A DNA stretch of 64,000 nt. Origin: Nitrospira sp. ND1 (lineage in GTDB: Bacteria > Nitrospirota > Nitrospiria > Nitrospirales > Nitrospiraceae). The notes under the pieces were generated by a model. That model did no database searches and had not been told where the DNA came from. It saw only the letters and a list, made by a program, of their open reading frames with translations. Position numbers and translations under genes: made by a program. Where the stretch lies: contig NZ_FWEX01000005.1 in the NCBI RefSeq assembly GCF_900170025.1, positions 543,073-607,072 on the forward strand, written 5' to 3'. Every line of letters begins with the position of its first letter. The stretch's first letter is position 1. Shown in pieces: positions 1 to 64,000 of this stretch.

Positions 1-2
1 AC

Positions 3-608
3 GATCGTTCGCTCGTCTCACAGCGCAATGCGGCGGCCATCATGGCGGCCGAGCAGAGCGCACGCGCCATGGCGCGAACCGTGGCCTGGTTCAGTGAGTC
101 GCTCCCCGGCGAGAGTCTGGGCACCGTTCAACAGACCCTGGAACAACATGCCAGACAGGCCAATCTGCTCGATGCCGCCGTCATCACAACGGACAACATG
201 ATCGTGGCCGCCAGTAATCCGGCCATCATCGGCAGCCCGATGCAGGATGCCGCATGGCCGGCTGCACGCAACAGTCAGAGCAGTTCCATCACTCACGGGG
301 TAGACAAGGGGAGGCCGGTCATGATCGTGATCGAGCCCTTCCGCCAGGACAACCGTATCGCAGGATGGATCAGACTGGTTGTCGCAACCCCGCCGGAGGC
401 CGCAGCCCTTCGTTCGGAGGATGATCTGGGGCGGGACGTGGCCCTGGTCATCGGACCGCTGCTCCTGGTGATGGTCATCCTCTTGACCCTGACCATGCGA
501 GGACTCATGAGCCGGGTTCGCACGCTCTTGGCCGGCATCCTCATGGAAGCCGGGGAACAGCGCTTCGTCCCGGCCGGGAATCCCGTCGAGACACCGGACA
601 GGGGTTGA
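3..608 (+). CDS. Membrane sensor protein, C-terminal part (5' end outside window)
   Basis: The reading frame is open from the first bases of the window, so the N-terminus lies upstream. The visible part (about 200 residues) looks like the end of an extracytoplasmic sensing domain of the Cache/CHASE kind (the stretch around AAVITTDNMIVAASNPAIIG), followed by one transmembrane helix (IGPLLLVMVILLTLTM) and a short basic cytoplasmic tail of about 35 residues that ends at TGA 606-608. No kinase, GGDEF or HAMP module follows before the stop, so it may be a stand-alone membrane sensor or a partner of the downstream c-di-GMP protein. The fold assignment is inference from the pattern; that it is a membrane protein is seen directly. 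Confidence 0.55.
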   Translation, partial: DRSLVSQRNAAAIMAAEQSARAMARTVAWFSESLPGESLGTVQQTLEQHARQANLLDAAVITTDNMIVAASNPAIIGSPMQDAAWPAARNSQSSSITHGVDKGRPVMIVIEPFRQDNRIAGWIRLVVATPPEAAALRSEDDLGRDVALVIGPLLLVMVILLTLTMRGLMSRVRTLLAGILMEAGEQRFVPAGNPVETPDRG

Positions 609-837
609 TTCACCGGCACGGACATTCCCGCCGTCGGCTTTGAGTCCACCAGATTTCCACTTAGGGATGGGAGCGGCCTACGCTGCTCAACAAGTGCTAA
701 TTATGTAGCGCTTATTCAGAAGTTTGATACTCTCACACGAGAGCGAAACAGGCAGGCCTGTCAGAGGCACCCGAGGCATTCTCGCCCCGGGAACCCATGC
801 GCCCGCGCTATAACCACCTGTGCCTGAAGACCATACG

Positions 838-2964
838 ATGACTCAAACCCGTCCCACGATCCTGATCGCCGACGACGACCCGCTCTCACGGCTCTTTGTT
901 CGGAACGCATTGGAACCGGCCGGCATGACCGTGGCCGAGGCCACCGGAGGGCAGGATGCGCTGGTGAAATTCGAGGCACTGGCACCTGATCTGGTCGTCC
1001 TGGATATTATGATGCCGGACATGGACGGGTATCTGACCTGTTCCCGGCTTCGCACGCTTCCTCGCGGCAAACGCGTCCCGATTTTGATCCTCACGGGATT
1101 GGATGACGCACATTCCATCGCGCAGGCCTATCAGCACGGCGCTACGGATTTCATCACCAAACCGGTCAACGCCACGATTCTCTGCCACCATGTCCGGTAC
1201 ATGCTCAGAACCAACAACGTGCTGCACGCGCTCATCCGAAGCGAATCGCGGCTGGAATTGGCCCAGCGGATCGCCCGGATCGGCAACTGGGACTGGAATC
1301 CCAAGACGAATCGTTTGAGTATGTCCAATGAATTATGCCGCCTGCTGGGCGTGCGTCCCCAGGATTTCGGCGGCACCTTCGAGGCCTTCCTGAATCTGAT
1401 TCACCCAGACGACCGATCCGTTGTGACCAAGGCGCTGGAGCGATTAGTCTCGCAGCACACGCCCTGCGATATCGACCACCGCGTCGTGTTGCCGAACGGG
1501 ACCGACTTCATCATTCATCTCCAGGCCGAAGGGGTGCGCGAAGAAGAGACGGACGAGCTGACGGTCATCGGGACCGCCCAGGACATCACCGAACGCAAAC
1601 AGGCTGAACGGGCCATCCATCAACTTGCATACTACGACAGCCTGACGGGCCTGGCCAACCGTGTGTTGTTCAAAGATCGCCTCTCCAACGCCCTGTCCTA
1701 CGCCGAACGCTACCATCAGCATCTGGCCACCCTGTTTATCGACTTGGATCGGTTCAAGGTGATCAACGATACACTGGGGCACACGGTGGGAGACCGCTTG
1801 CTGACACATGTGGCCGAACGGTTGAGTGAGTCGGTTCGTCAGAGCGACTCGGTCGGCCGGCATGCCGACCACGAACCGACGCATGCCCTCGCGCGACTCG
1901 GCGGCGATGAGTTCACCATTTTGCTCACGGCCTTGCCGACGCCGGAAGACGCAGGCCGGGTGGCCCGTCGGATACTGGAGGCATTGGCGCACCCCCTCAG
2001 CATCGACGGGCATGAAATTTTTATTTCCGCGAGCATCGGCATTTCGATCTTTCCCTCGGACGGCGCCACCGTGGAAGCGCTGCTCAAGAACGCCGACACC
2101 GCGATGTACCACGCGAAAGAGCAGGGGCGGAACAACTGCCAGTTTTATTCGTCCGGCTTGAACGCCGCCGCGGCCGAACGCCTCGACCTGGAAAACGAAC
2201 TCCGTCGCGCCTTGGAACGGGAAGAGTTTGTCGTCTTCTATCAGCCGAAGCTGAACATCCATTCACGCAAGATACTGGGCGCGGAAGCGCTCGTCCGTTG
2301 GAAACATCCCAAACGCGGCCTGGTGCCGCCGGGAGTCTTCTTGAATGCGGCCATCGACACGGGCCTCATCCGCCCGATGGACGAATGGGTGCTCCGCGAA
2401 GCCTGCCGCCAGGTGAAGGCCTGGGAAACGGCCGGCCTGCCGCCCATCACCGTGTCGGCCAACGTGTCCAATTCCCTGTTTCATGGACGGACGCTGCCCG
2501 CCACGGTGGCCGATGCGCTTCGGGACTCCGGGCTGAATCCATCGCAACTGGAGCTGGAACTGACCGAGTCCATCGCCATGCGGGACGTCGAGGCGTCGGT
2601 CACCATGCTGGAAGGCCTCCGCACCATGGGTGTCCGCCTCTCCATCGACGACTTCGGCACCGGGTATTCGTCCCTCAGTTATCTTCAGCGTTTTCCCCTG
2701 AGCCGTTTGAAGATCGATCAATCGTTTGTCCGCGATCTGCTCACCAACGAAAACAACGTGAAGATCACCCGGGCGATCATCGCGATGGCGCACAGTCTGA
2801 ATCTCTCGGTCTTGGCCGAAGGAGTGGAAACAGAAGGCCAGTTGGCACGGTTACGGGAAGAAGGATGCGACGAGGTGCAAGGCTACCTGTTCAGCCGGCC
2901 TGTCTGCGCGGAAGATTTTGAGAAGTTACTCAGGGGCGATGCCGATGCCCGTACAGCAGCGTGA
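838..2964 (+). CDS. Response regulator with PAS, GGDEF and EAL domains
   Basis: About 708 residues. A receiver domain comes first (acidic pocket ADDD, phospho-acceptor D56 in VVLDIMMPDMDG, Lys108 in ITKP), then a PAS domain (about 140-255), a GGDEF domain (motif at 355-359) and an EAL domain (EAL at 483-485, with DDFGTGYSSL later). Both catalytic signatures are intact, so it may both make and degrade c-di-GMP, switched by phosphorylation of the receiver. The candidate inhibitory I-site RQSD (334-337) is separated from GGDEF by about 12 extra residues compared with the usual spacing. ATG at 838 was chosen because the receiver fold starts at once after it; a GTG at 820 is possible. No histidine kinase is adjacent. 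The 3' end overlaps the convergent TPR gene by about 35 bp. Confidence 0.9.
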   Translation: MTQTRPTILIADDDPLSRLFVRNALEPAGMTVAEATGGQDALVKFEALAPDLVVLDIMMPDMDGYLTCSRLRTLPRGKRVPILILTGLDDAHSIAQAYQHGATDFITKPVNATILCHHVRYMLRTNNVLHALIRSESRLELAQRIARIGNWDWNPKTNRLSMSNELCRLLGVRPQDFGGTFEAFLNLIHPDDRSVVTKALERLVSQHTPCDIDHRVVLPNGTDFIIHLQAEGVREEETDELTVIGTAQDITERKQAERAIHQLAYYDSLTGLANRVLFKDRLSNALSYAERYHQHLATLFIDLDRFKVINDTLGHTVGDRLLTHVAERLSESVRQSDSVGRHADHEPTHALARLGGDEFTILLTALPTPEDAGRVARRILEALAHPLSIDGHEIFISASIGISIFPSDGATVEALLKNADTAMYHAKEQGRNNCQFYSSGLNAAAAERLDLENELRRALEREEFVVFYQPKLNIHSRKILGAEALVRWKHPKRGLVPPGVFLNAAIDTGLIRPMDEWVLREACRQVKAWETAGLPPITVSANVSNSLFHGRTLPATVADALRDSGLNPSQLELELTESIAMRDVEASVTMLEGLRTMGVRLSIDDFGTGYSSLSYLQRFPLSRLKIDQSFVRDLLTNENNVKITRAIIAMAHSLNLSVLAEGVETEGQLARLREEGCDEVQGYLFSRPVCAEDFEKLLRGDADARTAA

Positions 2965-4633
2965 TATTGATACGCCGGTTGGTGAACCCTTCCTTGAAGG
3001 CAATGTCATCGGTTTCGTGGAACAGATCTGAGTTGAACACAACCGCCCGGTTCGCCCGATACGGAATCTTGATTTCCTTCGCCCCCTGCGCGTTCAGCCA
3101 CTCGTAAATCTTACCTCGGGCCTTGTCGCTATTGTACGTCTTGAAATCCCAATCCCTGGGCGCTTCCTTATCCCACACCACCAATCCACCACTGTCAGGA
3201 TTCAGGTTCGCCTCATCCGGCGTGATCCAGAAATTGACGTTGACCGCCGCAGCATCGGCGTGAATGTTCAAGCCGCGCCTGGCGCTGTCGTGCTTGAATG
3301 CCCAGGCCTGCGTCAGGCGATGCGTCCCGAAAATGCGGGGAAACCGGCGGCGTAACTCCTCGGCAATTTGAAGCAGCAGGGGAGAGGCGAATCCATCACC
3401 GAGGAAGGCCCCGATATAGCCGTTCTCGTAGTCCTTCTTCCAGATCGTGGACGCCCAGCAGAACCGTCTCAACCGTTGCAACGCTTCGTCCGCCAACAAC
3501 CCGTCGATGTACGTCACCTCCGGATTCGTCGCCAGATAGCGGGCCTCCACGGCTGCGCTGTCCAGATCCGCATCCAGCGCCCCTCCCTCGATCGCCTCGC
3601 AAGGAGCGATATGGATCAGCCGGTTGTACGAGGCCGCAATGGGCTGCATGTCGGCAGGCGACAGCGGCACGCGATTTGAGGATCCGGTCGCATCGGTCGC
3701 CGAGTGTTCCAATTTTTCGCACAGTCGAGTGAGGGCCTCGTGATAGGGGTTCCACTCATCGCCCAACAGCCCGCTCTCTCGAAGATACTCTAGCTGCTCG
3801 GCATCATGCTTGAGCCGGGAGCGAAAGACGGTCGTCTCTGCCACAGGGCGGCCGTGCGCATGTTTGGCTTGCGCGGTTTCGGCAAAACAGCGCAGCGCCC
3901 GCGGTATATCCTCCCGCCAGATCCAGGCAATACCGAGGTTGTAGAGCGCGGTTCCATAACCGGGAACGATCTGAAGCGCGCGTTCGAAGCAGCGAATGGC
4001 ATCGTCCAACCGACCCTGTTCCAGGAGCACCAGACCGAGATTGTTCTGTGCCTCCGCATGAGTCGGCTTCAAGGCGATGGCACGCCGATACGACTCCGCG
4101 GCTTCATCCAACCGCCCCTGTTCTTTCAGCACGACGCCGAGATTGTTGTGCGCCTCGGCATGATCGGGGTTGAGCGTCAGGACCTGCTCATAGGCGGCTT
4201 GCGCGTCTGAAAGACGTCCCAGTTCTTTGTAGGCGTTCCCGAGATTGGTGCGGGCTTCGATGTAGCGGGGATTCCAGTGGATGGCCTGGCCATAGGCCTC
4301 GACCGCGTCCGTCGTGCGTCCTGCGCGTTGCAGCACGACGCCGTGATTGAACCAATAGATCGGATTCCGCGGACCGGCGGCACAGGCCTTTGCCAGCCAC
4401 CCGAGCGCGTCGTTCAAATGACCGTGCCGGTAGTTCAGGAGGCCTAAGCCATGAAGTGCGTCCGGCTGTGTCGGTGCGCGCTCGAGCAGTGATCGGTAGC
4501 CCCGTTCCGCTTCATCCAGACGTCCGGCCTGATGATGCAGCTGCGCCTCGCGCAGGAGCGCCGCCGGGGCATCGGCACCTCCGGCCTGCTTCCCATGTAA
4601 TTTTTCATCGCGGCGGCGCTCATTGCGATTCAC
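2930..4633 (-). CDS. TPR-repeat protein with C-terminal 2-oxoglutarate/Fe(II) oxygenase-like domain
   Basis: The N-terminal half carries about seven tetratricopeptide repeats in tandem (repeating NLGxxxxxxGRLxEAxxxYxxAL pattern). The C-terminal half carries the iron ligands of a 2OG-Fe(II) oxygenase: HAD (HxD) in LNIHADAAAVNVNFWITPDE, a distal His in SDLFHETD and a following Arg in NRRINITLLYGH. The likely role is hydroxylation of a protein or small substrate, with the TPRs as docking platform; the substrate is unknown. The frame is open further upstream, but a GTG at 4633 preceded by a strong GGAGGGAT ribosome site is the best start and avoids running into the transhydrogenase gene. Residue match is strong for both modules; function is inference. 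Confidence 0.8.
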   Translation of the reverse strand: MNRNERRRDEKLHGKQAGGADAPAALLREAQLHHQAGRLDEAERGYRSLLERAPTQPDALHGLGLLNYRHGHLNDALGWLAKACAAGPRNPIYWFNHGVVLQRAGRTTDAVEAYGQAIHWNPRYIEARTNLGNAYKELGRLSDAQAAYEQVLTLNPDHAEAHNNLGVVLKEQGRLDEAAESYRRAIALKPTHAEAQNNLGLVLLEQGRLDDAIRCFERALQIVPGYGTALYNLGIAWIWREDIPRALRCFAETAQAKHAHGRPVAETTVFRSRLKHDAEQLEYLRESGLLGDEWNPYHEALTRLCEKLEHSATDATGSSNRVPLSPADMQPIAASYNRLIHIAPCEAIEGGALDADLDSAAVEARYLATNPEVTYIDGLLADEALQRLRRFCWASTIWKKDYENGYIGAFLGDGFASPLLLQIAEELRRRFPRIFGTHRLTQAWAFKHDSARRGLNIHADAAAVNVNFWITPDEANLNPDSGGLVVWDKEAPRDWDFKTYNSDKARGKIYEWLNAQGAKEIKIPYRANRAVVFNSDLFHETDDIAFKEGFTNRRINITLLYGHRHRP

Positions 4634-4730
4634 GAAGATCCCTCCAGCGGCGACCTTACGGGTCGCCCCGGAGAGTAGCGCACATAGGGCATGGGGGTCA
4701 AAGAGGGAGAAGACGGCAGGGGGCGGGAGA

Positions 4731-6149
4731 TTAGGCCGCTTGAGTGGTGCTCTGACGCTTGCGGCGTTGGCCCAGAATATCGAGCGCGGCCACGCGATAC
4801 CCTTCGGCAAACGTGGGAAAGCTGAAAATGGAATCGATGAACCGGTCGATGGTCGCCCCGTCCTGCAAGGCCATCTGTCCGAGGTGAATCAATTCGGTCG
4901 CATGCTCGCCGACGATCTGCACGCCGAGCAACCGTTCACCGGAGGGGTCGGCAATCAGCTTCAGGAGTCCGTCGCAGGATCCCGTGATCTGCCCCTTGGC
5001 GATTTCCGTAAACCGCGCGCGCCCCACGAGCGGGCCACGGTACCGGGCTGCAGCCTGTTCCTCATCGAGTCCGATGGAGGCGATTTCCGGAATGGTATAG
5101 ATTCCGATCGGCACCTGATTGAGCGAGTCGCCGACTGGAAGGCCCAAGGCGTGACTGACCGCCCGACGACCATCCTCCATCGCTTGTGAGGCCAAGGCCG
5201 GGGGACGACCCAACATGTCGCCGGCGGCAAAAATATGCGCGACGGGGGTTTGCCCGTATTCGTTGACGGGGATCCGGCCCTTCTCGTCTAACGTCAACCC
5301 GGCCGCCTCAAGATTCAATTCTTCGATGTTCGGTTGACGCCCCAGCGCGACCAGCATCTTTTCGCTCTTGACCGCCATGCCGTTCGCCAGCCTGGCGACG
5401 ACGGAGGACACGCCGTCCCACACCACTTCCTTGACGGTCTGTCCCACGTAAAACCGTCCGCCTTGCCGTTCGATGCTGCGCTGAAACACCTCGACGATTT
5501 CCGCGTCCATGAACGACAGGGGACGCTGGGCCCTATCGATGAGCGTGACTTCGACACCCAGCAGCGCAAAGGTCGAGGCATATTCGCAGGCGATGACCCC
5601 TCCGCCCAAGACCGTCAACGAGCGGGGCAAGTAGATCATCGACAGGATCGAATCGCTGTCCAGCACATGTTCGTGATCGACAGGAATTTCAGGAATCGAA
5701 CGCGGTCGGGACCCCGTGGCCAGCACGATCGTGTCGGCTCGCAGGGCCTGGCAGGCGCCGTCGATGGTCTCCAATTCCACTTCATGCGGCGAGAGAAATC
5801 GCGCGCGTCCGTGTCGATAGGTCACGCTGTTGCGGGTGAGTTGGTCGGCCATGTAACACTCGTGCGCCTTCACCACCTCATCCAGGCGGTGCAGCAGCAC
5901 GGACATGGGCACATCGAGCCGCAGCCTTCCTTCGAACACTTCACTCGACCGTTTGAGACGCTCGAACTGCAATGCCGTCTCGCGCAGCGTCTTACTGGGA
6001 ATCGTGCCCCGGTACACACAGTTGCCGCCGATGCCCTGTTCCTGTTCGATCAGGACGACTTTCTTGCCGGCCTTGGCGCCTTGAATGGCGGCCTTCTGGC
6101 CAGCCGGACCGCTCCCCACCACCACAATGTCATAGGCATTGGGGGGCAT
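4731..6149 (-). CDS. sthA: Soluble (Si-specific) NAD(P)+ transhydrogenase
   Basis: About 472 residues of the pyridine nucleotide-disulfide oxidoreductase fold: an N-terminal FAD-binding GxGxxG (VVVGSGPAGQKAA), a central NAD(P)-binding segment (LGGGVIACEYAS) and a C-terminal dimerisation domain. The motif GGNCVYRGTIPSKTLRE has only the first Cys of the usual CxxxxC pair, with Thr at the second position. This is the signature of soluble transhydrogenase SthA/UdhA rather than dihydrolipoamide dehydrogenase. It would balance NADH and NADPH in the cytoplasm. ATG 6149 overlaps the stop of the HDOD gene (TGATG), so the two are probably translationally coupled. Confidence 0.85.
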   Translation of the reverse strand: MPPNAYDIVVVGSGPAGQKAAIQGAKAGKKVVLIEQEQGIGGNCVYRGTIPSKTLRETALQFERLKRSSEVFEGRLRLDVPMSVLLHRLDEVVKAHECYMADQLTRNSVTYRHGRARFLSPHEVELETIDGACQALRADTIVLATGSRPRSIPEIPVDHEHVLDSDSILSMIYLPRSLTVLGGGVIACEYASTFALLGVEVTLIDRAQRPLSFMDAEIVEVFQRSIERQGGRFYVGQTVKEVVWDGVSSVVARLANGMAVKSEKMLVALGRQPNIEELNLEAAGLTLDEKGRIPVNEYGQTPVAHIFAAGDMLGRPPALASQAMEDGRRAVSHALGLPVGDSLNQVPIGIYTIPEIASIGLDEEQAAARYRGPLVGRARFTEIAKGQITGSCDGLLKLIADPSGERLLGVQIVGEHATELIHLGQMALQDGATIDRFIDSIFSFPTFAEGYRVAALDILGQRRKRQSTTQAA

Positions 6150-7018
6150 CACAACGGCATCGCCTCCACGACGGCTTGCACCTTGTCTTTCAGGGCCAAG
6201 AGCGCATCGATATCTTTAGGATAGAGGTTCAGATCGGCAAAGACCGCATGCTCACGGACCATCGCCTCATCGAATGCGACGGGATCGAGAAAATGGTTGG
6301 CCAATCGCCCGGCCAGACAAGTTGTCATGCACTCCTGCTTGGCCGTCTTGGCATACTGGTAATCGCTGTGAAAGCCGATCGATTCCACGACAGGCGGCGG
6401 GAGCCCCCAGTCTTCGGCGACGAGCAAGCCCACCTGGATGTAGTAGCCTTCCAGCAGTTGATGCAACAACTCCTGCGTCAAGGTGAGATTCTGTTCCTTG
6501 GCCAACGCGACCAGCGTCTGCAACACCACCGGTTTGCCGATCCCGTGCAGGAGCCCGCAGAGATAGGCGCTTTCGACGTTGAACCGGCGGACGCGGGCAA
6601 TTTCTTTGGCGTAGGCGCCGCTTGCCAGTGAATACTGCCAGAGGCGCTTGACTTCATCATCCCACCCCGGCACCTTGAAGGCACTGCCTTTGATGGAGGC
6701 GGAGAACGCCAATTCCGACATCAAGTTCATGCCCAGCATCGAGACGGCATGTTGTAACGACACCACAGGATTGCGGGTCATGTAAGCCGGAGAGTTGGCG
6801 ATCCGGATGACATGGGCGGCGAGGGCCTGGTCCTGATGAATGAGCGCGGCAAGCTTGGCCGCCTCCGCATCCGGATCGTAGACCATACTCAAAATTCTGG
6901 AAGCTACTTGAGGCAAGAGAGGGAGTTCGATCGCTCCCTTCCGGATTCGCTCGATCAGATGCTGTTCCAACGCGTCCGTAGAGGCCGCGTCCGTCGCTTT
7001 GGGAAGTTCAGCGCTCAT
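6149..7018 (-). CDS. HDOD domain signalling protein
   Basis: About 289 residues. A stretch around residues 35-230 matches the HDOD domain, an HD-like helical fold lacking hydrolase metal ligands: LPLLPQVASRILSMVYDPD, DQALAAHVIRIANSPAY, AVSMLGMNLMSELAFS and the LCGLLHGIGKPV segment. HDOD proteins in other bacteria act as adaptors in c-di-GMP, motility or stress signalling; the partner here is unknown. ATG at 7018 (MSAELPK) was chosen over a TTG at 7039 that lies in poorly conserved sequence. It is first of a two-gene unit with sthA. Confidence 0.8.
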   Translation of the reverse strand: MSAELPKATDAASTDALEQHLIERIRKGAIELPLLPQVASRILSMVYDPDAEAAKLAALIHQDQALAAHVIRIANSPAYMTRNPVVSLQHAVSMLGMNLMSELAFSASIKGSAFKVPGWDDEVKRLWQYSLASGAYAKEIARVRRFNVESAYLCGLLHGIGKPVVLQTLVALAKEQNLTLTQELLHQLLEGYYIQVGLLVAEDWGLPPPVVESIGFHSDYQYAKTAKQECMTTCLAGRLANHFLDPVAFDEAMVREHAVFADLNLYPKDIDALLALKDKVQAVVEAMPL

Positions 7019-7093
7019 AGGGCTTACACCACACGTCAAGGTTGCGGGATTGTCTGCCTTGTAGATCCTTTTCGGCTCATTCTTCCCAAAACC

Positions 7094-7222
7094 TTAACCC
7101 GCATTATTCATGAGCGCTTCTGCTGCAATCGCCGATTCACTGCTGCGACGGGCCTTTGGCCGGCGGGCTCGCCACGTGACTCGGCAATTTCGCGACGAAC
7201 CGTCATGAATAACGCGGGTTAA
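7094..7222. repeat. Short element bounded by 20-bp inverted repeats
   Basis: The left arm is TTAACCCGCATTATTCATGA at 7094-7113 and the right arm is TCATGAATAACGCGGGTTAA at 7203-7222. The arms are inverted copies with one mismatch and enclose 89 bp that hold no gene but include a GC-rich internal hairpin (GGCCTTTGGCC region). The layout is that of a MITE-like or REP-like element or the residue of an insertion sequence. It lies between the divergent HDOD and coiled-coil genes. Confidence 0.7.
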
Positions 7223-7331
7223 CCGTCCGGCAGGGGATCTGGGGGCACAGAACATGCCGGAGAATGAGTATAATGTGACCGCGTTGGGCCGAATGGCTGC
7301 ATCCCGTCTGAAAACAAAAAGGAGTCCCCGC

Positions 7332-7775
7332 ATGGCCGTAGCTAGAACGCTGGCGTTTCTGTGCATGATCGGCACCTCCCTCACGCTTCCTCCCCGGACG
7401 ACCGCCGGAGACCAGCCGCAACCGTCTACAACCGACAGGGTGATCCGGGATACCAAGGAGGCCGTCGAAGCGACCAAACAGTATACGCTTCAGCAAAAGG
7501 AGACCTTCCAGAAGGCGGTGCAGGCAGAACTGGCCGAGATGCAGGTCAAAATTGCGGAACTCCAAAAGAAGACCAACGCCGCCTCCGCGGAAGCCCGGAC
7601 TGAAATGCAGAAGGCTCTTCAGGAGCTGGAACACAAAAAAGCCGAGGCAGGAAAGCAACTCGAGGAGGTGAATGCCTCCACCAGCTCAGCCTGGAGTAAG
7701 CTGAAAGACAACATGAACGCCGCCGTCGAAGACCTGAAGAAAAGCTATAAAGAGACCGTTTCAAAACTTCCCTGA
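7332..7775 (+). CDS. Secreted coiled-coil protein of unknown function
   Basis: 147 residues. ATG 7332 follows an AAAGGAG ribosome site by the right distance. The first 25-30 residues form a Sec signal peptide (MAVARTLAFLCMIGTSLTL) with likely cleavage near TTAG-DQ. The rest is almost entirely charged amphipathic helix (long runs of Glu, Lys, Ala, Gln), predicted as a periplasmic coiled coil. No enzyme motif is seen. A structural or envelope-stress role is possible but unsupported. It is followed 110 bp later by the HdrB-like gene on the same strand. Confidence 0.65.
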   Translation: MAVARTLAFLCMIGTSLTLPPRTTAGDQPQPSTTDRVIRDTKEAVEATKQYTLQQKETFQKAVQAELAEMQVKIAELQKKTNAASAEARTEMQKALQELEHKKAEAGKQLEEVNASTSSAWSKLKDNMNAAVEDLKKSYKETVSKLP

Positions 7776-7884
7776 TTCCACCTATGGCTCACGCACCCGA
7801 GAGAATCCCGATTCCGTCTGTTCATCGAGGGGTGAAATACGCTATGTTGGGACGGACAGACCGGACGAACAGGCGACCCACTCT

Positions 7885-8787
7885 ATGCCCCTGAAATTTG
7901 CCCTCTATCCCGGTTGCGCAGCGAAAGGCGCCACCCCCGAACTCTATCAATCCACGATGGCCATCGTCGGGCGATTAGGCATCGAGGTCGTCGAGCTTGC
8001 CGCCTCCTCCTGTTGCGGCGCCGGCGTGATCGGAGAGGCCGATCCGGATGTGGCCCTTGCGCTGAACGCCCGGACCTTCGCTCAAGCGGAGCGGCTCGGG
8101 CTGGACATCATGACCATCTGCGGCACCTGCCAGGGGGTGATGAGCGCGGCAAACCGCCGCCTGAAGAACGAACCGGGCACCCTTGAGCGGGTGAATACCA
8201 TCCTCGCGCAAGACGGCATCAGCTACGGCGGCGGGGTCCAGGTGAAACATCTCCTCTGGATCGCGGTGCGGGATATCGGACTCACCCGCGTGGGTGAGAC
8301 GGTCCAGTCTCCATTTCGTAATTTTCGTATCGCCCCTTTCTACGGATGTTACATGCTCCGGCCCTCCTGGGAGTTGGGATTCGACGATCCTGAGAATCCG
8401 TCATCGCTCGAAAAAATTATTCTCGCCGTCGGCGGGGAACCGGTCGCCTATGCGGGCCGGACCAAGTGCTGCGGCTTTCCTATCATTCTGGAGAAGGAAG
8501 CGATCGCGGTGGCCATGGCCGGCACCAATATGAAGGATGCGAAGGACCATGGCGCGGACTTCATGGTGACTCCCTGTCCGCTCTGCCACATGAGCCTCGA
8601 CATTTACCAGGAACGGGCAGGGCAGGCCGTCAAAACGGCGCTGAACCTTCCCATCCTGCATCTTCCCCAGCTACTTGGCCTCGCGATGGGTCTCCCTGCA
8701 CAGGACTTGGGGCTCTCACGCCACTTGATCTCCGTCGACCGTATCGTGACGCGCCTGCACACACCGGACACAACACATTCATCCTGA
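7885..8787 (+). CDS. HdrB-like protein with two CCG (cysteine-rich) domains
   Basis: 300 residues with two CCG modules. Module 1 has C10, the SSCCGAG pair and ICGTC; module 2 has GCYM, TKCCGFP and PCPLC. This is the arrangement of heterodisulfide reductase subunit B and of the SdhE/HdrB-like subunits of some succinate dehydrogenases, where each motif binds an unusual [4Fe-4S] cluster. It is soluble. No HdrA, HdrC or SdhA/B gene is adjacent in this window, so its electron partner is unknown. The family call is firm; its reaction is not. Confidence 0.8.
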   Translation: MPLKFALYPGCAAKGATPELYQSTMAIVGRLGIEVVELAASSCCGAGVIGEADPDVALALNARTFAQAERLGLDIMTICGTCQGVMSAANRRLKNEPGTLERVNTILAQDGISYGGGVQVKHLLWIAVRDIGLTRVGETVQSPFRNFRIAPFYGCYMLRPSWELGFDDPENPSSLEKIILAVGGEPVAYAGRTKCCGFPIILEKEAIAVAMAGTNMKDAKDHGADFMVTPCPLCHMSLDIYQERAGQAVKTALNLPILHLPQLLGLAMGLPAQDLGLSRHLISVDRIVTRLHTPDTTHSS

Positions 8788-8804
8788 CCCGTGGAGCCCA
8801 CGAC

Positions 8805-9125
8805 ATGAAGGTACTCACGCTCGCAGATTTTCAGCAGTTCAGTTCCGAGAAAATGAAGAAGAATAACCTCTTCCAGACCCCGCGTTTTTTTTGCGACATC
8901 TATTGCTTTGAACCGGGCCAGGAACAGAAGGGCCACATTCACGGCGAGCAGGATAAGGTCTACATTGTGCTGGAAGGGGAAGGGACGTTTCAGGTCGGCT
9001 CAGAAAAGCAGGTGCTGCGACCGGGCCAGGGCACTATGGCCCCGGCCGGCGATGAGCATGGAGTGAAGAATCACACGCAACAGCGGCTGAAAGTCCTAGT
9101 GTTCGTCGCGCCGAATCAGGCCTGA
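8805..9125 (+). CDS. Small cupin-domain protein
   Basis: 106 residues, a single cupin barrel. Motif 1 is GHIHGEQDKVYIVLEGEG and motif 2 is APAGDEHGVKNH, giving a probable His/His/Glu/His metal site. ATG 8805 lies 17 bp after the HdrB-like gene and probably in the same transcript. Cupins of this size act as metal-dependent oxygenases, isomerases or binding proteins; the substrate cannot be told from sequence. Confidence 0.75.
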   Translation: MKVLTLADFQQFSSEKMKKNNLFQTPRFFCDIYCFEPGQEQKGHIHGEQDKVYIVLEGEGTFQVGSEKQVLRPGQGTMAPAGDEHGVKNHTQQRLKVLVFVAPNQA

Positions 9126-9195
9126 CATCCGGCAACCGCCATCCGGCAATCAGCGATCGTTCCTGTTATCAGAATCCCGACCGACGCATGCCGTC

Positions 9196-9957
9196 TCATT
9201 TTCGGATCGTTAGCGGGGCCGTGACTGTGATGGCCCCGGCAAGGTCGCCTTCCTTGTGCCCTTCTTTGGGGTAGCCGGAGATGTCGAGATCCCCCTTCGG
9301 TTCGCCGTGACAGGCGAGGCAATCCTTAGCGTAATAGATCGGCATGACGACGCGCAACGTACGCCCCTCGTCCGTCAGCTCACTGACATAGGCTTCCGCG
9401 CGTGGCCTTGCAGAGAGCCATTTCAGCACCGACGCCTCATATTCATCCGGCTCGTTTTTCGGATTGCGGGGCTCGATGGCCGTCTGTTTCAGGCGCACGT
9501 GCGCCGACTTGGAGAAGCGAGCCGAGGCCTGACTCCCATACGTCGCCGGGATGAAATTCTTATAGCCGATGCCGCGCTGGTTGATGACGACTTGAGCATC
9601 CCGCACCACTTCCCGGCTGGCCTGCACCAGCGCTGGCAAGAGTTCTTTCGCCAACGGCGGGATAAGGATGGAAACCGGCGCGGCGGGCAGCGCGGTGAGA
9701 TCGATCCCGGTCTTGGCCAGAAACTCCCGCACGAGTTGTTGCTCGAATAGTTCCGGCGTGAACCCTTTCTCACCCTTGTGGGGATCATCGATCAACGTCT
9801 GATTCCGTTCGATCACCATGCGGCCGGATTGCAGGAGCTTTGCCAACAACCGCGCCGTTTCTTCCGCCTCCGCCCGTTCGACCGCACCGACCATCGACGG
9901 TTGCGCGATCACTAACAGGACTGCGGCCGCCAGGATGCAGAACGCGTGAGTTCTCAT
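9196..9957 (-). CDS. Periplasmic heme-binding protein (DUF3365 / Tll0287-like)
   Basis: About 253 residues. ATG 9957 is preceded by TAGGAGA. A Sec signal peptide (CILAAAVLLVIAQPSMVGA) is followed by a sensor-like domain, and a single c-type heme site CLACHGEPKGD lies near the C-terminus (about residue 217). This matches the DUF3365 family, whose member Tll0287 is a heme-bound PAS-like periplasmic protein. A redox or ligand-sensing role is likely. The downstream genes on the plus strand are convergent. Confidence 0.75.
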   Translation of the reverse strand: MRTHAFCILAAAVLLVIAQPSMVGAVERAEAEETARLLAKLLQSGRMVIERNQTLIDDPHKGEKGFTPELFEQQLVREFLAKTGIDLTALPAAPVSILIPPLAKELLPALVQASREVVRDAQVVINQRGIGYKNFIPATYGSQASARFSKSAHVRLKQTAIEPRNPKNEPDEYEASVLKWLSARPRAEAYVSELTDEGRTLRVVMPIYYAKDCLACHGEPKGDLDISGYPKEGHKEGDLAGAITVTAPLTIRK

Positions 9958-9979
9958 GACCATTCTCCTATCCGTGATG

Positions 9980-11011
9980 TTACGGCTCGACCTTGAGGCG
10001 ACAGGTCCCTTGTGCGTAATGGGCCGCCATCCGTTCCACGTCAAACGACAACCCCTCCAGAGAAGCCCGGCGTGGAAAGGCGTACTCCTCATCAAGCCAC
10101 CTGGTTCGCATCTCGCGAAGTCGACCCGACTCATCGAGTTTCAACAGCAGGTCGTTCAACAACCACCGCAGGTGGTAACTCTCTTCGGCCACCACAACTC
10201 CGTAATCGGCTTTGGTCAAAAACAAGGGGCGGCCGTTTTCCCGTGTCAACGGCGACCAGTCTTTACGAACCCGTTTGACCATATACTCCAGCACCGGTTG
10301 CGCACCGAGAATCACGTCGACACGTGGCTCTGCCTGCGAGTCGGCATACTCAAACGCGGCCGGGAGCGAATCGCATAGAATCAACCGGTGGGGGCTCAGA
10401 TTCGCCTCGGCGTAATAATAGGCGCTGGTTTCGTCCTGTACTGCAATCGTCAATCCGTCCAACGCATGGCTGGTCGCCGCCAGCCGGTCGGGAGTGGGAT
10501 GAATCGCCTGCTCTCGTACATTTGCGCGGACTCGCTCAAGAACCGCGGGACTTGTCGTGATCCCGCTGATCCCACCGCCGTAAAAGTAGGGTAGGGAATA
10601 GGCCACACCGGCCCGGGCCGGCGCTGGTGTATTGATCGCCACGGCGGACATAAACCAATCGAGATGCCCTTCATTCAGCAGTCGGAACAGATCCCTGAAC
10701 CGCACCAGGTGCAAGACAGGGGTCACCGTGCGTCCGCACCGTCGGGATAATTCATCGGTCATCGCCCGCACCAGTTCCACGTCGAGCCCGGTGACCCGAG
10801 CGCCCTCGTCGGTCCAGATCGTCGGGAACACAAACGGACGAAAGGGCTCCATCGCGAGGCCGACTTGCACCCGTTCACGTTCGCAGATGATATCGACCTT
10901 GTTGCCTGACACGGGCCAGACGTGCTCGACCGCGTCGATCAACAGCCCGCACCCGGGAAGGCACAGACAGAGGACCGCCATCCATCCCACGCGAACTCGC
11001 GACGCCCGCAT
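9980..11011 (-). CDS. Solute-binding lipoprotein, family 3 (amino-acid/ABC or sensor type)
   Basis: About 343 residues. The N-terminus has a lipoprotein signal ending in CLPGC (Cys about 20), followed by the two-lobed SBP_bac_3 fold (FPTIWTDEGARVTGLDVELVRAMTDEL; LNEGHLDWFMSAVAI; LTIAVQDETSAYYYAE). No permease or ATPase gene is beside it, so it may act as an orphan binding protein. ATG 11011 overlaps the stop of the upstream beta-barrel gene (TGATG); an in-frame ATG at 11041 is an alternative start. Confidence 0.7.
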   Translation of the reverse strand: MRASRVRVGWMAVLCLCLPGCGLLIDAVEHVWPVSGNKVDIICERERVQVGLAMEPFRPFVFPTIWTDEGARVTGLDVELVRAMTDELSRRCGRTVTPVLHLVRFRDLFRLLNEGHLDWFMSAVAINTPAPARAGVAYSLPYFYGGGISGITTSPAVLERVRANVREQAIHPTPDRLAATSHALDGLTIAVQDETSAYYYAEANLSPHRLILCDSLPAAFEYADSQAEPRVDVILGAQPVLEYMVKRVRKDWSPLTRENGRPLFLTKADYGVVVAEESYHLRWLLNDLLLKLDESGRLREMRTRWLDEEYAFPRRASLEGLSFDVERMAAHYAQGTCRLKVEP

Positions 11012-11622
11012 CAAAACCGAACGCCTGTGAGAAATACCCATTGTTGCGCCTGTCCCGCCTCGCCGCGAAAATCTACGCCGTACTGGCTATATTGCACGCT
11101 GATATCGACCGACAGACTGCGTGCCACAGGAAATCGCACGCCCAGCTGACCTCCGATCAAATGGCCCGGCGCGTGGTTCCCCGGACCGGGCAGCACACCT
11201 CCGGCCAGGAGCCCGACGTACGGGACCGCCCGATCCTCCAAGGGACCGAACAGGATATGACGGAGCAGGCGACTGATCGGTTTGTGTGTGGGAAAATCCA
11301 GAATGTCGATGAAGTTGTTCCAACGGGGATTGAGAAACAGGGAATGCTGGTCGGTCCGGAATTCCTGGGAATGGATGCTGAAGTATTGGTAGATGGTCCG
11401 AACCTCCACGTTGCCGTAGCGGAGCGCCGTGATCCCGAGTTGCACGCCGATCTCGCGGTCGTCAGGGGCGAACGTCTGCTGGCGAAGCATGACATCGACA
11501 TTGAAGGGCCGGATGGGAAATTCCAGCATCGCCTCCTGGGCCGACAGAGACGCGGCAGAGGCCAGACACCACCCAACGATTGCGATCGCGCCACACAGCA
11601 GACCGGTCCATTTGTGCGCCAT
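11011..11622 (-). CDS. PagL-like outer-membrane beta-barrel (possible lipid A deacylase)
   Basis: About 203 residues with a signal peptide (GAIAIVGWCLASAASLSAQ), alternating beta-strand pattern and a C-terminal Phe (FLTGVRF) typical of proteins inserted by the Bam machinery. The length, and segments such as FLNPRWNN and YVGLLAGGVLPGPGNH, recall PagL-type acyloxyacyl hydrolases. However, the usual catalytic His-Ser pair (HxSN) is not evident, so enzymatic activity is doubtful. It is translationally coupled to the solute-binding lipoprotein. Confidence 0.5.
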   Translation of the reverse strand: MAHKWTGLLCGAIAIVGWCLASAASLSAQEAMLEFPIRPFNVDVMLRQQTFAPDDREIGVQLGITALRYGNVEVRTIYQYFSIHSQEFRTDQHSLFLNPRWNNFIDILDFPTHKPISRLLRHILFGPLEDRAVPYVGLLAGGVLPGPGNHAPGHLIGGQLGVRFPVARSLSVDISVQYSQYGVDFRGEAGQAQQWVFLTGVRF

Positions 11623-11701
11623 GACGCCGGTAGTCTCCGCAGAGAGCTTCGGATAGACCGCGCCTACTCTGTCTGAACGGTTCAAAAGTCGCAAGCGCTG
11701 C

Positions 11702-12049
11702 TTACCGGGGCAACGGAGCGGGACCTGCGGAAATACAGGACTGCATGATCTCAATCCGGCAACGCATACCGGGAATCAGGCGACGACGCGCGGCCGCCAA
11801 GAGATCTTCCGAAGTGACCTGGCCGCCGACCACATCGATCAGCACATGATCAGGGACGCTGTCCGGCTCCACGCGCGTGACGCCGGGAACCTGCGCCAAC
11901 TCCGCAGCGAGACTCGGGCGGAAAGAGGGACAGTCTTGGCCGGACAAGAAGAGCGCCACGCGCTCGTGCGAGGTGTCGGCATTGGCTGGGCTCGCTAGGC
12001 ATCCGACGAACAGGAGCGAGCAGCACCGCGTCATCCCATGAAATCGCAT
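11702..12049 (-). CDS. Small periplasmic protein, possibly HMA-like
   Basis: About 115 residues starting at ATG 12049 (GGGGGAGG ribosome site). A short signal peptide ends near SPANA, followed by a beta-alpha-beta-like pattern (LAQVPGVTRVEPDSVPDHVLIDVVGGQVTSEDLLAAA) that resembles the heavy-metal-associated ferredoxin fold without a CxxC metal site. Three or four Cys residues remain. The function is unknown. It lies directly downstream of nirK in the same direction and may be cotranscribed. Confidence 0.5.
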   Translation of the reverse strand: MRFHGMTRCCSLLFVGCLASPANADTSHERVALFLSGQDCPSFRPSLAAELAQVPGVTRVEPDSVPDHVLIDVVGGQVTSEDLLAAARRRLIPGMRCRIEIMQSCISAGPAPLPR

Positions 12050-12114
12050 CGGCCTCCCCCAAAAACCACACACCCGGGACAATTGGATTGGTCATGATCT
12101 GGCTTTCGGATTGT

Positions 12115-12140
12115 CCGGCCGGCCCTTTCGAGCCGGCCGG
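12115..12140 (-). terminator. Strong hairpin downstream of nirK
   Basis: CCGGCCGGC (12115-12123) and GCCGGCCGG (12132-12140) form a perfect 9-bp GC stem with an 8-nt loop, 22 bp past the nirK stop codon. No U-tract follows on the minus strand, so it is a stabilising or pausing hairpin rather than a textbook intrinsic terminator. Confidence 0.5.
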
Positions 12141-12162
12141 TGCATCGATGAACCCGGCTGCG

Positions 12163-13134
12163 TTACTTCGCCGGCAGCTCCCACGGCACCATCGGCATCA
12201 ACGGCGCCGGTTTGGCATCCGGTCCGGCCAGCAACACCGCGATGGCTCCTCGCAACGCGCCCGTGAGCGAATGGGTCACCAGCGGATAGGCGCCGGCAGA
12301 TTCCACCACCACGTCGAAGGTGGCCGCGCTGCCCGGTCCCACCACGTAGGTCTGCACGCCCTTCAAATTGTTGGCGGGATTGCCGCTTTCATAGACGTTG
12401 TCCCAAATCTCGCCGATCGGGTGAAACGAGGAAAACTCATTCGGGCCCGCATTGACGAAATAAATCCGCACCCGTTCTCCCGGCTTCGCATCCAATTTCC
12501 CGCCGCCCGTCACGAACGGGTGATACTTAAAAATACCGCCGTTGAACATCATGCCGTCGTACTTGCGATCGAACATCGCCTGCACGTCGTTCGGATTCTT
12601 GAAATACTCCGATTGCACCAAGACATATTCCCGATCCGCTTTCGGCCAGACCTTGGCGTCTTTGGGATCCACAATGATGGCTCCGAACATCCCGCGCGCG
12701 ACGTGCTGAATCATGGGCGGGGCGCCGCAATGGTAGAAGAACACCCCCGGCTTCTTCGCCGTGAACGAGAAGCTGTGCGTCTCGCCGGTATTGACGGCGC
12801 GGTAGTTCGTTAAGAAATCGACTTCTGCGGCATGGAAATCCATCGCATGGGGATTCTTGTTCGTGTCCGGGTTCGTCAAGGTGAAGTTGACGACATCGCC
12901 TTCCGTGACCCGTACCACCGGACCGGGAAACTGTCCGTTGAACGTCCAGGCGGCATACTTCTCTCCGCCTCCGTCGATCACGATGTCCGTCTCGACCGCC
13001 GTCATCTTGACCTCATGGGTTTTCGCCTCGGCCGACAGGCCCATGCCGGCCACCAACCCCAATGTCAGCCCCAACAACGACGCCGTCTTGCACCGACCGC
13101 GTCCGTGATTCCGTGCACCCTTCTGCTCTTGCAT
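12163..13134 (-). CDS. nirK: Copper-containing nitrite reductase (NirK type)
   Basis: 323 residues with a twin-cupredoxin layout. The signal peptide (LLGLTLGLVAGMGLSAEA) is followed by domain 1 with PHAMDFH (type 1/type 2 copper ligands and the catalytic Asp) and FFYHCGAPPMIQH (type 1 Cys, His, Met and a type 2 His). Domain 2 contains SSFHPIGE (catalytic/type 2 His) and LVTHSLTGALRGA. It should reduce nitrite to NO in the periplasm. A perfect AGGAGG ribosome site precedes ATG 13134. Just upstream lie a 24-bp palindrome suited to a Crp/Fnr-type activator and the gene for such a regulator. NirK is widespread in Nitrospira, where its physiological role is debated. Confidence 0.9.
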   Translation of the reverse strand: MQEQKGARNHGRGRCKTASLLGLTLGLVAGMGLSAEAKTHEVKMTAVETDIVIDGGGEKYAAWTFNGQFPGPVVRVTEGDVVNFTLTNPDTNKNPHAMDFHAAEVDFLTNYRAVNTGETHSFSFTAKKPGVFFYHCGAPPMIQHVARGMFGAIIVDPKDAKVWPKADREYVLVQSEYFKNPNDVQAMFDRKYDGMMFNGGIFKYHPFVTGGGKLDAKPGERVRIYFVNAGPNEFSSFHPIGEIWDNVYESGNPANNLKGVQTYVVGPGSAATFDVVVESAGAYPLVTHSLTGALRGAIAVLLAGPDAKPAPLMPMVPWELPAK

Positions 13135-13245
13135 GCCTGCCTCCTATGAAATGGTCCTCGCGCTTTCGGTTCCGCTGCTCTCCGGCATCATCCGTAGCGC
13201 TCATATGACGCTCACTTCTTACACCATACGACAACGCATGCCTAC

Positions 13246-13269
13246 AAAATATGACATTTGTCATATTTT
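13246..13269 (-). promoter_or_regulatory. Perfect palindromic Crp/Fnr-family operator before nirK
   Basis: AAAATATGACA - TT - TGTCATATTTT is a perfect inverted repeat with 11-bp arms. Its core TGAC-N4-GTCA has the spacing of NNR/DNR/FNR sites. On the minus strand a TATGGT box (13227-13222) would place transcription start near 13215, with the palindrome centred about 42 bp upstream, the class II activator position. Confidence 0.7.
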
Positions 13270-13303
13270 AAAAGATTCTTCACTTGTGGTATCGAACAAG
13301 CGA

Positions 13304-14083
13304 TTACGTGGAAGCGAGCAGCTTCAAGCGAGGAAGATCACGGACCACAAGGCGGGAAGCGGTTCCGGAGACGAGCCCATCCCGTTTGAAACGCGCGAGG
13401 ATGCGGATGACCGTTTCGGTCGTGACGCCCACCATATCGGCCATATCCTGGCGGGTCAGGCGTACGGAGAGACGGATGCCTTGCGGCTCCCGCAGCCCAG
13501 TTCGCTCGGCAAGACTGGCCAACAACGAGGCCAGCCGTTGATCGGCCCGGTCCAGCGCAAGGATCTTCGCCTTTTCCTGCGCTTCGTTCAACCGGTGCCC
13601 CAGGTGACGGATCACTTCCATGGCGGCATCCGGATTCCGGCGCAGCATGTCGAAGTAGGCTTCTTTCCTCATCCGCAAGACGCTGACTTCGCTCATTGGC
13701 TGAGCGGTTCCTGGATGGTAAGCGCCGTCGAAGGTCGCCGCATCGCAACAAAACAGGTCACCCGGCATGAGCACTTTCAACATGCATTCCTTCCCGCCTG
13801 GGGAGGATTTAAAGCATTTGACCGTGCCTTCCTTGACGATGTGGAAGTATTCGGTGGGGTCCCCTTCGCGGAAGATGTACTGCCCCTTGCCGTAACGGGT
13901 TTCCATCATTTCGCCCAGGACCTTTTGGCGATCCTGGGCGCTGAGGATCTGGAGGAGGGGAATCTGATTTAACCCGGCAGGGAAGGCAGGGCCGGATTGT
14001 TCAGCGGGAGGCTGTTTTGACGATTTCTTGGGCAGCTTTGACAATCGAGCGTACTCCAATTCCAAAATGATCGACGAGTTCAT
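13304..14083 (-). CDS. Crp/Fnr-family transcriptional regulator
   Basis: About 259 residues. An N-terminal cyclic-nucleotide-binding-like beta-roll (YIFREGDPTEYFHIVKEGTVKCF; PGDLFCCDAA) is followed by a dimerisation helix and a C-terminal winged helix (RLTRQDMADMVGVTTETVIRILARF). It lacks the N-terminal Cys cluster of oxygen-sensing FNR, so it is not an Fe-S sensor of that kind; several scattered Cys are present in the beta-roll. The recognition helix has ETVIR where FNR has E-x-x-SR. It sits directly upstream of nirK and is the natural candidate to bind the palindrome there. ATG 14083 with a GGAAAG site overlaps the end of the transketolase gene by about 80 bp. Confidence 0.85.
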   Translation of the reverse strand: MNSSIILELEYARLSKLPKKSSKQPPAEQSGPAFPAGLNQIPLLQILSAQDRQKVLGEMMETRYGKGQYIFREGDPTEYFHIVKEGTVKCFKSSPGGKECMLKVLMPGDLFCCDAATFDGAYHPGTAQPMSEVSVLRMRKEAYFDMLRRNPDAAMEVIRHLGHRLNEAQEKAKILALDRADQRLASLLASLAERTGLREPQGIRLSVRLTRQDMADMVGVTTETVIRILARFKRDGLVSGTASRLVVRDLPRLKLLAST

Positions 14084-15887
14084 CCGGCTTTCCGCTGCGC
14101 GGAATCTCCCGCACGGCCAGTTTGTGCACCCGCACACCGTCCGATGCGAGCGCGCTCAAGACGGCATCGCCGATGCCTCCGTGCGCATAATGGTCCTCGA
14201 CCGTCAGGAATCGTCCGCCGGTGGCTCGCGCGCAATCGAGCAACGTCGCCCGATCCACCGGCACGATGCTGTAGAGGTCGACCACGCGGGTCGTGATACC
14301 GGCCGCCTTCAATTGATCGTGAGCTTTTAAGGCCTCGAACAACGTCACGCCGGCCGCCACGATCGTCAGCTGGTCGGCAACACTCTGTCGGACCACCTTG
14401 GAGCCTCCGATCTTAAACTGCTCATCCAGGCCATAAATCACCGGCGTCTTGGGCCGACCGGCGCGGAGATACACCATGCCCTTATGAGCGGCAGCCGCTT
14501 CCACCAGTTTGTACATCGAAAGCGCGTCGGACGGGTACAGCACCGTCACACCGGGCTGCGCCGACATCATCGCCAGGTCTTCGAGCCCCATCTGCGAGGG
14601 GCCGTCTTCACCGATGCTGACGCCGACGTGGGTCCCGACTAGTTTAATATTCGACTGGCTGATCGCCGCCATACGAATGAAGTCGTAGGCCCGCGTGAAG
14701 AACGCGGCAAAGGTCGCCACAAAGGGAATCTTTCCGCAGGCGGCGATACCGGCCGCAGCGCCCAGCATGTTCTGCTCCGCGATAAAGTTCTCCAGGAAGC
14801 GGCCCGGAAACCGTTTGCCGAACTTGTCGCTATAGGTGGAGTTCTTCACATCCGCATCCAGCGCGACCACCTGCGAGTTGGCCTCGCCGAGCGCCAGGAG
14901 GGCGGCTCCGAACGCTTCCCGCGTCGCCGCTGAATCACCGAGTTTGTAGGGCGGAGGCGCCATCGTCCCCTTGGCAGGGGCAGCAGCTTTGACGGCTGTC
15001 GGCATCGGAATCTGCGGTTGCGTCGAGCCGGGCTTGAGTTGCCGCGTCAACTCATCCAAGGCCTTCTGCGTTTCTTCACCCTTCTTCATGGGCTTTCCGT
15101 GCCATTCGGGATGATTCTCCATGAAAGAGATGCCGCGCCCCTTGAAGGTCTTCGCCAACAACACCGTCGGCCGCCCCTTGGTCCGCGCCGCTTCCTCAAA
15201 CGCTGCCACGAGGGCGCCGATATCGTGACCGTCCACCACAATGGCATGCCAGCCGAACCCGGCCCATCGGGCACGATAGGCCTCCATGTCATGCTGCAAC
15301 ATCGTGGGGTCGCTTTGCCCCAACCGGTTCACATCCACAATCGCGCACAAATTATCCAACGCCGCGTGCCGCGCCACTTCCGCCGCTTCCCAGACGGAGC
15401 CTTCGACGGATTCGCCATCGCCCATCAGCACATAGGTCCGGTAGTCGGTCTTGTCGATTGATTTGGCATTGAACGCGAGACCCACTCCGGCCGGCAATCC
15501 CTGCCCCAACGAACCGGTGGCCATATCCACGAATGAAAGGCGGGGAGTCGGATGGCCTTCGAGATCCGACCCGAGGGTGCGCAATTTGAGCAATTCCGAT
15601 GTGGGAAACAACCCGGCTTCCGCCCAGGCCGCATACAGCAGGGGCGCCGCATGGCCCTTCGAGAGGACGAATCGATCGCTATTGGGCAATTTCGGGTTTT
15701 TCGGGTCGTACCGCATCACCGAAAAGAACAGGACCGCGACGATGTCTGCGGCCGAACAACAGCTGGAGGGATGTCCGCTCCCGGCTTCAGTCGTCGCCTT
15801 CACACTGTCCATGCGAAGGTGCGTCGCCTTATTGGCCAAAGCGGTCAGAAGGTCAGGCGTGGCGGTAGAGGCAGCAGAGGCAGTCAT
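14001..15887 (-). CDS. tkt: Transketolase
   Basis: 628 residues, a single-chain transketolase. It has a thiamine-diphosphate/Mg2+ segment (VLMGDGESVEGSVWEAAEVA), an N-terminal GHPSSCCSAADIVAVLFF motif, a central pyrimidine-binding domain (FLENFIAEQNMLGAAAGIA) and a C-terminal domain. A Pro/Ala-rich linker lies around residues 290-315. It interconverts C3-C7 sugar phosphates in the pentose phosphate pathway. ATG 15887 follows AAAGGAT. The start of the crp/fnr gene is nested in its 3' end. Confidence 0.93.
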   Translation of the reverse strand: MTASAASTATPDLLTALANKATHLRMDSVKATTEAGSGHPSSCCSAADIVAVLFFSVMRYDPKNPKLPNSDRFVLSKGHAAPLLYAAWAEAGLFPTSELLKLRTLGSDLEGHPTPRLSFVDMATGSLGQGLPAGVGLAFNAKSIDKTDYRTYVLMGDGESVEGSVWEAAEVARHAALDNLCAIVDVNRLGQSDPTMLQHDMEAYRARWAGFGWHAIVVDGHDIGALVAAFEEAARTKGRPTVLLAKTFKGRGISFMENHPEWHGKPMKKGEETQKALDELTRQLKPGSTQPQIPMPTAVKAAAPAKGTMAPPPYKLGDSAATREAFGAALLALGEANSQVVALDADVKNSTYSDKFGKRFPGRFLENFIAEQNMLGAAAGIAACGKIPFVATFAAFFTRAYDFIRMAAISQSNIKLVGTHVGVSIGEDGPSQMGLEDLAMMSAQPGVTVLYPSDALSMYKLVEAAAAHKGMVYLRAGRPKTPVIYGLDEQFKIGGSKVVRQSVADQLTIVAAGVTLFEALKAHDQLKAAGITTRVVDLYSIVPVDRATLLDCARATGGRFLTVEDHYAHGGIGDAVLSALASDGVRVHKLAVREIPRSGKPDELVDHFGIGVRSIVKAAQEIVKTASR

Positions 15888-15943
15888 GCGCGATCCTTTC
15901 AGGATGGGAGCTGATAAATTCCGGGTGACTGGATGATAGTCGA

Positions 15944-15962
15944 GAGAGGCGGACCGCCTCTC
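15944..15962. promoter_or_regulatory. Perfect short palindrome upstream of transketolase
   Basis: GAGAGGCGG-A-CCGCCTCTC lies 57 bp upstream of the transketolase start in the tkt/pyrR divergent region. It could be a leader hairpin or an operator; no U-tract follows on either strand. The rest of the intergenic stretch (15888-16045) shows no gene. Confidence 0.4.
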
Positions 15963-16045
15963 AACGGCACGAAGCTAACAAATGGCATGCAGGGAGTCAA
16001 TGAAGGCGTCGTCGTGCAACACAGGCCACACGGGGCACGGAATTC

Positions 16046-16074
16046 TTGACACGGTAGGGGCAACTCGTTAAGAT
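16046..16074 (+). promoter_or_regulatory. Sigma-70 promoter of the pyrimidine cluster
   Basis: A consensus -35 TTGACA (16046-16051) is separated by exactly 17 bp from TAAGAT (16069-16074, four of six consensus bases). Transcription would start near 16081 and give a leader of about 110 nt before pyrR, containing the attenuator. Confidence 0.7.
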
Positions 16075-16111
16075 CGGCTCGCCTTTAATGCTCATCCTGT
16101 GAGGTGGGTAA

Positions 16112-16777
<666 letters not shown>

Positions 16778-16791
16778 CCGGAGACATTGTC

Positions 16792-17712
16792 GTGGGGCTC
16801 AAACGGAAAGACCTGCTCAGCCTGACCGACCTGTCGGCGGACGACATCACGTTGATCCTGGAAACCGCGGATTCCTTCAAGGAAGTCTCCGGCCGGGAGA
16901 TCAAAAAGGTGCCGGCGTTACGAGGCAAGACGGTCGTCAACCTCTTCTTCGAGCCGAGCACGAGAACCAGAACGTCGTTTGAATTGGCCGCCAAGCGGCT
17001 CAGCGCCGACGTCATCAATTTTTCCCCCTCCTCCAGCAGCGTGGTGAAGGGGGAAACGCTCCTGGATACGGCCCGCAACATCGAAGCCATGCAGGCCGAT
17101 ATCATCGTCCTGCGGCACTCCTCAGCCGGCGCCGCAGAGACCCTGGCGCGGGGCGTCAAGTCTTCGGTCATCAATGCCGGTGACGGGTGGCATGAACATC
17201 CGACACAGGCTCTGCTCGACCTGTACACCATCCGCAGCCGGCGAATGGGCTTCGCCGGATTACGCGTCGCGATTGTCGGCGATGTGGCGCATAGCCGCGT
17301 CGCCCGCTCGAACATTTTTGCCCTCACGAAACTCGGAGCGGAGGTGCGGGTCGTCGGACCGCCGACCATGATCCCTCTGCAGATCAGCCAGCTCGGAGTG
17401 CAGGTGTACCACAACTTGGACGAAGCGCTGCGAGGCGTCAACGTGATCATGATGTTGCGGCTCCAACTGGAGCGACAGGGCCGCGCGTTGTTTCCGACGA
17501 TCCGGGAATATGCGCGACACTATGGATTGACCAGCGAACGCGTAAAGCTGGCCGAGCCCGGCGCCATCGTCATGCATCCGGGCCCCATCAATCGCGGGGT
17601 GGAAATCGCGCCCGACGTGGCGGACAGTCTCTCGTCCGTGATTCTCGATCAGGTGGCGAACGGCGTGGCCGTGCGCATGGGCATTTTGTATCTCATGTCG
17701 GGAGCCGGCTGA
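16792..17712 (+). CDS. pyrB: Aspartate carbamoyltransferase catalytic chain
   Basis: 306 residues, GTG start 14 bp after pyrR with a CCGGAG ribosome site. The carbamoyl-phosphate motif [19 protein letters not shown], the catalytic segment [15 protein letters not shown], the aspartate-binding LRLQLERQG and the HPGPINRG motif are all intact. It condenses carbamoyl phosphate with aspartate in UMP synthesis. No pyrI regulatory chain is present, as is usual when pyrB follows pyrR. Confidence 0.95.
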
Positions 17713-17768
17713 GCGGGACGAAGCGACTGAATGAATCCTTTTTACCTTATTCTTTTTATGAGCGAACG

Positions 17769-19061
17769 ATGACACTACTGATTCAAGGCGGTCATGTGAT
17801 CGATCCCGGACGCGTGAACGGCGTGGCGGATGTCCTGATCGAAAACGGAACAATCTCGGCAGTCGGACCGGCACTTACTGCGCCGGCCGGCGCGACAGTC
17901 ATTCAAGCCAAGGGCCAACTGGTGCTTCCGGGGTTCGTGGATCTCCACGTGCATTTCCGCGAACCGGGTTTCGAGTATAAAGAGACGATCCAGTCAGGAA
18001 CGGCTGCGGCCGTCGCGGGTGGATTCACCACCGTCTGCGCGATGCCCAACACCAATCCCGTCAACGACAATCAGGCCGTCACCGAATTCATGCTCGAGCG
18101 CGCGAAGGCAGCGGGTAACGCCCACCTCTATCCAATCGGCGCCATCACAAAAAAATCGGAAGGCAAAGAACTGGCGGAAATCGGCGATCTGCGCCGCGCC
18201 GGTTGTGTCGCCATCTCCGACGACGGAAAGCCGGTGATGAACAGCCTCGTCATGCGACGCGCCATGGAATACGCGCGCGCCTTCGACGTGCCGGTCGTGG
18301 ACCACTGCGAAGATCTGCACCTGTCCGAGGGCGGGTGTATGAACGAAGGGCTGGTCTCGACCGAACTCGGCCTGCCGGGCATTCCCTCCGCGGCGGAAGA
18401 TGTCATGGTGGCCCGCAATGTCTCGCTGGCTGAACTGACCGGCGCCCGCCTTCATCTCGCGCATATCAGCACCGCCGGCTCGGTGCGTATGGTGCGGGAA
18501 GCCAAGGCGCGCGGCCTCAAGGTGACCGCTGAAGCCTGCCCGCACCACTTCACCCTGACCGAAGAACTGACACGCGGGTACAACACCCACGCGAAGATGA
18601 ATCCTCCGCTGAGGACCATGCAGGACGTTCAGGCGATCAAGGAAGGACTCCGCGACGGAACCATCGACGTGATCGCGACCGACCATGCCCCGCATGCGAC
18701 CCAAGAGAAGCAGCAGGAGTTCACCGAAGCGCCCTTCGGCATCGTGGGCCTGGAGACCGCCCTCTCCCTGACGTTGGCCCTGGTGGATGAAGGGGTGCTC
18801 ACGCTCGAATCCGCGGTAGATAAACTTGCGACCGCGCCGGCCAAAGCGTTCAGTCTCAATGCCGGAACCCTGGCGGTCGGCGCGCCGGCCGACGTCGCCA
18901 TCGTCGATCCGAACAGGGAGTGGCAAGTCGACCCGTCACGGTTTCGTTCCAAGAGCCGCAACACACCATTCGCCGGCTGGAAGGTGAAGGGACGGGTGAC
19001 GACCACCATCGTCTCCGGTCGTGTCGTGTTCGAACTCGATCGCTCAGAGCGACAGGCATAG
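17769..19061 (+). CDS. pyrC: Dihydroorotase
   Basis: 430 residues of the amidohydrolase fold, type I (long) dihydroorotase. The metal motif HVHFREPG (DLHVHFREPGFEYKET), a second His in DHCEDLHLSEGG, AHISTAGS and the catalytic Asp in ATDHAPH are present. The Lys normally carboxylated to bridge two zincs is replaced by a different local sequence, as in several type I enzymes. It forms dihydroorotate from carbamoyl aspartate. It follows pyrB by 56 bp. Confidence 0.93.
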   Translation: MTLLIQGGHVIDPGRVNGVADVLIENGTISAVGPALTAPAGATVIQAKGQLVLPGFVDLHVHFREPGFEYKETIQSGTAAAVAGGFTTVCAMPNTNPVNDNQAVTEFMLERAKAAGNAHLYPIGAITKKSEGKELAEIGDLRRAGCVAISDDGKPVMNSLVMRRAMEYARAFDVPVVDHCEDLHLSEGGCMNEGLVSTELGLPGIPSAAEDVMVARNVSLAELTGARLHLAHISTAGSVRMVREAKARGLKVTAEACPHHFTLTEELTRGYNTHAKMNPPLRTMQDVQAIKEGLRDGTIDVIATDHAPHATQEKQQEFTEAPFGIVGLETALSLTLALVDEGVLTLESAVDKLATAPAKAFSLNAGTLAVGAPADVAIVDPNREWQVDPSRFRSKSRNTPFAGWKVKGRVTTTIVSGRVVFELDRSERQA

Positions 19062-19073
19062 GGATTCGACACG

Positions 19074-19577
19074 GTGCGCCAAGGACTGATCGCCTGTATT
19101 ACCTGTGAGCTGCTGGCCCTGGCGGTCTGGATCGGTGGGCTCTTGGTGCTCGTTGCCGCCGTCATCCCGGCCGTGTTCAATACGTTCGGCGGGCAGGACA
19201 CCGGCGGATTCTTTCTGACCCGCGCCTTCGACGGGTACAACCGTCTGGTGCTCGGATCGGCGGCAATCCTGACCTCGGGAGTCCTGTGGCGGGCCTGGCT
19301 GGTCCAGCGGGGCTTGGCGGATGGCGAGATCACCAGAACCGAATGGCTGTTGCTCGGAGCCATGCTCCTCACCGCGGGAGTCATCACGTTTGTGCTACAT
19401 CCCCAGGCGGCGGCCCTGCAGGCACAGGCCTTTGCCTCCAAAGGAGAGGAAGCGCGGAAAGCGGCGTTCGAAGCATTCTTTCAACTGCACAAACCGGTAC
19501 GGGCCTTGTATATCGTAAATGTCGGACTCGGAATCGCGCTGCTGACCGTGCGCGTACGATCCTGGGTCCCTCGATAA
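19074..19577 (+). CDS. DUF4149-type membrane protein
   Basis: About 167 residues, GTG start. Four hydrophobic helices are visible (near 5-28, 58-76, 90-108 and 142-160) with an amphipathic region AAALQAQAFASKGEEARKAAFEAFFQLHK between the last two. This is the layout of the DUF4149/TMEM205-like family. The function is unknown. It sits inside the pyr cluster between pyrC and carA without evident link to pyrimidine synthesis, probably as a cotranscribed passenger. Confidence 0.75.
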   Translation: MRQGLIACITCELLALAVWIGGLLVLVAAVIPAVFNTFGGQDTGGFFLTRAFDGYNRLVLGSAAILTSGVLWRAWLVQRGLADGEITRTEWLLLGAMLLTAGVITFVLHPQAAALQAQAFASKGEEARKAAFEAFFQLHKPVRALYIVNVGLGIALLTVRVRSWVPR

Positions 19578-19586
19578 GGAGTCATC

Positions 19587-20771
19587 TTGAAGAAAGCGAT
19601 TCTTGCGCTCGCCGACGGCACCTGGTTCGAAGGACGGGCCCTCGGCGCAGAAGGGGAGACCGGAGGCGAAGTCGTGTTCAACACGGCCATGACCGGCTAT
19701 CAGGAAGTGTTGACCGATCCCTCCTACCGGGGACAGATCGTGACCATGACCTGTCCTCACATCGGCAACTACGGCGTGACACCGGAAGACATCGAGTCCA
19801 CCCGGATCTGGGCGGAAGGATTCGTCGTCAAGGAGTCCAGCCGCCTGGCGAGCAACTGGCGCAGCAAGGCTACGCTTCAGGAATATTTGCAGGCCGCGAA
19901 CATCGTGGCGATCGAGGGCATCGATACCAGAGCCCTCACCACACATCTGCGGGAGAAGGGCGCCCAGCCGGGCGTGATTTCCCACATCGATCTCGATCCG
20001 CGTCGCCTCGCCGACAAGGCGCGGAAGGCGCCGAGCATCATCGGACGGGATCTGGCCGCCACGGTGACCTGCGAGCGACGCTACACCTGGACAGCCGGAA
20101 CCGGCGACTGGGCGCCGAAGCTGACGATGCCCGAGCCCGGCGCCGCGCAGGCAGCCCGAAAAACCTGGCGTGTGGTGGCCTATGATTTCGGCGTCAAACA
20201 GAACATTCTCCGGCGGCTCGTCGATGTCGGCTGCGAGGTCACCGTGGTGCCCGCATCCACCCCGGCGAAGGACGTGCTGGCGCTCAATCCTCAGGGATTG
20301 TTCCTCTCGAACGGCCCAGGGGACCCGGAAGGGGTGCCTTATGCCATGGACGCGCTTCGGGAACTGATCGGCCGGTTGCCGATTTTCGGCATCTGTTTAG
20401 GTCACCAATTGCTCGGCCTGGCGCTTGGCTTCTCCACCTACAAACTGAAGTTCGGCCATCATGGCGCCAATCACCCGGTCATCGACCTCCGGACAAGAAA
20501 GGTCGAGATCACCTCACAGAATCATAACTTCGCCGTGCGCTTTCCGATCGGGGCACCGGCGCAAGGACAGGCCATGCCGATTGTGGACACGCCGTTCGGG
20601 CGCGTGCAGTTGACCCATACCAGTCTCAACGATGGATCGGTGGAAGGGATGATGTGTCTGGACCGCCCGGTTTTCTCGGTCCAGTATCACCCTGAAGCGG
20701 CACCGGGCCCGCACGACTCGGCCTATCTCTTCGAACAATTTGTCGCGTTGATGGAGACACATTATGCATAG
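19587..20771 (+). CDS. carA: Carbamoyl-phosphate synthase small subunit
   Basis: 394 residues. TTG 19587 is the start, preceded by AAGGAG. The N-terminal CPSase domain is followed by a class I glutamine amidotransferase with nucleophile Cys in GICLGHQ and His/Glu in VQYHPEA. It supplies ammonia from glutamine to CarB. The partner carB lies 2.1 kb downstream, separated by sppA and an M48 protease gene. Confidence 0.95.
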
Positions 20772-21840
20772 GAGCCTGCCCGACGTTGACCTGTCTGCTG
20801 TGGCGAACGATCTGCAGCTAAATGCGAGGCCGCATCTTCGTCGCCTCGACATGAACCGCAAAGTCGGACAGGCCCTCAGCCCTTGGCATCTCTGTACCGC
20901 GGTTGCCGTGCTTGTCCTGGCCTTGATGCAGGCTGCCTGTGTCACGATCAATCTGCCGCCGGGACCGGGCGCGCTTGAAGAGCATAAAGTCAGCGGGACG
21001 GGCAAAGACAAAGTCCTGCTGATGGACGTGTCGGGTGTGATCAGCTCCGAAAATAAGGACGGGTTTTATTCCTCACCCGGCATGCTCGCGACCGTGAAAG
21101 AAGAGCTGGAGCGGGCCACGAAGGATGAGCGCATCAAGGCCGTCGTGCTCCGGATCAACAGTCCGGGCGGCACCGTCACGGCCTCCGACATCATTTATCA
21201 CGAACTCAAGTCGTTCAAGACCAGCCGGAAGATTCCGATTGTGGCCTCCATCATGGATGTGGGCGCCTCCGGCGGGTACTACATTGCGGCTGCAGCCGAT
21301 ACCGTGCTCGCTCATCCGTCGACCGTCACCGGCAGCATCGGTGTGATCATGTTGACCGTCAATGCCAGAGGGCTGCTCGAAAAGGTCGGCGTGGAGACCA
21401 ACGCCGTCACCTCCGGACCGCGCAAAGATATGGGCTCGCCCTTCCGGGCGATGCTGCCGGAGGAACGCGCGATATTCCAAGGCGTCATCGACGGCTTCTA
21501 CCAGCGATTCCTCCAGGTCGTGCAGGACGGTCGCCCGAACATGAACGGCGAGACCATCAGGAAGCTGGCCGACGGCCGGATCTATTCCGGCGAGCAGGCG
21601 AAAGCCTCCGGGCTGGTCGATGACATCGGATATCTCGAGGACGCCATCGAGCTGGCGAAAAAGAAAGCCGGCCTGACGGAAGCGCGAGTGGTGACCTATC
21701 GCAGACCGGGCGAATACCAGAACAATGTCTACTCGCGCTTGGTGGCGCCGGCGCCGAGCCTGGCCAGTCTGGCGAACATCGATGTGCTCTCGGTCGTGCG
21801 AGGCGGGTCTCCGCAGTTCATGTATCTGTGGATGCCCTGA
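20764..21840 (+). CDS. sppA: Signal peptide peptidase SppA (short, 36K type)
   Basis: 358 residues, overlapping the end of carA by 8 bp; GGAG precedes ATG 20764, while an in-frame ATG at 20851 would place the hydrophobic signal/anchor ([16 protein letters not shown]) nearer the N-terminus. It is an S49 serine protease: nucleophile Ser in [15 protein letters not shown] and general-base Lys in [12 protein letters not shown], as in the short Bacillus-type SppA. The Cys after MQAA might be lipidated, although the lipobox is atypical. It degrades cleaved signal peptides in the membrane. Confidence 0.85.
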
Positions 21841-21887
21841 GACGGTGAGTTGCATCCCGCGCCTGGTGCTGATTGAATGGAGTGGAC

Positions 21888-22871
21888 ATGATGCATCCAT
21901 CAGGCCGACATTCAATCGACACCCTACTCGACACCCCGATGGGAAGACGGGCGGCCCTGGCGCTGGGAGTCCGCGCCGCCTATCTCCTTTCGACGACGTT
22001 GGGGCTCGGTGCGGCGTCAGGCCTGATGCAATCGCTCGCGGGTTGCCAGCGGGCGCCCGGCACCGCGCGGGAACAGTTCATCTATATTTCGGAAGAAAAA
22101 GAAATGGCGATGGGCCTCTCGGCCTTTCGAGAAGTGCTCCGGCAGGCTCCCTTGAGCGACAATCCGGAGCTCAACGAAATGGTGCATCGGGTCGGGAATC
22201 GCATCGCCAAGGCGGCAAATAAGCCTGAGTATCAGTGGGAGTTCGCGGTTATTCAGGACGATCGCACGATCAACGCCTTCGCGCTTCCCGGCGGCAAGGT
22301 GGCGGTGTTCACCGGAATTTTGAAGGTCACGAAAACTGAAGACGGGTTGGCGACCGTCATGGGCCATGAGGTCGCGCATGCCCTGCAGCGCCATGGAGCG
22401 GAACGGATGAGTCGCAGCGTGCTCGAACAGATCGGACAATTGGCGGCCTTGGGCGCCGGCGCGGCCGCGGGTCGCCCGGATGCGGCCATGGCGGCCATGA
22501 CCGTCTACGGTGTCGGAGTGTCGTTGCCCTTCGACCGCCGGCAGGAATCGGAAGCGGATTTCATCGGCCTGCGCTTGATGGCCGAAGCCGGGTACGACCC
22601 GCGCGAAGCGGTCGCCTTCTGGGAACGGATGAGCGGCTGTCCGCGCGCCATGATCAATAAACTCTGTTTCCGCTCGCAGCAGGCCATTCCGGAATTTCTC
22701 TCGACCCATCCGTCCGATGTGACTCGTATCAATCAGATCGAGGCCTGGATCCCGGACGCCATGAAACACTATCATCCCGCAGGAAAGGTCCCGGCGATCC
22801 CGTCCGGACCGATCCAACCCTACCGGCCACCGGTGGGGCCCATGCCCGAGGCGCCTCTGCCGACCGGCTAA
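21888..22871 (+). CDS. M48-family metalloprotease, lipoprotein
   Basis: About 327 residues. ATG 21888 follows a GGAG site. The N-terminus has an RR pair (GRRAAL) and ends in a canonical lipobox SLAGC, so it is probably an outer- or inner-membrane-anchored periplasmic lipoprotein. The zinc motif HEVAH (MGHEVAHALQRHGAER) and the third ligand in ESEADFIGLRLM are intact. It resembles the BepA/LoiP group of envelope quality-control proteases. The C-terminal 50 residues are Pro-rich. Confidence 0.85.
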   Translation: MMHPSGRHSIDTLLDTPMGRRAALALGVRAAYLLSTTLGLGAASGLMQSLAGCQRAPGTAREQFIYISEEKEMAMGLSAFREVLRQAPLSDNPELNEMVHRVGNRIAKAANKPEYQWEFAVIQDDRTINAFALPGGKVAVFTGILKVTKTEDGLATVMGHEVAHALQRHGAERMSRSVLEQIGQLAALGAGAAAGRPDAAMAAMTVYGVGVSLPFDRRQESEADFIGLRLMAEAGYDPREAVAFWERMSGCPRAMINKLCFRSQQAIPEFLSTHPSDVTRINQIEAWIPDAMKHYHPAGKVPAIPSGPIQPYRPPVGPMPEAPLPTG

Positions 22872-22892
22872 CTTCTTGAGTTGAGGTCAATT

Positions 22893-26162
<3,270 letters not shown>

Positions 26163-26306
26163 GCGAAGCGTCAAGCAAACAGGCAATTGACAACAGGTTC
26201 CAGGATGGCGGTCGAACATCAACTGCCTTCCTGGATGCGGGGCGACCGGAAAGACCACCGACACGCAATACGAAAAACCGGTTTCAATGGTCATCGGGGG
26301 GAAGAT

Positions 26307-26783
26307 ATGCCGACACCGATTACGAGAAAAGGATACGAAGCGCTGAAAGCCGAATTGGACCGACTGCACAAGGTCGAACGACCGCGGGTGATCGAGGCCA
26401 TTGCGGAAGCTCGTGCGCATGGCGACCTCAGCGAAAATGCAGAATATGACGCGGCCAAGGAACGCCAGGGCTTTATCGAAGCGCGGCTGGCCGAGCTGAA
26501 GGGCAAACTGGCCGACTGCCGGATCATCGACATTGCGGGGCGCACCAGCGAAACGGTCGTGTTCGGCGCCACCGTGGTGCTGATCGAGCAGGAGGCGCAA
26601 GCCAAAAAACAATATACCCTCGTGGGGCAGGATGAGGCCGATTTAAAATTTTCCCGCATCTCCGTCCAGTCGCCCGTCGGACGCGCCCTCATCGGCAAGC
26701 GGGTAGGGGACATGGTGGAAGTCACCACGCCCGCGAAGGTCGTCGAGTACGAAGTAATGGAAATCCGTTTCGAAGAATTATAG
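26307..26783 (+). CDS. greA: Transcription elongation factor GreA
   Basis: 158 residues. ATG 26307 follows a GGGGGAAG site. The N-terminal coiled coil carries the acidic tip and the motif GDLSENAEYDAAKERQ; the C-terminal FKBP-like domain contains SPVGRALIGKRVGDMVEV. It rescues backtracked RNA polymerase by stimulating transcript cleavage. The 144-bp gap after carB shows no other gene. Confidence 0.95.
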   Translation: MPTPITRKGYEALKAELDRLHKVERPRVIEAIAEARAHGDLSENAEYDAAKERQGFIEARLAELKGKLADCRIIDIAGRTSETVVFGATVVLIEQEAQAKKQYTLVGQDEADLKFSRISVQSPVGRALIGKRVGDMVEVTTPAKVVEYEVMEIRFEEL

Positions 26784-26863
26784 CCGCCGATGTCGACTCT
26801 GATCCCGCCACACCATTCAATCTGTCCTGAACCACCCTCCAGCATCCGGGTCTGGTCTTTGTC

Positions 26864-27664
26864 ATGCCGGTAACGATCCCGCTCATCACGCTGCTGACGG
26901 ATTTCGGCGAGCGCGACTATTTCGTCGCCAGCATGAAGGGCGTCATCCTCAACATCAATCCCCAGTCCCGGATCGTGGATCTTTCCCATCAGGTCACGCC
27001 GCACGATGTGGCGGATGCCGCGTACCTTCTCAAGTCCTGTTATCGCTATTTCCCGGACGGAACGATCCATGTGGCCGTCGTGGATCCCGGCGTCGGCGGC
27101 ACCAGGCGGCCGCTGCTCGTGTCGTCGTCGCGCTATGTCTTCATCGGACCGGACAACGGTCTGTTCACCCACATCTATGAGGAAGAACAGAGCGTCGAAG
27201 TGCGACAGATTGAGAACCGTCAGTATCGATTGGACTCCGACGGGGCGACGTTCGATGGGCGCGATCTCTTCGCGCCGGCAGCCGCCTGGTTGACCAAAGG
27301 CCAACCGATAGGCTCGTTCGGGCGACTCGTGCCGAACTACGAACGCCTCCCGATTGCGGAACCGGCATGGGACAAACATGTGATGGCGGGACACATTCTC
27401 TACATCGATCGGTTCGGCAATCTGATCTCCAATCTCACGGCCTACCACCTCAAGGAAGTGCGTGGTCTGACCAAACGCCCCGAGCCCTATATCCGCATCG
27501 GCGGGATCACAATCGACGGGATGGTGCGAAGTTACGCGGAGGGTTCGCCCGATACCCCCCAGGCCCTGATCAACAGCAACGGATATGTGGAAGTATTTCT
27601 GAAGGAAGGACGCGCTGCCGACCGCTTGAAGGTCGACCGCGGCCAGCGGATCGAACTCTGCTGA
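26864..27664 (+). CDS. S-adenosyl-L-methionine hydroxide adenosyltransferase (DUF62/SAM hydrolase family)
   Basis: 266 residues. Two-domain family of the fluorinase/chlorinase superfamily: N-terminal LLTDFGERDYFVASMKGVI and VVDPGVGGTRRPLL, with FDGRDLFAPAAAWL carrying the Asp-Arg-His-type residues that activate water in the SAM hydrolases; the C-terminal beta domain has YIDRFGNLISNLT. The halide-specific loop of the true fluorinase is not evident. It would cleave SAM to adenosine and methionine. Confidence 0.85.
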   Translation: MPVTIPLITLLTDFGERDYFVASMKGVILNINPQSRIVDLSHQVTPHDVADAAYLLKSCYRYFPDGTIHVAVVDPGVGGTRRPLLVSSSRYVFIGPDNGLFTHIYEEEQSVEVRQIENRQYRLDSDGATFDGRDLFAPAAAWLTKGQPIGSFGRLVPNYERLPIAEPAWDKHVMAGHILYIDRFGNLISNLTAYHLKEVRGLTKRPEPYIRIGGITIDGMVRSYAEGSPDTPQALINSNGYVEVFLKEGRAADRLKVDRGQRIELC

Positions 27665-28023
27665 GTACATCACTCGCCGGTCACCGAAACAGCCCATCCC
27701 GCCAGACATGCGGTCGCCTCGATTGACAGGCAAAAGACGTCGATGTTTCAATGACACAGTTGGCGAGTAGGCCGGGACGAATGAGTTGGTCTTCCCGGAA
27801 CATGCTGATCTCCTTGCGTATCTGCCCGCAGACCGTTCGGATCACAACGTTCCCCTTCGTCCTAGCCGGCTGCTCCTGCCCCTTCAGCAACATGCATCGA
27901 GGAATCATGAGTGAATCTGTACGGAGCAGGCCCCCTCAAGCCGACCAGCCGATGTCTACCGCTGTCATGCGCTTGCCTTCTGCGACAAGACGACCGATAC
28001 GGGACCAGCGAAAACGGAATGCC
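27665..28023. other. Intergenic stretch without a convincing gene
   Basis: 359 bp between the SAM hydrolase gene and the efflux adaptor. The adaptor frame is open through part of it with GTG/ATG codons but without signal peptide or conserved sequence, so it is probably leader. No promoter of good quality or hairpin was recognised. Confidence 0.4.
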
Positions 28024-29172
28024 ATGAAACAACTGCTCTGCCAACTGTCGCTCATTCTTGTCGGCCTGACGTTGACTGGCTGTACGCGGCCTGATCCACC
28101 CGCCCCGTCGTCGAAAACCGTTCAACCGCCGGTCGTCGCCAGCCGCCAACCTGATATTCAATCGATGCTGATCGAAACTCCGCCCTCGCTTCCGGCCTTG
28201 ACCCTGTCGGCCAGAGTGACCTATGCCGAGGATGGGTTTTCCAGAATCTCATCCCCTCTCCAGGGACCGGTGCTGGATGTGCGGGTAAAACTCGGCCAAG
28301 CCGTCAAAGCCGGCGACATCTTGATGGTCATCGATGCGGCCGACATCGCCACCGCCTACGCCGCCTATGTCGAGGAGATATCCGAGCTGGGACTGGCCGA
28401 ACGCAACTACGAATTGACGAAGGACCTGTACGACGCCCAAGCCATGTCCCTGAAGGATCTGGAACATGCGGAGAACGATCTGAACCGGGAACGGGCTGAA
28501 TTCAAGCAGGCGAAAGGACGGCTCCTGTCTCTGCGCGTGCCGGCGGCCGAACTCAGCAAGCCGCTTGCGCAACAACAAATCACGTCACGGTTCGAACTGC
28601 GCAGCCCGTTGACGGGAACCGTGGTCGAGCGCAATGTGACACCGGGACAAATTGTAGGCCCTGCTTCGGACACGCCGTTGTTTACCGTCGCCAATCTCGA
28701 CCGTTTGCAGGTCGTCGCGGATGTGTATGAACATGACCTCTCGGGGATTCGTGTCGGAGCGGTCGCGCCCATGACCGTCGAGGCCTACCCTGGCATCGAG
28801 TTTCCCGCCACGATCAGCGTGATCGGCGATGTGGTCGATCCGGCCACGCGCACCATTAAAATTCGCGCGTCCGTGTCGAACGTGGATCGTCGCCTGAAAC
28901 CGGAAATGTTTGCACGAGTGACCATCGCGGGCCACACCATGCGCCCGAAGATTGTCATCCCGAAACAGGCGATCCTTGAACGCTCCGGCAAACAATGGGT
29001 GGTGGTGCAGCATGACGCCGGCCGGCTTGAGGAACGCGCCATCAATATCGACAGCGTGATCGGTAATCAGGTGACGATTCGAGAGGGGCTGACGACCGGC
29101 GAACGAATCTTGCTCACGCCGTCGACCACCAATCACCTCGCGGCTGGCGACACCTCAGCCGGTGGAGCGTAG
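28024..29172 (+). CDS. Efflux periplasmic adaptor (membrane-fusion protein), lipoprotein
   Basis: About 382 residues. The signal peptide ends in the lipobox LTGC. A biotinyl-lipoyl-like hairpin follows (FSRISSPLQGPVLDVRVKLGQAVKAGDILMVID), with a coiled coil (about 115-175), the second lipoyl half (RSPLTGTVVERNVTPGQIVG) and beta-barrel and membrane-proximal domains. It is an HlyD/RND-type adaptor of CusB/CzcB shape. No RND transporter or TolC gene accompanies it here; the next gene is convergent. It may serve a transporter encoded elsewhere. Confidence 0.85.
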   Translation: MKQLLCQLSLILVGLTLTGCTRPDPPAPSSKTVQPPVVASRQPDIQSMLIETPPSLPALTLSARVTYAEDGFSRISSPLQGPVLDVRVKLGQAVKAGDILMVIDAADIATAYAAYVEEISELGLAERNYELTKDLYDAQAMSLKDLEHAENDLNRERAEFKQAKGRLLSLRVPAAELSKPLAQQQITSRFELRSPLTGTVVERNVTPGQIVGPASDTPLFTVANLDRLQVVADVYEHDLSGIRVGAVAPMTVEAYPGIEFPATISVIGDVVDPATRTIKIRASVSNVDRRLKPEMFARVTIAGHTMRPKIVIPKQAILERSGKQWVVVQHDAGRLEERAINIDSVIGNQVTIREGLTTGERILLTPSTTNHLAAGDTSAGGA

Positions 29173-29196
29173 CGAAGCAGGACTTGGGGGAGGGGG

Positions 29197-30423
29197 CTAC
29201 AGAGAGGCCACCAGAATACGCACGAGCCCGGAGAGATCCTCGGTATCGAGCCCTGCCACAGTCCGATTGGTCGTGTTGGTATAGGCGGCTTCCAGAGAAA
29301 TCGTCGTGGGATGGCCGTAAATCGGGGCTAGATGCAACGCAAACATCCCCTTGCCCACGATGCTGTTCGTATCGATCAGTCCATCACTCGAACTGGTGCT
29401 TGTATACCCTCCCATCGCACTGACCAATAGCCGCTGACTTTGTTTGTACAGCAACGACAGGGACGCCATGGGCGTCTGAATCGTCGCGCCTGACCAGCTC
29501 TGGGTCTCTGTCCGGTAGCTCAGCGTGGGAGCAAGGGTCAGGGTGTTCATGGGCCGATAGGTCGCCACCAGGGTCTGGGCAAAGGCGGTCGATTGGGAGC
29601 CCCCTCGCGTCTCGTCGTTCGTCAGGATATAGCTCGATGAGAGCCGCGCGTTCCACGTGAGCCCTGTATAGGAGAGCGCGGCTTCCATACTGTTGCTCTG
29701 ACTCCGTTGCGGGATAGACCCACTGGGGTCGAAACTGCTCGCGAGGGCGCTTCGTGTATAGGTCAGACTGAGTTCGGGCCAAGCCGTCTTGGCCACCGCG
29801 AGACCGATTCGATTGAAGGTGTGTTGAATCCGTGCCCGGGTAGGATCCAGGTCGACATTATTCCAGGTCTGACCGGAGGAACTTCGAAGCTTGGCAATCC
29901 CCATCCCCCATTCGCCCCACATTTCACGCACCGTCTGATCGGGTGAATTGAAGAACGCCTTGCCGGCCGACCGATAGTTGATGCCGTAGCGAAACTGACC
30001 GTTCGTGCCCGTTAGCGCCATGCGCACCATCCGTTTGGTCCCGTCATCCCGCTGATCGATGCGAGAGGGAATACCCGCATCGTTCGTCGCATTGTTGGCC
30101 ACCTCGCCTTCCGTCGTGAGCTGCCCCTTGAAGAATGTCGACGCGGCCACCACGCCTTTCGTCTGCGGCCGTTCTGAATCGGGAACCAGGTCTTTCAAAC
30201 GCGTCGACGCGGTCGGCGGCGCAAAGGAGGTGGTTTGAAAAGAGGCGTGCAGCACCGGAGACGCGATCGAAAATGGAATCGCCGATGAACCGGACTCGCG
30301 GGCGGTATCCGTGAACTGAATCCGTTGCAGGAGGAGATCCGATTGCTGGGCCTCCTCCGCCTGAGCCGTCAACGGGAGGGCCACAAGCAGGAGCCAGCCC
30401 CACGACATCAGACGGCGTGTCAT
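29197..30423 (-). CDS. Predicted outer-membrane beta-barrel protein, unknown function
   Basis: 408 residues. A signal peptide (MSWGWLLLVALPLTAQA) is followed by a 100-residue linker and then many amphipathic beta-strands with aromatic girdle residues (for example RMALTGTNGQFRYGINYRS, ELSLTYTRSALASS, TLTLAPTLSYRTETQSWS) and a hydrophobic C-terminus. The pattern fits a barrel of 12-16 strands. No family was recognised. It is convergent with the efflux adaptor gene (24 bp between stops). Confidence 0.6.
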   Translation of the reverse strand: MTRRLMSWGWLLLVALPLTAQAEEAQQSDLLLQRIQFTDTARESGSSAIPFSIASPVLHASFQTTSFAPPTASTRLKDLVPDSERPQTKGVVAASTFFKGQLTTEGEVANNATNDAGIPSRIDQRDDGTKRMVRMALTGTNGQFRYGINYRSAGKAFFNSPDQTVREMWGEWGMGIAKLRSSSGQTWNNVDLDPTRARIQHTFNRIGLAVAKTAWPELSLTYTRSALASSFDPSGSIPQRSQSNSMEAALSYTGLTWNARLSSSYILTNDETRGGSQSTAFAQTLVATYRPMNTLTLAPTLSYRTETQSWSGATIQTPMASLSLLYKQSQRLLVSAMGGYTSTSSSDGLIDTNSIVGKGMFALHLAPIYGHPTTISLEAAYTNTTNRTVAGLDTEDLSGLVRILVASL

Positions 30424-30597
30424 GCTGAAAAATCCGTCGAGAGGATGTCGTGGCGCAGCATGAAATCAAGTCTAGCACTCGATTCTCAGCCGCCCGGGCG
30501 CCGGCGTGGGTGCACAAAAACCGTCGAGGGATGTTCATCGGCGAACGCGTGACGCCGCGTTCCAGCAGGCAGGAATCAGCCGTAATGACGGGACGTT

Positions 30598-31980
30598 CTA
30601 CGCCGGAGATGCACTGCCTTCGGTCACATCAACGATGGCGCTGTGCAAAATTGCCACCATCTCAGTCAATTCCTGAGGGCTCGTAGAGAGGGGAGGGACC
30701 AGTGCGATGACGTTGCCGAGGGGTCTCATCAGAAGCCCGCCTTTCCGGCAGGCCTGGGCCACGCGATGGCCGATACGCATTTCAAGCGGATAGGGAGTGC
30801 GCGTCGTGCGATCCTGCACCAATTCGATTCCGACCATCAAACCACATTGCCGTATCTCGCCCACATGACTCAGCGAGGTCATCGGACGCAGCAGACGCGT
30901 GAGCAATTTGGTCTGCTTTCGAACGTGCAGGAGCGTCTTCTCGCGACGAAAGATGTCGAGGTTGGCCAGGGCCACGGCGCAGCCCAGCGGATTGCCCGTG
31001 TAACTATGCCCATGGAAGAACGTTTTCCATTCGTCATACCGTCCCAAGAAGGCGCGATAAATCTCCTCCGTCGCCAGGGTGGCTGCCAAAGGCATGTATC
31101 CGCCGGTCATGCCCTTGCTGATCGCCATGAGATCCGGCGTCACACCTTCATGCTGACAGGCGAACATTTTGCCCGTGCGACCGAAGCCGGTCGCCACTTC
31201 ATCCGCAATCAACAACACGTTGTACTTCGTGCACAGCTCACGCACGCGGGTGAGGTATCCGGGCGGCGCGGTCAACATCCCCGCCGCCGCTTGCACGAGC
31301 GGTTCGAGAATGACCCCGGCCAGTTCGCGATGACGGGCCTTCAACAGCGACTCCAGCGGATCGATGCAGGCCATGCGACAAGCGGGATACGTCAGGCGCA
31401 GCGGACAACGATAACAATAGGGCGGATCCACCTCGAGCGTCGGAAACAGGAGGGCTTTAAACCGCGCATGAAAGAGCTCGATGTTCCCCACGCTGACGGC
31501 ACCAACCGTGTCCCCGTGGTAGGCCAGTTTCAAATGAAGAAAGGAGTTCTTGGGTCCTACGGACGGCTGCCGCTGTTGCCAGTATTGCACCGCCATCTTC
31601 AGTGCCACTTCGACCGCCGTGGAGCCGTTGTCGGAATAAAACACCCGTCGAAGTCCCTTGGGCGCGAGACGGATCAATTCCCGCGCGAGACTAATGGCCG
31701 GCGGATTGGACAGGCCGAGAAACGTGGAGTGCGCGATCTGCCCAAGCTGCGTCGTGAGGGCGCGATCCAATCGCGGATGCCGGTGACCGTGAATATTGAC
31801 CCAGATGGACGACGTGCCGTCGAGATACTTTCGGCCCTCCGTATCGATGAGGTAGGAACCTTTGCCCTTGTGGATGATCAGGGGCTCCTCCTGCTCCCAT
31901 TCCTGCATCTGCGTAAACGGATGCCACAGATAGGCATGGTCCCAGGCGGCAAGTGGAAGGCGCTTGGATGGTCGAGTCAT
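30598..31980 (-). CDS. bioA: Adenosylmethionine-8-amino-7-oxononanoate aminotransferase
   Basis: About 460 residues of the class III (fold type I) PLP aminotransferase family. BioA-specific features are [11 protein letters not shown] near the N-terminus, the PLP motif [23 protein letters not shown] and the Schiff-base Lys in [16 protein letters not shown]. It catalyses the SAM-dependent step to DAPA in biotin synthesis. A Cys-rich insert ([20 protein letters not shown]) follows residue 200; similar inserts occur in BioA of other deep lineages. No other bio gene is adjacent. ATG 31980 has no clear ribosome site; the frame stays open about 100 bp further upstream. Confidence 0.9.
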
Positions 31981-32075
31981 GATGACAGGAGAATACAGAA
32001 CAACTCGTGCGGCACGATCGCATCGACGACGCAAAATCCCGCGCCGCGCGCGGATTATAACGGCGGGCGATTTCT

Positions 32076-32104
32076 TTGACAACCTTGGGAGCGGTCACTA
32101 TAAT
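32076..32104 (+). promoter_or_regulatory. Full-consensus sigma-70 promoter of lepA operon
   Basis: TTGACA (32076-32081), 17-bp spacer, TATAAT (32099-32104): a perfect match at both hexamers and spacing. Transcription would start near 32111, only about 12 bases before the lepA ATG, so the leader is just long enough for the GGGGA ribosome site. Confidence 0.85.
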
Positions 32105-32122
32105 GAACCGATTTTGGGGAAC

Positions 32123-33934
32123 ATGAGCCAGGATTTGCAAAGTCTCATCCGAAATTTCTCGATCATCGCCCATATCGATCACGGTAAATCGACCCTCGCT
32201 GACCGGCTCCTCGACGCAACCGGCGCAGTCACTGCGCGAGAAGCGAAGGAGCAGATCCTCGATGCGATGGACCTGGAGCGTGAGCGCGGCATCACGATCA
32301 AAGCGCACGCTGTGGCCATCCGCTACAAGGCTCAGGACGGGAAGACGTATTTACTGCATTTGATCGATACGCCCGGTCACGTCGATTTCACGTACGAAGT
32401 GTCGCGCAGCCTCGCGGCCTGTGAAGGCTCGCTGCTGCTCGTCGACGCGACGCAGGGGGTGCAGGCGCAGACCATCGCCAACGTCAACCTGGCCATGGGC
32501 AACCACCACACGATTATTCCGGTCATCAATAAGATCGATCTCGCCAGCGCCGACGTCGAGGGCACAAAACAGCAAATTTCCGATGTGCTCACCCTGGACG
32601 CCAGCGATGCCATGCTGGTCAGCGCCAAAGAAGGACGCGGTGTTCCGGAAGTGCTGGAGGCGATCGTCAAACGCATCCCACCACCGTCCGGCGATCCGAC
32701 TCGGCCACTCAAGGCGCTGATTTTCGATTCCTGGTTCGACAATTACCAGGGCGTGATCGTCCTCACCCGCATCATCGACGGCTCCGTGCGACCCGGGATG
32801 AAAATCAAGGTCATGTCCAACGACCGGCTGTTCGAAGTCACCGAGGTCGGGCAGTTTACGCCGAAACGGACCAAGGGCACCCAGCTCATGACCGGGGAGG
32901 TCGGTTACCTCTGCGCCAACATGAAGGAAGTGGCCGACGTCAAGATCGGTGACACGTTGACCGAGGCGGCACACCCGACCGAGCAGCCGTTTCCCGGCTA
33001 TAAAGAAGTCAAACCGCTGGTGTTTTGCGGACTCTATTCCACCGACACCGCTCGTTATGAAGATCTGCGGGATGCGCTCTTGAAGTTGCGCTTGAACGAC
33101 TCGTCGTTCATCTATGAGCCGGAAACCTCGCTCGCCCTCGGGTTCGGCTTCCGTTGCGGCTTCCTCGGCCTGCTCCATATGGAGATTATTCAGGAGCGGT
33201 TGGAACGCGAATACGGATTGACGCTCATCACCACCGCGCCGACCGTCATCTACCGGATCCTGACGACCAAAGGCGATGTGCTCGAACTCAATAACCCGGC
33301 GGAACTTCCTGAACCCAGTTCGATCGCCTCGTTCGAAGAACCGTTCATCCTGGCGACGCTGATCGCACCGGAGCGGTATCTCGGCACCTTGCTGCAATTG
33401 TGTCAGGAGCGGCGCGGTATCCAGCGAAGCATTCACTACCTGGATCCCACCCGCGTCGTGATCAGCTACGAGCTGCCGCTCAACGAAGTCATCCTCGATT
33501 TCTACGACAAGTTGAAATCGAAGACGCAGGGCTATGCGTCGCTCGACTATGAACTCCTCGGGTATCGGGAATCCGAACTGGTGCGCCTCGATATTCTGCT
33601 CAATGGTGAGCCCGTCGATGCATTGTCCTTCATCACGCATAAAGAGCGGGCGTATCAGCGCGGGCGGCAGGTCGCGGAAAAAATGAAAGAACTGATTCCC
33701 AAGCAGATGTTCGAAATCGCCATCCAGGCGGCGATCGGCAACAAGATCATCGCGCGGGAAACGATCGGCGCCATTAAAAAGAATGTCACCGCAAAGTGTT
33801 ACGGCGGCGACATCTCGCGCAAGCGAAAACTCTGGGACAAGCAGAAAGAAGGCAAAAAACGCATGAAAGCGGTCGGACGGGTGGAAGTGCCCCAAGAAGC
33901 GTTCCTGGCCATCTTGAAGGTGGGCGAGGAATGA
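32123..33934 (+). CDS. lepA: Elongation factor 4 (LepA), ribosomal back-translocase GTPase
   Basis: 603 residues. G1 [10 protein letters not shown]3 DTPGH and G4 NKIDLA motifs are all intact, followed by EF-G-like domains II, III and V and the LepA-specific C-terminal domain ([16 protein letters not shown]). ATG 32123 is set by the GGGGA ribosome site and the short distance to the promoter. Its stop overlaps the lepB start (ATGA), the classic lepA-lepB arrangement. Confidence 0.95.
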
Positions 33935-34710
33935 GTCTCGACCCCAATCCACGCCCCGACGACAGCTCCTCAACGACGGGACCGGTAACGCCCCCCGCAC
34001 CCTCGGAACAAGCGACCCATGCCCCCACGGTCGTCGCCGTCGGTCAGCCGGCCCACAAGTCGATCCTGCGAGAATACGCGGAAGCGATCATCATCGCGAT
34101 GTTGCTGGCCTTTGCCATTCGCGTCTTCGTAGTGCAGGCCTTCAAGATTCCCTCCGGCTCGATGATTCCTACGCTGCTGGTGGGTGATCATATTCTCGTC
34201 AGCAAACTGTCTTATGGCCTGCAATGGCCGACCGACTGCAAGATTCAGCCGGGGTTTCCGCCGGTCACCTGCTACTCCTCACGGACGCTCATTCCCTTCG
34301 GATCGATCCAGCGCGGCGATATCATCGTATTCCGGTTTCCCGAAGACGAAGATAAGGACTTTATCAAACGCGTCATCGGTCTTCCCGGCGATACCATTCA
34401 GGTGCGGAATAAAGTCGTGCACATCAACGGGATGCCGTTCGACGACCATGCCTTCACGCAACACACTGATCCCCCCGTGCACGACGGGCGCATCAGTCCG
34501 CGCGACAATTTCGGCCCTGTGACAGTGCCGGAGGACGCGTATTTCGTGATGGGAGACAATCGGGACCATAGTCTCGATAGTCGCTTCTGGGGCTATGTCC
34601 GCACGGAAAAAGTGCGCGGCAAAGCATTTCGCATTTACTGGTCGTGGAGCGGCCAAGGATCATGGACGGAATGGGTACGATGGGAAAGGTTAGGAAAAGC
34701 CATCCAGTAG
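33931..34710 (+). CDS. lepB: Signal peptidase I
   Basis: 259 residues. A Pro/Thr-rich cytoplasmic N-terminus (about 45 residues) is followed by one transmembrane helix ([18 protein letters not shown]), the catalytic Ser in [14 protein letters not shown] and the catalytic Lys in [25 protein letters not shown] closes the family signature. It cleaves Sec and Tat signal peptides on the periplasmic face. The start overlaps lepA by 4 bp. An insert with two Cys ([12 protein letters not shown]) follows the Ser box. Confidence 0.95.
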
Positions 34711-35744
34711 GGCGAACCGGACAGACCGGGACGTCGAGCGGGCAACCGGGCGAGGACACGACGCTTGATCACGTCGCACTCAGCGCTTACGTCCAACGTT
34801 TCTCCCAAGCCAAAGTGCTGGTGATCGGGGACTTGATCCTCGACCACTACGTCTGGGGACGGGTGAGCCGGATTTCTCCGGAAGCGCCCGTGCCGGTCGT
34901 CCACGTTGAATCGGAATCCCTCAAGCTGGGCGGCGCAGCCAACGTCTTCAACAACATTCTCGCACTCGGCGGGCAGGCGGATATCTGCGGCGTGATCGGT
35001 GCCGACGAAAGCGGGCGGTTGCTCTTAAAAGAACTGGGCGGGCGCCGGCAGGGCCGCGGCGGCGTGGTCATCGACCAGAGCCGGCCGACGACCAGAAAAT
35101 CCCGGGTGGTCGCCCACAATCAGCAAATCGTTCGCTATGACGTCGAACGCCGCACGGAACTCTCGGCCCTGCTGCAACGGCGCATTCTCCGGTATGTGGA
35201 ATCGCGCTTGAAAGAACTCTCCTGCCTGGTCGTCTCGGACTATGCGAAGGGGGTCGTCACCGCGTCGCTCATGACAGAGTTGACTCGACTGGCGGGGCAG
35301 CGCAAAATTCCCATCGTGGTCGATCCCAAGGTGGAACATTTCAGCTATTACAAAGGTGTCACCGTCATCACCCCCAATCATCTCGAAGCCACCCAGGCTG
35401 CCGGCGTGCAAGGGGAGGACGACAAGGCGATTACAAAAGCCGGTACGATTCTTCGGCAGCGATTGGGATGCCAAACCGTTTTGGTGACGCGGGGTGAACG
35501 CGGGATGAGTGTGTACCAGGCTCATGGCGACCATTGGCATATCCCCACGCGCGCCCGACAGGTCTATGATGTCACCGGTGCCGGTGATACCGTCGTCGGA
35601 ACACTCGCGCTGGCGCTCTCGACGGGCGCAAGCATGCGTGACGCAGCGGTGCTTGCCAACCAAGCCGCCGGGGTCGTCGTCGGCATGATCGGTACCGCTA
35701 CGGTTACGGCCGCGCAACTCACGGATGCCCTGGGACAGAACTGA
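34680..35744 (+). CDS. rfaE1: D-glycero-beta-D-manno-heptose-7-phosphate kinase (HldE kinase domain type)
   Basis: About 354 residues of the PfkB ribokinase fold: N-terminal LVIGDLILDHYVWGRVSRISPEAPVPVV, the substrate segment LKLGGAANVFNNI and the anion hole/catalytic Asp in VTGAGDTVVGTLALAL. This is the kinase half of HldE only; the nucleotidyltransferase domain is absent and must be encoded elsewhere. It belongs to the heptose pathway of lipopolysaccharide core, consistent with kdsB, kdsA and kdsD nearby. The start is uncertain: ATGs lie at 34662, 34671 and 34680, all inside the lepB 3' end. Confidence 0.88.
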   Translation: MGKVRKSHPVGRTGQTGTSSGQPGEDTTLDHVALSAYVQRFSQAKVLVIGDLILDHYVWGRVSRISPEAPVPVVHVESESLKLGGAANVFNNILALGGQADICGVIGADESGRLLLKELGGRRQGRGGVVIDQSRPTTRKSRVVAHNQQIVRYDVERRTELSALLQRRILRYVESRLKELSCLVVSDYAKGVVTASLMTELTRLAGQRKIPIVVDPKVEHFSYYKGVTVITPNHLEATQAAGVQGEDDKAITKAGTILRQRLGCQTVLVTRGERGMSVYQAHGDHWHIPTRARQVYDVTGAGDTVVGTLALALSTGASMRDAAVLANQAAGVVVGMIGTATVTAAQLTDALGQN

Positions 35745-35745
35745 A

Positions 35746-36516
35746 GTGAAACGTTCGGTGACGGTGGTGATTCCAGCCCGGTACGGTTCTTCACGATTCC
35801 CGGGCAAACCGCTGGTCGAGTTGCTGGGCAAACCGATGATCCAACATGTCTACGAGCAGGCACAGGCTTGTCGCACGGTCGATGACGTTCTGGTCGCCAC
35901 GGATGACGAGCGCATCAAAACGGCTGTGCAGCGCTTCGGCGGACAGGTCGTGATGATGACGGAGCCCTATCGCACCGGCACCGACCGCGTCGCCGCCGTC
36001 GCCGACAGCCGCACCGGCGACTGTTTCGTCGACCTGCAGGGAGACGAGATCCTGCTCCATCCCGATCTCATCACCGACCTGGTCGAGCCGTTTCTGGCCA
36101 GCGAGGCCACGATGGGCACCTTGAAACGACAGATCGATTCCGATCAGGATCTCCACAACCCGGGCGTGGTCAAAGTCACTACCGATCGCGAGGGTTATGC
36201 CTTGTATTTTTCCCGCGCGCCGATTCCGTTGGTGCGGGACGATCCTAAGCGGGCTGCGGTGCCGGGACTGCATTTCATTCACCTGGGCGTGTACATCTAT
36301 ACCCGGGAAACATTGCAACGTCTGACGGCCTTGCCGACAGGGACTTTGGAAGAGGCCGAAAAACTCGAACAACTGCGCGCCTTGGAAAACGGAATGCGTA
36401 TCCGCGTGTGGGAAACCACCCACGGTTCCTTGCGCATCGATAGCCCCGAGGACGTGCCCGGCGCACTGAAACAACTTCACAGCCGTGCAACCGGACTCGG
36501 CATCACTCACTCATGA
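35746..36516 (+). CDS. kdsB: 3-deoxy-manno-octulosonate cytidylyltransferase (CMP-Kdo synthetase)
   Basis: About 256 residues. The nucleotide-binding motif [15 protein letters not shown] lies at the N-terminus, followed by [27 protein letters not shown] and the [16 protein letters not shown] region. It activates Kdo as CMP-Kdo for lipid A assembly. GTG 35746 directly follows the kinase stop; an ATG at 35725 overlapping the previous gene is an alternative. It is 17 bp from pyrG. Confidence 0.92.
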
Positions 36517-36533
36517 CGAGAGAAGGTGCCACG

Positions 36534-38135
36534 ATGAGCAAACTGATTTTTGTGACCGGCGGTGTCGTATCGTCGCTCGGAAAGGGGCTGGCTTCTGCAT
36601 CCATCGGCAATCTGCTGGAAAGCCGCGGGCTGAAGATCACGTTCCTCAAGCTCGATCCCTACATCAACGTCGATCCGGGCACCATGAATCCGTACCAGCA
36701 CGGAGAGGTCTACGTCACGGAGGACGGGGCGGAAACCGACCTCGATCTGGGCCACTATGAGCGGTATACCTCCCTGACTCTGACACGCGAGAACAACTAC
36801 ACCACCGGCCGTATTTACCACGCCGTCATCACCAAGGAACGGCGCGGCGATTACCTGGGCGGAACGGTGCAAGTCGTGCCCCATGTCACGGACGAGATCA
36901 AGCAATGCATCATGCGCATTTCGCAAGGCATGGACGTCACGATCGTCGAGATCGGCGGGACCGTCGGCGACATCGAGAGCCTGCCGTTCCTGGAAGCCAT
37001 CCGGCAAATTCCCTACGACGTCGGACGGGACAACGTCCTCTACGTGCACCTTACGCTGGTGCCCTACATCGGAGCCGCCGGCGAATTGAAAACCAAGCCG
37101 ACGCAGCATTCCGTGAACAAGCTGCGTGAAATCGGTATTCAACCGAACATCCTCCTGTGCCGCACCGACCGCTATCTTCCGGCGGAGCTCAAGGCGAAAA
37201 TCGCCATGTTCTGCAACGTGGAAAAAGATGCGGTCATCACGGCTAAGGATGTCGAGACCATTTACGAAGTGCCCATCGTGTTTCGCAAAGAGGGCCTGGA
37301 TGAACTGATCGTCCGACTGCTCAAGCTGGAAACCGGCCCGCCGAATCTCCGCGAGTGGGATGCGATGGTGCAGAAGATCAAGCATCCCAAACACGAGGTG
37401 TCGATCGCGTTGGTCGGAAAATATGCCGGCTTGAAGGAATGCTATAAGAGCCTGGCGGAAGCGCTGGTGCACGGCGGCATCGATCATGAAACCCGCGTCA
37501 ACGTGAACTGGATCGAATCCGAAGAGGTGGAGCGTCAGGGGACCGAGCGTATTCTCCGTGAAGCCGACGGGATTCTCATTCCAGGCGGTTTCGGCGCACG
37601 GGGGATCGAAGGCAAGATCGTCACGATCCAATATGCGCGAGAACATCAGATTCCGTTCCTCGGCCTCTGCCTGGGCATGCAATGCGCCACGATCGAATTT
37701 GCGCGCAACGTCGCGGGTCTTGTCGGTGCCAACAGTGCGGAATTCGATGAAAAGACCCCGCATCCGGTGATTCACCTGATGTCCGACCAACAGTCGGTCA
37801 ACGACAAGGGCGGCACCATGCGGCTCGGCGCCTATGCCTGCAAGCTGGGCGAGGGGACGCTGGCGCAGAAGATGTACGGGGTCAGCGAGGTACGCGAACG
37901 GCATCGCCATCGATATGAATTCAATAATGCCTATCGCGAGCAATTGACGGCCAAGGGACTCATTTTGAGCGGCCTGTCTCCGGACGGTCGCCTGGTTGAA
38001 ATCGTCGAGTTGCAGAACCACCCCTGGTTCCTGGCTACGCAGTTTCATCCGGAATATAAGTCACGGCCGCATCACCCGCATCCGTTATTCAGCGGGTTTG
38101 TGGGGGCGGCGCTGCGGCGCAAGTGCGGCCACTAA
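36534..38135 (+). CDS. pyrG: CTP synthase
   Basis: 533 residues. The N-terminal synthetase domain ([44 protein letters not shown]) is followed by a C-terminal class I glutamine amidotransferase domain with Cys in [10 protein letters not shown] and His/Glu in [11 protein letters not shown]. It makes CTP from UTP, here placed between CTP-using kdsB and kdsA. AGAAGG precedes ATG 36534. It is not part of the pyr cluster upstream. Confidence 0.96.
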
Positions 38136-38138
38136 CTG

Positions 38139-38256
38139 GGATGCTGAAACTGCCTTTCGGCGGCGTTCTCGACTCGGCACAATCCTCGACGTAGCTCCGC
38201 TACGCCTCCGGTTCTGCCTCGTCTGCGGCCTTGCTGAAAGATCAGTTTGAGCATCC
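38139..38256. repeat. REP-like element 1 in the pyrG-kdsA gap
   Basis: The ends are imperfect inverted copies: GGATGCTGAAACTGCCTTTC at 38139-38158 and the inverse of GGATGCTCAAACTGATCTTTC at 38236-38256. The interior is GC-rich with a perfect internal hairpin GTAGC-TCC-GCTAC. No coding potential. It starts directly after the pyrG stop. Confidence 0.6.
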
Positions 38257-38351
38257 CGTGATTGGCGGACATTCAGCAGACTGGGGCAACGCTTGATTCA
38301 CGACCCTACGGTGAGAACAGCCCAGGTGGCGGGCTGGTATCAAAATAACTT

Positions 38352-38431
38352 GCAGGATGCGTAAAATGGCCGTCCAGCAAGGCCGCTAAGCGATGCGAGA
38401 GCGCAGCTGGCGGGATTGTTCCGCATCCTGC
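38352..38431. repeat. REP-like element 2 in the pyrG-kdsA gap
   Basis: GCAGGATGCG (38352-38361) recurs inverted as CGCATCCTGC (38422-38431), enclosing about 60 bp rich in GC. The ends share the GGATGC core with the preceding element, suggesting one dispersed family. The right end lies 9 bp before the kdsA start and abuts its TAGGAG ribosome site. Confidence 0.55.
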
Positions 38432-38440
38432 TAGGAGACT

Positions 38441-39262
38441 ATGGCATACGAAATAGATCTCGGACAATTTAAGATCGGGGCGGGGAATCGGCCGTTTCTC
38501 ATCGCCGGTCCCTGCGTGATTGAGAACGAACAGCTCGTCATAGACACGGCAGGGCGTATTGCCGACATCGCCAAAGCGATCGGCATGCCCTACGTCTTCA
38601 AGTCATCCTTCGACAAGGCCAATCGCACCTCCATCACCTCCTTTCGTGGACCGGGCTTGGAGAAAGGCTTGGCCGTGCTCGCCAGGGTTAAGCAACACAT
38701 CGGCGTGCCGGTGTTGACCGATGTCCATTCGGAAGAGCAGGCCACAGAGGCCGGTCGCGTCGTGGATATCCTACAGATTCCGGCCTTTCTCTGTCGCCAG
38801 ACCGACCTCTTGATCGCCGCTGCCAAGACCGGCAAGGTCGTCAATATCAAGAAGGGACAGTTTCTGTCCCCGCCGGAAATGGGCAACGCGGTGAAGAAAG
38901 TGGAAGACAGCGGGAACCGACGCATCGTGTTGACCGAACGTGGCTCCTCCTTCGGCTACAATAATCTGGTCGTGGACATGCGCTCCTTTCCCATCATGCG
39001 CCGGTTCGGCTATCCGGTGGTCTTCGACGCGACCCACAGCGTGCAACTCCCCGGCGGAGGCGGCACGAAATCCAGCGGTCAGCGCGAATTCGTGGAACCA
39101 TTGGCCTGTGCGGCGGCAGGCGCCGGCTGCGACGGGTTCTTCATGGAAGTGCACCCCGACCCGGATTCCGCGTTGTCTGACGGACCGAACATGGTCCCGC
39201 TGCATACGCTCCAATCACTTCTCGAACGGGTACTACGTATATGGGACGCAGCCGCAAAATAA
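38441..39262 (+). CDS. kdsA: 3-deoxy-8-phosphooctulonate synthase (Kdo-8-P synthase)
   Basis: 273 residues, TIM barrel. Characteristic segments are [79 protein letters not shown] and [17 protein letters not shown]. Cys in AGPCVIE suggests the metal-dependent class. It condenses arabinose-5-phosphate with PEP. TAGGAG lies before ATG 38441. It overlaps kdsD by 22 bp. Confidence 0.95.
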
Positions 39263-40278
39263 CCGGGTCCGCCACATCACCCACACCCAAGCGCGCCGCT
39301 CGACGCCCTCAACAGGATGCCAGCGTGCAGGAGGGGAGACGTGTCTTGGAGATCGAAGCGCGAGCCGTTCAGGAATTGATGGCTCGCCTCGACGACCGAT
39401 TCGCCTCGGCCGTCAACTTTCTCTATGAATGCCAGGGCAAGGTGGTCATTTCCGGGATGGGCAAGTCCGGACTGATCGGCCAGAAAATCGCGGCGACATT
39501 GGCCAGCACCGGCACCCCCTCCTTCTTCCTGCATCCGGCGGAAGGCGTCCATGGCGACCTCGGCATGCTGGCTCGACGGGATGTGTTGATCGCCATCTCC
39601 AATAGCGGCGAGACACAGGAAGTCCTCCAATTGCTACCCTTCGTGAAACGCATGAACATTCCGGTCGTGGGAATGACGGGGAAAATGGCCTCGACGCTGG
39701 CGAAAAACAGCGATGTCACGTTGGATGTATCGGTCGATGAGGAAGCCTGCCCACTGGGATTGGCCCCGACGGCCAGCACCACCGCGACCCTGGCCATGGG
39801 TGATGCCCTGGCAGTCGCGCTGCTTCAAAAGCGCGGTTTCAAACAGGACGATTTCGCGCAGTTTCACCCCGGCGGCACCTTAGGGCGACGGCTACTGGTG
39901 AAAGTGCGGGACCTCATGCAGCATGGCGATCACCTGCCGCGTGTGCGCGACACTGTGTCCGGCGCGGATACGATCCTGGAGATGACGTCGAAGAAACTCG
40001 GGATGACGACGGTGGTCAACGCCAAGGGGGCACTGTACGGAATCGTGACCGACGGAGATTTGCGACGCTTTATTCAAGCAGGCGGGGACTTCAGTAAAGT
40101 GACCGCCGGGGATCTCGCCAGCCGCCAACCGAAAACCATCGGACCGGACGAACTGGCCACGACGGCCGTCGCGTTGATGGAACGGTTTTCCATCACGGCG
40201 CTGGTGGTCCTGGAGGGGCCGAATCGTTTGGCCGGTGTCATTCACTTGCATGACCTGCTAAAACACGGCATTGTGTAG
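39241..40278 (+). CDS. kdsD: Arabinose-5-phosphate isomerase (KpsF/GutQ family)
   Basis: 345 residues. An N-terminal SIS domain ([40 protein letters not shown]) is followed by two CBS domains (about 225-345). It converts ribulose-5-phosphate to arabinose-5-phosphate, the substrate of KdsA. The first 35 residues are basic and poorly conserved; the start may be internal. The Kdo-8-phosphate phosphatase gene kdsC, often next to kdsD, is absent from this cluster. Confidence 0.92.
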
Positions 40279-40323
40279 GGGAGCCATCACGCGCTGCGCG
40301 TCGAAGGGTTTGTCGAAGGATTT

Positions 40324-40938
40324 ATGGCAGAAAACTGGAAACAAGCCGGGCTGGTACTGATGCGGTCGGCAGGGCAGGAAAGCAACATCAATCTGCCCAA
40401 CGTGCTGACGCTCGTCCGGATTCTCTTGATCCCGGTCTTCGTCATGCTGCTCATCGACCCGACGCCGGATCGAGCCTTGGCCGCGGCCATCGTATTCGTC
40501 GTCGCGGCCGTGACGGACCTACTGGACGGATACGTCGCGCGCAAGACCGGCCAGATCACCAAACTCGGACGACTGTTAGACCCGATTGCCGACAAACTGC
40601 TCGTGTTGTCCGCATTGATCCTGCTGGTACAGGTCGATCGGGTCAGCGCGCTGGTGGCGATTCTGATCATTGCGCGTGAAGTCGCCGTCACCGGCCTCCG
40701 GGCCATCGCGGCCTCCGAAGGTTTGATCATGTCCGCCGAGGTCACCGGCAAATACAAAATGGCCCTGCAGGTCATTGCCATCGTCCTCCTGGTGCTCGAA
40801 GGGACCGTGGTGGAAGCGATCGGTAATCTGCATCTGGCCGGCATTGTCACCTTGTATCTGTCACTCATCCTGGGCTATGTGTCAGGCGCACAATATGTCT
40901 GGAGCTTCTGGCGTCAGGTCGGAGCGAAAGGTCTCTAA
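40324..40938 (+). CDS. pgsA: CDP-diacylglycerol-glycerol-3-phosphate 3-phosphatidyltransferase
   Basis: 204 residues with four to six membrane helices. The CDP-alcohol phosphotransferase motif D-G-x2-A-R-x8-G-x3-D-x3-D is complete in LLDGYVARKTGQITKLGRLLDPIADK. It makes phosphatidylglycerol phosphate in the inner membrane. It lies between kdsD and plsY, so this operon combines lipopolysaccharide and phospholipid synthesis. Confidence 0.9.
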   Translation: MAENWKQAGLVLMRSAGQESNINLPNVLTLVRILLIPVFVMLLIDPTPDRALAAAIVFVVAAVTDLLDGYVARKTGQITKLGRLLDPIADKLLVLSALILLVQVDRVSALVAILIIAREVAVTGLRAIAASEGLIMSAEVTGKYKMALQVIAIVLLVLEGTVVEAIGNLHLAGIVTLYLSLILGYVSGAQYVWSFWRQVGAKGL

Positions 40939-40986
40939 CCGGACGATTCGGCCGACGCTCGTATCCGGCTATCCGGGCAACGATTG

Positions 40987-41601
40987 ATGGACAGTCCCTG
41001 GCTCATCGGGTTCCTCATCCTTTCCAGCTATCTCCTTGGATCGATTCCTTTTGGAGTCGTGGTGTCACGCCTTCTGGGCGCTGTGGACCCACGCAGCGCC
41101 GGCAGCAAGAACGTGGGCTTCACCAACGTCCTGCGCGTGAGCGGAAAAAAGGCAGGAATCCTGACGCTGCTGGGCGATATCGGAAAAGGCTGGCTGGCCG
41201 GCTGGGTCGGCACGATGTTGTTGCACCAGGAGTCGGCCATTCTCTGGGTCGCGCTGGCCTCGGTCATCGGTCATCTGCACTCGGCGTTTCTGGGATTCAA
41301 GGGTGGAAAGGGTGTGGCTACCGCATTAGGCGCTGTCCTGGGAGTCGCTCCGTGGATCGGACTGACCCTGATGGGTTTGTGGGTCGGCGCCGTATTCCTG
41401 TGGAAATATTCGTCAGGCGGCGCACTGTTCGCCTTTGCCATGTTTCCAATTGTGGCGTTGCTGTTTCACCGGTCTTGGACTTTCATCGGGTTTGCCTGTG
41501 TCGTCAGCCTATTAATCTGGGTAAGGCACAAAGACAATCTGGTCCGGTTGTGGTGTCCGAAGATGCAAAATCCTTACATGTCGAATCTCGCAAGATCTTG
41601 A
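40987..41601 (+). CDS. plsY: Glycerol-3-phosphate acyltransferase PlsY (copy 1)
   Basis: 204 residues, five to seven membrane helices. The three PlsY motifs are present: LGSIPFGVVVSRL, the SAGSKNVGFTNVLRVSGKKAGILTLLGDIGKG region and GHLHSAFLGFKGGKGVATALGAVLG. It uses acyl-phosphate to acylate glycerol-3-phosphate. ATG 40987 is preceded by an in-frame TTG at 40984. Its composition matches the preceding operon; the last 15 residues (PKMQNPYMSNLARS) diverge from the second copy. Confidence 0.92.
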   Translation: MDSPWLIGFLILSSYLLGSIPFGVVVSRLLGAVDPRSAGSKNVGFTNVLRVSGKKAGILTLLGDIGKGWLAGWVGTMLLHQESAILWVALASVIGHLHSAFLGFKGGKGVATALGAVLGVAPWIGLTLMGLWVGAVFLWKYSSGGALFAFAMFPIVALLFHRSWTFIGFACVVSLLIWVRHKDNLVRLWCPKMQNPYMSNLARS

Positions 41602-41941
41602 TTATCCAAGAATGTATGAAAACTTTGCCCAGACAGTAACAGGTAATTGGGCGAACTAAATCTGTTGACAGAGGCGCGGTCGGAAGTAATTTTATTTACA
41701 AAGATGCGGCAGGATAAGGCCATGATTTTTCTATGAAAAAGCGACGAATGAGTTGGACGTTCTCTGCTGTTCCGGTCACGCTCTCTGTCCAAGAGCGTAT
41801 CGAACCCATCATCCTTAGAGAAAACAGATTTGCCAGAATGTTTCTCTCAATTACGAGGAAACAGGATCGATACCTTCGAGTCTTTAGCCAACAGGCTAGT
41901 AAATCCTTAGAATATTTCGAATCGTGTTTGGAGAGAGCTCT
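41602..41941. other. AT-richer spacer between the two plsY copies
   Basis: 340 bp with clearly lower GC than the upstream operon. A 70-codon frame (41733-41945) encodes a basic peptide (MKKRRMSWTFSAVPVTL) but has no ribosome site, overlaps plsY copy 2 and shows no known motif, so it is not called as a gene. No hairpin or good promoter was recognised. Confidence 0.4.
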
Positions 41942-42559
41942 TTGATTTGGTTGGTGTTCTTGGCAAGTATTGGAGGGTATCTTTTAGGATCGATTCCTTT
42001 CGGCGTCGTCGTATCACGATGGTTGGGCTCACCTGATCCCAGGCTGGCGGGGAGCCGGAATGTGGGATTCACCAATGTCTTGCGGGTCGGTGGGAAAAAG
42101 GCCGGGATCCTGACGTTGATCGGTGACATTGGGAAGGGATGGCTCGTCGGATGGATAGGTACTCTACTGTTCCACCAAGAATCCGCTATTCTGCTCGTGG
42201 CTCTGGCGTCTATCGTTGGGCATCTCCATTCCGTCTTTCTGAATTTCAAAGGAGGGAAGGGCGTGGCCACGGCGTTAGGAGCTGTACTGGGAGTCGCCCC
42301 CTGGGTCGGGCTCACCCTCATGGTTATTTGGATAGGAGTGGTCTTATTGTGGAAATATTCTTCCGGGGGTGCACTTATGGCCTTTGGATTGTTTCCAATT
42401 GTGGCGCTGCTGTTTCATCAATCCTGGCTCTTCGTGTTATTCGCCTTTCTAGTGGCTATCCTCATCTGGTCCAAGCACACCGATAATCTTGTCCGTCTCT
42501 GGATGGGTACAGAACGGCGCATTGGTGATCGCCCCTCTGATCAAGTCGCTCCTCGTTGA
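41942..42559 (+). CDS. plsY: Glycerol-3-phosphate acyltransferase PlsY (copy 2)
   Basis: About 205 residues, colinear with copy 1 and identical over long blocks (NVGFTNVLRV, GKKAGILTL, GDIGKGWL, FKGGKGVATALGAVLGVAP, LWKYSSGGAL). All three PlsY motifs are intact. The DNA is visibly poorer in GC and uses different codons from copy 1, so it is either an old duplicate under different mutation pressure or an imported homologue. TTG 41942 follows GGAGAG; a GTG at 41924 is the other possible start. It ends just before the transposable element. Confidence 0.85.
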   Translation: MIWLVFLASIGGYLLGSIPFGVVVSRWLGSPDPRLAGSRNVGFTNVLRVGGKKAGILTLIGDIGKGWLVGWIGTLLFHQESAILLVALASIVGHLHSVFLNFKGGKGVATALGAVLGVAPWVGLTLMVIWIGVVLLWKYSSGGALMAFGLFPIVALLFHQSWLFVLFAFLVAILIWSKHTDNLVRLWMGTERRIGDRPSDQVAPR

Positions 42560-42599
42560 GGAGTAGGTTGTTAAACGTCAACTAGATTTGCGGGTCGCA

Positions 42600-44238
42600 T
42601 TGCCGCGGCTGAAATGTTACCGAGAAGGAACCGTTGCCTCATCTACAATGCTACCGGCCGTCGAGGACGACCGGAAAGGAGCATCGATGAAGAGGCAACT
42701 GAGTGTAACGAGTCGTCAGGAATTGATGGATTCGCTGCGGGCGCGCTACCGTTCAGGGTCACGAGTGGAAAAATGTCGGATCTTGGACGAATTCGTGGCG
42801 GTAACGGGATACCACCGCAAACACTCGATCCGTCTGCTGACACTGGGCAGGGTGGCGCGACCAGCGGTGGCGCGGGCGCGTCCACGTCGCTACGGCAACG
42901 CGGTCGCCGAGGCACTGGTGGTGCTGTGGGAGGCCTCCGATCGGGTCTGCGGCAAGCGGCTCAAGGCACTTATCCCGACCCTGCTTGGCGCGCTGGAACG
43001 ACATGGACATCTGCAGCTCGACCGGGATGTCCGGGTGAAGGTGCTCTCGGCAAGTGCGGCGACGATTGACCGACTCCTCGTCCTGCCCAGAAGCGGGAGT
43101 GCTCCCCGTCGGCGCCACCGCTCGGGGCCCACGACGGCCATTCGACGGCGTGTCCCGCTGCGGACCTTCGCCGATTGGGGCGATCCCATTCCCGGGTTCG
43201 TCGAAGCGGATCTGGTCGCCCACTCCGGTGAACGCGCCAGTGGCAGCTTCGCGCAGACACTCACACTCACGGACGTGGCGAGTGGCTGGACTGAATGTGT
43301 GGCGCTCATCGTACGAGATGGATCGCTTGTCACGGAAGCGCTCACGAAGCTGCGCAGGATCATGCCCTTCCAGCTGCGTGGCGTTGATACGGACAACGGC
43401 AGCGAATTTCTGAATGACATCGTCATCGCGTACTGTCACGACCATGCGATCGAGTTCACGCGTTCGCGGCCCTATCGCAAGAACGATCAAGCATGGGTCG
43501 AACAAAAGAACGGCTCGGTCGTCCGACGGTTGGTCGGATACCGACGGCTTGAAGGTCTCGCGGCGGTTGGGATCCTGGCTCGGCTCTATGAGGCGGCCAG
43601 GCTCTTCGTGAACTTCTTCCAACCCTCGTTCAAACTGGCTTCGAAGACCCGGGTCGGCGCCCGGGTGACGAAACGCTATTACCTGCCGGCTACCCCGAGC
43701 GCCAGGCTCTTGGCATCGGAGGCCGTTCCAGAAGAGGTGAAAGACAAACTGCGCGCAGTGGCCTCCTCCTTGGATCCGCTGCGGCTGCTCGATGAGATTC
43801 GGACGATGCAGGGCCACCTCGCAGAGATCGCCGCCGGCGAGGTCCCGGCACTGCCTGCGAGCCGAGATCCGGAGCTGGAGACGTTTCTCAAAAGTCTGAG
43901 GACGGCCTGGCAGAGGGGCGAAGTGAGGCCAACCCACGCCGTGCAGCCGAAGTCATTGCGGGACTGGCGGACCCGCGTCGATCCCTTCGAGCAGGCCTGG
44001 CCCCTAGTTCGCCACTGGCTGGAGGCTGAGCCCGATCGAACAGCCAAGGAGCTCTTCCACCGTCTCCAGGTCGCACAACCCGATACATTCTCAGACGGGC
44101 AGCTTCGAACACTCCAGCGGCGGGTCCAGGCGTGGCGGACGGCGGAGGCTCGGCGGCTCATTCTTGCCAATCCCAGCGCGCACGAATGGGCCCGTGATTT
44201 CTCCCCCACGCTCGGGTAACATTCTATTGTGAGGCAAC
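42600..44238 (+). mobile_element. Insertion sequence with DDE transposase and imperfect terminal repeats
   Basis: The right end (44215-44238) is the inverse of GTTGCCTCACAATAGAATG followed by TTACC. The left end has two related copies, TTGCCGCGGCTGAAATGTTA followed by CC (42600-42621) and GTTGCCTCATCTACAATGCT followed by ACC (42633-42655). Double sites at one end are common transposase-binding arrangements. No clear target duplication was found, so exact borders are uncertain. It marks the left edge of the accessory island. Confidence 0.65.
42687..44219 (+). CDS. DDE transposase with integrase catalytic core
   Basis: About 510 residues. ATG 42687 follows AAAGGAG. The N-terminal part contains a helix-turn-helix (VTGYHRKHSIRLLTLGR). 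The integrase core has the acidic triad: Asp in FVEADLVAHSGE, Asp in GVDTDNGSEFLND and Glu in AWVEQKNGSVVRRL. The C-terminal 180 residues form a further domain (VPEEVKDKLRAVASSLDPL). The frame is uninterrupted, so it may be active. I do not assign an IS family. GC content is high, unlike the flanking island DNA. Confidence 0.88.
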   Translation: MKRQLSVTSRQELMDSLRARYRSGSRVEKCRILDEFVAVTGYHRKHSIRLLTLGRVARPAVARARPRRYGNAVAEALVVLWEASDRVCGKRLKALIPTLLGALERHGHLQLDRDVRVKVLSASAATIDRLLVLPRSGSAPRRRHRSGPTTAIRRRVPLRTFADWGDPIPGFVEADLVAHSGERASGSFAQTLTLTDVASGWTECVALIVRDGSLVTEALTKLRRIMPFQLRGVDTDNGSEFLNDIVIAYCHDHAIEFTRSRPYRKNDQAWVEQKNGSVVRRLVGYRRLEGLAAVGILARLYEAARLFVNFFQPSFKLASKTRVGARVTKRYYLPATPSARLLASEAVPEEVKDKLRAVASSLDPLRLLDEIRTMQGHLAEIAAGEVPALPASRDPELETFLKSLRTAWQRGEVRPTHAVQPKSLRDWRTRVDPFEQAWPLVRHWLEAEPDRTAKELFHRLQVAQPDTFSDGQLRTLQRRVQAWRTAEARRLILANPSAHEWARDFSPTLG

Positions 44239-44662
44239 ACGCCCATCAATCCTAATTGTCGCTGAACAGTAGGTACCATTCCAACCTATAAACCGCTAAG
44301 GATACCAGGCAGGCCTACGCTTCGATGCGTGCTGCCCCACCAATGGCTGGATAGTCCGGAAATGGATGTATCCGCAGCGCAGACCTGTTTCATTCCTTCT
44401 TCCGGATACGAAATGGGACCTCTGGGGTAGATGAATAGACACATGCCCAGTCTAGTGATTGGCTCTGGCTCTTAGAGCTTTCTGACTTGAGTAAGGAGCT
44501 ACGCTACAACCTCGCTATTTAGCACATCGCTGGGCGTATCCGCGGCTGTTCCCGCTCGTTGAAATTTCCCTGCCAATGGCGCCTTCAGCCTGGCAGGAAT
44601 CCCTGGCAACTCACAACTCTCAGTCACACTATTCTTCATTGAAGATCAACTGGGAGGTGAAT
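44239..44662. other. Gene-free stretch after the insertion sequence
   Basis: 424 bp with many stops in all frames and no long hairpin. It contains no recognised RNA gene. It separates the transposase from the first small island gene. Confidence 0.4.
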
Positions 44663-45079
44663 ATGTTGCAGTCTATAACTTCGTTACTTCAAGTAGAACG
44701 ACCACTGAAATCCTATGCCACCATCGAGCCAGGCATTGTTCAATTGGTAGCAGCCATGAACCGTACCGGTCTCATGCGTACGTACGCGTCGTGTGAGGGT
44801 CATTGGTATAGAGCCATGCGCCCATATGTGGCGTTTGAAGCCTCGATCCAGATTGGCAGGGAATTTGCTCGCCTGCTTCGCGAAGACCCAATTGCTCAAC
44901 CATCACAATTATTGTACGAGTGGTGTCTCGAACCCTGTTTCAATCAGGATTATGACCTCCGATTTAGGCTTTCGTGTTCGCAGTTGGAGTTCCAGTATTA
45001 CTGGCGGCCGGCACGATTGCGGCATGATATTGAGGCGCTTGCTTCAATGGTCCAGACATTGGGTATTCAAGGTCGGTAA
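44663..45079 (+). CDS. Small protein of unknown function in the island
   Basis: 138 residues. ATG 44663 is set by GGGAGGTG five bases upstream. The protein begins MLQSITSLLQVERPLKSYAT and contains a striking conserved-looking block, RTYASCEGHWYRAMRPYVAFE, followed by an acidic/aromatic half with four more Cys. The Cys/His pattern could bind metal. No family is named with confidence. It ends 13 bp inside the convergent zinc-ribbon gene. Codon use is AT-richer than the housekeeping genes. Confidence 0.6.
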   Translation: MLQSITSLLQVERPLKSYATIEPGIVQLVAAMNRTGLMRTYASCEGHWYRAMRPYVAFEASIQIGREFARLLREDPIAQPSQLLYEWCLEPCFNQDYDLRFRLSCSQLEFQYYWRPARLRHDIEALASMVQTLGIQGR

Positions 45080-45255
45080 AGGACCATCCACCCATACAAC
45101 ACACCTCCCAAGAATAGAAGTCCAGGGATAACATAGCGAACAAGTAAATACCGTTGATACTTTTGGGTATTCGGGTGTTTTTCCCCACAACCAGGACACT
45201 GTTCAGCAGTTTTGCTTAAAAGCCGTTCGCATATTCGACAGGGGAAAAGCGACAT
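45067..45255 (-). CDS. Small zinc-ribbon membrane protein
   Basis: 62 residues. ATG 45255 is fixed by GGAGG nine bases upstream. Two CxxC pairs (PCRICERLLSKTAEQCPGCG) form a zinc-ribbon; then LLVRYVIPGLLFLGGVLYGWM makes one transmembrane helix. The layout is that of small membrane-anchored zinc-ribbon proteins of unknown function. It is transcribed away from the conjugation operon and convergent with the preceding small gene. Confidence 0.6.
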   Translation of the reverse strand: MSLFPCRICERLLSKTAEQCPGCGEKHPNTQKYQRYLLVRYVIPGLLFLGGVLYGWMVLYRP

Positions 45256-45406
45256 ACCTTGGTCCTCCATACAACATGCCCGGACTCTCTATCGACAAGC
45301 TGAAGAACATCTTGAGCATTCAAGTGACTCGCTGAACAGAGTAGTGACAAAAGCCTTCGATAAAGGCTGGGCATATGACAAAATGTCGTCAAACCACAAT
45401 ATATTG

Positions 45407-45435
45407 TTGACAAACATATTTCATGCCTATATGTA
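45407..45435 (+). promoter_or_regulatory. Candidate promoter of the MBL-E2/E1/JAB-patatin operon
   Basis: TTGACA (45407-45412) is followed after 17 bp by TATGTA (45430-45435), in AT-rich DNA. A start near 45442 would leave a leader of about 140 bases. The remaining 45256-45583 interval has no convincing gene. Confidence 0.4.
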
Positions 45436-45583
45436 GACATTCGGCACAGACGTTGAACGAACAATCCGAGTGTACCAGTAACACCGGATGACAGGTTATG
45501 TCTCGACCTGCAGAATTTACTTTTGGGGGATTTCTGACTTTGTCAGCACCTCTCATGCATTGAGGTTAACGCGAAAGGACGCC

Positions 45584-46738
45584 ATGAGCGATACCCATCA
45601 AGTCATCTGCTACCCCGTTGGCAACGGAGATACAACTCAAATCGTCTTATCAAACGGGCGGCGCATACTGCTGGACTACTGTCACCGGCAGAATGGAGAA
45701 GATTCTGAAACGCCAGAGATTGATCTGAACGCGCGACTCAAAGAAGAACTCCAACAGGCCGAACGCGACTATTTCGACATAGTGGGATTCACACATGCGG
45801 ACCGCGACCATATTCAGGGCAGCACTGAATTCTTTGAACTCCAGCACGCTGAAAAATATCGTGGTCAGGGGCGTATCAAAATTCGCTGTTTATGGGTACC
45901 TGCCGCCATCTTGCTTGAGGAGGCCGAAAGGGATGAACAGAGTGAGGAGTTTTGCATTCTACGCCAGGAAGCACGGTATCGGTTGCTGGAGGGAAAGGAC
46001 ATCCTGGTGTTCTCAAAACCGATGGCACTCGCTGAATGGTTAGAACCAAAGCTCAAAGAGCGTGGCGAATCGGCGAACGCACGCGATCATTTGTTCATCG
46101 ATGCGGGCACGATCGTTCCCGGATTCTCACTGACGAAAGATGGAGTCGAGTTCTTCTGCCATTCACCGTTCATCAAGCATTGCGATGAAGGGGATATCAT
46201 TCGGAACTCCGCAGCGCTTATTTTCAACATCCGGTTTCACTCAGATCACTCACACTATGACTACCTTCATATTGGTGATGCCGCGTGGGAAGACATTGAA
46301 GACATTGTCAATACGACTCGATATCACAAGAACGATGATCGACTCGAATGGAATCTCTACAACATCCCCCATCATTGCAGCTATCTCGCGTTAAGCGATG
46401 ACAAAGGAACCCAAGAAACGGAACCCAAGCCTCTTGTCAAAGACTTGCTCCTGCAAGGGAGGAACGAAGCGTACATCATCAGCTCCAGTAAACCGATCCT
46501 CGACTTGAAGGAGTCTTACCTTGAAATACAGCCACCGCACATACAGGCGCGCAAAACCTATGAGCGACATTTAAAAGAAGTGGGTGGCCGCAAATTTGTG
46601 GTAACGATGGAGGAGCCCACCGCCAAGAAACCGGAACCACTTATCTTCGAAGTTACAACTGCCGGGATTACCTGGCAACGTTCTTCATCTATCGGCGCTG
46701 CAGCGATCGTAACTTCTAAACCTCTCCGAGCTGGATGA
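45584..46738 (+). CDS. ComEC/Rec2-type metallo-beta-lactamase-fold hydrolase with Gly C-terminus
   Basis: 384 residues from ATG 45584, preceded by AAAGGA; upstream in-frame codons lack conservation. The fold signature is PVGNGDTTQIVLSNGRRILLDY, then the metal motif FTHADRDHIQG (residues 69-79, HxDxDH as in the ComEC group), HIGDAAWEDIE and NIPHHCSYLALS. Members of this group are linked to nucleic-acid cleavage in competence and defence. It is soluble, with no signal peptide or membrane helix. The C-terminus is KPLRAG, ending exactly in Gly where the next gene starts (ATGA overlap). A Gly tail preceded by Leu-Arg recalls ubiquitin-like proteins, so it may be the conjugated substrate of the E1/E2 protein. 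Function is inference. Confidence 0.8.
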   Translation: MSDTHQVICYPVGNGDTTQIVLSNGRRILLDYCHRQNGEDSETPEIDLNARLKEELQQAERDYFDIVGFTHADRDHIQGSTEFFELQHAEKYRGQGRIKIRCLWVPAAILLEEAERDEQSEEFCILRQEARYRLLEGKDILVFSKPMALAEWLEPKLKERGESANARDHLFIDAGTIVPGFSLTKDGVEFFCHSPFIKHCDEGDIIRNSAALIFNIRFHSDHSHYDYLHIGDAAWEDIEDIVNTTRYHKNDDRLEWNLYNIPHHCSYLALSDDKGTQETEPKPLVKDLLLQGRNEAYIISSSKPILDLKESYLEIQPPHIQARKTYERHLKEVGGRKFVVTMEEPTAKKPEPLIFEVTTAGITWQRSSSIGAAAIVTSKPLRAG

Positions 46739-49011
46739 TGGGCGACACCTACTACGAACTGACAGAGTTTTCCCCTGTTGCCGACGTCAACGAATTCACC
46801 TTTGACCGCACACGGAGCATATTTGCCGCCCTCCAACAGCAGCGCGATTACTCCGTCCAGGGATTACTGAAGCGTGCGGATCGAAAGGTCGAGTGTATCG
46901 TAGTCGATGTCGAATCAGACGGAGTACCCCCACGTAACATTCACGGTATCAAGTACAGGGAACGCCTGGCGTTGTGCATTCTGGAAAACGAAAAACAGTT
47001 GGTGGAGGTGTATGCACTTCGCAAAGACTTTCCGATCCTGATGCATCAAAATTTAAGTCCACCAGATGCTCCACGAAGCCTATGTCTATATTTTGAACCG
47101 CCGGCCTCGGTCACCCGTTCTTGGACACCGCAGAAGTTTTTGCGCCGAATCCAGTCGTGGCTTGAAAAGAGTGCCAAAGGAGAAATTCATCCTGCGGATC
47201 AGCCGGTCGAACAACTGTTTTTTGCGAGCAAGTACGAACTCGTCTTGCCATGGAATTTCGATGAGCTCAAAGAGGGCAAGGACAATCACACGGTGATTGT
47301 AGCGGGGCCAGAACGCCCCGGAGAAGGACTGACCTGCTTTCTCAAACCTCTTCAGGTACATACCAAGCCACCAAAAGGGACCGTCAAGCATATCGAATTC
47401 ACACTACCCCCGATCGTGCATGGCCACATTGAGTACGATCCAACCACACTAGGTGCACTTGCGGACATTCTGACGCGCCATGGAATCGACATTCTGCCCG
47501 ACCTGCAGAAAGCGTTGCGAGATGGGGTGGATGAGAAGGGAGTGCCTGAGTCCGCCGATAACTCGTTGACAGCCATCTTACTTCATATCCCGATGGCCAG
47601 GACGGAGGCCACCCTTCCCGAAAAGTTCTTCCATCGAGCTTTCATGGTTCCGTGTGGGGTCCGCCATCTTGGTCTCCTTACCGGCGCCATCGTTTTGGTA
47701 GAAGTTCCTGAGGGTCGCAGGTCGCTGAAGAAGTATTTTAGTGGCGAAGGCGTGTTAGGGGACCAACGGCCCACTCAATGGCGTGATGAGGCTATTTACC
47801 CGATGGAGGTTCTTCGACAAAACGACACGTCATCTGCAAGAAGGCAATCAGGTATCTCGGGCAATGGCCCCGCCGGCGTGTTGGTCGGCGCTGGCTCACT
47901 CGGTAGCGCCTTACTCAATATCTGGGGACGCAGTGGCTGGGGCCGGTGGACCGTCATCGACAATGACCACATTAAACCTCACAACCTATCGAGACATACG
48001 GCCTTGGCAATACACATAGGCCAGCCAAAGGCCACGGTTGTCGCAGAGCTGCATGACGCCGTAATGGAAGGTGCCAGTGGAATTACTCCCTTGTATGCAG
48101 ATGCATGCGATTTATCACAGGAATCGGTTACCAATGCATTGACATCGGCACAGTTGACTATCGACGCGTCGACGACACTGGAATACCCTCGTATCATGAG
48201 TGGTACAGAGAAAGTAGGGAGACATATTTCAGTGTTCATAACCCCGAGAGGAACTGATGCGGTTTTGCTTGCTGAAGATGAACAACGACACATTCGATTG
48301 CGCACCCTAGAGGCTCAGTACTACCGCGCTTTGATTCACGAATCATGGGGCCAGAACCATCTGGACGACAACCTAGGGTCCTTTTGGAGTGGAGCCAGTT
48401 GTCGTGACATGTCAACCGTTCTTCCCTATTCGAAAGTTTTGAGTCATGCCAGCATATTGGCAGAACAGATTCCAATCATGGCAGCCTCTCCGAGAGCGCT
48501 AATTCGAGTATGGCAGCGCGATCCTGAGCGCAGTTCACTAGCGGTGCATGATGTTACGCCTGCACAAGAAATACACATGGACATCGGGAAAATGGCGTTG
48601 TTCATTGACAGTGGAATAGTCCAGCAACTTTGCACATGGAGAAACGGGAGCCTTCCGAACGAAACTGGGGGGGTGCTATTGGGTTATTATGATTTCAACG
48701 TCTCTTCCGTAACTATCGTTACAGCTCTTCCTGCACCGACGGATAGTAAGTCGAGTCCAGGAGGGTTCGAGCGCGGTATTGTCGGTTTGGAAGAAGCCGT
48801 CCGCGAAGCTTCAAGACGAACCGCGGGAATCGTTGGCTACATCGGCGAATGGCACAGCCATCCACCAAGACATTCTGCCTCACCGAGTAAGGCAGATTTG
48901 ATCCAGCTCTGTGACCTCGCCCGAGGAATGGCAGAAGACGGTTTGCCTGCTGTCCAACTGATAGTTGGAGAGAACGATGTTCGGATCCTGCACGGCGCAG
49001 TAGATCAATGA
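46735..49011 (+). CDS. E2-E1-JAB triple-domain ubiquitin-type conjugation/deconjugation protein
   Basis: 758 residues. Residues about 1-180 look like a prokaryotic E2: candidate catalytic Cys117 in RSLCLYFEPP, then WTPQKFLRRIQSWLEKSAKG and the acidic HPADQPVEQLFF stretch. A linker domain follows (180-370). Residues 375-610 are a ThiF/E1 adenylation domain: nucleotide loop GAGSLG (385-390), Asp409 in VIDNDH, Arg420 in NLSRH, and candidate catalytic Cys556 in GASCRD. Residues 615-758 are a JAB/JAMM peptidase with Glu643 (NETGG), H707-x-H709 and S718-x-x-D721, all metal ligands present. Thus transfer (E1, E2) and removal (JAB) are in one chain, functions split between Cap2 and Cap3 in type II CBASS. 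Its ATG overlaps the upstream stop by 4 bp. Confidence 0.82.
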   Translation: MMGDTYYELTEFSPVADVNEFTFDRTRSIFAALQQQRDYSVQGLLKRADRKVECIVVDVESDGVPPRNIHGIKYRERLALCILENEKQLVEVYALRKDFPILMHQNLSPPDAPRSLCLYFEPPASVTRSWTPQKFLRRIQSWLEKSAKGEIHPADQPVEQLFFASKYELVLPWNFDELKEGKDNHTVIVAGPERPGEGLTCFLKPLQVHTKPPKGTVKHIEFTLPPIVHGHIEYDPTTLGALADILTRHGIDILPDLQKALRDGVDEKGVPESADNSLTAILLHIPMARTEATLPEKFFHRAFMVPCGVRHLGLLTGAIVLVEVPEGRRSLKKYFSGEGVLGDQRPTQWRDEAIYPMEVLRQNDTSSARRQSGISGNGPAGVLVGAGSLGSALLNIWGRSGWGRWTVIDNDHIKPHNLSRHTALAIHIGQPKATVVAELHDAVMEGASGITPLYADACDLSQESVTNALTSAQLTIDASTTLEYPRIMSGTEKVGRHISVFITPRGTDAVLLAEDEQRHIRLRTLEAQYYRALIHESWGQNHLDDNLGSFWSGASCRDMSTVLPYSKVLSHASILAEQIPIMAASPRALIRVWQRDPERSSLAVHDVTPAQEIHMDIGKMALFIDSGIVQQLCTWRNGSLPNETGGVLLGYYDFNVSSVTIVTALPAPTDSKSSPGGFERGIVGLEEAVREASRRTAGIVGYIGEWHSHPPRHSASPSKADLIQLCDLARGMAEDGLPAVQLIVGENDVRILHGAVDQ

Positions 49012-50111
49012 GGTCAGGCTCATGTCCAAGCATTGCCCTGGCTCTATCAGGTGGTGGCATTCGAGCGATGGTCTTCCACCTTGGAGTCATGCGACTTCTT
49101 GCTGAACGATGTTTGTTAGAGCAGGTCCATCGGATTTCAACTGTCTCAGGTGGCAGCTTGCTGGTAGGCCTTATACTTCAGGAAAATCAAACCCAGTGGC
49201 CATCTTCTGAACACTTCCTGACAGCGGTGTACTCCAGCCTCCGCGAGAAGTTGTGCCAAAGAAGTTTTCAGTGGGGAGCATTGAGACAGCTTCTCAATCC
49301 GGCAAACTTTCCATTCATCTTGTCTCGTGCAAACCTGTTAGCGTTGGCGATCGAAAAGGAATGGAATATTCGGTTCAAACTGTCTGAATTACCGCGTACA
49401 CCGGAGTGGTCCATTAACGCTACAACGGCTGAGAACGGCAAACGCTTTCGGTTCAAGCGCAGCGACATCGGAGATTATCAGTTAGGCTACGCTCTCCCTG
49501 GAAACTTTCCTCTTGCTCATGCGATGGCGGTCTCCGCAGCCTTTCCTGGCGGCTTCGGACCACTGCAACTGAATGCCAAGCTTTTTGACTGGCAAAAAAA
49601 GGAATGGAATGCCCCATCAGGCAGTGAGCGATCCATCGATATTGGCTACAACGCTCTGCACCTATACGATGGCGGCGTCTATGACAACCTCGGGCTGGAG
49701 CCGTTCTTCGATGCGGGACGTGGAAAGTCCAAACATCCTGAGAACGTTATAATCGTGTCAGATGCCGGACGGCCTTTACCATCTGGTTTTTCATGTTTCG
49801 CACTGAACCCATTCCGGCTTAAGCGCGTCGCTGACATTATGTCAGATCAGTCCCATGCACTGCGTGTTCGAACCTTTTCGAACTACCTCCAAGAAAGCCA
49901 TGGGCGAGGTGCGTTCATTTATATTGGTACACCGGTAGAGGCTCAGTTGCCGTGCAAGTCGGCTACGTTTGCGGCAAACTTTCCGACCACTTTGCGCCGA
50001 ATCGATTTGGCCGAGTTCGACATGCTCGCCGACCACGGGTATCGGGTAACGAAGCATGTTGAGCAGGTCTATGGCTTGTGTGGCCCACCAGGCAAGACGC
50101 AAACCTTGTAA
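49008..50111 (+). CDS. Patatin-like phospholipase
   Basis: 367 residues; start overlaps the preceding stop (ATGA). The oxyanion loop is ALSGGGIRA (14-20), the nucleophile elbow STVSGGS (Ser47, with Thr instead of the first Gly of GxSxG) and the catalytic Asp lies in YDGGVYDNLG (about 223). An AAFPGGFG segment precedes it. No signal peptide is present. Patatin lipases act as membrane-degrading effectors in CBASS (CapV) and other abortive defence systems. Here the tight coupling to an E2-E1-JAB gene suggests an effector role, but a lipid-signalling role is not excluded. Confidence 0.82.
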   Translation: MRSGSCPSIALALSGGGIRAMVFHLGVMRLLAERCLLEQVHRISTVSGGSLLVGLILQENQTQWPSSEHFLTAVYSSLREKLCQRSFQWGALRQLLNPANFPFILSRANLLALAIEKEWNIRFKLSELPRTPEWSINATTAENGKRFRFKRSDIGDYQLGYALPGNFPLAHAMAVSAAFPGGFGPLQLNAKLFDWQKKEWNAPSGSERSIDIGYNALHLYDGGVYDNLGLEPFFDAGRGKSKHPENVIIVSDAGRPLPSGFSCFALNPFRLKRVADIMSDQSHALRVRTFSNYLQESHGRGAFIYIGTPVEAQLPCKSATFAANFPTTLRRIDLAEFDMLADHGYRVTKHVEQVYGLCGPPGKTQTL

Positions 50112-50501
50112 CAGGGTCTCACCTTGAGGAGTTCTCCGTTCCGGTCAGAGTATCAGACTGCTGAGACCGGCTGTCACTCCGCTGGCGGCAATCCTATGAC
50201 TATGGCAGTAGTGTAGGAACCATCAGCCTGACCGAGGCACTTATACGGGGGACTTCATCCCCTGTGTGTGAATCACGCTCAAGAATTGGTCAGCCTGAGA
50301 GGATCGAATCGAATGTGCCTCACAGCGCAACGCCTGTTCCCGTTTGACTTCAAATCAGAACATTAGGCGCGCTGGTTCAACTTAGCGAGAGGGTAGGGTG
50401 TCGACTTCGTGAAGTCAATCAGTGGAGTCACAGTCCAAGGCAAGCCACTCTTGCGAGCAGACTGAAAGAGTGGTAAGGTTCCCTTGTTCAGGAGATGCTC
50501 C
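50112..50501. other. Gene-free stretch at the right edge of the island
   Basis: 390 bp between the patatin gene and the copper region. No frame has coding character. The right half holds two inverted repeats described separately. No attachment site or direct repeat matching the left edge was found by eye. Confidence 0.4.
50403..50473 (+). promoter_or_regulatory. Two inverted repeats upstream of the copper efflux genes
   Basis: GACTTC-GT-GAAGTC (50403-50416) is a perfect 14-bp palindrome. CCACTCTT (50445-50452) and AAGAGTGG (50466-50473) are perfect 8-bp inverted arms 13 bases apart. They lie 29-99 bp before the first gene, suitable for an operator and a leader hairpin. No U-tract follows. 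Confidence 0.45.
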
Positions 50502-50861
50502 ATGCGCCGCTTCCGTCCCTTCCTCTCAACGACCTTGGTGCTGCTTCTTCTCGTGTTGAGCTTCAACGCCTATGCCTGCCTCTTGCCGGTGAGCAGCAGT
50601 TCAAGCACGGAGATGGGCAATGGCTGCTCAACACCTGCAGAGCAACCGGCACGGCAGGTGTGCGACGCCTTTAAGACGTTCAATGTCGAGGCGTCCGGTC
50701 AGAGCCAGCCCACGTTCGATAGCCAGATGGTCTCGTTCGGAGAAACAGTCTCGGGTGTTCTTCTCTCGTTACCCTTCACAAACGGTATCCTCAAGTATCC
50801 TTTCCCCTCAGACAGTTCGTCTCAACTGCTTCGGACGAGCACCATCGTGCTTCGCATTTGA
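50502..50861 (+). CDS. Small secreted Cys-containing protein preceding the Cus operon
   Basis: 119 residues. ATG 50502 follows CAGGAG. A signal peptide (PFLSTTLVLLLLVLSFNAYA) is followed by a short mature part with three Cys (ACLLPVSSSS; GNGCSTP; RQVCDAF) and an FPSDSSSQLL tail. The pattern could bind copper in the periplasm. No family is recognised. It is the first gene before tolC/cusB/cusA, 151 bp away. Confidence 0.55.
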   Translation: MRRFRPFLSTTLVLLLLVLSFNAYACLLPVSSSSSTEMGNGCSTPAEQPARQVCDAFKTFNVEASGQSQPTFDSQMVSFGETVSGVLLSLPFTNGILKYPFPSDSSSQLLRTSTIVLRI

Positions 50862-51012
50862 TCCTCCCATCCTGAGTTTTCTCAACCTGTTCTAAATCCA
50901 ATTGATCATTCTTCGTGCTGAACGACTTAGGCCGTTCTGCTCGGTCGTTCGCACCGAGAGCCGGTTGTTCGGTTGGGGTGCTGAGCCCAAGAGTATACAA
51001 AGGAGGATTCTC

Positions 51013-52290
51013 ATGAGATGGAATCCAGTACATCAGTGCCTCACGATGGCCATGGCCGGAGTGCTGTGTGTCGGTGGACTCCCATACCGTGCCGATGCGG
51101 ATGAACGCGTTCAGCCAGCGACGTTGGGCTTGTCAGGGTTGATCCAGGAAGTCTTGGCGCGGAATCCTGAAATCCAGGCGGCGCGGCAGCAAGTTGAAGC
51201 GGCCACGCAACGGGTGCCGCAAGCGCGGTCGCTGGATGATCCGACACTATCGGTTCAGCTCTGGAATTTCCCCCAGACCTTCAACGTGACACAAACGCAG
51301 AATGCGATCTTTGGTGTGTCGCAAACCTTTCCGTTCCCAGGCAAGCTGGCCCTCAAGGGGGAAGTGGCCAGTCGCTCGGCCGACATGACTGAGCAGGCCT
51401 TGCGCGCGAAGGAACGGGACCTAATCGCCCGCCTCAAGCAGGCTTACTACGACTTGTTTTTTGCACACAAGGCGCTCCAAATCCACCACGAACAAATCGA
51501 CCTGCTCAAACAGTTGTTTGAGATCGCGACTGCGAAGTTCCGCACTGGGAAGGGCAGTCAGGTCGATGTATTGAAAGCCCAGGTCGAGCTCTCCACTCTG
51601 TATCAGCAACTCCCCGTTCTGGAACAGCGTCGCGACAGCGCCCAGGGTGGACTGAACACATTGTTGGATCGGGATCCACGGTTTCCGTTGGGGCCTCCAC
51701 AGGAGCCGCGTGAGGGGCGGTTCGAGAAAGACCTTGAGGACCTGTATCCGATGGCGGTGCAGGCCAGACCGGAACTGAAGGCTGCCGAATTGTCCATTCA
51801 GCGGAGTGAACAGTCTCATGCGCTGGCCCAGCGCCAGTATTACCCGGATGTCAGTGTGGCGTTCCAGCGTTTCCAGAACTTTCATGCGAACGACGGGTTC
51901 GGCGCCGTGGTGTCCATCAACATGCCGTTCGCCTTCTGGACCAAGCCGAAGTACGACGCCAGAGTGCGAGAGGCTGGGGCGGCGGTCGTGGCGGCACGCG
52001 CAGACCTCCACACAGCGGAAAACCTGACCCGCTTCCAGATCCGGGACCTGCTGGCAAAAGTCCGGGCGAGTTGGGAAGTGGCGGTGCTGTACCGGACCAC
52101 GGTGCTGCCGCAGGCCGAGCAGGGCGTGGAAGCCGCGCGGGCCGGCTATCGCACAGGAAGGACGTCCTTTCTAGATCTTATCGACGCAGACCGGGCCTTG
52201 CGGGAGTTTCAACTGGCGTACTGGCGAGTGCTGGTCGATCGCGAATCCCGCGTAGCTGAGCTCGAACAGGTCGTCGGCACGGAATTGTAA
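51013..52290 (+). CDS. cusC: TolC/CusC-family outer-membrane efflux protein
   Basis: About 425 residues. AAGGAGG precedes ATG 51013. A signal peptide ends near YRADA. Two OEP repeats follow, with long helices (LSGLIQEVLARNPEIQAARQQVEAATQRVPQA; LRAKERDLIARLKQAYYDLFFAHKAL) and the second repeat at DLYPMAVQARPELKAAELSI. It forms the trimeric exit duct of the RND pump encoded next. The family is firm; the symbol reflects the neighbours. Confidence 0.85.
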   Translation: MRWNPVHQCLTMAMAGVLCVGGLPYRADADERVQPATLGLSGLIQEVLARNPEIQAARQQVEAATQRVPQARSLDDPTLSVQLWNFPQTFNVTQTQNAIFGVSQTFPFPGKLALKGEVASRSADMTEQALRAKERDLIARLKQAYYDLFFAHKALQIHHEQIDLLKQLFEIATAKFRTGKGSQVDVLKAQVELSTLYQQLPVLEQRRDSAQGGLNTLLDRDPRFPLGPPQEPREGRFEKDLEDLYPMAVQARPELKAAELSIQRSEQSHALAQRQYYPDVSVAFQRFQNFHANDGFGAVVSINMPFAFWTKPKYDARVREAGAAVVAARADLHTAENLTRFQIRDLLAKVRASWEVAVLYRTTVLPQAEQGVEAARAGYRTGRTSFLDLIDADRALREFQLAYWRVLVDRESRVAELEQVVGTEL

Positions 52291-52305
52291 AGAGTGAGGG
52301 ATGTC

Positions 52306-53988
52306 ATGATGACGAAAATGTGGAGTCAAAGACGAACCATGTGGATCGCGACCGGAGCTGGAATCGTGATGCTGACGCTCGGGTCATGGTTCATGACCGG
52401 ATGGGAGCGACACCAAGTCCTTCCCCCTGACGAGAAGACGTCCGATCAAAGCCAGACGGAGCAGAAGGAGCGCAGCCTGCAGGGGATGCCGATGTCTCCC
52501 AGCCAGGAAACTGGTCCTCCCCAGGCCTATGCCATGGTGACGCCGACGAAACAGCAGTTGATTGGGGTCAAGACAGCCGTGGTCGAGACACGTCCGCTGG
52601 AGACCACCGTCCGGGCGGTCGGCAGAGTGGACTACAACGAAGAACGCATTACGCATATCAACCTGCGGGTCTCGGGATGGGTGGAAGAGCTCTTTGTGGA
52701 CTATACGGGACAGGTCGTGCACAAGGGTCAGCCGCTGTTCACGCTGTATAGCCCTGACTTGGTCGCCAGCCAGGATGAGTACCTGCTGGCGCTGCGAACG
52801 CAAGCCAAGGTGAAAGACAGTCCTCTTGCCGAAGTTCACGAGCAGGCGGAGCACATGGTGGACGCGGCACGCGACCGGTTACGCCTATGGACGGTCTCGG
52901 ATCAACAGCTCGACGAGTTGGCTCGGAGGGGCAAGGCCAAGACCGCGATACCGATCTATTCGCCCTTCAGCGGCTACGTCACGGAGAAAAAAGTCTTCAG
53001 GGGGATGTTTGTGGAGCCCGGGATGAGGCTCTACACGATCGCGGACTTGTCGACGGTCTGGGTGAATGCCGAGATCTACGAGTTCGAGGTCCCGTTTGTC
53101 AAGGTCGGGCAGCAAGCTGCTCTCACGTTCTCCTCGTATCCAGGACAACCGTTTTATGGACGGGTCTCGTACATCTACCCCTACCTGAACGAGCAAGCTC
53201 GTACCGTCAAAGTCCGCGTGGAATTACCGAACCCGGGTTTACGACTCAAGCCGGAGATGTACGGAGACGTGCTGCTCAAGATCAATCGCGGAAACCAAGT
53301 CGCGGTTCCCGAACAGGCGGTGCTGGACTCTGGAACGCGGAAGCAGGTCTTTCTGGTTCGCGGGGAAGGGCTTTTTGAACCACGGGAAGTCAAGGTGGGA
53401 CCAAAAATCGGAGCCTTTTATGAGGTTCAGGAGGGGATCGAGGCAGGTGACCGGGTGGTGACATCCGGAAACTTTCTGATCGATTCGGAGAGCAAGCTCA
53501 TGGCCGCCATGGACATGATGGGTTCGCTGGGGATGGGCGGCATCAAAATGGAACAGGCGCAGATGGGCCAGATGGACATGGGTGGCATGCCAATGGGAGA
53601 AACACAGCCGGAGAAGACGACGCAAATGGCGAAGGCGTCGGGAGACAAGAAGGCAGGGGGGCTGACTCTTGCGCTCTCGACAGAACCCGCCTCACCGCGG
53701 ATTGGCGAAAATCTCATCCGAGTCACCCTGAAAGGTGAGGGAGGCAATCTGGTGGTCAACGCAACAGTTCAGCTCACCTACACGATGCCGATGCCGGGTA
53801 TGATGCCGGCCAGGGTGCCGATGAAACCCGGTAAGGACGGGGCCTATGAGGCGAAGGTCAATCTTGGCATGGGTGGCCGGTGGGACCTGACCGTCACCGT
53901 GCAGCGTGCTGGCGAGGCCGATGTGAAGGAAACGTTTCCCGTGACCGCAGGCGGCGGCGGGGGTATGTCTGGCATGCCGGGAATGTGA
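52306..53988 (+). CDS. cusB: CusB-type efflux adaptor fused to a FixH-like domain
   Basis: About 560 residues. An N-terminal membrane anchor (MWIATGAGIVMLTLGSWFM) is followed by the adaptor hairpin, lipoyl (ISGYVTEKKVFRGMFVEPGM-like) and beta-barrel domains up to about residue 400. A Met-rich linker (MGGIKMEQAQMGQMDMGGMP) then leads to a C-terminal beta-sandwich of about 110 residues (LALSTEPASPRIGENLIRVT, PMPGMMPARVP, GGRWDLTVTVQRAGEADVKE) of the FixH/YtkA type. The domain recurs as a separate protein downstream. It bridges CusA and the TolC duct and probably hands over copper or silver. Confidence 0.87.
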   Translation: MMTKMWSQRRTMWIATGAGIVMLTLGSWFMTGWERHQVLPPDEKTSDQSQTEQKERSLQGMPMSPSQETGPPQAYAMVTPTKQQLIGVKTAVVETRPLETTVRAVGRVDYNEERITHINLRVSGWVEELFVDYTGQVVHKGQPLFTLYSPDLVASQDEYLLALRTQAKVKDSPLAEVHEQAEHMVDAARDRLRLWTVSDQQLDELARRGKAKTAIPIYSPFSGYVTEKKVFRGMFVEPGMRLYTIADLSTVWVNAEIYEFEVPFVKVGQQAALTFSSYPGQPFYGRVSYIYPYLNEQARTVKVRVELPNPGLRLKPEMYGDVLLKINRGNQVAVPEQAVLDSGTRKQVFLVRGEGLFEPREVKVGPKIGAFYEVQEGIEAGDRVVTSGNFLIDSESKLMAAMDMMGSLGMGGIKMEQAQMGQMDMGGMPMGETQPEKTTQMAKASGDKKAGGLTLALSTEPASPRIGENLIRVTLKGEGGNLVVNATVQLTYTMPMPGMMPARVPMKPGKDGAYEAKVNLGMGGRWDLTVTVQRAGEADVKETFPVTAGGGGGMSGMPGM

Positions 53989-54001
53989 GAAGGAGACGAT
54001 C

Positions 54002-54358
54002 ATGGAAAGCATCTGGCGAACGAGACTGATCAACATGTTCGTATTGCTGGTCGCGATGGGATTGTCAGCCTGCTCATTCCTCGCCACTCCTCCTGCTGAG
54101 CTGTTAGCCAGGAATGATCATGTGGCGTTGGCCGCTTGGTATGAGAATGAAGCAGCCAGGCTCCGCCAGAAGGCAACGGAGATGGACCAGATGGTGGAGG
54201 AATACCGGAGGGATCCAGAACGAGCACAGCGGATGATGTCCCACGGCAGTCCTAAGGTTGATTTTGTCCAGCAATGTCACATCCTCGCCGCGGCCTATAG
54301 GAATGCAGAAAAAGAAGCTGAGACCTTGGCCAAATCTCATCGTGAGTTCATCCCGTGA
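54002..54358 (+). CDS. Small lipoprotein of the efflux operon
   Basis: 118 residues. AAGGAG precedes ATG 54002. The lipobox LSAC ends the signal peptide. The mature part is helical and charged (HVALAAWYENEAARLRQKATEMDQMVEEYRR) with one later Cys-His pair (VQQCHILAAAYRNAEKEAE). No known family. It lies 13 bp after cusB and 67 bp before cusA, so it is surely cotranscribed and may be an accessory of the pump. Confidence 0.65.
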   Translation: MESIWRTRLINMFVLLVAMGLSACSFLATPPAELLARNDHVALAAWYENEAARLRQKATEMDQMVEEYRRDPERAQRMMSHGSPKVDFVQQCHILAAAYRNAEKEAETLAKSHREFIP

Positions 54359-54425
54359 TGCGACAGAGAGAAGGGCATCCGGCCTTCGGTCTTACCAGAG
54401 GCATTCGGAACGAGATGGGTGAAAA

Positions 54426-57400
54426 GTGATCGAACGGGTCATCGAGTGGAGTACAAAAAATACATTTCTGGTCTCGCTCGCGCTGCTCTTCCTGATGGGT
54501 TGGGGGGGATGGGCCGTCTATCACACGCCATTAGATGCGATTCCGGATCTGTCTGATGTGCAGGTGATCATCTTCACCGAGTGGCCGGGACGCAGCCCAG
54601 ACCTCGTGGAGGACCAAATCACCTATCCGATTATTACCTCGATGCTGGGGGCGCCCCGGGTCAAAAATGTCCGGGGCCAGTCCTTTCTTGGGCTGTCGTT
54701 TGTCTACATCATTTTCCAGGACGGAACGGACATCTACTGGGCCAGAAGCCGAGTCGTGGAGTACATGCAAGGGGTCAAGGGAAAGCTGCCGGAGGGCGTC
54801 TCGCCGACGCTTGGCCCTGATGCGACCGGTGTCGGCTGGGTCTTTCAGTATGCCCTCGTCGACAAGTCCGGCCAGCACGACCTTGCCGACCTGCGGACCT
54901 TTCAGGACTGGTATCTGCGTTACTGGTTGCAAAGCGTGCCGGGTGTGGCACAGGTCGCGTCCATAGGCGGGTTCGTGAAGCAGTATCAGGTGCAGGTGGA
55001 CCCCACGAAGCTGCTCGGGTATCACATTCCGCTCAAGAAGGTCATCGAGGCGATTCAGCGGAGTAACAATGATGTCGGAGGGCGTGTCCTGGAAGTCACG
55101 GAGCGCGAATATATGGTGCGCGGGCGAGGGTATATTCGGTCGTTGGATGATATCCGCAAGATCGCCGTTGGGACGGATCAGCGGGGCACACCGATTACGG
55201 TGCAGGATCTTGCCCAGGTCGTGCTGGGGCCCGACATGCGCCGCGGGGTGGCCGAACTGGATGGTCAAGGCGAGACGGTCGGCGGCATCATCGTGATGCG
55301 GTATGGGGAGAATGCGCTGGCGGTGATCGAGCGGGTCAAAGAGAAGTTGGCCGAAATCGGCCCGTCGCTCCCACCGGGCATGGAGATCATTCCGGTCTAC
55401 GACCGGTCGGAATTGATCCGTCGAGCCATCGCCACGCTGAAGGAAAAACTGATTGAAGTGAGCGTGGTCGTCAGTCTGATTAGTCTACTGTTTCTCTTTC
55501 ATCTGCGCTCGGCCCTCGTGGCCATCCTGACGTTGCCGGTCGCGATCCTGCTGTCGTTTCTCGCCATGTACTACCTCGGGATTACCTCCAACATCATGTC
55601 CTTGGCCGGTATTGCGATTGCCATCGGTGCGATGGTCGATGCCGTGATCGTGATGATCGAGAATGCCCACAAACGCCTGGAGCAATGGGAGCGCGGCGGT
55701 CGCTCAGGCTCTCGGGCCGCCATCATCGTGCAGGCCGCGCAGGAGGTCGGCAAGCCGCTGTTCTTCTCGCTCCTCATCATCACGATCTCCTTTTTGCCGG
55801 TCTTCACTCTCGAAGCTCAGGAGGGGCGTCTCTTCAAGCCGCTCGCGTTCACCAAGACGGCGGCCATGTTCTTTGCGGCCCTTGTCTCGATCACAGTTGC
55901 GCCGCTCTTGATGGTATGGCTGCTGAAGGGAAAGATCCGTCCAGAAGAGAGCAATCCGATCAATCGGGTCTTGCTACGACTGTACCGGCCCATCGTCTCC
56001 GGTGCGTTGCGCGTCAGGTGGCTCGTCATCATCCTTGCCGTCCTGGCGGTGGCCGTCACCGTTCCTTTGTACGCACGGCTGGGCTCCGAATTCATGCCGC
56101 CGCTCAACGAAGGGACGATCCTCTTCATGCCGACGGCGTTGCCGGGGATTTCAGTGACCGAGGCGACACGGCTCTTGCAGCGACAAGATCAGCTTCTAAA
56201 GCAATTTCCGGAGGTAGACCATGTGTTTGGAAAAGTCGGCCGGGCGGAAACGCCGACGGATCCGGCCCATTTCAGCATGGCAGAGACCACGGTGACCTTG
56301 AAGCCCGAAGAGCAGTGGCGGCCAGGCGTCACCTGGGATTCGCTGATTGCTGAGCTAGACCCGCTGCTGAAATTCCCTGGGATGCCGAACATCTGGTGGA
56401 TGCCGATTCAGACTCGGACGGAGATGCTGGCCACCGGGATCCGCAGCAATCTCGGCATTAAAATCCTGGGCCCGGACCTCGCTGAGATCGAGCGCATTGG
56501 GCTCACGATCGAAAGTCTGCTGCAAGGACTTCGCGGGACACGCAGCGCCTATTCCGAACGGGTCACAGGGGGCTACTACCTGGATGTTCAAGTCGATCGT
56601 GATGCGATCGCCCGGTACGGGTTGACCATCGAGGATGTCGAGGACGTCATCGAATCGGCCATCGGGGGGAAAAACATTTCGCAGACGGTCGAGGGTCGGG
56701 AACGGTATCCCATTAACGTCCGGTATGCTCGGGCCCTGCGGGACGATCCGGAATCCCTAAGACGTGTCCTGGTGGAGACGCCGAGTGGAGCGACGATCCC
56801 CATGGCTCAGCTCGCCCAGATTTCGATGGTGACCGGACCCCCAACGGTTCGCGATGAACGAGGCTCGCTGTCCGGCATTGTGTTCGTGGACGTGACGGGA
56901 CGGGATCTGGCCGGGTATGTCGCCGAGGCGCAGCGGGTGGTGCGCGAGCAAGTCCGCCTGAAGCCCGGCTATCGACTGGAGTGGGGGGGACAGTTCCAAT
57001 ATCTGGAGCGGGCCAAGGCCCGCCTCAGGATCGTGGTGCCGGTGACGATTTTTCTGATCTTCGTCTTGCTCTACATGAATTTTCGGTCCGTCACCCGGAG
57101 TCTGATCGTGCTGCTGTCGGTGCCATTTGGGGTGATCGGGGCGATTGTGTATCTGTACCTGCTCAATTATCACCTGAGCGTGGCCGTCTGGGTGGGGATC
57201 ATTGCCTTGGCCGGCGTCGCGGCTGAGACGGGGGTGATCATGATTATCTTCCTAGACGAAGCCTATGAACGCTGGCATCGGGAGGGGCGGCTCCATTCCA
57301 TGGCGGATCTTCACCTGGCGATTATCGAAGGCGCGGTACAGCGTGTGCGGCCGAAGGTGATGACGGCGTCGGCCATCTTGATCGGGCTGTTGCCGATCAT

Positions 57401-57596
57401 GTGGAGCCATGGATCCGGCGCGGATGTGATGAAGCGGATCGCGGCACCGATGATCGGCGGCATGGTGTCGTCAACCCTGTTAACGTTGGTCGTCATTCCG
57501 GTGTTGTATGCCTTGTGGCGAGGCAGGTCTCTGCCGGCCGAGGCACCTGCCGAGGCCGGAGCGGAGAAACGTCTCGTGCCATTAGAAAATCCCTGA
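54426..57596 (+). CDS. cusA: Heavy-metal efflux RND transporter, CusA type
   Basis: 1,056 residues, GTG start. Twelve membrane helices and two large periplasmic loops have the RND layout. HME-family signatures include YHTPLDAIPDLSDVQVIIFTEWPGRSP near the N-terminus, AIAIGAMVDAVIVMIENAHKRLE and MPPLNEGTILFMPTALPGIS. The segment WMPIQTRTEMLATGIRSNLG matches the monovalent-metal CusA version (MLSTGIR) rather than the CzcA version, so copper or silver is the likely substrate. It uses the proton gradient with CusB and CusC. Confidence 0.93.
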   Translation: MIERVIEWSTKNTFLVSLALLFLMGWGGWAVYHTPLDAIPDLSDVQVIIFTEWPGRSPDLVEDQITYPIITSMLGAPRVKNVRGQSFLGLSFVYIIFQDGTDIYWARSRVVEYMQGVKGKLPEGVSPTLGPDATGVGWVFQYALVDKSGQHDLADLRTFQDWYLRYWLQSVPGVAQVASIGGFVKQYQVQVDPTKLLGYHIPLKKVIEAIQRSNNDVGGRVLEVTEREYMVRGRGYIRSLDDIRKIAVGTDQRGTPITVQDLAQVVLGPDMRRGVAELDGQGETVGGIIVMRYGENALAVIERVKEKLAEIGPSLPPGMEIIPVYDRSELIRRAIATLKEKLIEVSVVVSLISLLFLFHLRSALVAILTLPVAILLSFLAMYYLGITSNIMSLAGIAIAIGAMVDAVIVMIENAHKRLEQWERGGRSGSRAAIIVQAAQEVGKPLFFSLLIITISFLPVFTLEAQEGRLFKPLAFTKTAAMFFAALVSITVAPLLMVWLLKGKIRPEESNPINRVLLRLYRPIVSGALRVRWLVIILAVLAVAVTVPLYARLGSEFMPPLNEGTILFMPTALPGISVTEATRLLQRQDQLLKQFPEVDHVFGKVGRAETPTDPAHFSMAETTVTLKPEEQWRPGVTWDSLIAELDPLLKFPGMPNIWWMPIQTRTEMLATGIRSNLGIKILGPDLAEIERIGLTIESLLQGLRGTRSAYSERVTGGYYLDVQVDRDAIARYGLTIEDVEDVIESAIGGKNISQTVEGRERYPINVRYARALRDDPESLRRVLVETPSGATIPMAQLAQISMVTGPPTVRDERGSLSGIVFVDVTGRDLAGYVAEAQRVVREQVRLKPGYRLEWGGQFQYLERAKARLRIVVPVTIFLIFVLLYMNFRSVTRSLIVLLSVPFGVIGAIVYLYLLNYHLSVAVWVGIIALAGVAAETGVIMIIFLDEAYERWHREGRLHSMADLHLAIIEGAVQRVRPKVMTASAILIGLLPIMWSHGSGADVMKRIAAPMIGGMVSSTLLTLVVIPVLYALWRGRSLPAEAPAEAGAEKRLVPLENP

Positions 57597-57625
57597 GTAA
57601 TGAGAACTCCAAGGAGGGAAGTACT

Positions 57626-58114
57626 ATGAAATCTTTAACCCAATTTGTTGCAGTGTCCCTGATGCCTGCTATGGTCTCGGGCTGTATGAGCATGATGCCG
57701 ATGGAGAAGATGGATATGGAGAAGGACAACATGGGACAGATGAACATGGGAGACAAAGGCCGGAATCATGAGATGACTGGAACGAAGGGTGACAACACGA
57801 AGGTCGAAAAACGGGTGGGGGACCTGATCGTGGCCTTCTCGACCATTCCTGCGAAACCGACAGTGGGCGAGAATGTGTTGCGCGTGAAGCTGACCGATGC
57901 TTCCGGAGGAACCGTCAGAGACGCCGTGGTGACATTTGATGTGACAATGACGATGCCAGGGATGACTGTGATGGAAGAGAACGCGGTCGTGACTAAAGAC
58001 GTGTATCTGGCAAACACCAACTTCGGCATGGCAGGAGAATGGCAAATCACCGTCAAAATCCAGCGGGCGGGGGCAGCCGAACGGCGTGAACACTTCACTG
58101 TCTCCGTGACCTGA
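57626..58114 (+). CDS. Met-rich FixH-like lipoprotein
   Basis: 162 residues. AAGGAGG precedes ATG 57626. The lipobox VSGC is followed by a Met/His/Asp-rich segment (CMSMMPMEKMDMEKDNMGQM) and then a FixH/YtkA-like beta-sandwich homologous to the CusB C-terminal domain (VAFSTIPAKPTVGENVLRVK; TMPGMTVMEEN; AGEWQITVKIQRAGAAERRE). The likely role is periplasmic copper binding or delivery to the pump. It follows cusA by 29 bp. Confidence 0.75.
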   Translation: MKSLTQFVAVSLMPAMVSGCMSMMPMEKMDMEKDNMGQMNMGDKGRNHEMTGTKGDNTKVEKRVGDLIVAFSTIPAKPTVGENVLRVKLTDASGGTVRDAVVTFDVTMTMPGMTVMEENAVVTKDVYLANTNFGMAGEWQITVKIQRAGAAERREHFTVSVT

Positions 58115-58458
58115 GAAGTAGGGGCTCTTTAGAGCAACACTCTGACGGTGCGGTCCCCTGGCTGTGTCGCGACAGGTGGTCGGGCGGATGGGGAAATAAG
58201 TACACCTAGACAGGTGAAGAGCATGGAGGCCTTCCTGCTCTTCTCCAATCGAGGAAGGTAAACAAAGCGAGCGACCGTGATAGGCGCCGGAGGACGATGA
58301 GCCGGTTGTGGGATGACGCTTCAAGGACCCCATTAGCCACGACTCTAGCACGCATCTTTATCGCGACGGTTGTCTTCAATTATCCCTGAGAACGCGCTCA
58401 GTCCACGCTTTACGTTGCAAGGGATGGAACTCCTATTCCCTGGTGGCAGTGCTTCTCG
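58115..58458. other. Gene-free stretch
   Basis: 344 bp after the FixH-like lipoprotein gene. Only a short GCTC-TTTA-GAGC hairpin is visible near 58136. No promoter of good quality and no coding frame. Confidence 0.35.
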
Positions 58459-58752
58459 ATGAGTCTCGGCGACGGCTTGCTCGTCCTGCTCATTTTCTGG
58501 ATCGGATGGATCTGGTTTGATCAGCCAGGATGGTTTCAGCATCCTGGGCTGCGAGGGTATGCGCTCATGGCCGTTACCGGGCTTGTCATGATCATTCCGC
58601 TTGAATGGATCATGATTTACGGGGCGAAGTGGTGGAGCTATACCACACAGATGCCCCTCATTCCGGGAGTTGCCGTGGGCGTCAGCCCGGTGGCCCAGAT
58701 GTTACTGCTCCCGCCGTTGATCCTCCGGGTCGTCGCGATGTGGCATCGCTGA
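58459..58752 (+). CDS. Small membrane protein, unknown function
   Basis: 97 residues with three hydrophobic helices (LLVLLIFWIGWIWF; GYALMAVTGLVMIIPLEWIM; SPVAQMLLLPPLILRVVAMW) and the loop IYGAKWWSYTTQMPLIPG. No ribosome site is evident at ATG 58459, so the start is uncertain. Family not recognised. It lies 20 bp before the frameshifted glycosyltransferase and is probably cotranscribed. Confidence 0.55.
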   Translation: MSLGDGLLVLLIFWIGWIWFDQPGWFQHPGLRGYALMAVTGLVMIIPLEWIMIYGAKWWSYTTQMPLIPGVAVGVSPVAQMLLLPPLILRVVAMWHR

Positions 58753-58772
58753 AGAACGAAGGAGCGCGCCGC

Positions 58773-59509
58773 ATGGCGCAACAGCACTCACGATCCCAAG
58801 CAGAGTCGCTTCCGGACCTTCAATTATCATCCCGGCTTTAAATGAAGCGGATGAGCTTGACGCGACCTTGCACGCCATAGCTCGCTTGCGAGGCCACAAA
58901 GAAGTGATCGTCGTTAATGGCGGGAGTCAGGACACGACGGTCCAGATTGCCCGACAGCATGGCGCATGCCTCATTCGGGAGCAAGGCGGCCGAGGAAGGC
59001 AGTTGCACGCGGGCGCCAGTCTGGCTATGGCGGATATCTTATGGTTTCTGCATGCCGACACGATTCCACCTGCCAACGCTGTTGAGCATATCAAAGAGGC
59101 ATTACAAGGTCCCGACATCGTTGGTGGGTGCTTCGCGGTCACGTTCGCCGGCTCAACATTCAGTGCACGCTTCCTGACTTGGCTATTTCGTCGTTTGCAT
59201 AAGGTAGGACTGTGTTATGGAGACGCGGCGATTTTTGTGAAACGCCATTACTACACCTCTATGGGCGGCTTCCCGCCGTTTCCAATTTTCGAGGATGTTG
59301 CGCTTCTGCAATCCCTGAAGGCCATGGGCCGTCTCGTCGAATGTCCGGCTGCCGTCACGACCTCTTCACGCCGAATCAAACGATGTGGCTTGGTGAGGAC
59401 CCTAGGACTGTGGACGGCCTTGCAAGTGCTGTACTGGCTCGGTGTCTCTCCATATACTCTCGGTCGCTTCTATCGTCCGGTCAAAGGCCAGATGCAAACT
59501 CCGCCATGA
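58773..59509 (+). pseudogene. Glycosyltransferase family 2 (TIGR04283-like), frameshifted near its start
   Basis: The body (from about 58818) reads PSIIIPALNEADELDATL, VVNGGSQDTT, HADTIPP and CYGDAAIFVKR, a family 2 glycosyltransferase like those called TIGR04283 and linked to arsenosugar synthesis. That frame has no ATG, GTG or TTG before the conserved N-terminal strand; the first usable codon, TTG 58868, would delete the nucleotide-binding start. An ATG at 58773 with a strong AAGGAG site is in another frame and hits a stop at 58839 after 22 codons. One missing base between about 58776 and 58820 explains both. Either the gene is broken or the sequence has an error. Confidence 0.6.
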
Positions 59510-59615
59510 ACAATGCATGTGCGAGAAGAAGAGAACTTCAGCTGTCGTGCGTTAAAACGGACTCTCTTTCTGCTATGTGCTGAGCGTCAGTCTCACGAAA
59601 TGTGAAGAATGTTCG

Positions 59616-60021
59616 ATGATGCAGGGAAGCGAACCTTCTAGCCGACTATGCACAACAATGGTGTTGGTCCTCAGTGGTGCAAGCTTGTTTTTGATGGGTG
59701 CCGTTGTGTCCTGCATGATGCCCATGATGGGGGATGATGAGGATGGACGACAAGAAAGGCCATGGCATAATGGACCAGGGGCACATGAAGGAGATGATGC
59801 AGCAGATGATGGGCGGGATGTTGCCGCCTGGCATCAGGCCCCAAGATCTTCCGGAACCAGAAAGCCTCGGAGCGACATTGCTGAGCACCTACTGCTCTCA
59901 ATGTCACAATCTTCCCAGCGCCAGGAACTTGTCTCGGCTCCTGAATGGTGAGCGTTCGCGCAAGCAGGTTTCCATCCTCGATCACTTCTGTCCGCTTCAT
60001 CTTCAGCAAGCCGAGATCTGA
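59616..60021 (+). pseudogene. Small cytochrome c lipoprotein, frameshifted remnant
   Basis: From ATG 59616 the frame gives a lipoprotein signal (MVLVLSGASLFLMGAVVSC) and MMPMMG. The continuation that makes sense is in the next frame (about 59734 on): DDKKGHGIMDQGHMKEMMQQ, LPPGIRPQDLPEPESLGATL and the heme site CSQCHNLP. After that the expected tail (SAPEW-like) falls again in the first frame and stops. Two frame changes and an early end indicate a decayed monoheme cytochrome. A Met-rich lipoprotein cytochrome would fit the copper region. Confidence 0.5.
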
Positions 60022-60075
60022 CCTTCCTGAATCCTGTTACAGCCTGGGACGACATAATGGTAAAAGTTGGCCCTC

Positions 60076-60104
60076 TTGACAGGTATACCCGGTATGGCTA
60101 TTGT
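60076..60104 (+). promoter_or_regulatory. Promoter with internal palindrome, CsoR-family operon
   Basis: TTGACA (60076-60081), 17 bp, TATTGT (60099-60104). The spacer contains the palindrome ATACC-C-GGTAT (60085-60095), placed where a repressor would block RNA polymerase, and GGGGTACC follows just after the -10. This is the usual position and GC character of CsoR-type operators. The gene for such a regulator starts at 60146. Confidence 0.7.
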
Positions 60105-60145
60105 ACAGGGGTACCAGGTACTCCTATTTAACTTGGAGGGACACG

Positions 60146-60448
60146 ATGAAAATTCCATTTCTAGGCGAGAAAACCCAGATCATTACTGAGGAGCGCAAAG
60201 CCGACGCCACACTGCGACTCAATCGCATCGAGGGGCAAATCAAGGGTATCAAAAAAATGGTCGCCGAAGGACGTCCGTGTGTCGAAATCCTCACACAATT
60301 GGCCTCAACCCAGGAGGCGCTTCGGGGGCTCACCAAGTTGATGATGCGCAACTATCTGGAGAACTGTGCGACGGAGGCGATCCGCTCTAAGAGCGGCGAC
60401 GAAATCTACGATGAGCTCATGAATGTGATTTTTAAGTTCGCCAAGTAG
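60146..60448 (+). CDS. CsoR/FrmR-family metal- or sulfur-sensing repressor with altered ligand
   Basis: 100 residues, all helical, DUF156/CsoR family (LRLNRIEGQIKGIKKMVAEGRPCVEILTQLAS). In CsoR the copper ligands are Cys-x24-His-x3-Cys. Here Cys45 and Cys74 keep the exact 29-residue spacing, but the His position is Tyr70 (NYLENC). This leaves the Cys pair used by CstR-type persulfide sensors, or a changed copper site. It probably represses its own operon through the palindrome in the promoter. ATG 60146 follows TTGGAGGG. Confidence 0.82.
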   Translation: MKIPFLGEKTQIITEERKADATLRLNRIEGQIKGIKKMVAEGRPCVEILTQLASTQEALRGLTKLMMRNYLENCATEAIRSKSGDEIYDELMNVIFKFAK

Positions 60449-60514
60449 CACGGATTGCGGTAGCTGGTCGCTGCCCGATCCTGAAGAACTTGGTCGGGAA
60501 GAGGAGGTTGCACC

Positions 60515-60709
60515 ATGGTCGCGAAGATCGCCAAGCACCTGTTTGACTGTCCGCTCTACGATGAAACCGGGCTCTGTGGTTTCACTCCGTTACTTCTAGT
60601 GACGCTCGGAGCCATAGGACTGGGCTGGGTAACCGGGTACTTCGATGTCATATTGTTTCCAGCTCTGGCCGTGCTATTTACCCTGACCCTGTACAGGATT
60701 TTAAAGTGA
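60515..60709 (+). CDS. Small membrane protein with CPxxDxxGxC motif
   Basis: 64 residues. GAGGAGG precedes ATG 60515. The cytoplasmic or periplasmic head is MVAKIAKHLFDCPLYDETGLC, then two membrane segments (TPLLLVTLGAIGLGWVTGY; VILFPALAVLFTLTLYRIL). The two Cys in CPLYDETGLC could bind metal or form a disulfide. The same spacing recurs in the tiny protein at 63897. Cotranscribed with the regulator and the CcdA-like gene. Confidence 0.6.
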   Translation: MVAKIAKHLFDCPLYDETGLCGFTPLLLVTLGAIGLGWVTGYFDVILFPALAVLFTLTLYRILK

Positions 60710-60773
60710 ACCTGGGTGCAAGCACGTTCTACCAGTGATCCAAGGCTGACGAGTCTACAAAGACGGAGCGCAA

Positions 60774-61460
60774 ATGATCGTCGAGGAATTTCTCAAGACC
60801 TATGCCGAGGTGCTCCTTCATGGCTCTTGGTTGGTCGTCGGGATTGCCCTTGTGGCCGGCCTGCTCAGTAGCGCCATTTGTCCCTTCACAGTGCCCGTTG
60901 GCCTCGGCGTCGTCGGCGTGGTCGGCACGGCGGAAAGTCGAGCTCGTGGCAGCGGCTTCCCGATTGCCATGGCCTTTTTTGCTGGCCTCGTCCTCAGTCT
61001 GACCGCGCTCGGCGCACTTGCGGGAGTCTTGGGCTTTGTCGCCACGCAAGCCATTGGCCAGTGGTGGATGCTGATCATGGCGGCGCTGGCGTTCGTCGCC
61101 GCGTTGGCGGTCCTTGCAGGGCCGTCGGTCACGCTGCCCGATGTGACGGCTCTGCGGCGGCCCGGGCTTCTTGGTGCCTTCTTCTATGGATTCGTCTTCA
61201 GTCTCGGCACGCCAGCCGTCTCCCTGCTCCTGGTGCTCACCGTCGCCGCCGCTGAACACCGACCGGCCTATGGTGTCCTGTTGGCGTTGGGGTATGGCAT
61301 AGGGCGCGGTCTCCCCTTCCTGCTGTTTGGACTGTGTTCGGGCGCGGCGATACGGCTGCGCTGTCAGCCATCGTGGTCCCGCGCGGTTCAAGTCACCACC
61401 GGCAGCCTGCTGCTGGTGATCACGGGCTATTACCTCTGGATCTTTCTGCGACTCAGCTAA
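60774..61460 (+). CDS. CcdA/DsbD-like membrane protein with a single motif Cys
   Basis: 228 residues, six membrane helices in two pseudo-repeats. The first repeat has SSAICPFTVPVGLGVVG, the place of the first redox Cys of CcdA. The second repeat has FSLGTPAVSLLLV, where the second Cys (TPC) is replaced by Ala. Without the pair it cannot carry electrons by the standard CcdA mechanism, so transport or assembly of copper or sulfur compounds is more likely. It stands immediately before a copper-type P-ATPase. Confidence 0.75.
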   Translation: MIVEEFLKTYAEVLLHGSWLVVGIALVAGLLSSAICPFTVPVGLGVVGVVGTAESRARGSGFPIAMAFFAGLVLSLTALGALAGVLGFVATQAIGQWWMLIMAALAFVAALAVLAGPSVTLPDVTALRRPGLLGAFFYGFVFSLGTPAVSLLLVLTVAAAEHRPAYGVLLALGYGIGRGLPFLLFGLCSGAAIRLRCQPSWSRAVQVTTGSLLLVITGYYLWIFLRLS

Positions 61461-61476
61461 GTAAATGGAGGCTCAC

Positions 61477-63882
61477 ATGGCAAACAATACGTTCGAACCC
61501 ATCCAGATGAAAGTCTCAGGGATGATGTGTTCCTTCTGCACGATGAGCATCGAGCGCGCGCTGAAGCGCTATCCCGGCGTCAAGAGCGTACTCGTCAATC
61601 TGGTCCACGGGATTGTCTTGGTGGAAGCCGATACCATGCACATCAGCCGAGGGGAATTGGCTACCGCGGTCGAAAAGCTTGGGTACAACGTGTCCTCCAC
61701 CGAGGTGCAGCAGTACGCCACGGATGAGGCGATTTTTTCGGTGATCAAGCAGCGGGGACGGATCGGCATGGCTCTCGCCCTGCTGGATCTGATCGTGGAC
61801 CCCTTCAATCTCTTCAGCTTGCCGGCGTACCCGCGGGCTCTGTTCAGCTTCGCGGTGGCCGCCGTCATGCTGCTGTGGGTCGGCTATCCCATCCTGCGCA
61901 AGACGCTGCTCGCCATCGGTCAACGCGTGATCAACGCGAACGTGCTCCTCTCCGCCGCGGCCTGGGGCTCGTTCATCGTTGGCAGCCTGTCGCTGGTGGA
62001 TCCGCGCTGGCCGAACTTTCTGCCCGTGGCGGGGTGGTTGATGGCGCTGCATCTGTTCTTTGGCTACTTCAAGCTCGACGTGCGCAAGAAGGCCTCCGAA
62101 GCTGTCCGGAAGCTGCTGTCGTTGCAACCACCGAAAGCCCGGGTTCGTCGAGGCGAGCAGTTCATCGAAGCGCTCACCAGTGACGTGACGGCCGGCGAGA
62201 TCGTGGAGGTCCGGCCAGGGGAACGGATTCCGCTCGATGGTGAGGTCATCGAGGGGATGGCTAGTGTCGATGAATCCAGCTTCACCGGGGAATCGATCCC
62301 CTCCGCCAAGGAGATTGGGACGAAGGTGATCGGGGGGACGCTGAATTTGGATGGGCGGCTCATCGTGCGAGTGACCAAAGTCGGCAGTGAGACCTTCCTG
62401 AGCCAGATTGTCCGGCTCATGACCCAAATAGCCGAGCGCAAGCCGCCGATTGAACTGTTGGCCGATCGGTTGATGAACTACTACGGGCCCGTCGTCTTTC
62501 TCATCGCCGGCCTGGCCTTTGCGGTCTGGGCCTTCGGAACCGGTGATTACACCCAGGCCACCCTCGTGCTGCTGACGACGGTCATTATGGGCTATCCCTG
62601 TGCCTTGGGGATCACGACGCCCATGCTGGCCGCGATTGCCGGCGGCAAGGGCATTGCGATCGGGCTGTTGGTCAAGGCCAGCGAGGTCTTCCATGGACTG
62701 TCGATCGTGAATACGGTGGTCTTCGACAAGACGGGGACGCTTACCTACGGTCGGCCAACGGTTACGGATCTGGTCCCGATGGGCACGGACCGTGTGGAAT
62801 TGTTGAAGGTGGCGGGGGCGGTGGAGGCCTCCTCCGAACATCCCCTGGGTCAGGCCATCCACTTCTTTGCGGAACGGGAGGATGTCCACACCGCTGCGAT
62901 CGAGCAATTCCGGGCTTGGCCAGGCAAAGGGGTGTCAGGCATGGTTCAAGGTGTAGAGGTGTTTGCTGGCAAGCCGTCATTTATCGAGGAGCGCGGCGTA
63001 AAGCTCGCTCAGGACGTCCGCACTCAGATTGACCGGCTCCATGGAGCAGGGAAAACGGTGGTGGTGATCGTTCGCGGAGGCACACTGCTGGGACTCGTGG
63101 GCCTGCAAGATACGCCTCGGCCCGGCACGAAACGGCTGATCGAGAAGCTCCGTGAGCGCGGATTGAAGACGGTGATGTTGACCGGGGATGCCTGCCGCGT
63201 GGCAGAAGCCATCGGCCAGACGCTCATGATGGATGAGGTCCGAGCGGAATTGCTCCCGCGAGAGAAGGTCGAGGCCATTGAAGCGCTGCAACGCGAGGGG
63301 CGGAAGGTCGCGATGGTGGGAGACGGCATTAACGACGCCCCCGCCCTGGCGCAAGCAGATGTCGGTATCGCAATCGGGGCCGGAACGGATGTCGCGATTG
63401 AATCGGCCGGCGTCATTCTGGTCGGCGACCGACCAGATGACGTCCTGAACGCCTTGACGTTGGGCAAGGCGAGTTACCGCACGTTGACCGGCAACGTGGT
63501 CGTGGCCGTCTTCTTCAACATCGTGGGGATGCTCTTCGCCGCGTTCGGGTATGTCACCCCCCTGTTTGCGGTCGTCTTTATGGTCGTGAGTATCTTTGCC
63601 ATCCTCCTCAACACGCTCAGGATCCGTTGGATGAAACTAGAGCGCGAGGCGGTGCCGGAGCACGCCCCACTGGCAGAGCGGGAATTCCTGATCCCCAACA
63701 TGGTCTGCGAGGGCTGCGCCACGAAGATTCAGCAGAGCCTGCAAGCAGTCCCTGGAGTCCGCGAGGTGAAACCCAAAGTGGCCCAGAAACATGTCCAGGT
63801 CACCTATGAGCCCGCAAAGGTCCAGGCAGAACGTCTGAAGGAAGTCATTGGGCAGGCGGGGTTTACAGCGCTCGAAGCGTAA
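61477..63882 (+). CDS. P1B-type ATPase, copper-like, with HMA domains at both ends and a YPC motif
   Basis: About 801 residues. ATG 61477 follows TGGAGG. The N-terminal HMA domain has GMMCSFC; the C-terminal one (about 725-800) has NMVCEGC. The ATPase core is intact: TGES actuator loop, phosphorylation site DKTGTLTYGR, SEHPLG and GDGINDAPALAQADVG. The transport helix reads MGYPCALGITTP: Tyr replaces the first Cys of the CPC motif found in copper exporters. A C-terminal metal domain is also unusual. It is probably a copper or related soft-metal pump, with altered selectivity or rate. Confidence 0.85.
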   Translation: MANNTFEPIQMKVSGMMCSFCTMSIERALKRYPGVKSVLVNLVHGIVLVEADTMHISRGELATAVEKLGYNVSSTEVQQYATDEAIFSVIKQRGRIGMALALLDLIVDPFNLFSLPAYPRALFSFAVAAVMLLWVGYPILRKTLLAIGQRVINANVLLSAAAWGSFIVGSLSLVDPRWPNFLPVAGWLMALHLFFGYFKLDVRKKASEAVRKLLSLQPPKARVRRGEQFIEALTSDVTAGEIVEVRPGERIPLDGEVIEGMASVDESSFTGESIPSAKEIGTKVIGGTLNLDGRLIVRVTKVGSETFLSQIVRLMTQIAERKPPIELLADRLMNYYGPVVFLIAGLAFAVWAFGTGDYTQATLVLLTTVIMGYPCALGITTPMLAAIAGGKGIAIGLLVKASEVFHGLSIVNTVVFDKTGTLTYGRPTVTDLVPMGTDRVELLKVAGAVEASSEHPLGQAIHFFAEREDVHTAAIEQFRAWPGKGVSGMVQGVEVFAGKPSFIEERGVKLAQDVRTQIDRLHGAGKTVVVIVRGGTLLGLVGLQDTPRPGTKRLIEKLRERGLKTVMLTGDACRVAEAIGQTLMMDEVRAELLPREKVEAIEALQREGRKVAMVGDGINDAPALAQADVGIAIGAGTDVAIESAGVILVGDRPDDVLNALTLGKASYRTLTGNVVVAVFFNIVGMLFAAFGYVTPLFAVVFMVVSIFAILLNTLRIRWMKLEREAVPEHAPLAEREFLIPNMVCEGCATKIQQSLQAVPGVREVKPKVAQKHVQVTYEPAKVQAERLKEVIGQAGFTALEA

Positions 63883-63896
63883 AGGCGGTGATCGCC

Positions 63897-63983
63897 ATGT
63901 GTCCATGGGTCGACACGCTCGGCTTCTGCCCGTATGAGGTGGCATCCCGCGTCTGGCAGTGGGTGCAAGGCCTCTTTGCGTAA
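63897..63983 (+). CDS. Very small protein with CPxxDxxGxC motif
   Basis: 28 residues (MCPWVDTLGFCPYEV and a short aromatic helix ending in GLFA). AAAGGCGGTGA precedes ATG 63897, 14 bp after the ATPase stop. Its CPWVDTLGFC has the same Cys-Pro-x2-Asp-x2-Gly-x-Cys spacing as the small membrane protein at 60515, which supports real coding. A third Cys is absent. A role as copper-binding peptide or ATPase partner is a guess. Confidence 0.4.
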   Translation: MCPWVDTLGFCPYEVASRVWQWVQGLFA

Positions 63984-64000
63984 TCAGAAAAGGGCAATAA

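Follow-up and report, generated by a model that had tools for sequence, protein, structure and literature searches.

Between a gene for a Crp/Fnr-type regulator and nirK, the gene for a copper nitrite reductase, the genome of Nitrospira sp. ND1 carries a short inverted repeat. The question raised by this locus is whether the repeat is an operator through which the neighbouring protein controls nirK and, if so, in which direction and in answer to which signal. NirK is described as widespread in Nitrospira with an undetermined role, and transcription of nirK in N. moscoviensis as constitutive under steady nitrite oxidation, in the portion of PMC6606698 consulted; this constitutive transcription speaks neither for nor against an operator. 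According to the part of PMC5596200 consulted, NirK activity had not been documented in Nitrospira at that time.

The nirK locus and its inverted repeat

The window, that is the whole stretch of 64,000 nucleotides that was analysed, belongs to an assembly of 4,454,928 bases in 6 contigs. On its minus strand the Crp/Fnr gene (13304-14083) is followed by the repeat (13246-13269) and then by nirK (12163-13134), the regulator gene being placed directly upstream of nirK. The product of nirK, the putative regulated gene, has 323 aa and was identified by its top family, TIGR02376 (E 2.6e-59, 201 bits, under the curated cut-off of 296), and by its closest solved chain, 4kns (E 4e-104), which we take to be the Nitrosomonas europaea enzyme. 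The protein contains PHAMDFH, FFYHCGAPPMIQH and THSLTG, presumably the expected type 1 and type 2 copper-ligand motifs.

The repeat, recognized by an inverted-repeat search and by its conservation and assigned to neither strand, reads AAAATATGACA-TT-TGTCATATTTT, with two arms of 11 nt (13246-13256 and 13259-13269) that are 100% complementary, a spacer of 2 nt and the core ATGAC-N4-GTCAT. It had been described from the sequence alone as a perfect 24-bp palindrome, which is right for the two exact 11-bp arms and not for the central TT, which is asymmetrical and leaves 22/24 bases symmetrical. In the 64-kb window this is the sole inverted repeat whose arms reach 11 bp or more with 0-8 bases between them; in 30 simulated first-order Markov sequences such repeats averaged 0.2 per 64 kb, with a maximum of 2. 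Since the symmetry by itself is only moderately unusual, the weight of the operator case rests on conservation in relatives, by which a chance palindrome was ruled out.

The repeat lies 34 bp past the stop codon of the regulator gene. Directly after this stop codon and ahead of the repeat a consensus scan found one intrinsic-terminator-like stem-loop (13280-13303, minus strand; 0.2 expected), and this putative terminator suggests that nirK has its own transcript. An AGGAGG ribosome-binding sequence (13140-13145, minus strand), read from the sequence, precedes the nirK ATG at 13134.

A -10-like hexamer, TATGGT (13228-13223, minus strand), follows the repeat, with its first base 29.5 bp from the repeat centre at 13257.5. 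With the usual placement of the -10 hexamer at -12 to -7, transcription would start near 13216 on the minus strand and the repeat would be centred at -41.5, which agrees with the sequence-only reading that it lies about 42 bp before the inferred start. A site at -41.5 or -42.5 without a -35 element is the usual activator arrangement of Crp/Fnr proteins. By a simple scan of 13120-13330 no sigma-70 promoter with both hexamers was found, which would be in keeping with an activator site that stands in for the -35 element. The same geometry was looked for at all regulator-bearing nirK loci described below, 46 loci with the window included, collapsed to 44 distinct promoters by identity of the site plus 30 bp. 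TATNNT stands at class II spacing in 41/44 of them, 29.5 bp from the centre in 26 and 30.5 bp in 15, and is absent anywhere from 17.5 to 43.5 bp from the centre in the remaining 3/44. Class II activation of nirK is therefore the likely mode, as it is favoured by the predicted geometry, and a protein at -41.5 may also act in repression.

Conservation of the site with the regulator gene

One genome per species was scanned, giving 117 confirmed nirK relatives, and the best 80 of the 117 (L009-L088) were analysed. An orthologous regulator gene (60-90% identity) lies upstream of nirK at 45 of these best 80 loci and the site is present at 45/45; with the window included, it occurs at 46/46 regulator-bearing loci with scores of 16-20 of 20 against the consensus AAAACATGAY-N4-RTCATGTTTT (20 scored positions). 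The 35 loci without the orthologous regulator include two (L053, L081) that were left out for insufficient upstream sequence, and at the 33/33 informative ones the site is absent (best score at most 14 of 20). The loci are related and these counts are not independent events. Moreover, the consensus was built from the scored sites themselves, so the scores are descriptive; independent support comes from the genome-wide co-occurrence and from the second nirK. The proposal of dedicated control, made on the ground that the repeat lies next to a Crp/Fnr gene, thus gains comparative support (45/45 with and 0/33 without the ortholog), and the case that had been named as speaking against it, a relative with the same regulator and no site before nirK, was not encountered among the 45. 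At one locus (L037) nirK is about 500 bp from the site, and regulator and site remain together.

Within the operator the left half is most constant at A, T, (G) and A and the right half at TCA; the central N4 varies among sites while TGA and TCA are invariant. C/T and G/A changes are found symmetrically at 7.5 bp, in 18% on each side. At three further loci (L169, L172, L173) the site is kept behind the regulator gene although a different gene lies downstream. In L169 and L173 it precedes ORFs resembling a CxxCH cytochrome and a cupredoxin/beta-propeller protein (families by eye), and in L172 the ORFs that follow are a carbonic-anhydrase-like one, a cytochrome and a nirK of 33% identity. A GC-rich 10-bp inverted repeat (GCCGGGGCTTTTAAGAAAGCCCCGGC-like) at about 1533 of L081, downstream of nirK, is probably a terminator.

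In the survey of the family, covering 147 genomes, a site was defined as at most one mismatch to AAAYATGAYNNNNRTCATRTTT and a regulator as a match with E up to 1e-40. The site was found in 74 genomes, the regulator in 83 and both in 73, an association with a Fisher p of about 1e-29 when kinship is ignored; the reversed pattern, used as control, gave 1 match in all 147 genomes. The sole site-bearing genome without a whole-genome regulator match, G082, has its site behind a 3' regulator fragment (L211). A regulator match without a site of at most one mismatch was obtained in 10/83 genomes: in G005, G014, G025 and G035 the regulator is followed by a weaker site that keeps the core, in G006, G077, G100 and G122 the regulator matches are broken or partial, and in G099 and G131 the match is a 42% paralog. 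Near the three degraded or partial copies of the regulator gene for which sequence could be inspected (L181, L185, L186) no site was found. Among the 75 sites listed, 65 sit 22-67 bp past the regulator gene, 8 lie before the second nirK and two are placed elsewhere.

These two are the site of G082 and a perfect site in G018. The latter (G018:C146:3606; L169, 2106-2129), a further perfect operator, is followed by a regulator gene at a distance of about 1 kb; it precedes neither nirK nor the second nirK, and a short ORF that looks transposase-like by eye is found nearby. In G036, neither a nirK nor a regulator gene was found in the stretch retrieved around a 2-mismatch site (L174).

The palindrome search elsewhere in the genome, which had been proposed as a check, returned 2 sites in the 4.45 Mb when no more than 2 mismatches were allowed. 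One is that of the window and the only other (L090, 1501-1522) lies on a different contig, C6, before a second nirK (nirK2, 1562-2572; 64% identical) which is unlinked to the regulator gene. When up to 3 mismatches were allowed three further matches appeared, against 2 for the reversed control, and since these are of the same order the idea of a broad regulon was set aside and no additional targets are proposed. N. moscoviensis (G002) has one site, and UBC2 (G003) has one perfect site and ten 3-mismatch matches.

The arrangement at nirK2 recurs in N. defluvii, where the site also precedes the second nirK. Genes of the nirK2 type (61-66% identity) are present in 14 genomes, 13 of which have enough upstream sequence, G021 being left out as only 85 bp are available. 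The core TGAY-N4-RTCA stands before nirK2 in 11/13, and all 11 core-bearing promoters have TATCCT or TATTCT 17-18 bp after the 24-mer, this TATNCT being at the same distance from the operator as the -10-like hexamer of nirK; the nirK2 promoters of G017 and G052 (2/13) are without the site. The same operator and the same spacing therefore occur before a paralog that is unlinked to the regulator gene. Third nirK genes, of 49% identity, exist in G004, G036 and G043.

The regulator and its proposed half-sites

The gene of the proposed operator-binding protein (13304-14083, minus strand), recognized by Pfam domains and predicted fold, encodes 259 aa from the ATG at 14083. Its ORF is open to a GTG at 14137, and the start codon is uncertain because the ORF overlaps the 3' end of an upstream transketolase-like ORF (14001-15887). 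The protein belongs to the Crp/Fnr superfamily, with PF00027 (cNMP_binding), PF13545 (HTH_Crp_2) and PF00325 above the Pfam cut-offs, and reaches none of the NCBIfam cut-offs for Crp/Fnr subfamilies, NF008365 (FNR) giving 78 bits against a curated cut-off of 228. The predicted structure has the full Crp/Fnr fold (mean pLDDT 82.6, residues 1-34 disordered), and this model matches CRP/GlxR with Z up to 26.9 and an rmsd of 2.0 over 224 residues; among the matches listed GlxR and mycobacterial CRP rank best, followed by FNR.

Cysteines occur in the 259-aa protein only at 90, 100, 112 and 113, and the N-terminal cysteine ligands of the E. coli-type FNR [4Fe-4S] cluster are absent. As the N-terminal stretch is without cysteine, a cluster of the FNR type is unlikely. 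The sequence-only reading had called the regulator one without an Fe-S cluster; this is probable for the FNR kind of cluster, and three other cysteines are invariant. Cys90, Cys112, Cys113 and His123 are present in 75/75 covering rows (69 distinct sequences), and the set was found in 0/4 of the more distant regulators. The C-C pair aligns to the glycine of the cyclic-nucleotide loop plus one inserted residue in the profile alignment with CRP/GlxR. We assume that Cys112 corresponds to the CooA heme ligand, a cysteine which would lie near the same loop as the C-C pair, and that Cys90 and Cys112 correspond to the CRP pocket. Signal sensing is perhaps exerted through Cys90, Cys112, Cys113 and His123.

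The predicted recognition helix of the regulator is T222-E223-T224-V225-I226-R227. In the group with ATGAY half-sites, 67 rows, the helix is [TVP]-E-T-x-[IT]-R, and in seven rows (five loci, two of them twice) with boxes of the TTGAY type it is E-E-T-x-V-R. The boxes of the sister family (L204-L206) are TTGATCCATATCAA or TTGATCCACATCAA. The changed predicted helix of the sister regulator clade goes with TTGAY sites. Because the TTGAY rows form one clade (100/97), this correlation counts as one evolutionary contrast. It agrees with the published pattern in which CRP positions 180 and 181 correlate with operator bases, as given in the consulted part of the motif survey (PMC1274295). Evidence against a simple helix rule comes from the nearest other family, surveyed in 8 genomes, where L201 and L202 (L-E-T-T-S-R) were found to lack a site over 420 bp from the regulator while L199 has only a degenerate one, and from three outgroup rows with V-E-T-A-I-R and no site. 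The other two of the five TTGAY-type loci, L066 and L068, carry a Crp/Fnr paralog of 42% identity, and ahead of nirK, at about -42.5, they have the box TTGACATAGATCAA. A decayed box, TTGACCCATATCAT, is retained in L076, which is without the regulator, and in L209 (G156) the gene of a 39% identical regulator that lacks the cysteines is followed by ATGACAAATATCAT within a few bases of the stop codon.

Known systems, alternative readings and meaning

Fnr genes upstream of nirK were noted in UW-LDO-01, N. moscoviensis, N. defluvii and OLB3, and control of nirK was suggested, in PMC5596200, the consulted part of which gives no operator or motif. UW-LDO-01, listed as comammox in the same source, differs from the present case, since its locus (L066) has the 42% paralog and a TTGAC-N4-ATCAA box. 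No description of the operator was found in the consulted parts of open-access main texts on Nitrospira nirK regulators, promoters, palindromes and Fnr or oxygen limitation.

Among Crp/Fnr proteins the structures of A. fischeri holo-FNR (5e44, 8qto) share the fold of the predicted model with Z of about 24 and 23-24% identity. In the FNR recognition helix, which also contains S212, E and R make operator contacts. Both E and R are kept in the Nitrospira regulator, whereas the equivalent of S212 is I or T in the Nitrospira regulators and the N-terminal stretch has no cysteine. CooA (2fmy, 2hkx) is a relative at 113 bits with the family profile; it is a CO sensor, while heme in the Nitrospira regulator is conjectural. 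HcpR1, with the site TTGACnnnnGTCAA and the targets hcp and frdX in the available part of the survey (PMC1274295), has the TGAC-N4-GTCA core in common with the Nitrospira operator but T before TGA where Nitrospira has A.

The sequence-only reading had given the core the geometry of DNR/NNR sites. The resemblance to DNR, NNR and NnrR is that of a Crp/Fnr protein, a TGA-type inverted repeat with FNR-type spacing and a nirK target, their consensus sequences being CTTGATnnnnATCAAG for DNR and ctTTGcgnnnncgCAAag for NnrR in the consulted part of PMC1274295. Neither was found at the Nitrospira sites: the half-site is AAACATGAY, with an AAAC flank, in 46/46 loci including the window (score at least 16/20), not TTGAT or TTGCG, and 'atgac' is absent from the consulted text of that survey. 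The spacing TGA-N6-TCA is common to the sites of many Crp/Fnr proteins. In PDB sequence searches with the regulator DNR came behind CRP/GlxR, FNR and CooA, with 67.8 bits against 81.1 for mycobacterial CRP in the single-sequence search and 105 against 129 with the family profile, and it was not among the 50 matches listed in either structure comparison; the three cysteines are invariant in the Nitrospira regulators, which differ in this from DNR, NNR and NnrR, and in having their gene directly beside nirK in nitrite oxidisers. The proposed link to NO-responsive DNR/NNR is therefore not supported. That the regulator nevertheless belongs in the DNR or NnrR subfamily of NO-responsive proteins, to which its place beside nirK would be suited, we consider distinctly unlikely. 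A Crp/Fnr protein of a Nitrospira MAG was assigned to NnrR by tree and a conserved tyrosine, and an NnrR matrix built on R. sphaeroides and enterobacteria served to predict its sites, as stated in the consulted part of PMC8510549; this may be another protein. Tentatively, the regulator might represent a distinct Nitrospirales subfamily of Crp/Fnr proteins that is dedicated to the periplasmic copper nitrite reductase, reads ATGAY and senses through an effector-pocket site of Cys90, Cys112, Cys113 and His123, where the sensor may be a thiolate heme, a centre of iron or copper(I), or thiols that become nitrosated; in the consulted part of the survey PMC1274295 the ATGAY half-site is not described for DNR, NnrR or HcpR.

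The remaining alternatives concern what binds the repeat and to what effect. The protein bound could act as a repressor, as it sits at the promoter and could block polymerase; the centre fixed at -41.5 or -42.5 from the -10-like element and the missing -35-like element make this unlikely. It is improbable that another Crp/Fnr paralog, such as an O2-sensing FNR-like protein, binds a site that lies behind the regulator gene by accident. The genome of the window yielded 8 first-look candidates for the regulator query, one of them past E 1e-40, other Crp/Fnr proteins may exist, and the spacing shared by the superfamily would fit them; but the site tracks this regulator even where another gene lies downstream, it is missing from nirK loci without the regulator and near its degraded genes, and the half-site type follows this regulator's helix. 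The least probable reading, with hardly any weight in our estimate, takes the repeat as an RNA hairpin or as the regulator gene's terminator. As RNA the stretch has a folding energy of -16.7 kcal/mol (z -3.56), the stem included, and it lies close behind the regulator stop; this reading was rejected, as the separate stem-loop at 13303-13280 comes first, the -10 spacing is fixed and the half-site bases follow the regulator and its helix, and the same site recurs before nirK2 with a variable N4 and constant TGA and TCA.

An operator of a dedicated nirK regulator is thus well supported by the comparative sequence data, and very probably 13246-13269 is the site at which the neighbouring Crp/Fnr protein controls nirK, likely as a class II activator. 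In this model the recognition helices of a regulator homodimer would enter the two half-sites, ATGAC/ATGAY; bound to a site centred at -41.5, upstream of TATGGT, the dimer would contact RNA polymerase in place of a -35 element. On the second, unlinked nirK the regulator would act in trans. The comparison shows the site, the regulator that occurs with it, the second site, the constant -10 spacing and the correlation of helix and half-site; that this protein binds the site, that it activates nirK and does not repress it, and that it responds to a signal are inferred. Candidate signals are low O2, NO, nitrite or copper, perhaps perceived via Cys90, Cys112, Cys113 and His123.

The neighbourhood of Fnr and nirK was already noted in the consulted part of PMC5596200. 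The operator provides a corrected search motif, and the NnrR matrix used in PMC8510549, as described in the part consulted, would be wrong if its protein is this regulator. A unit of one protein and two promoters with a defined operator offers a way to ask which signal switches nirK and what NirK is used for. If copper or NO should be that signal, NirK would serve nitrite oxidisers as a regulated enzyme of stress or detoxification and not of respiration.
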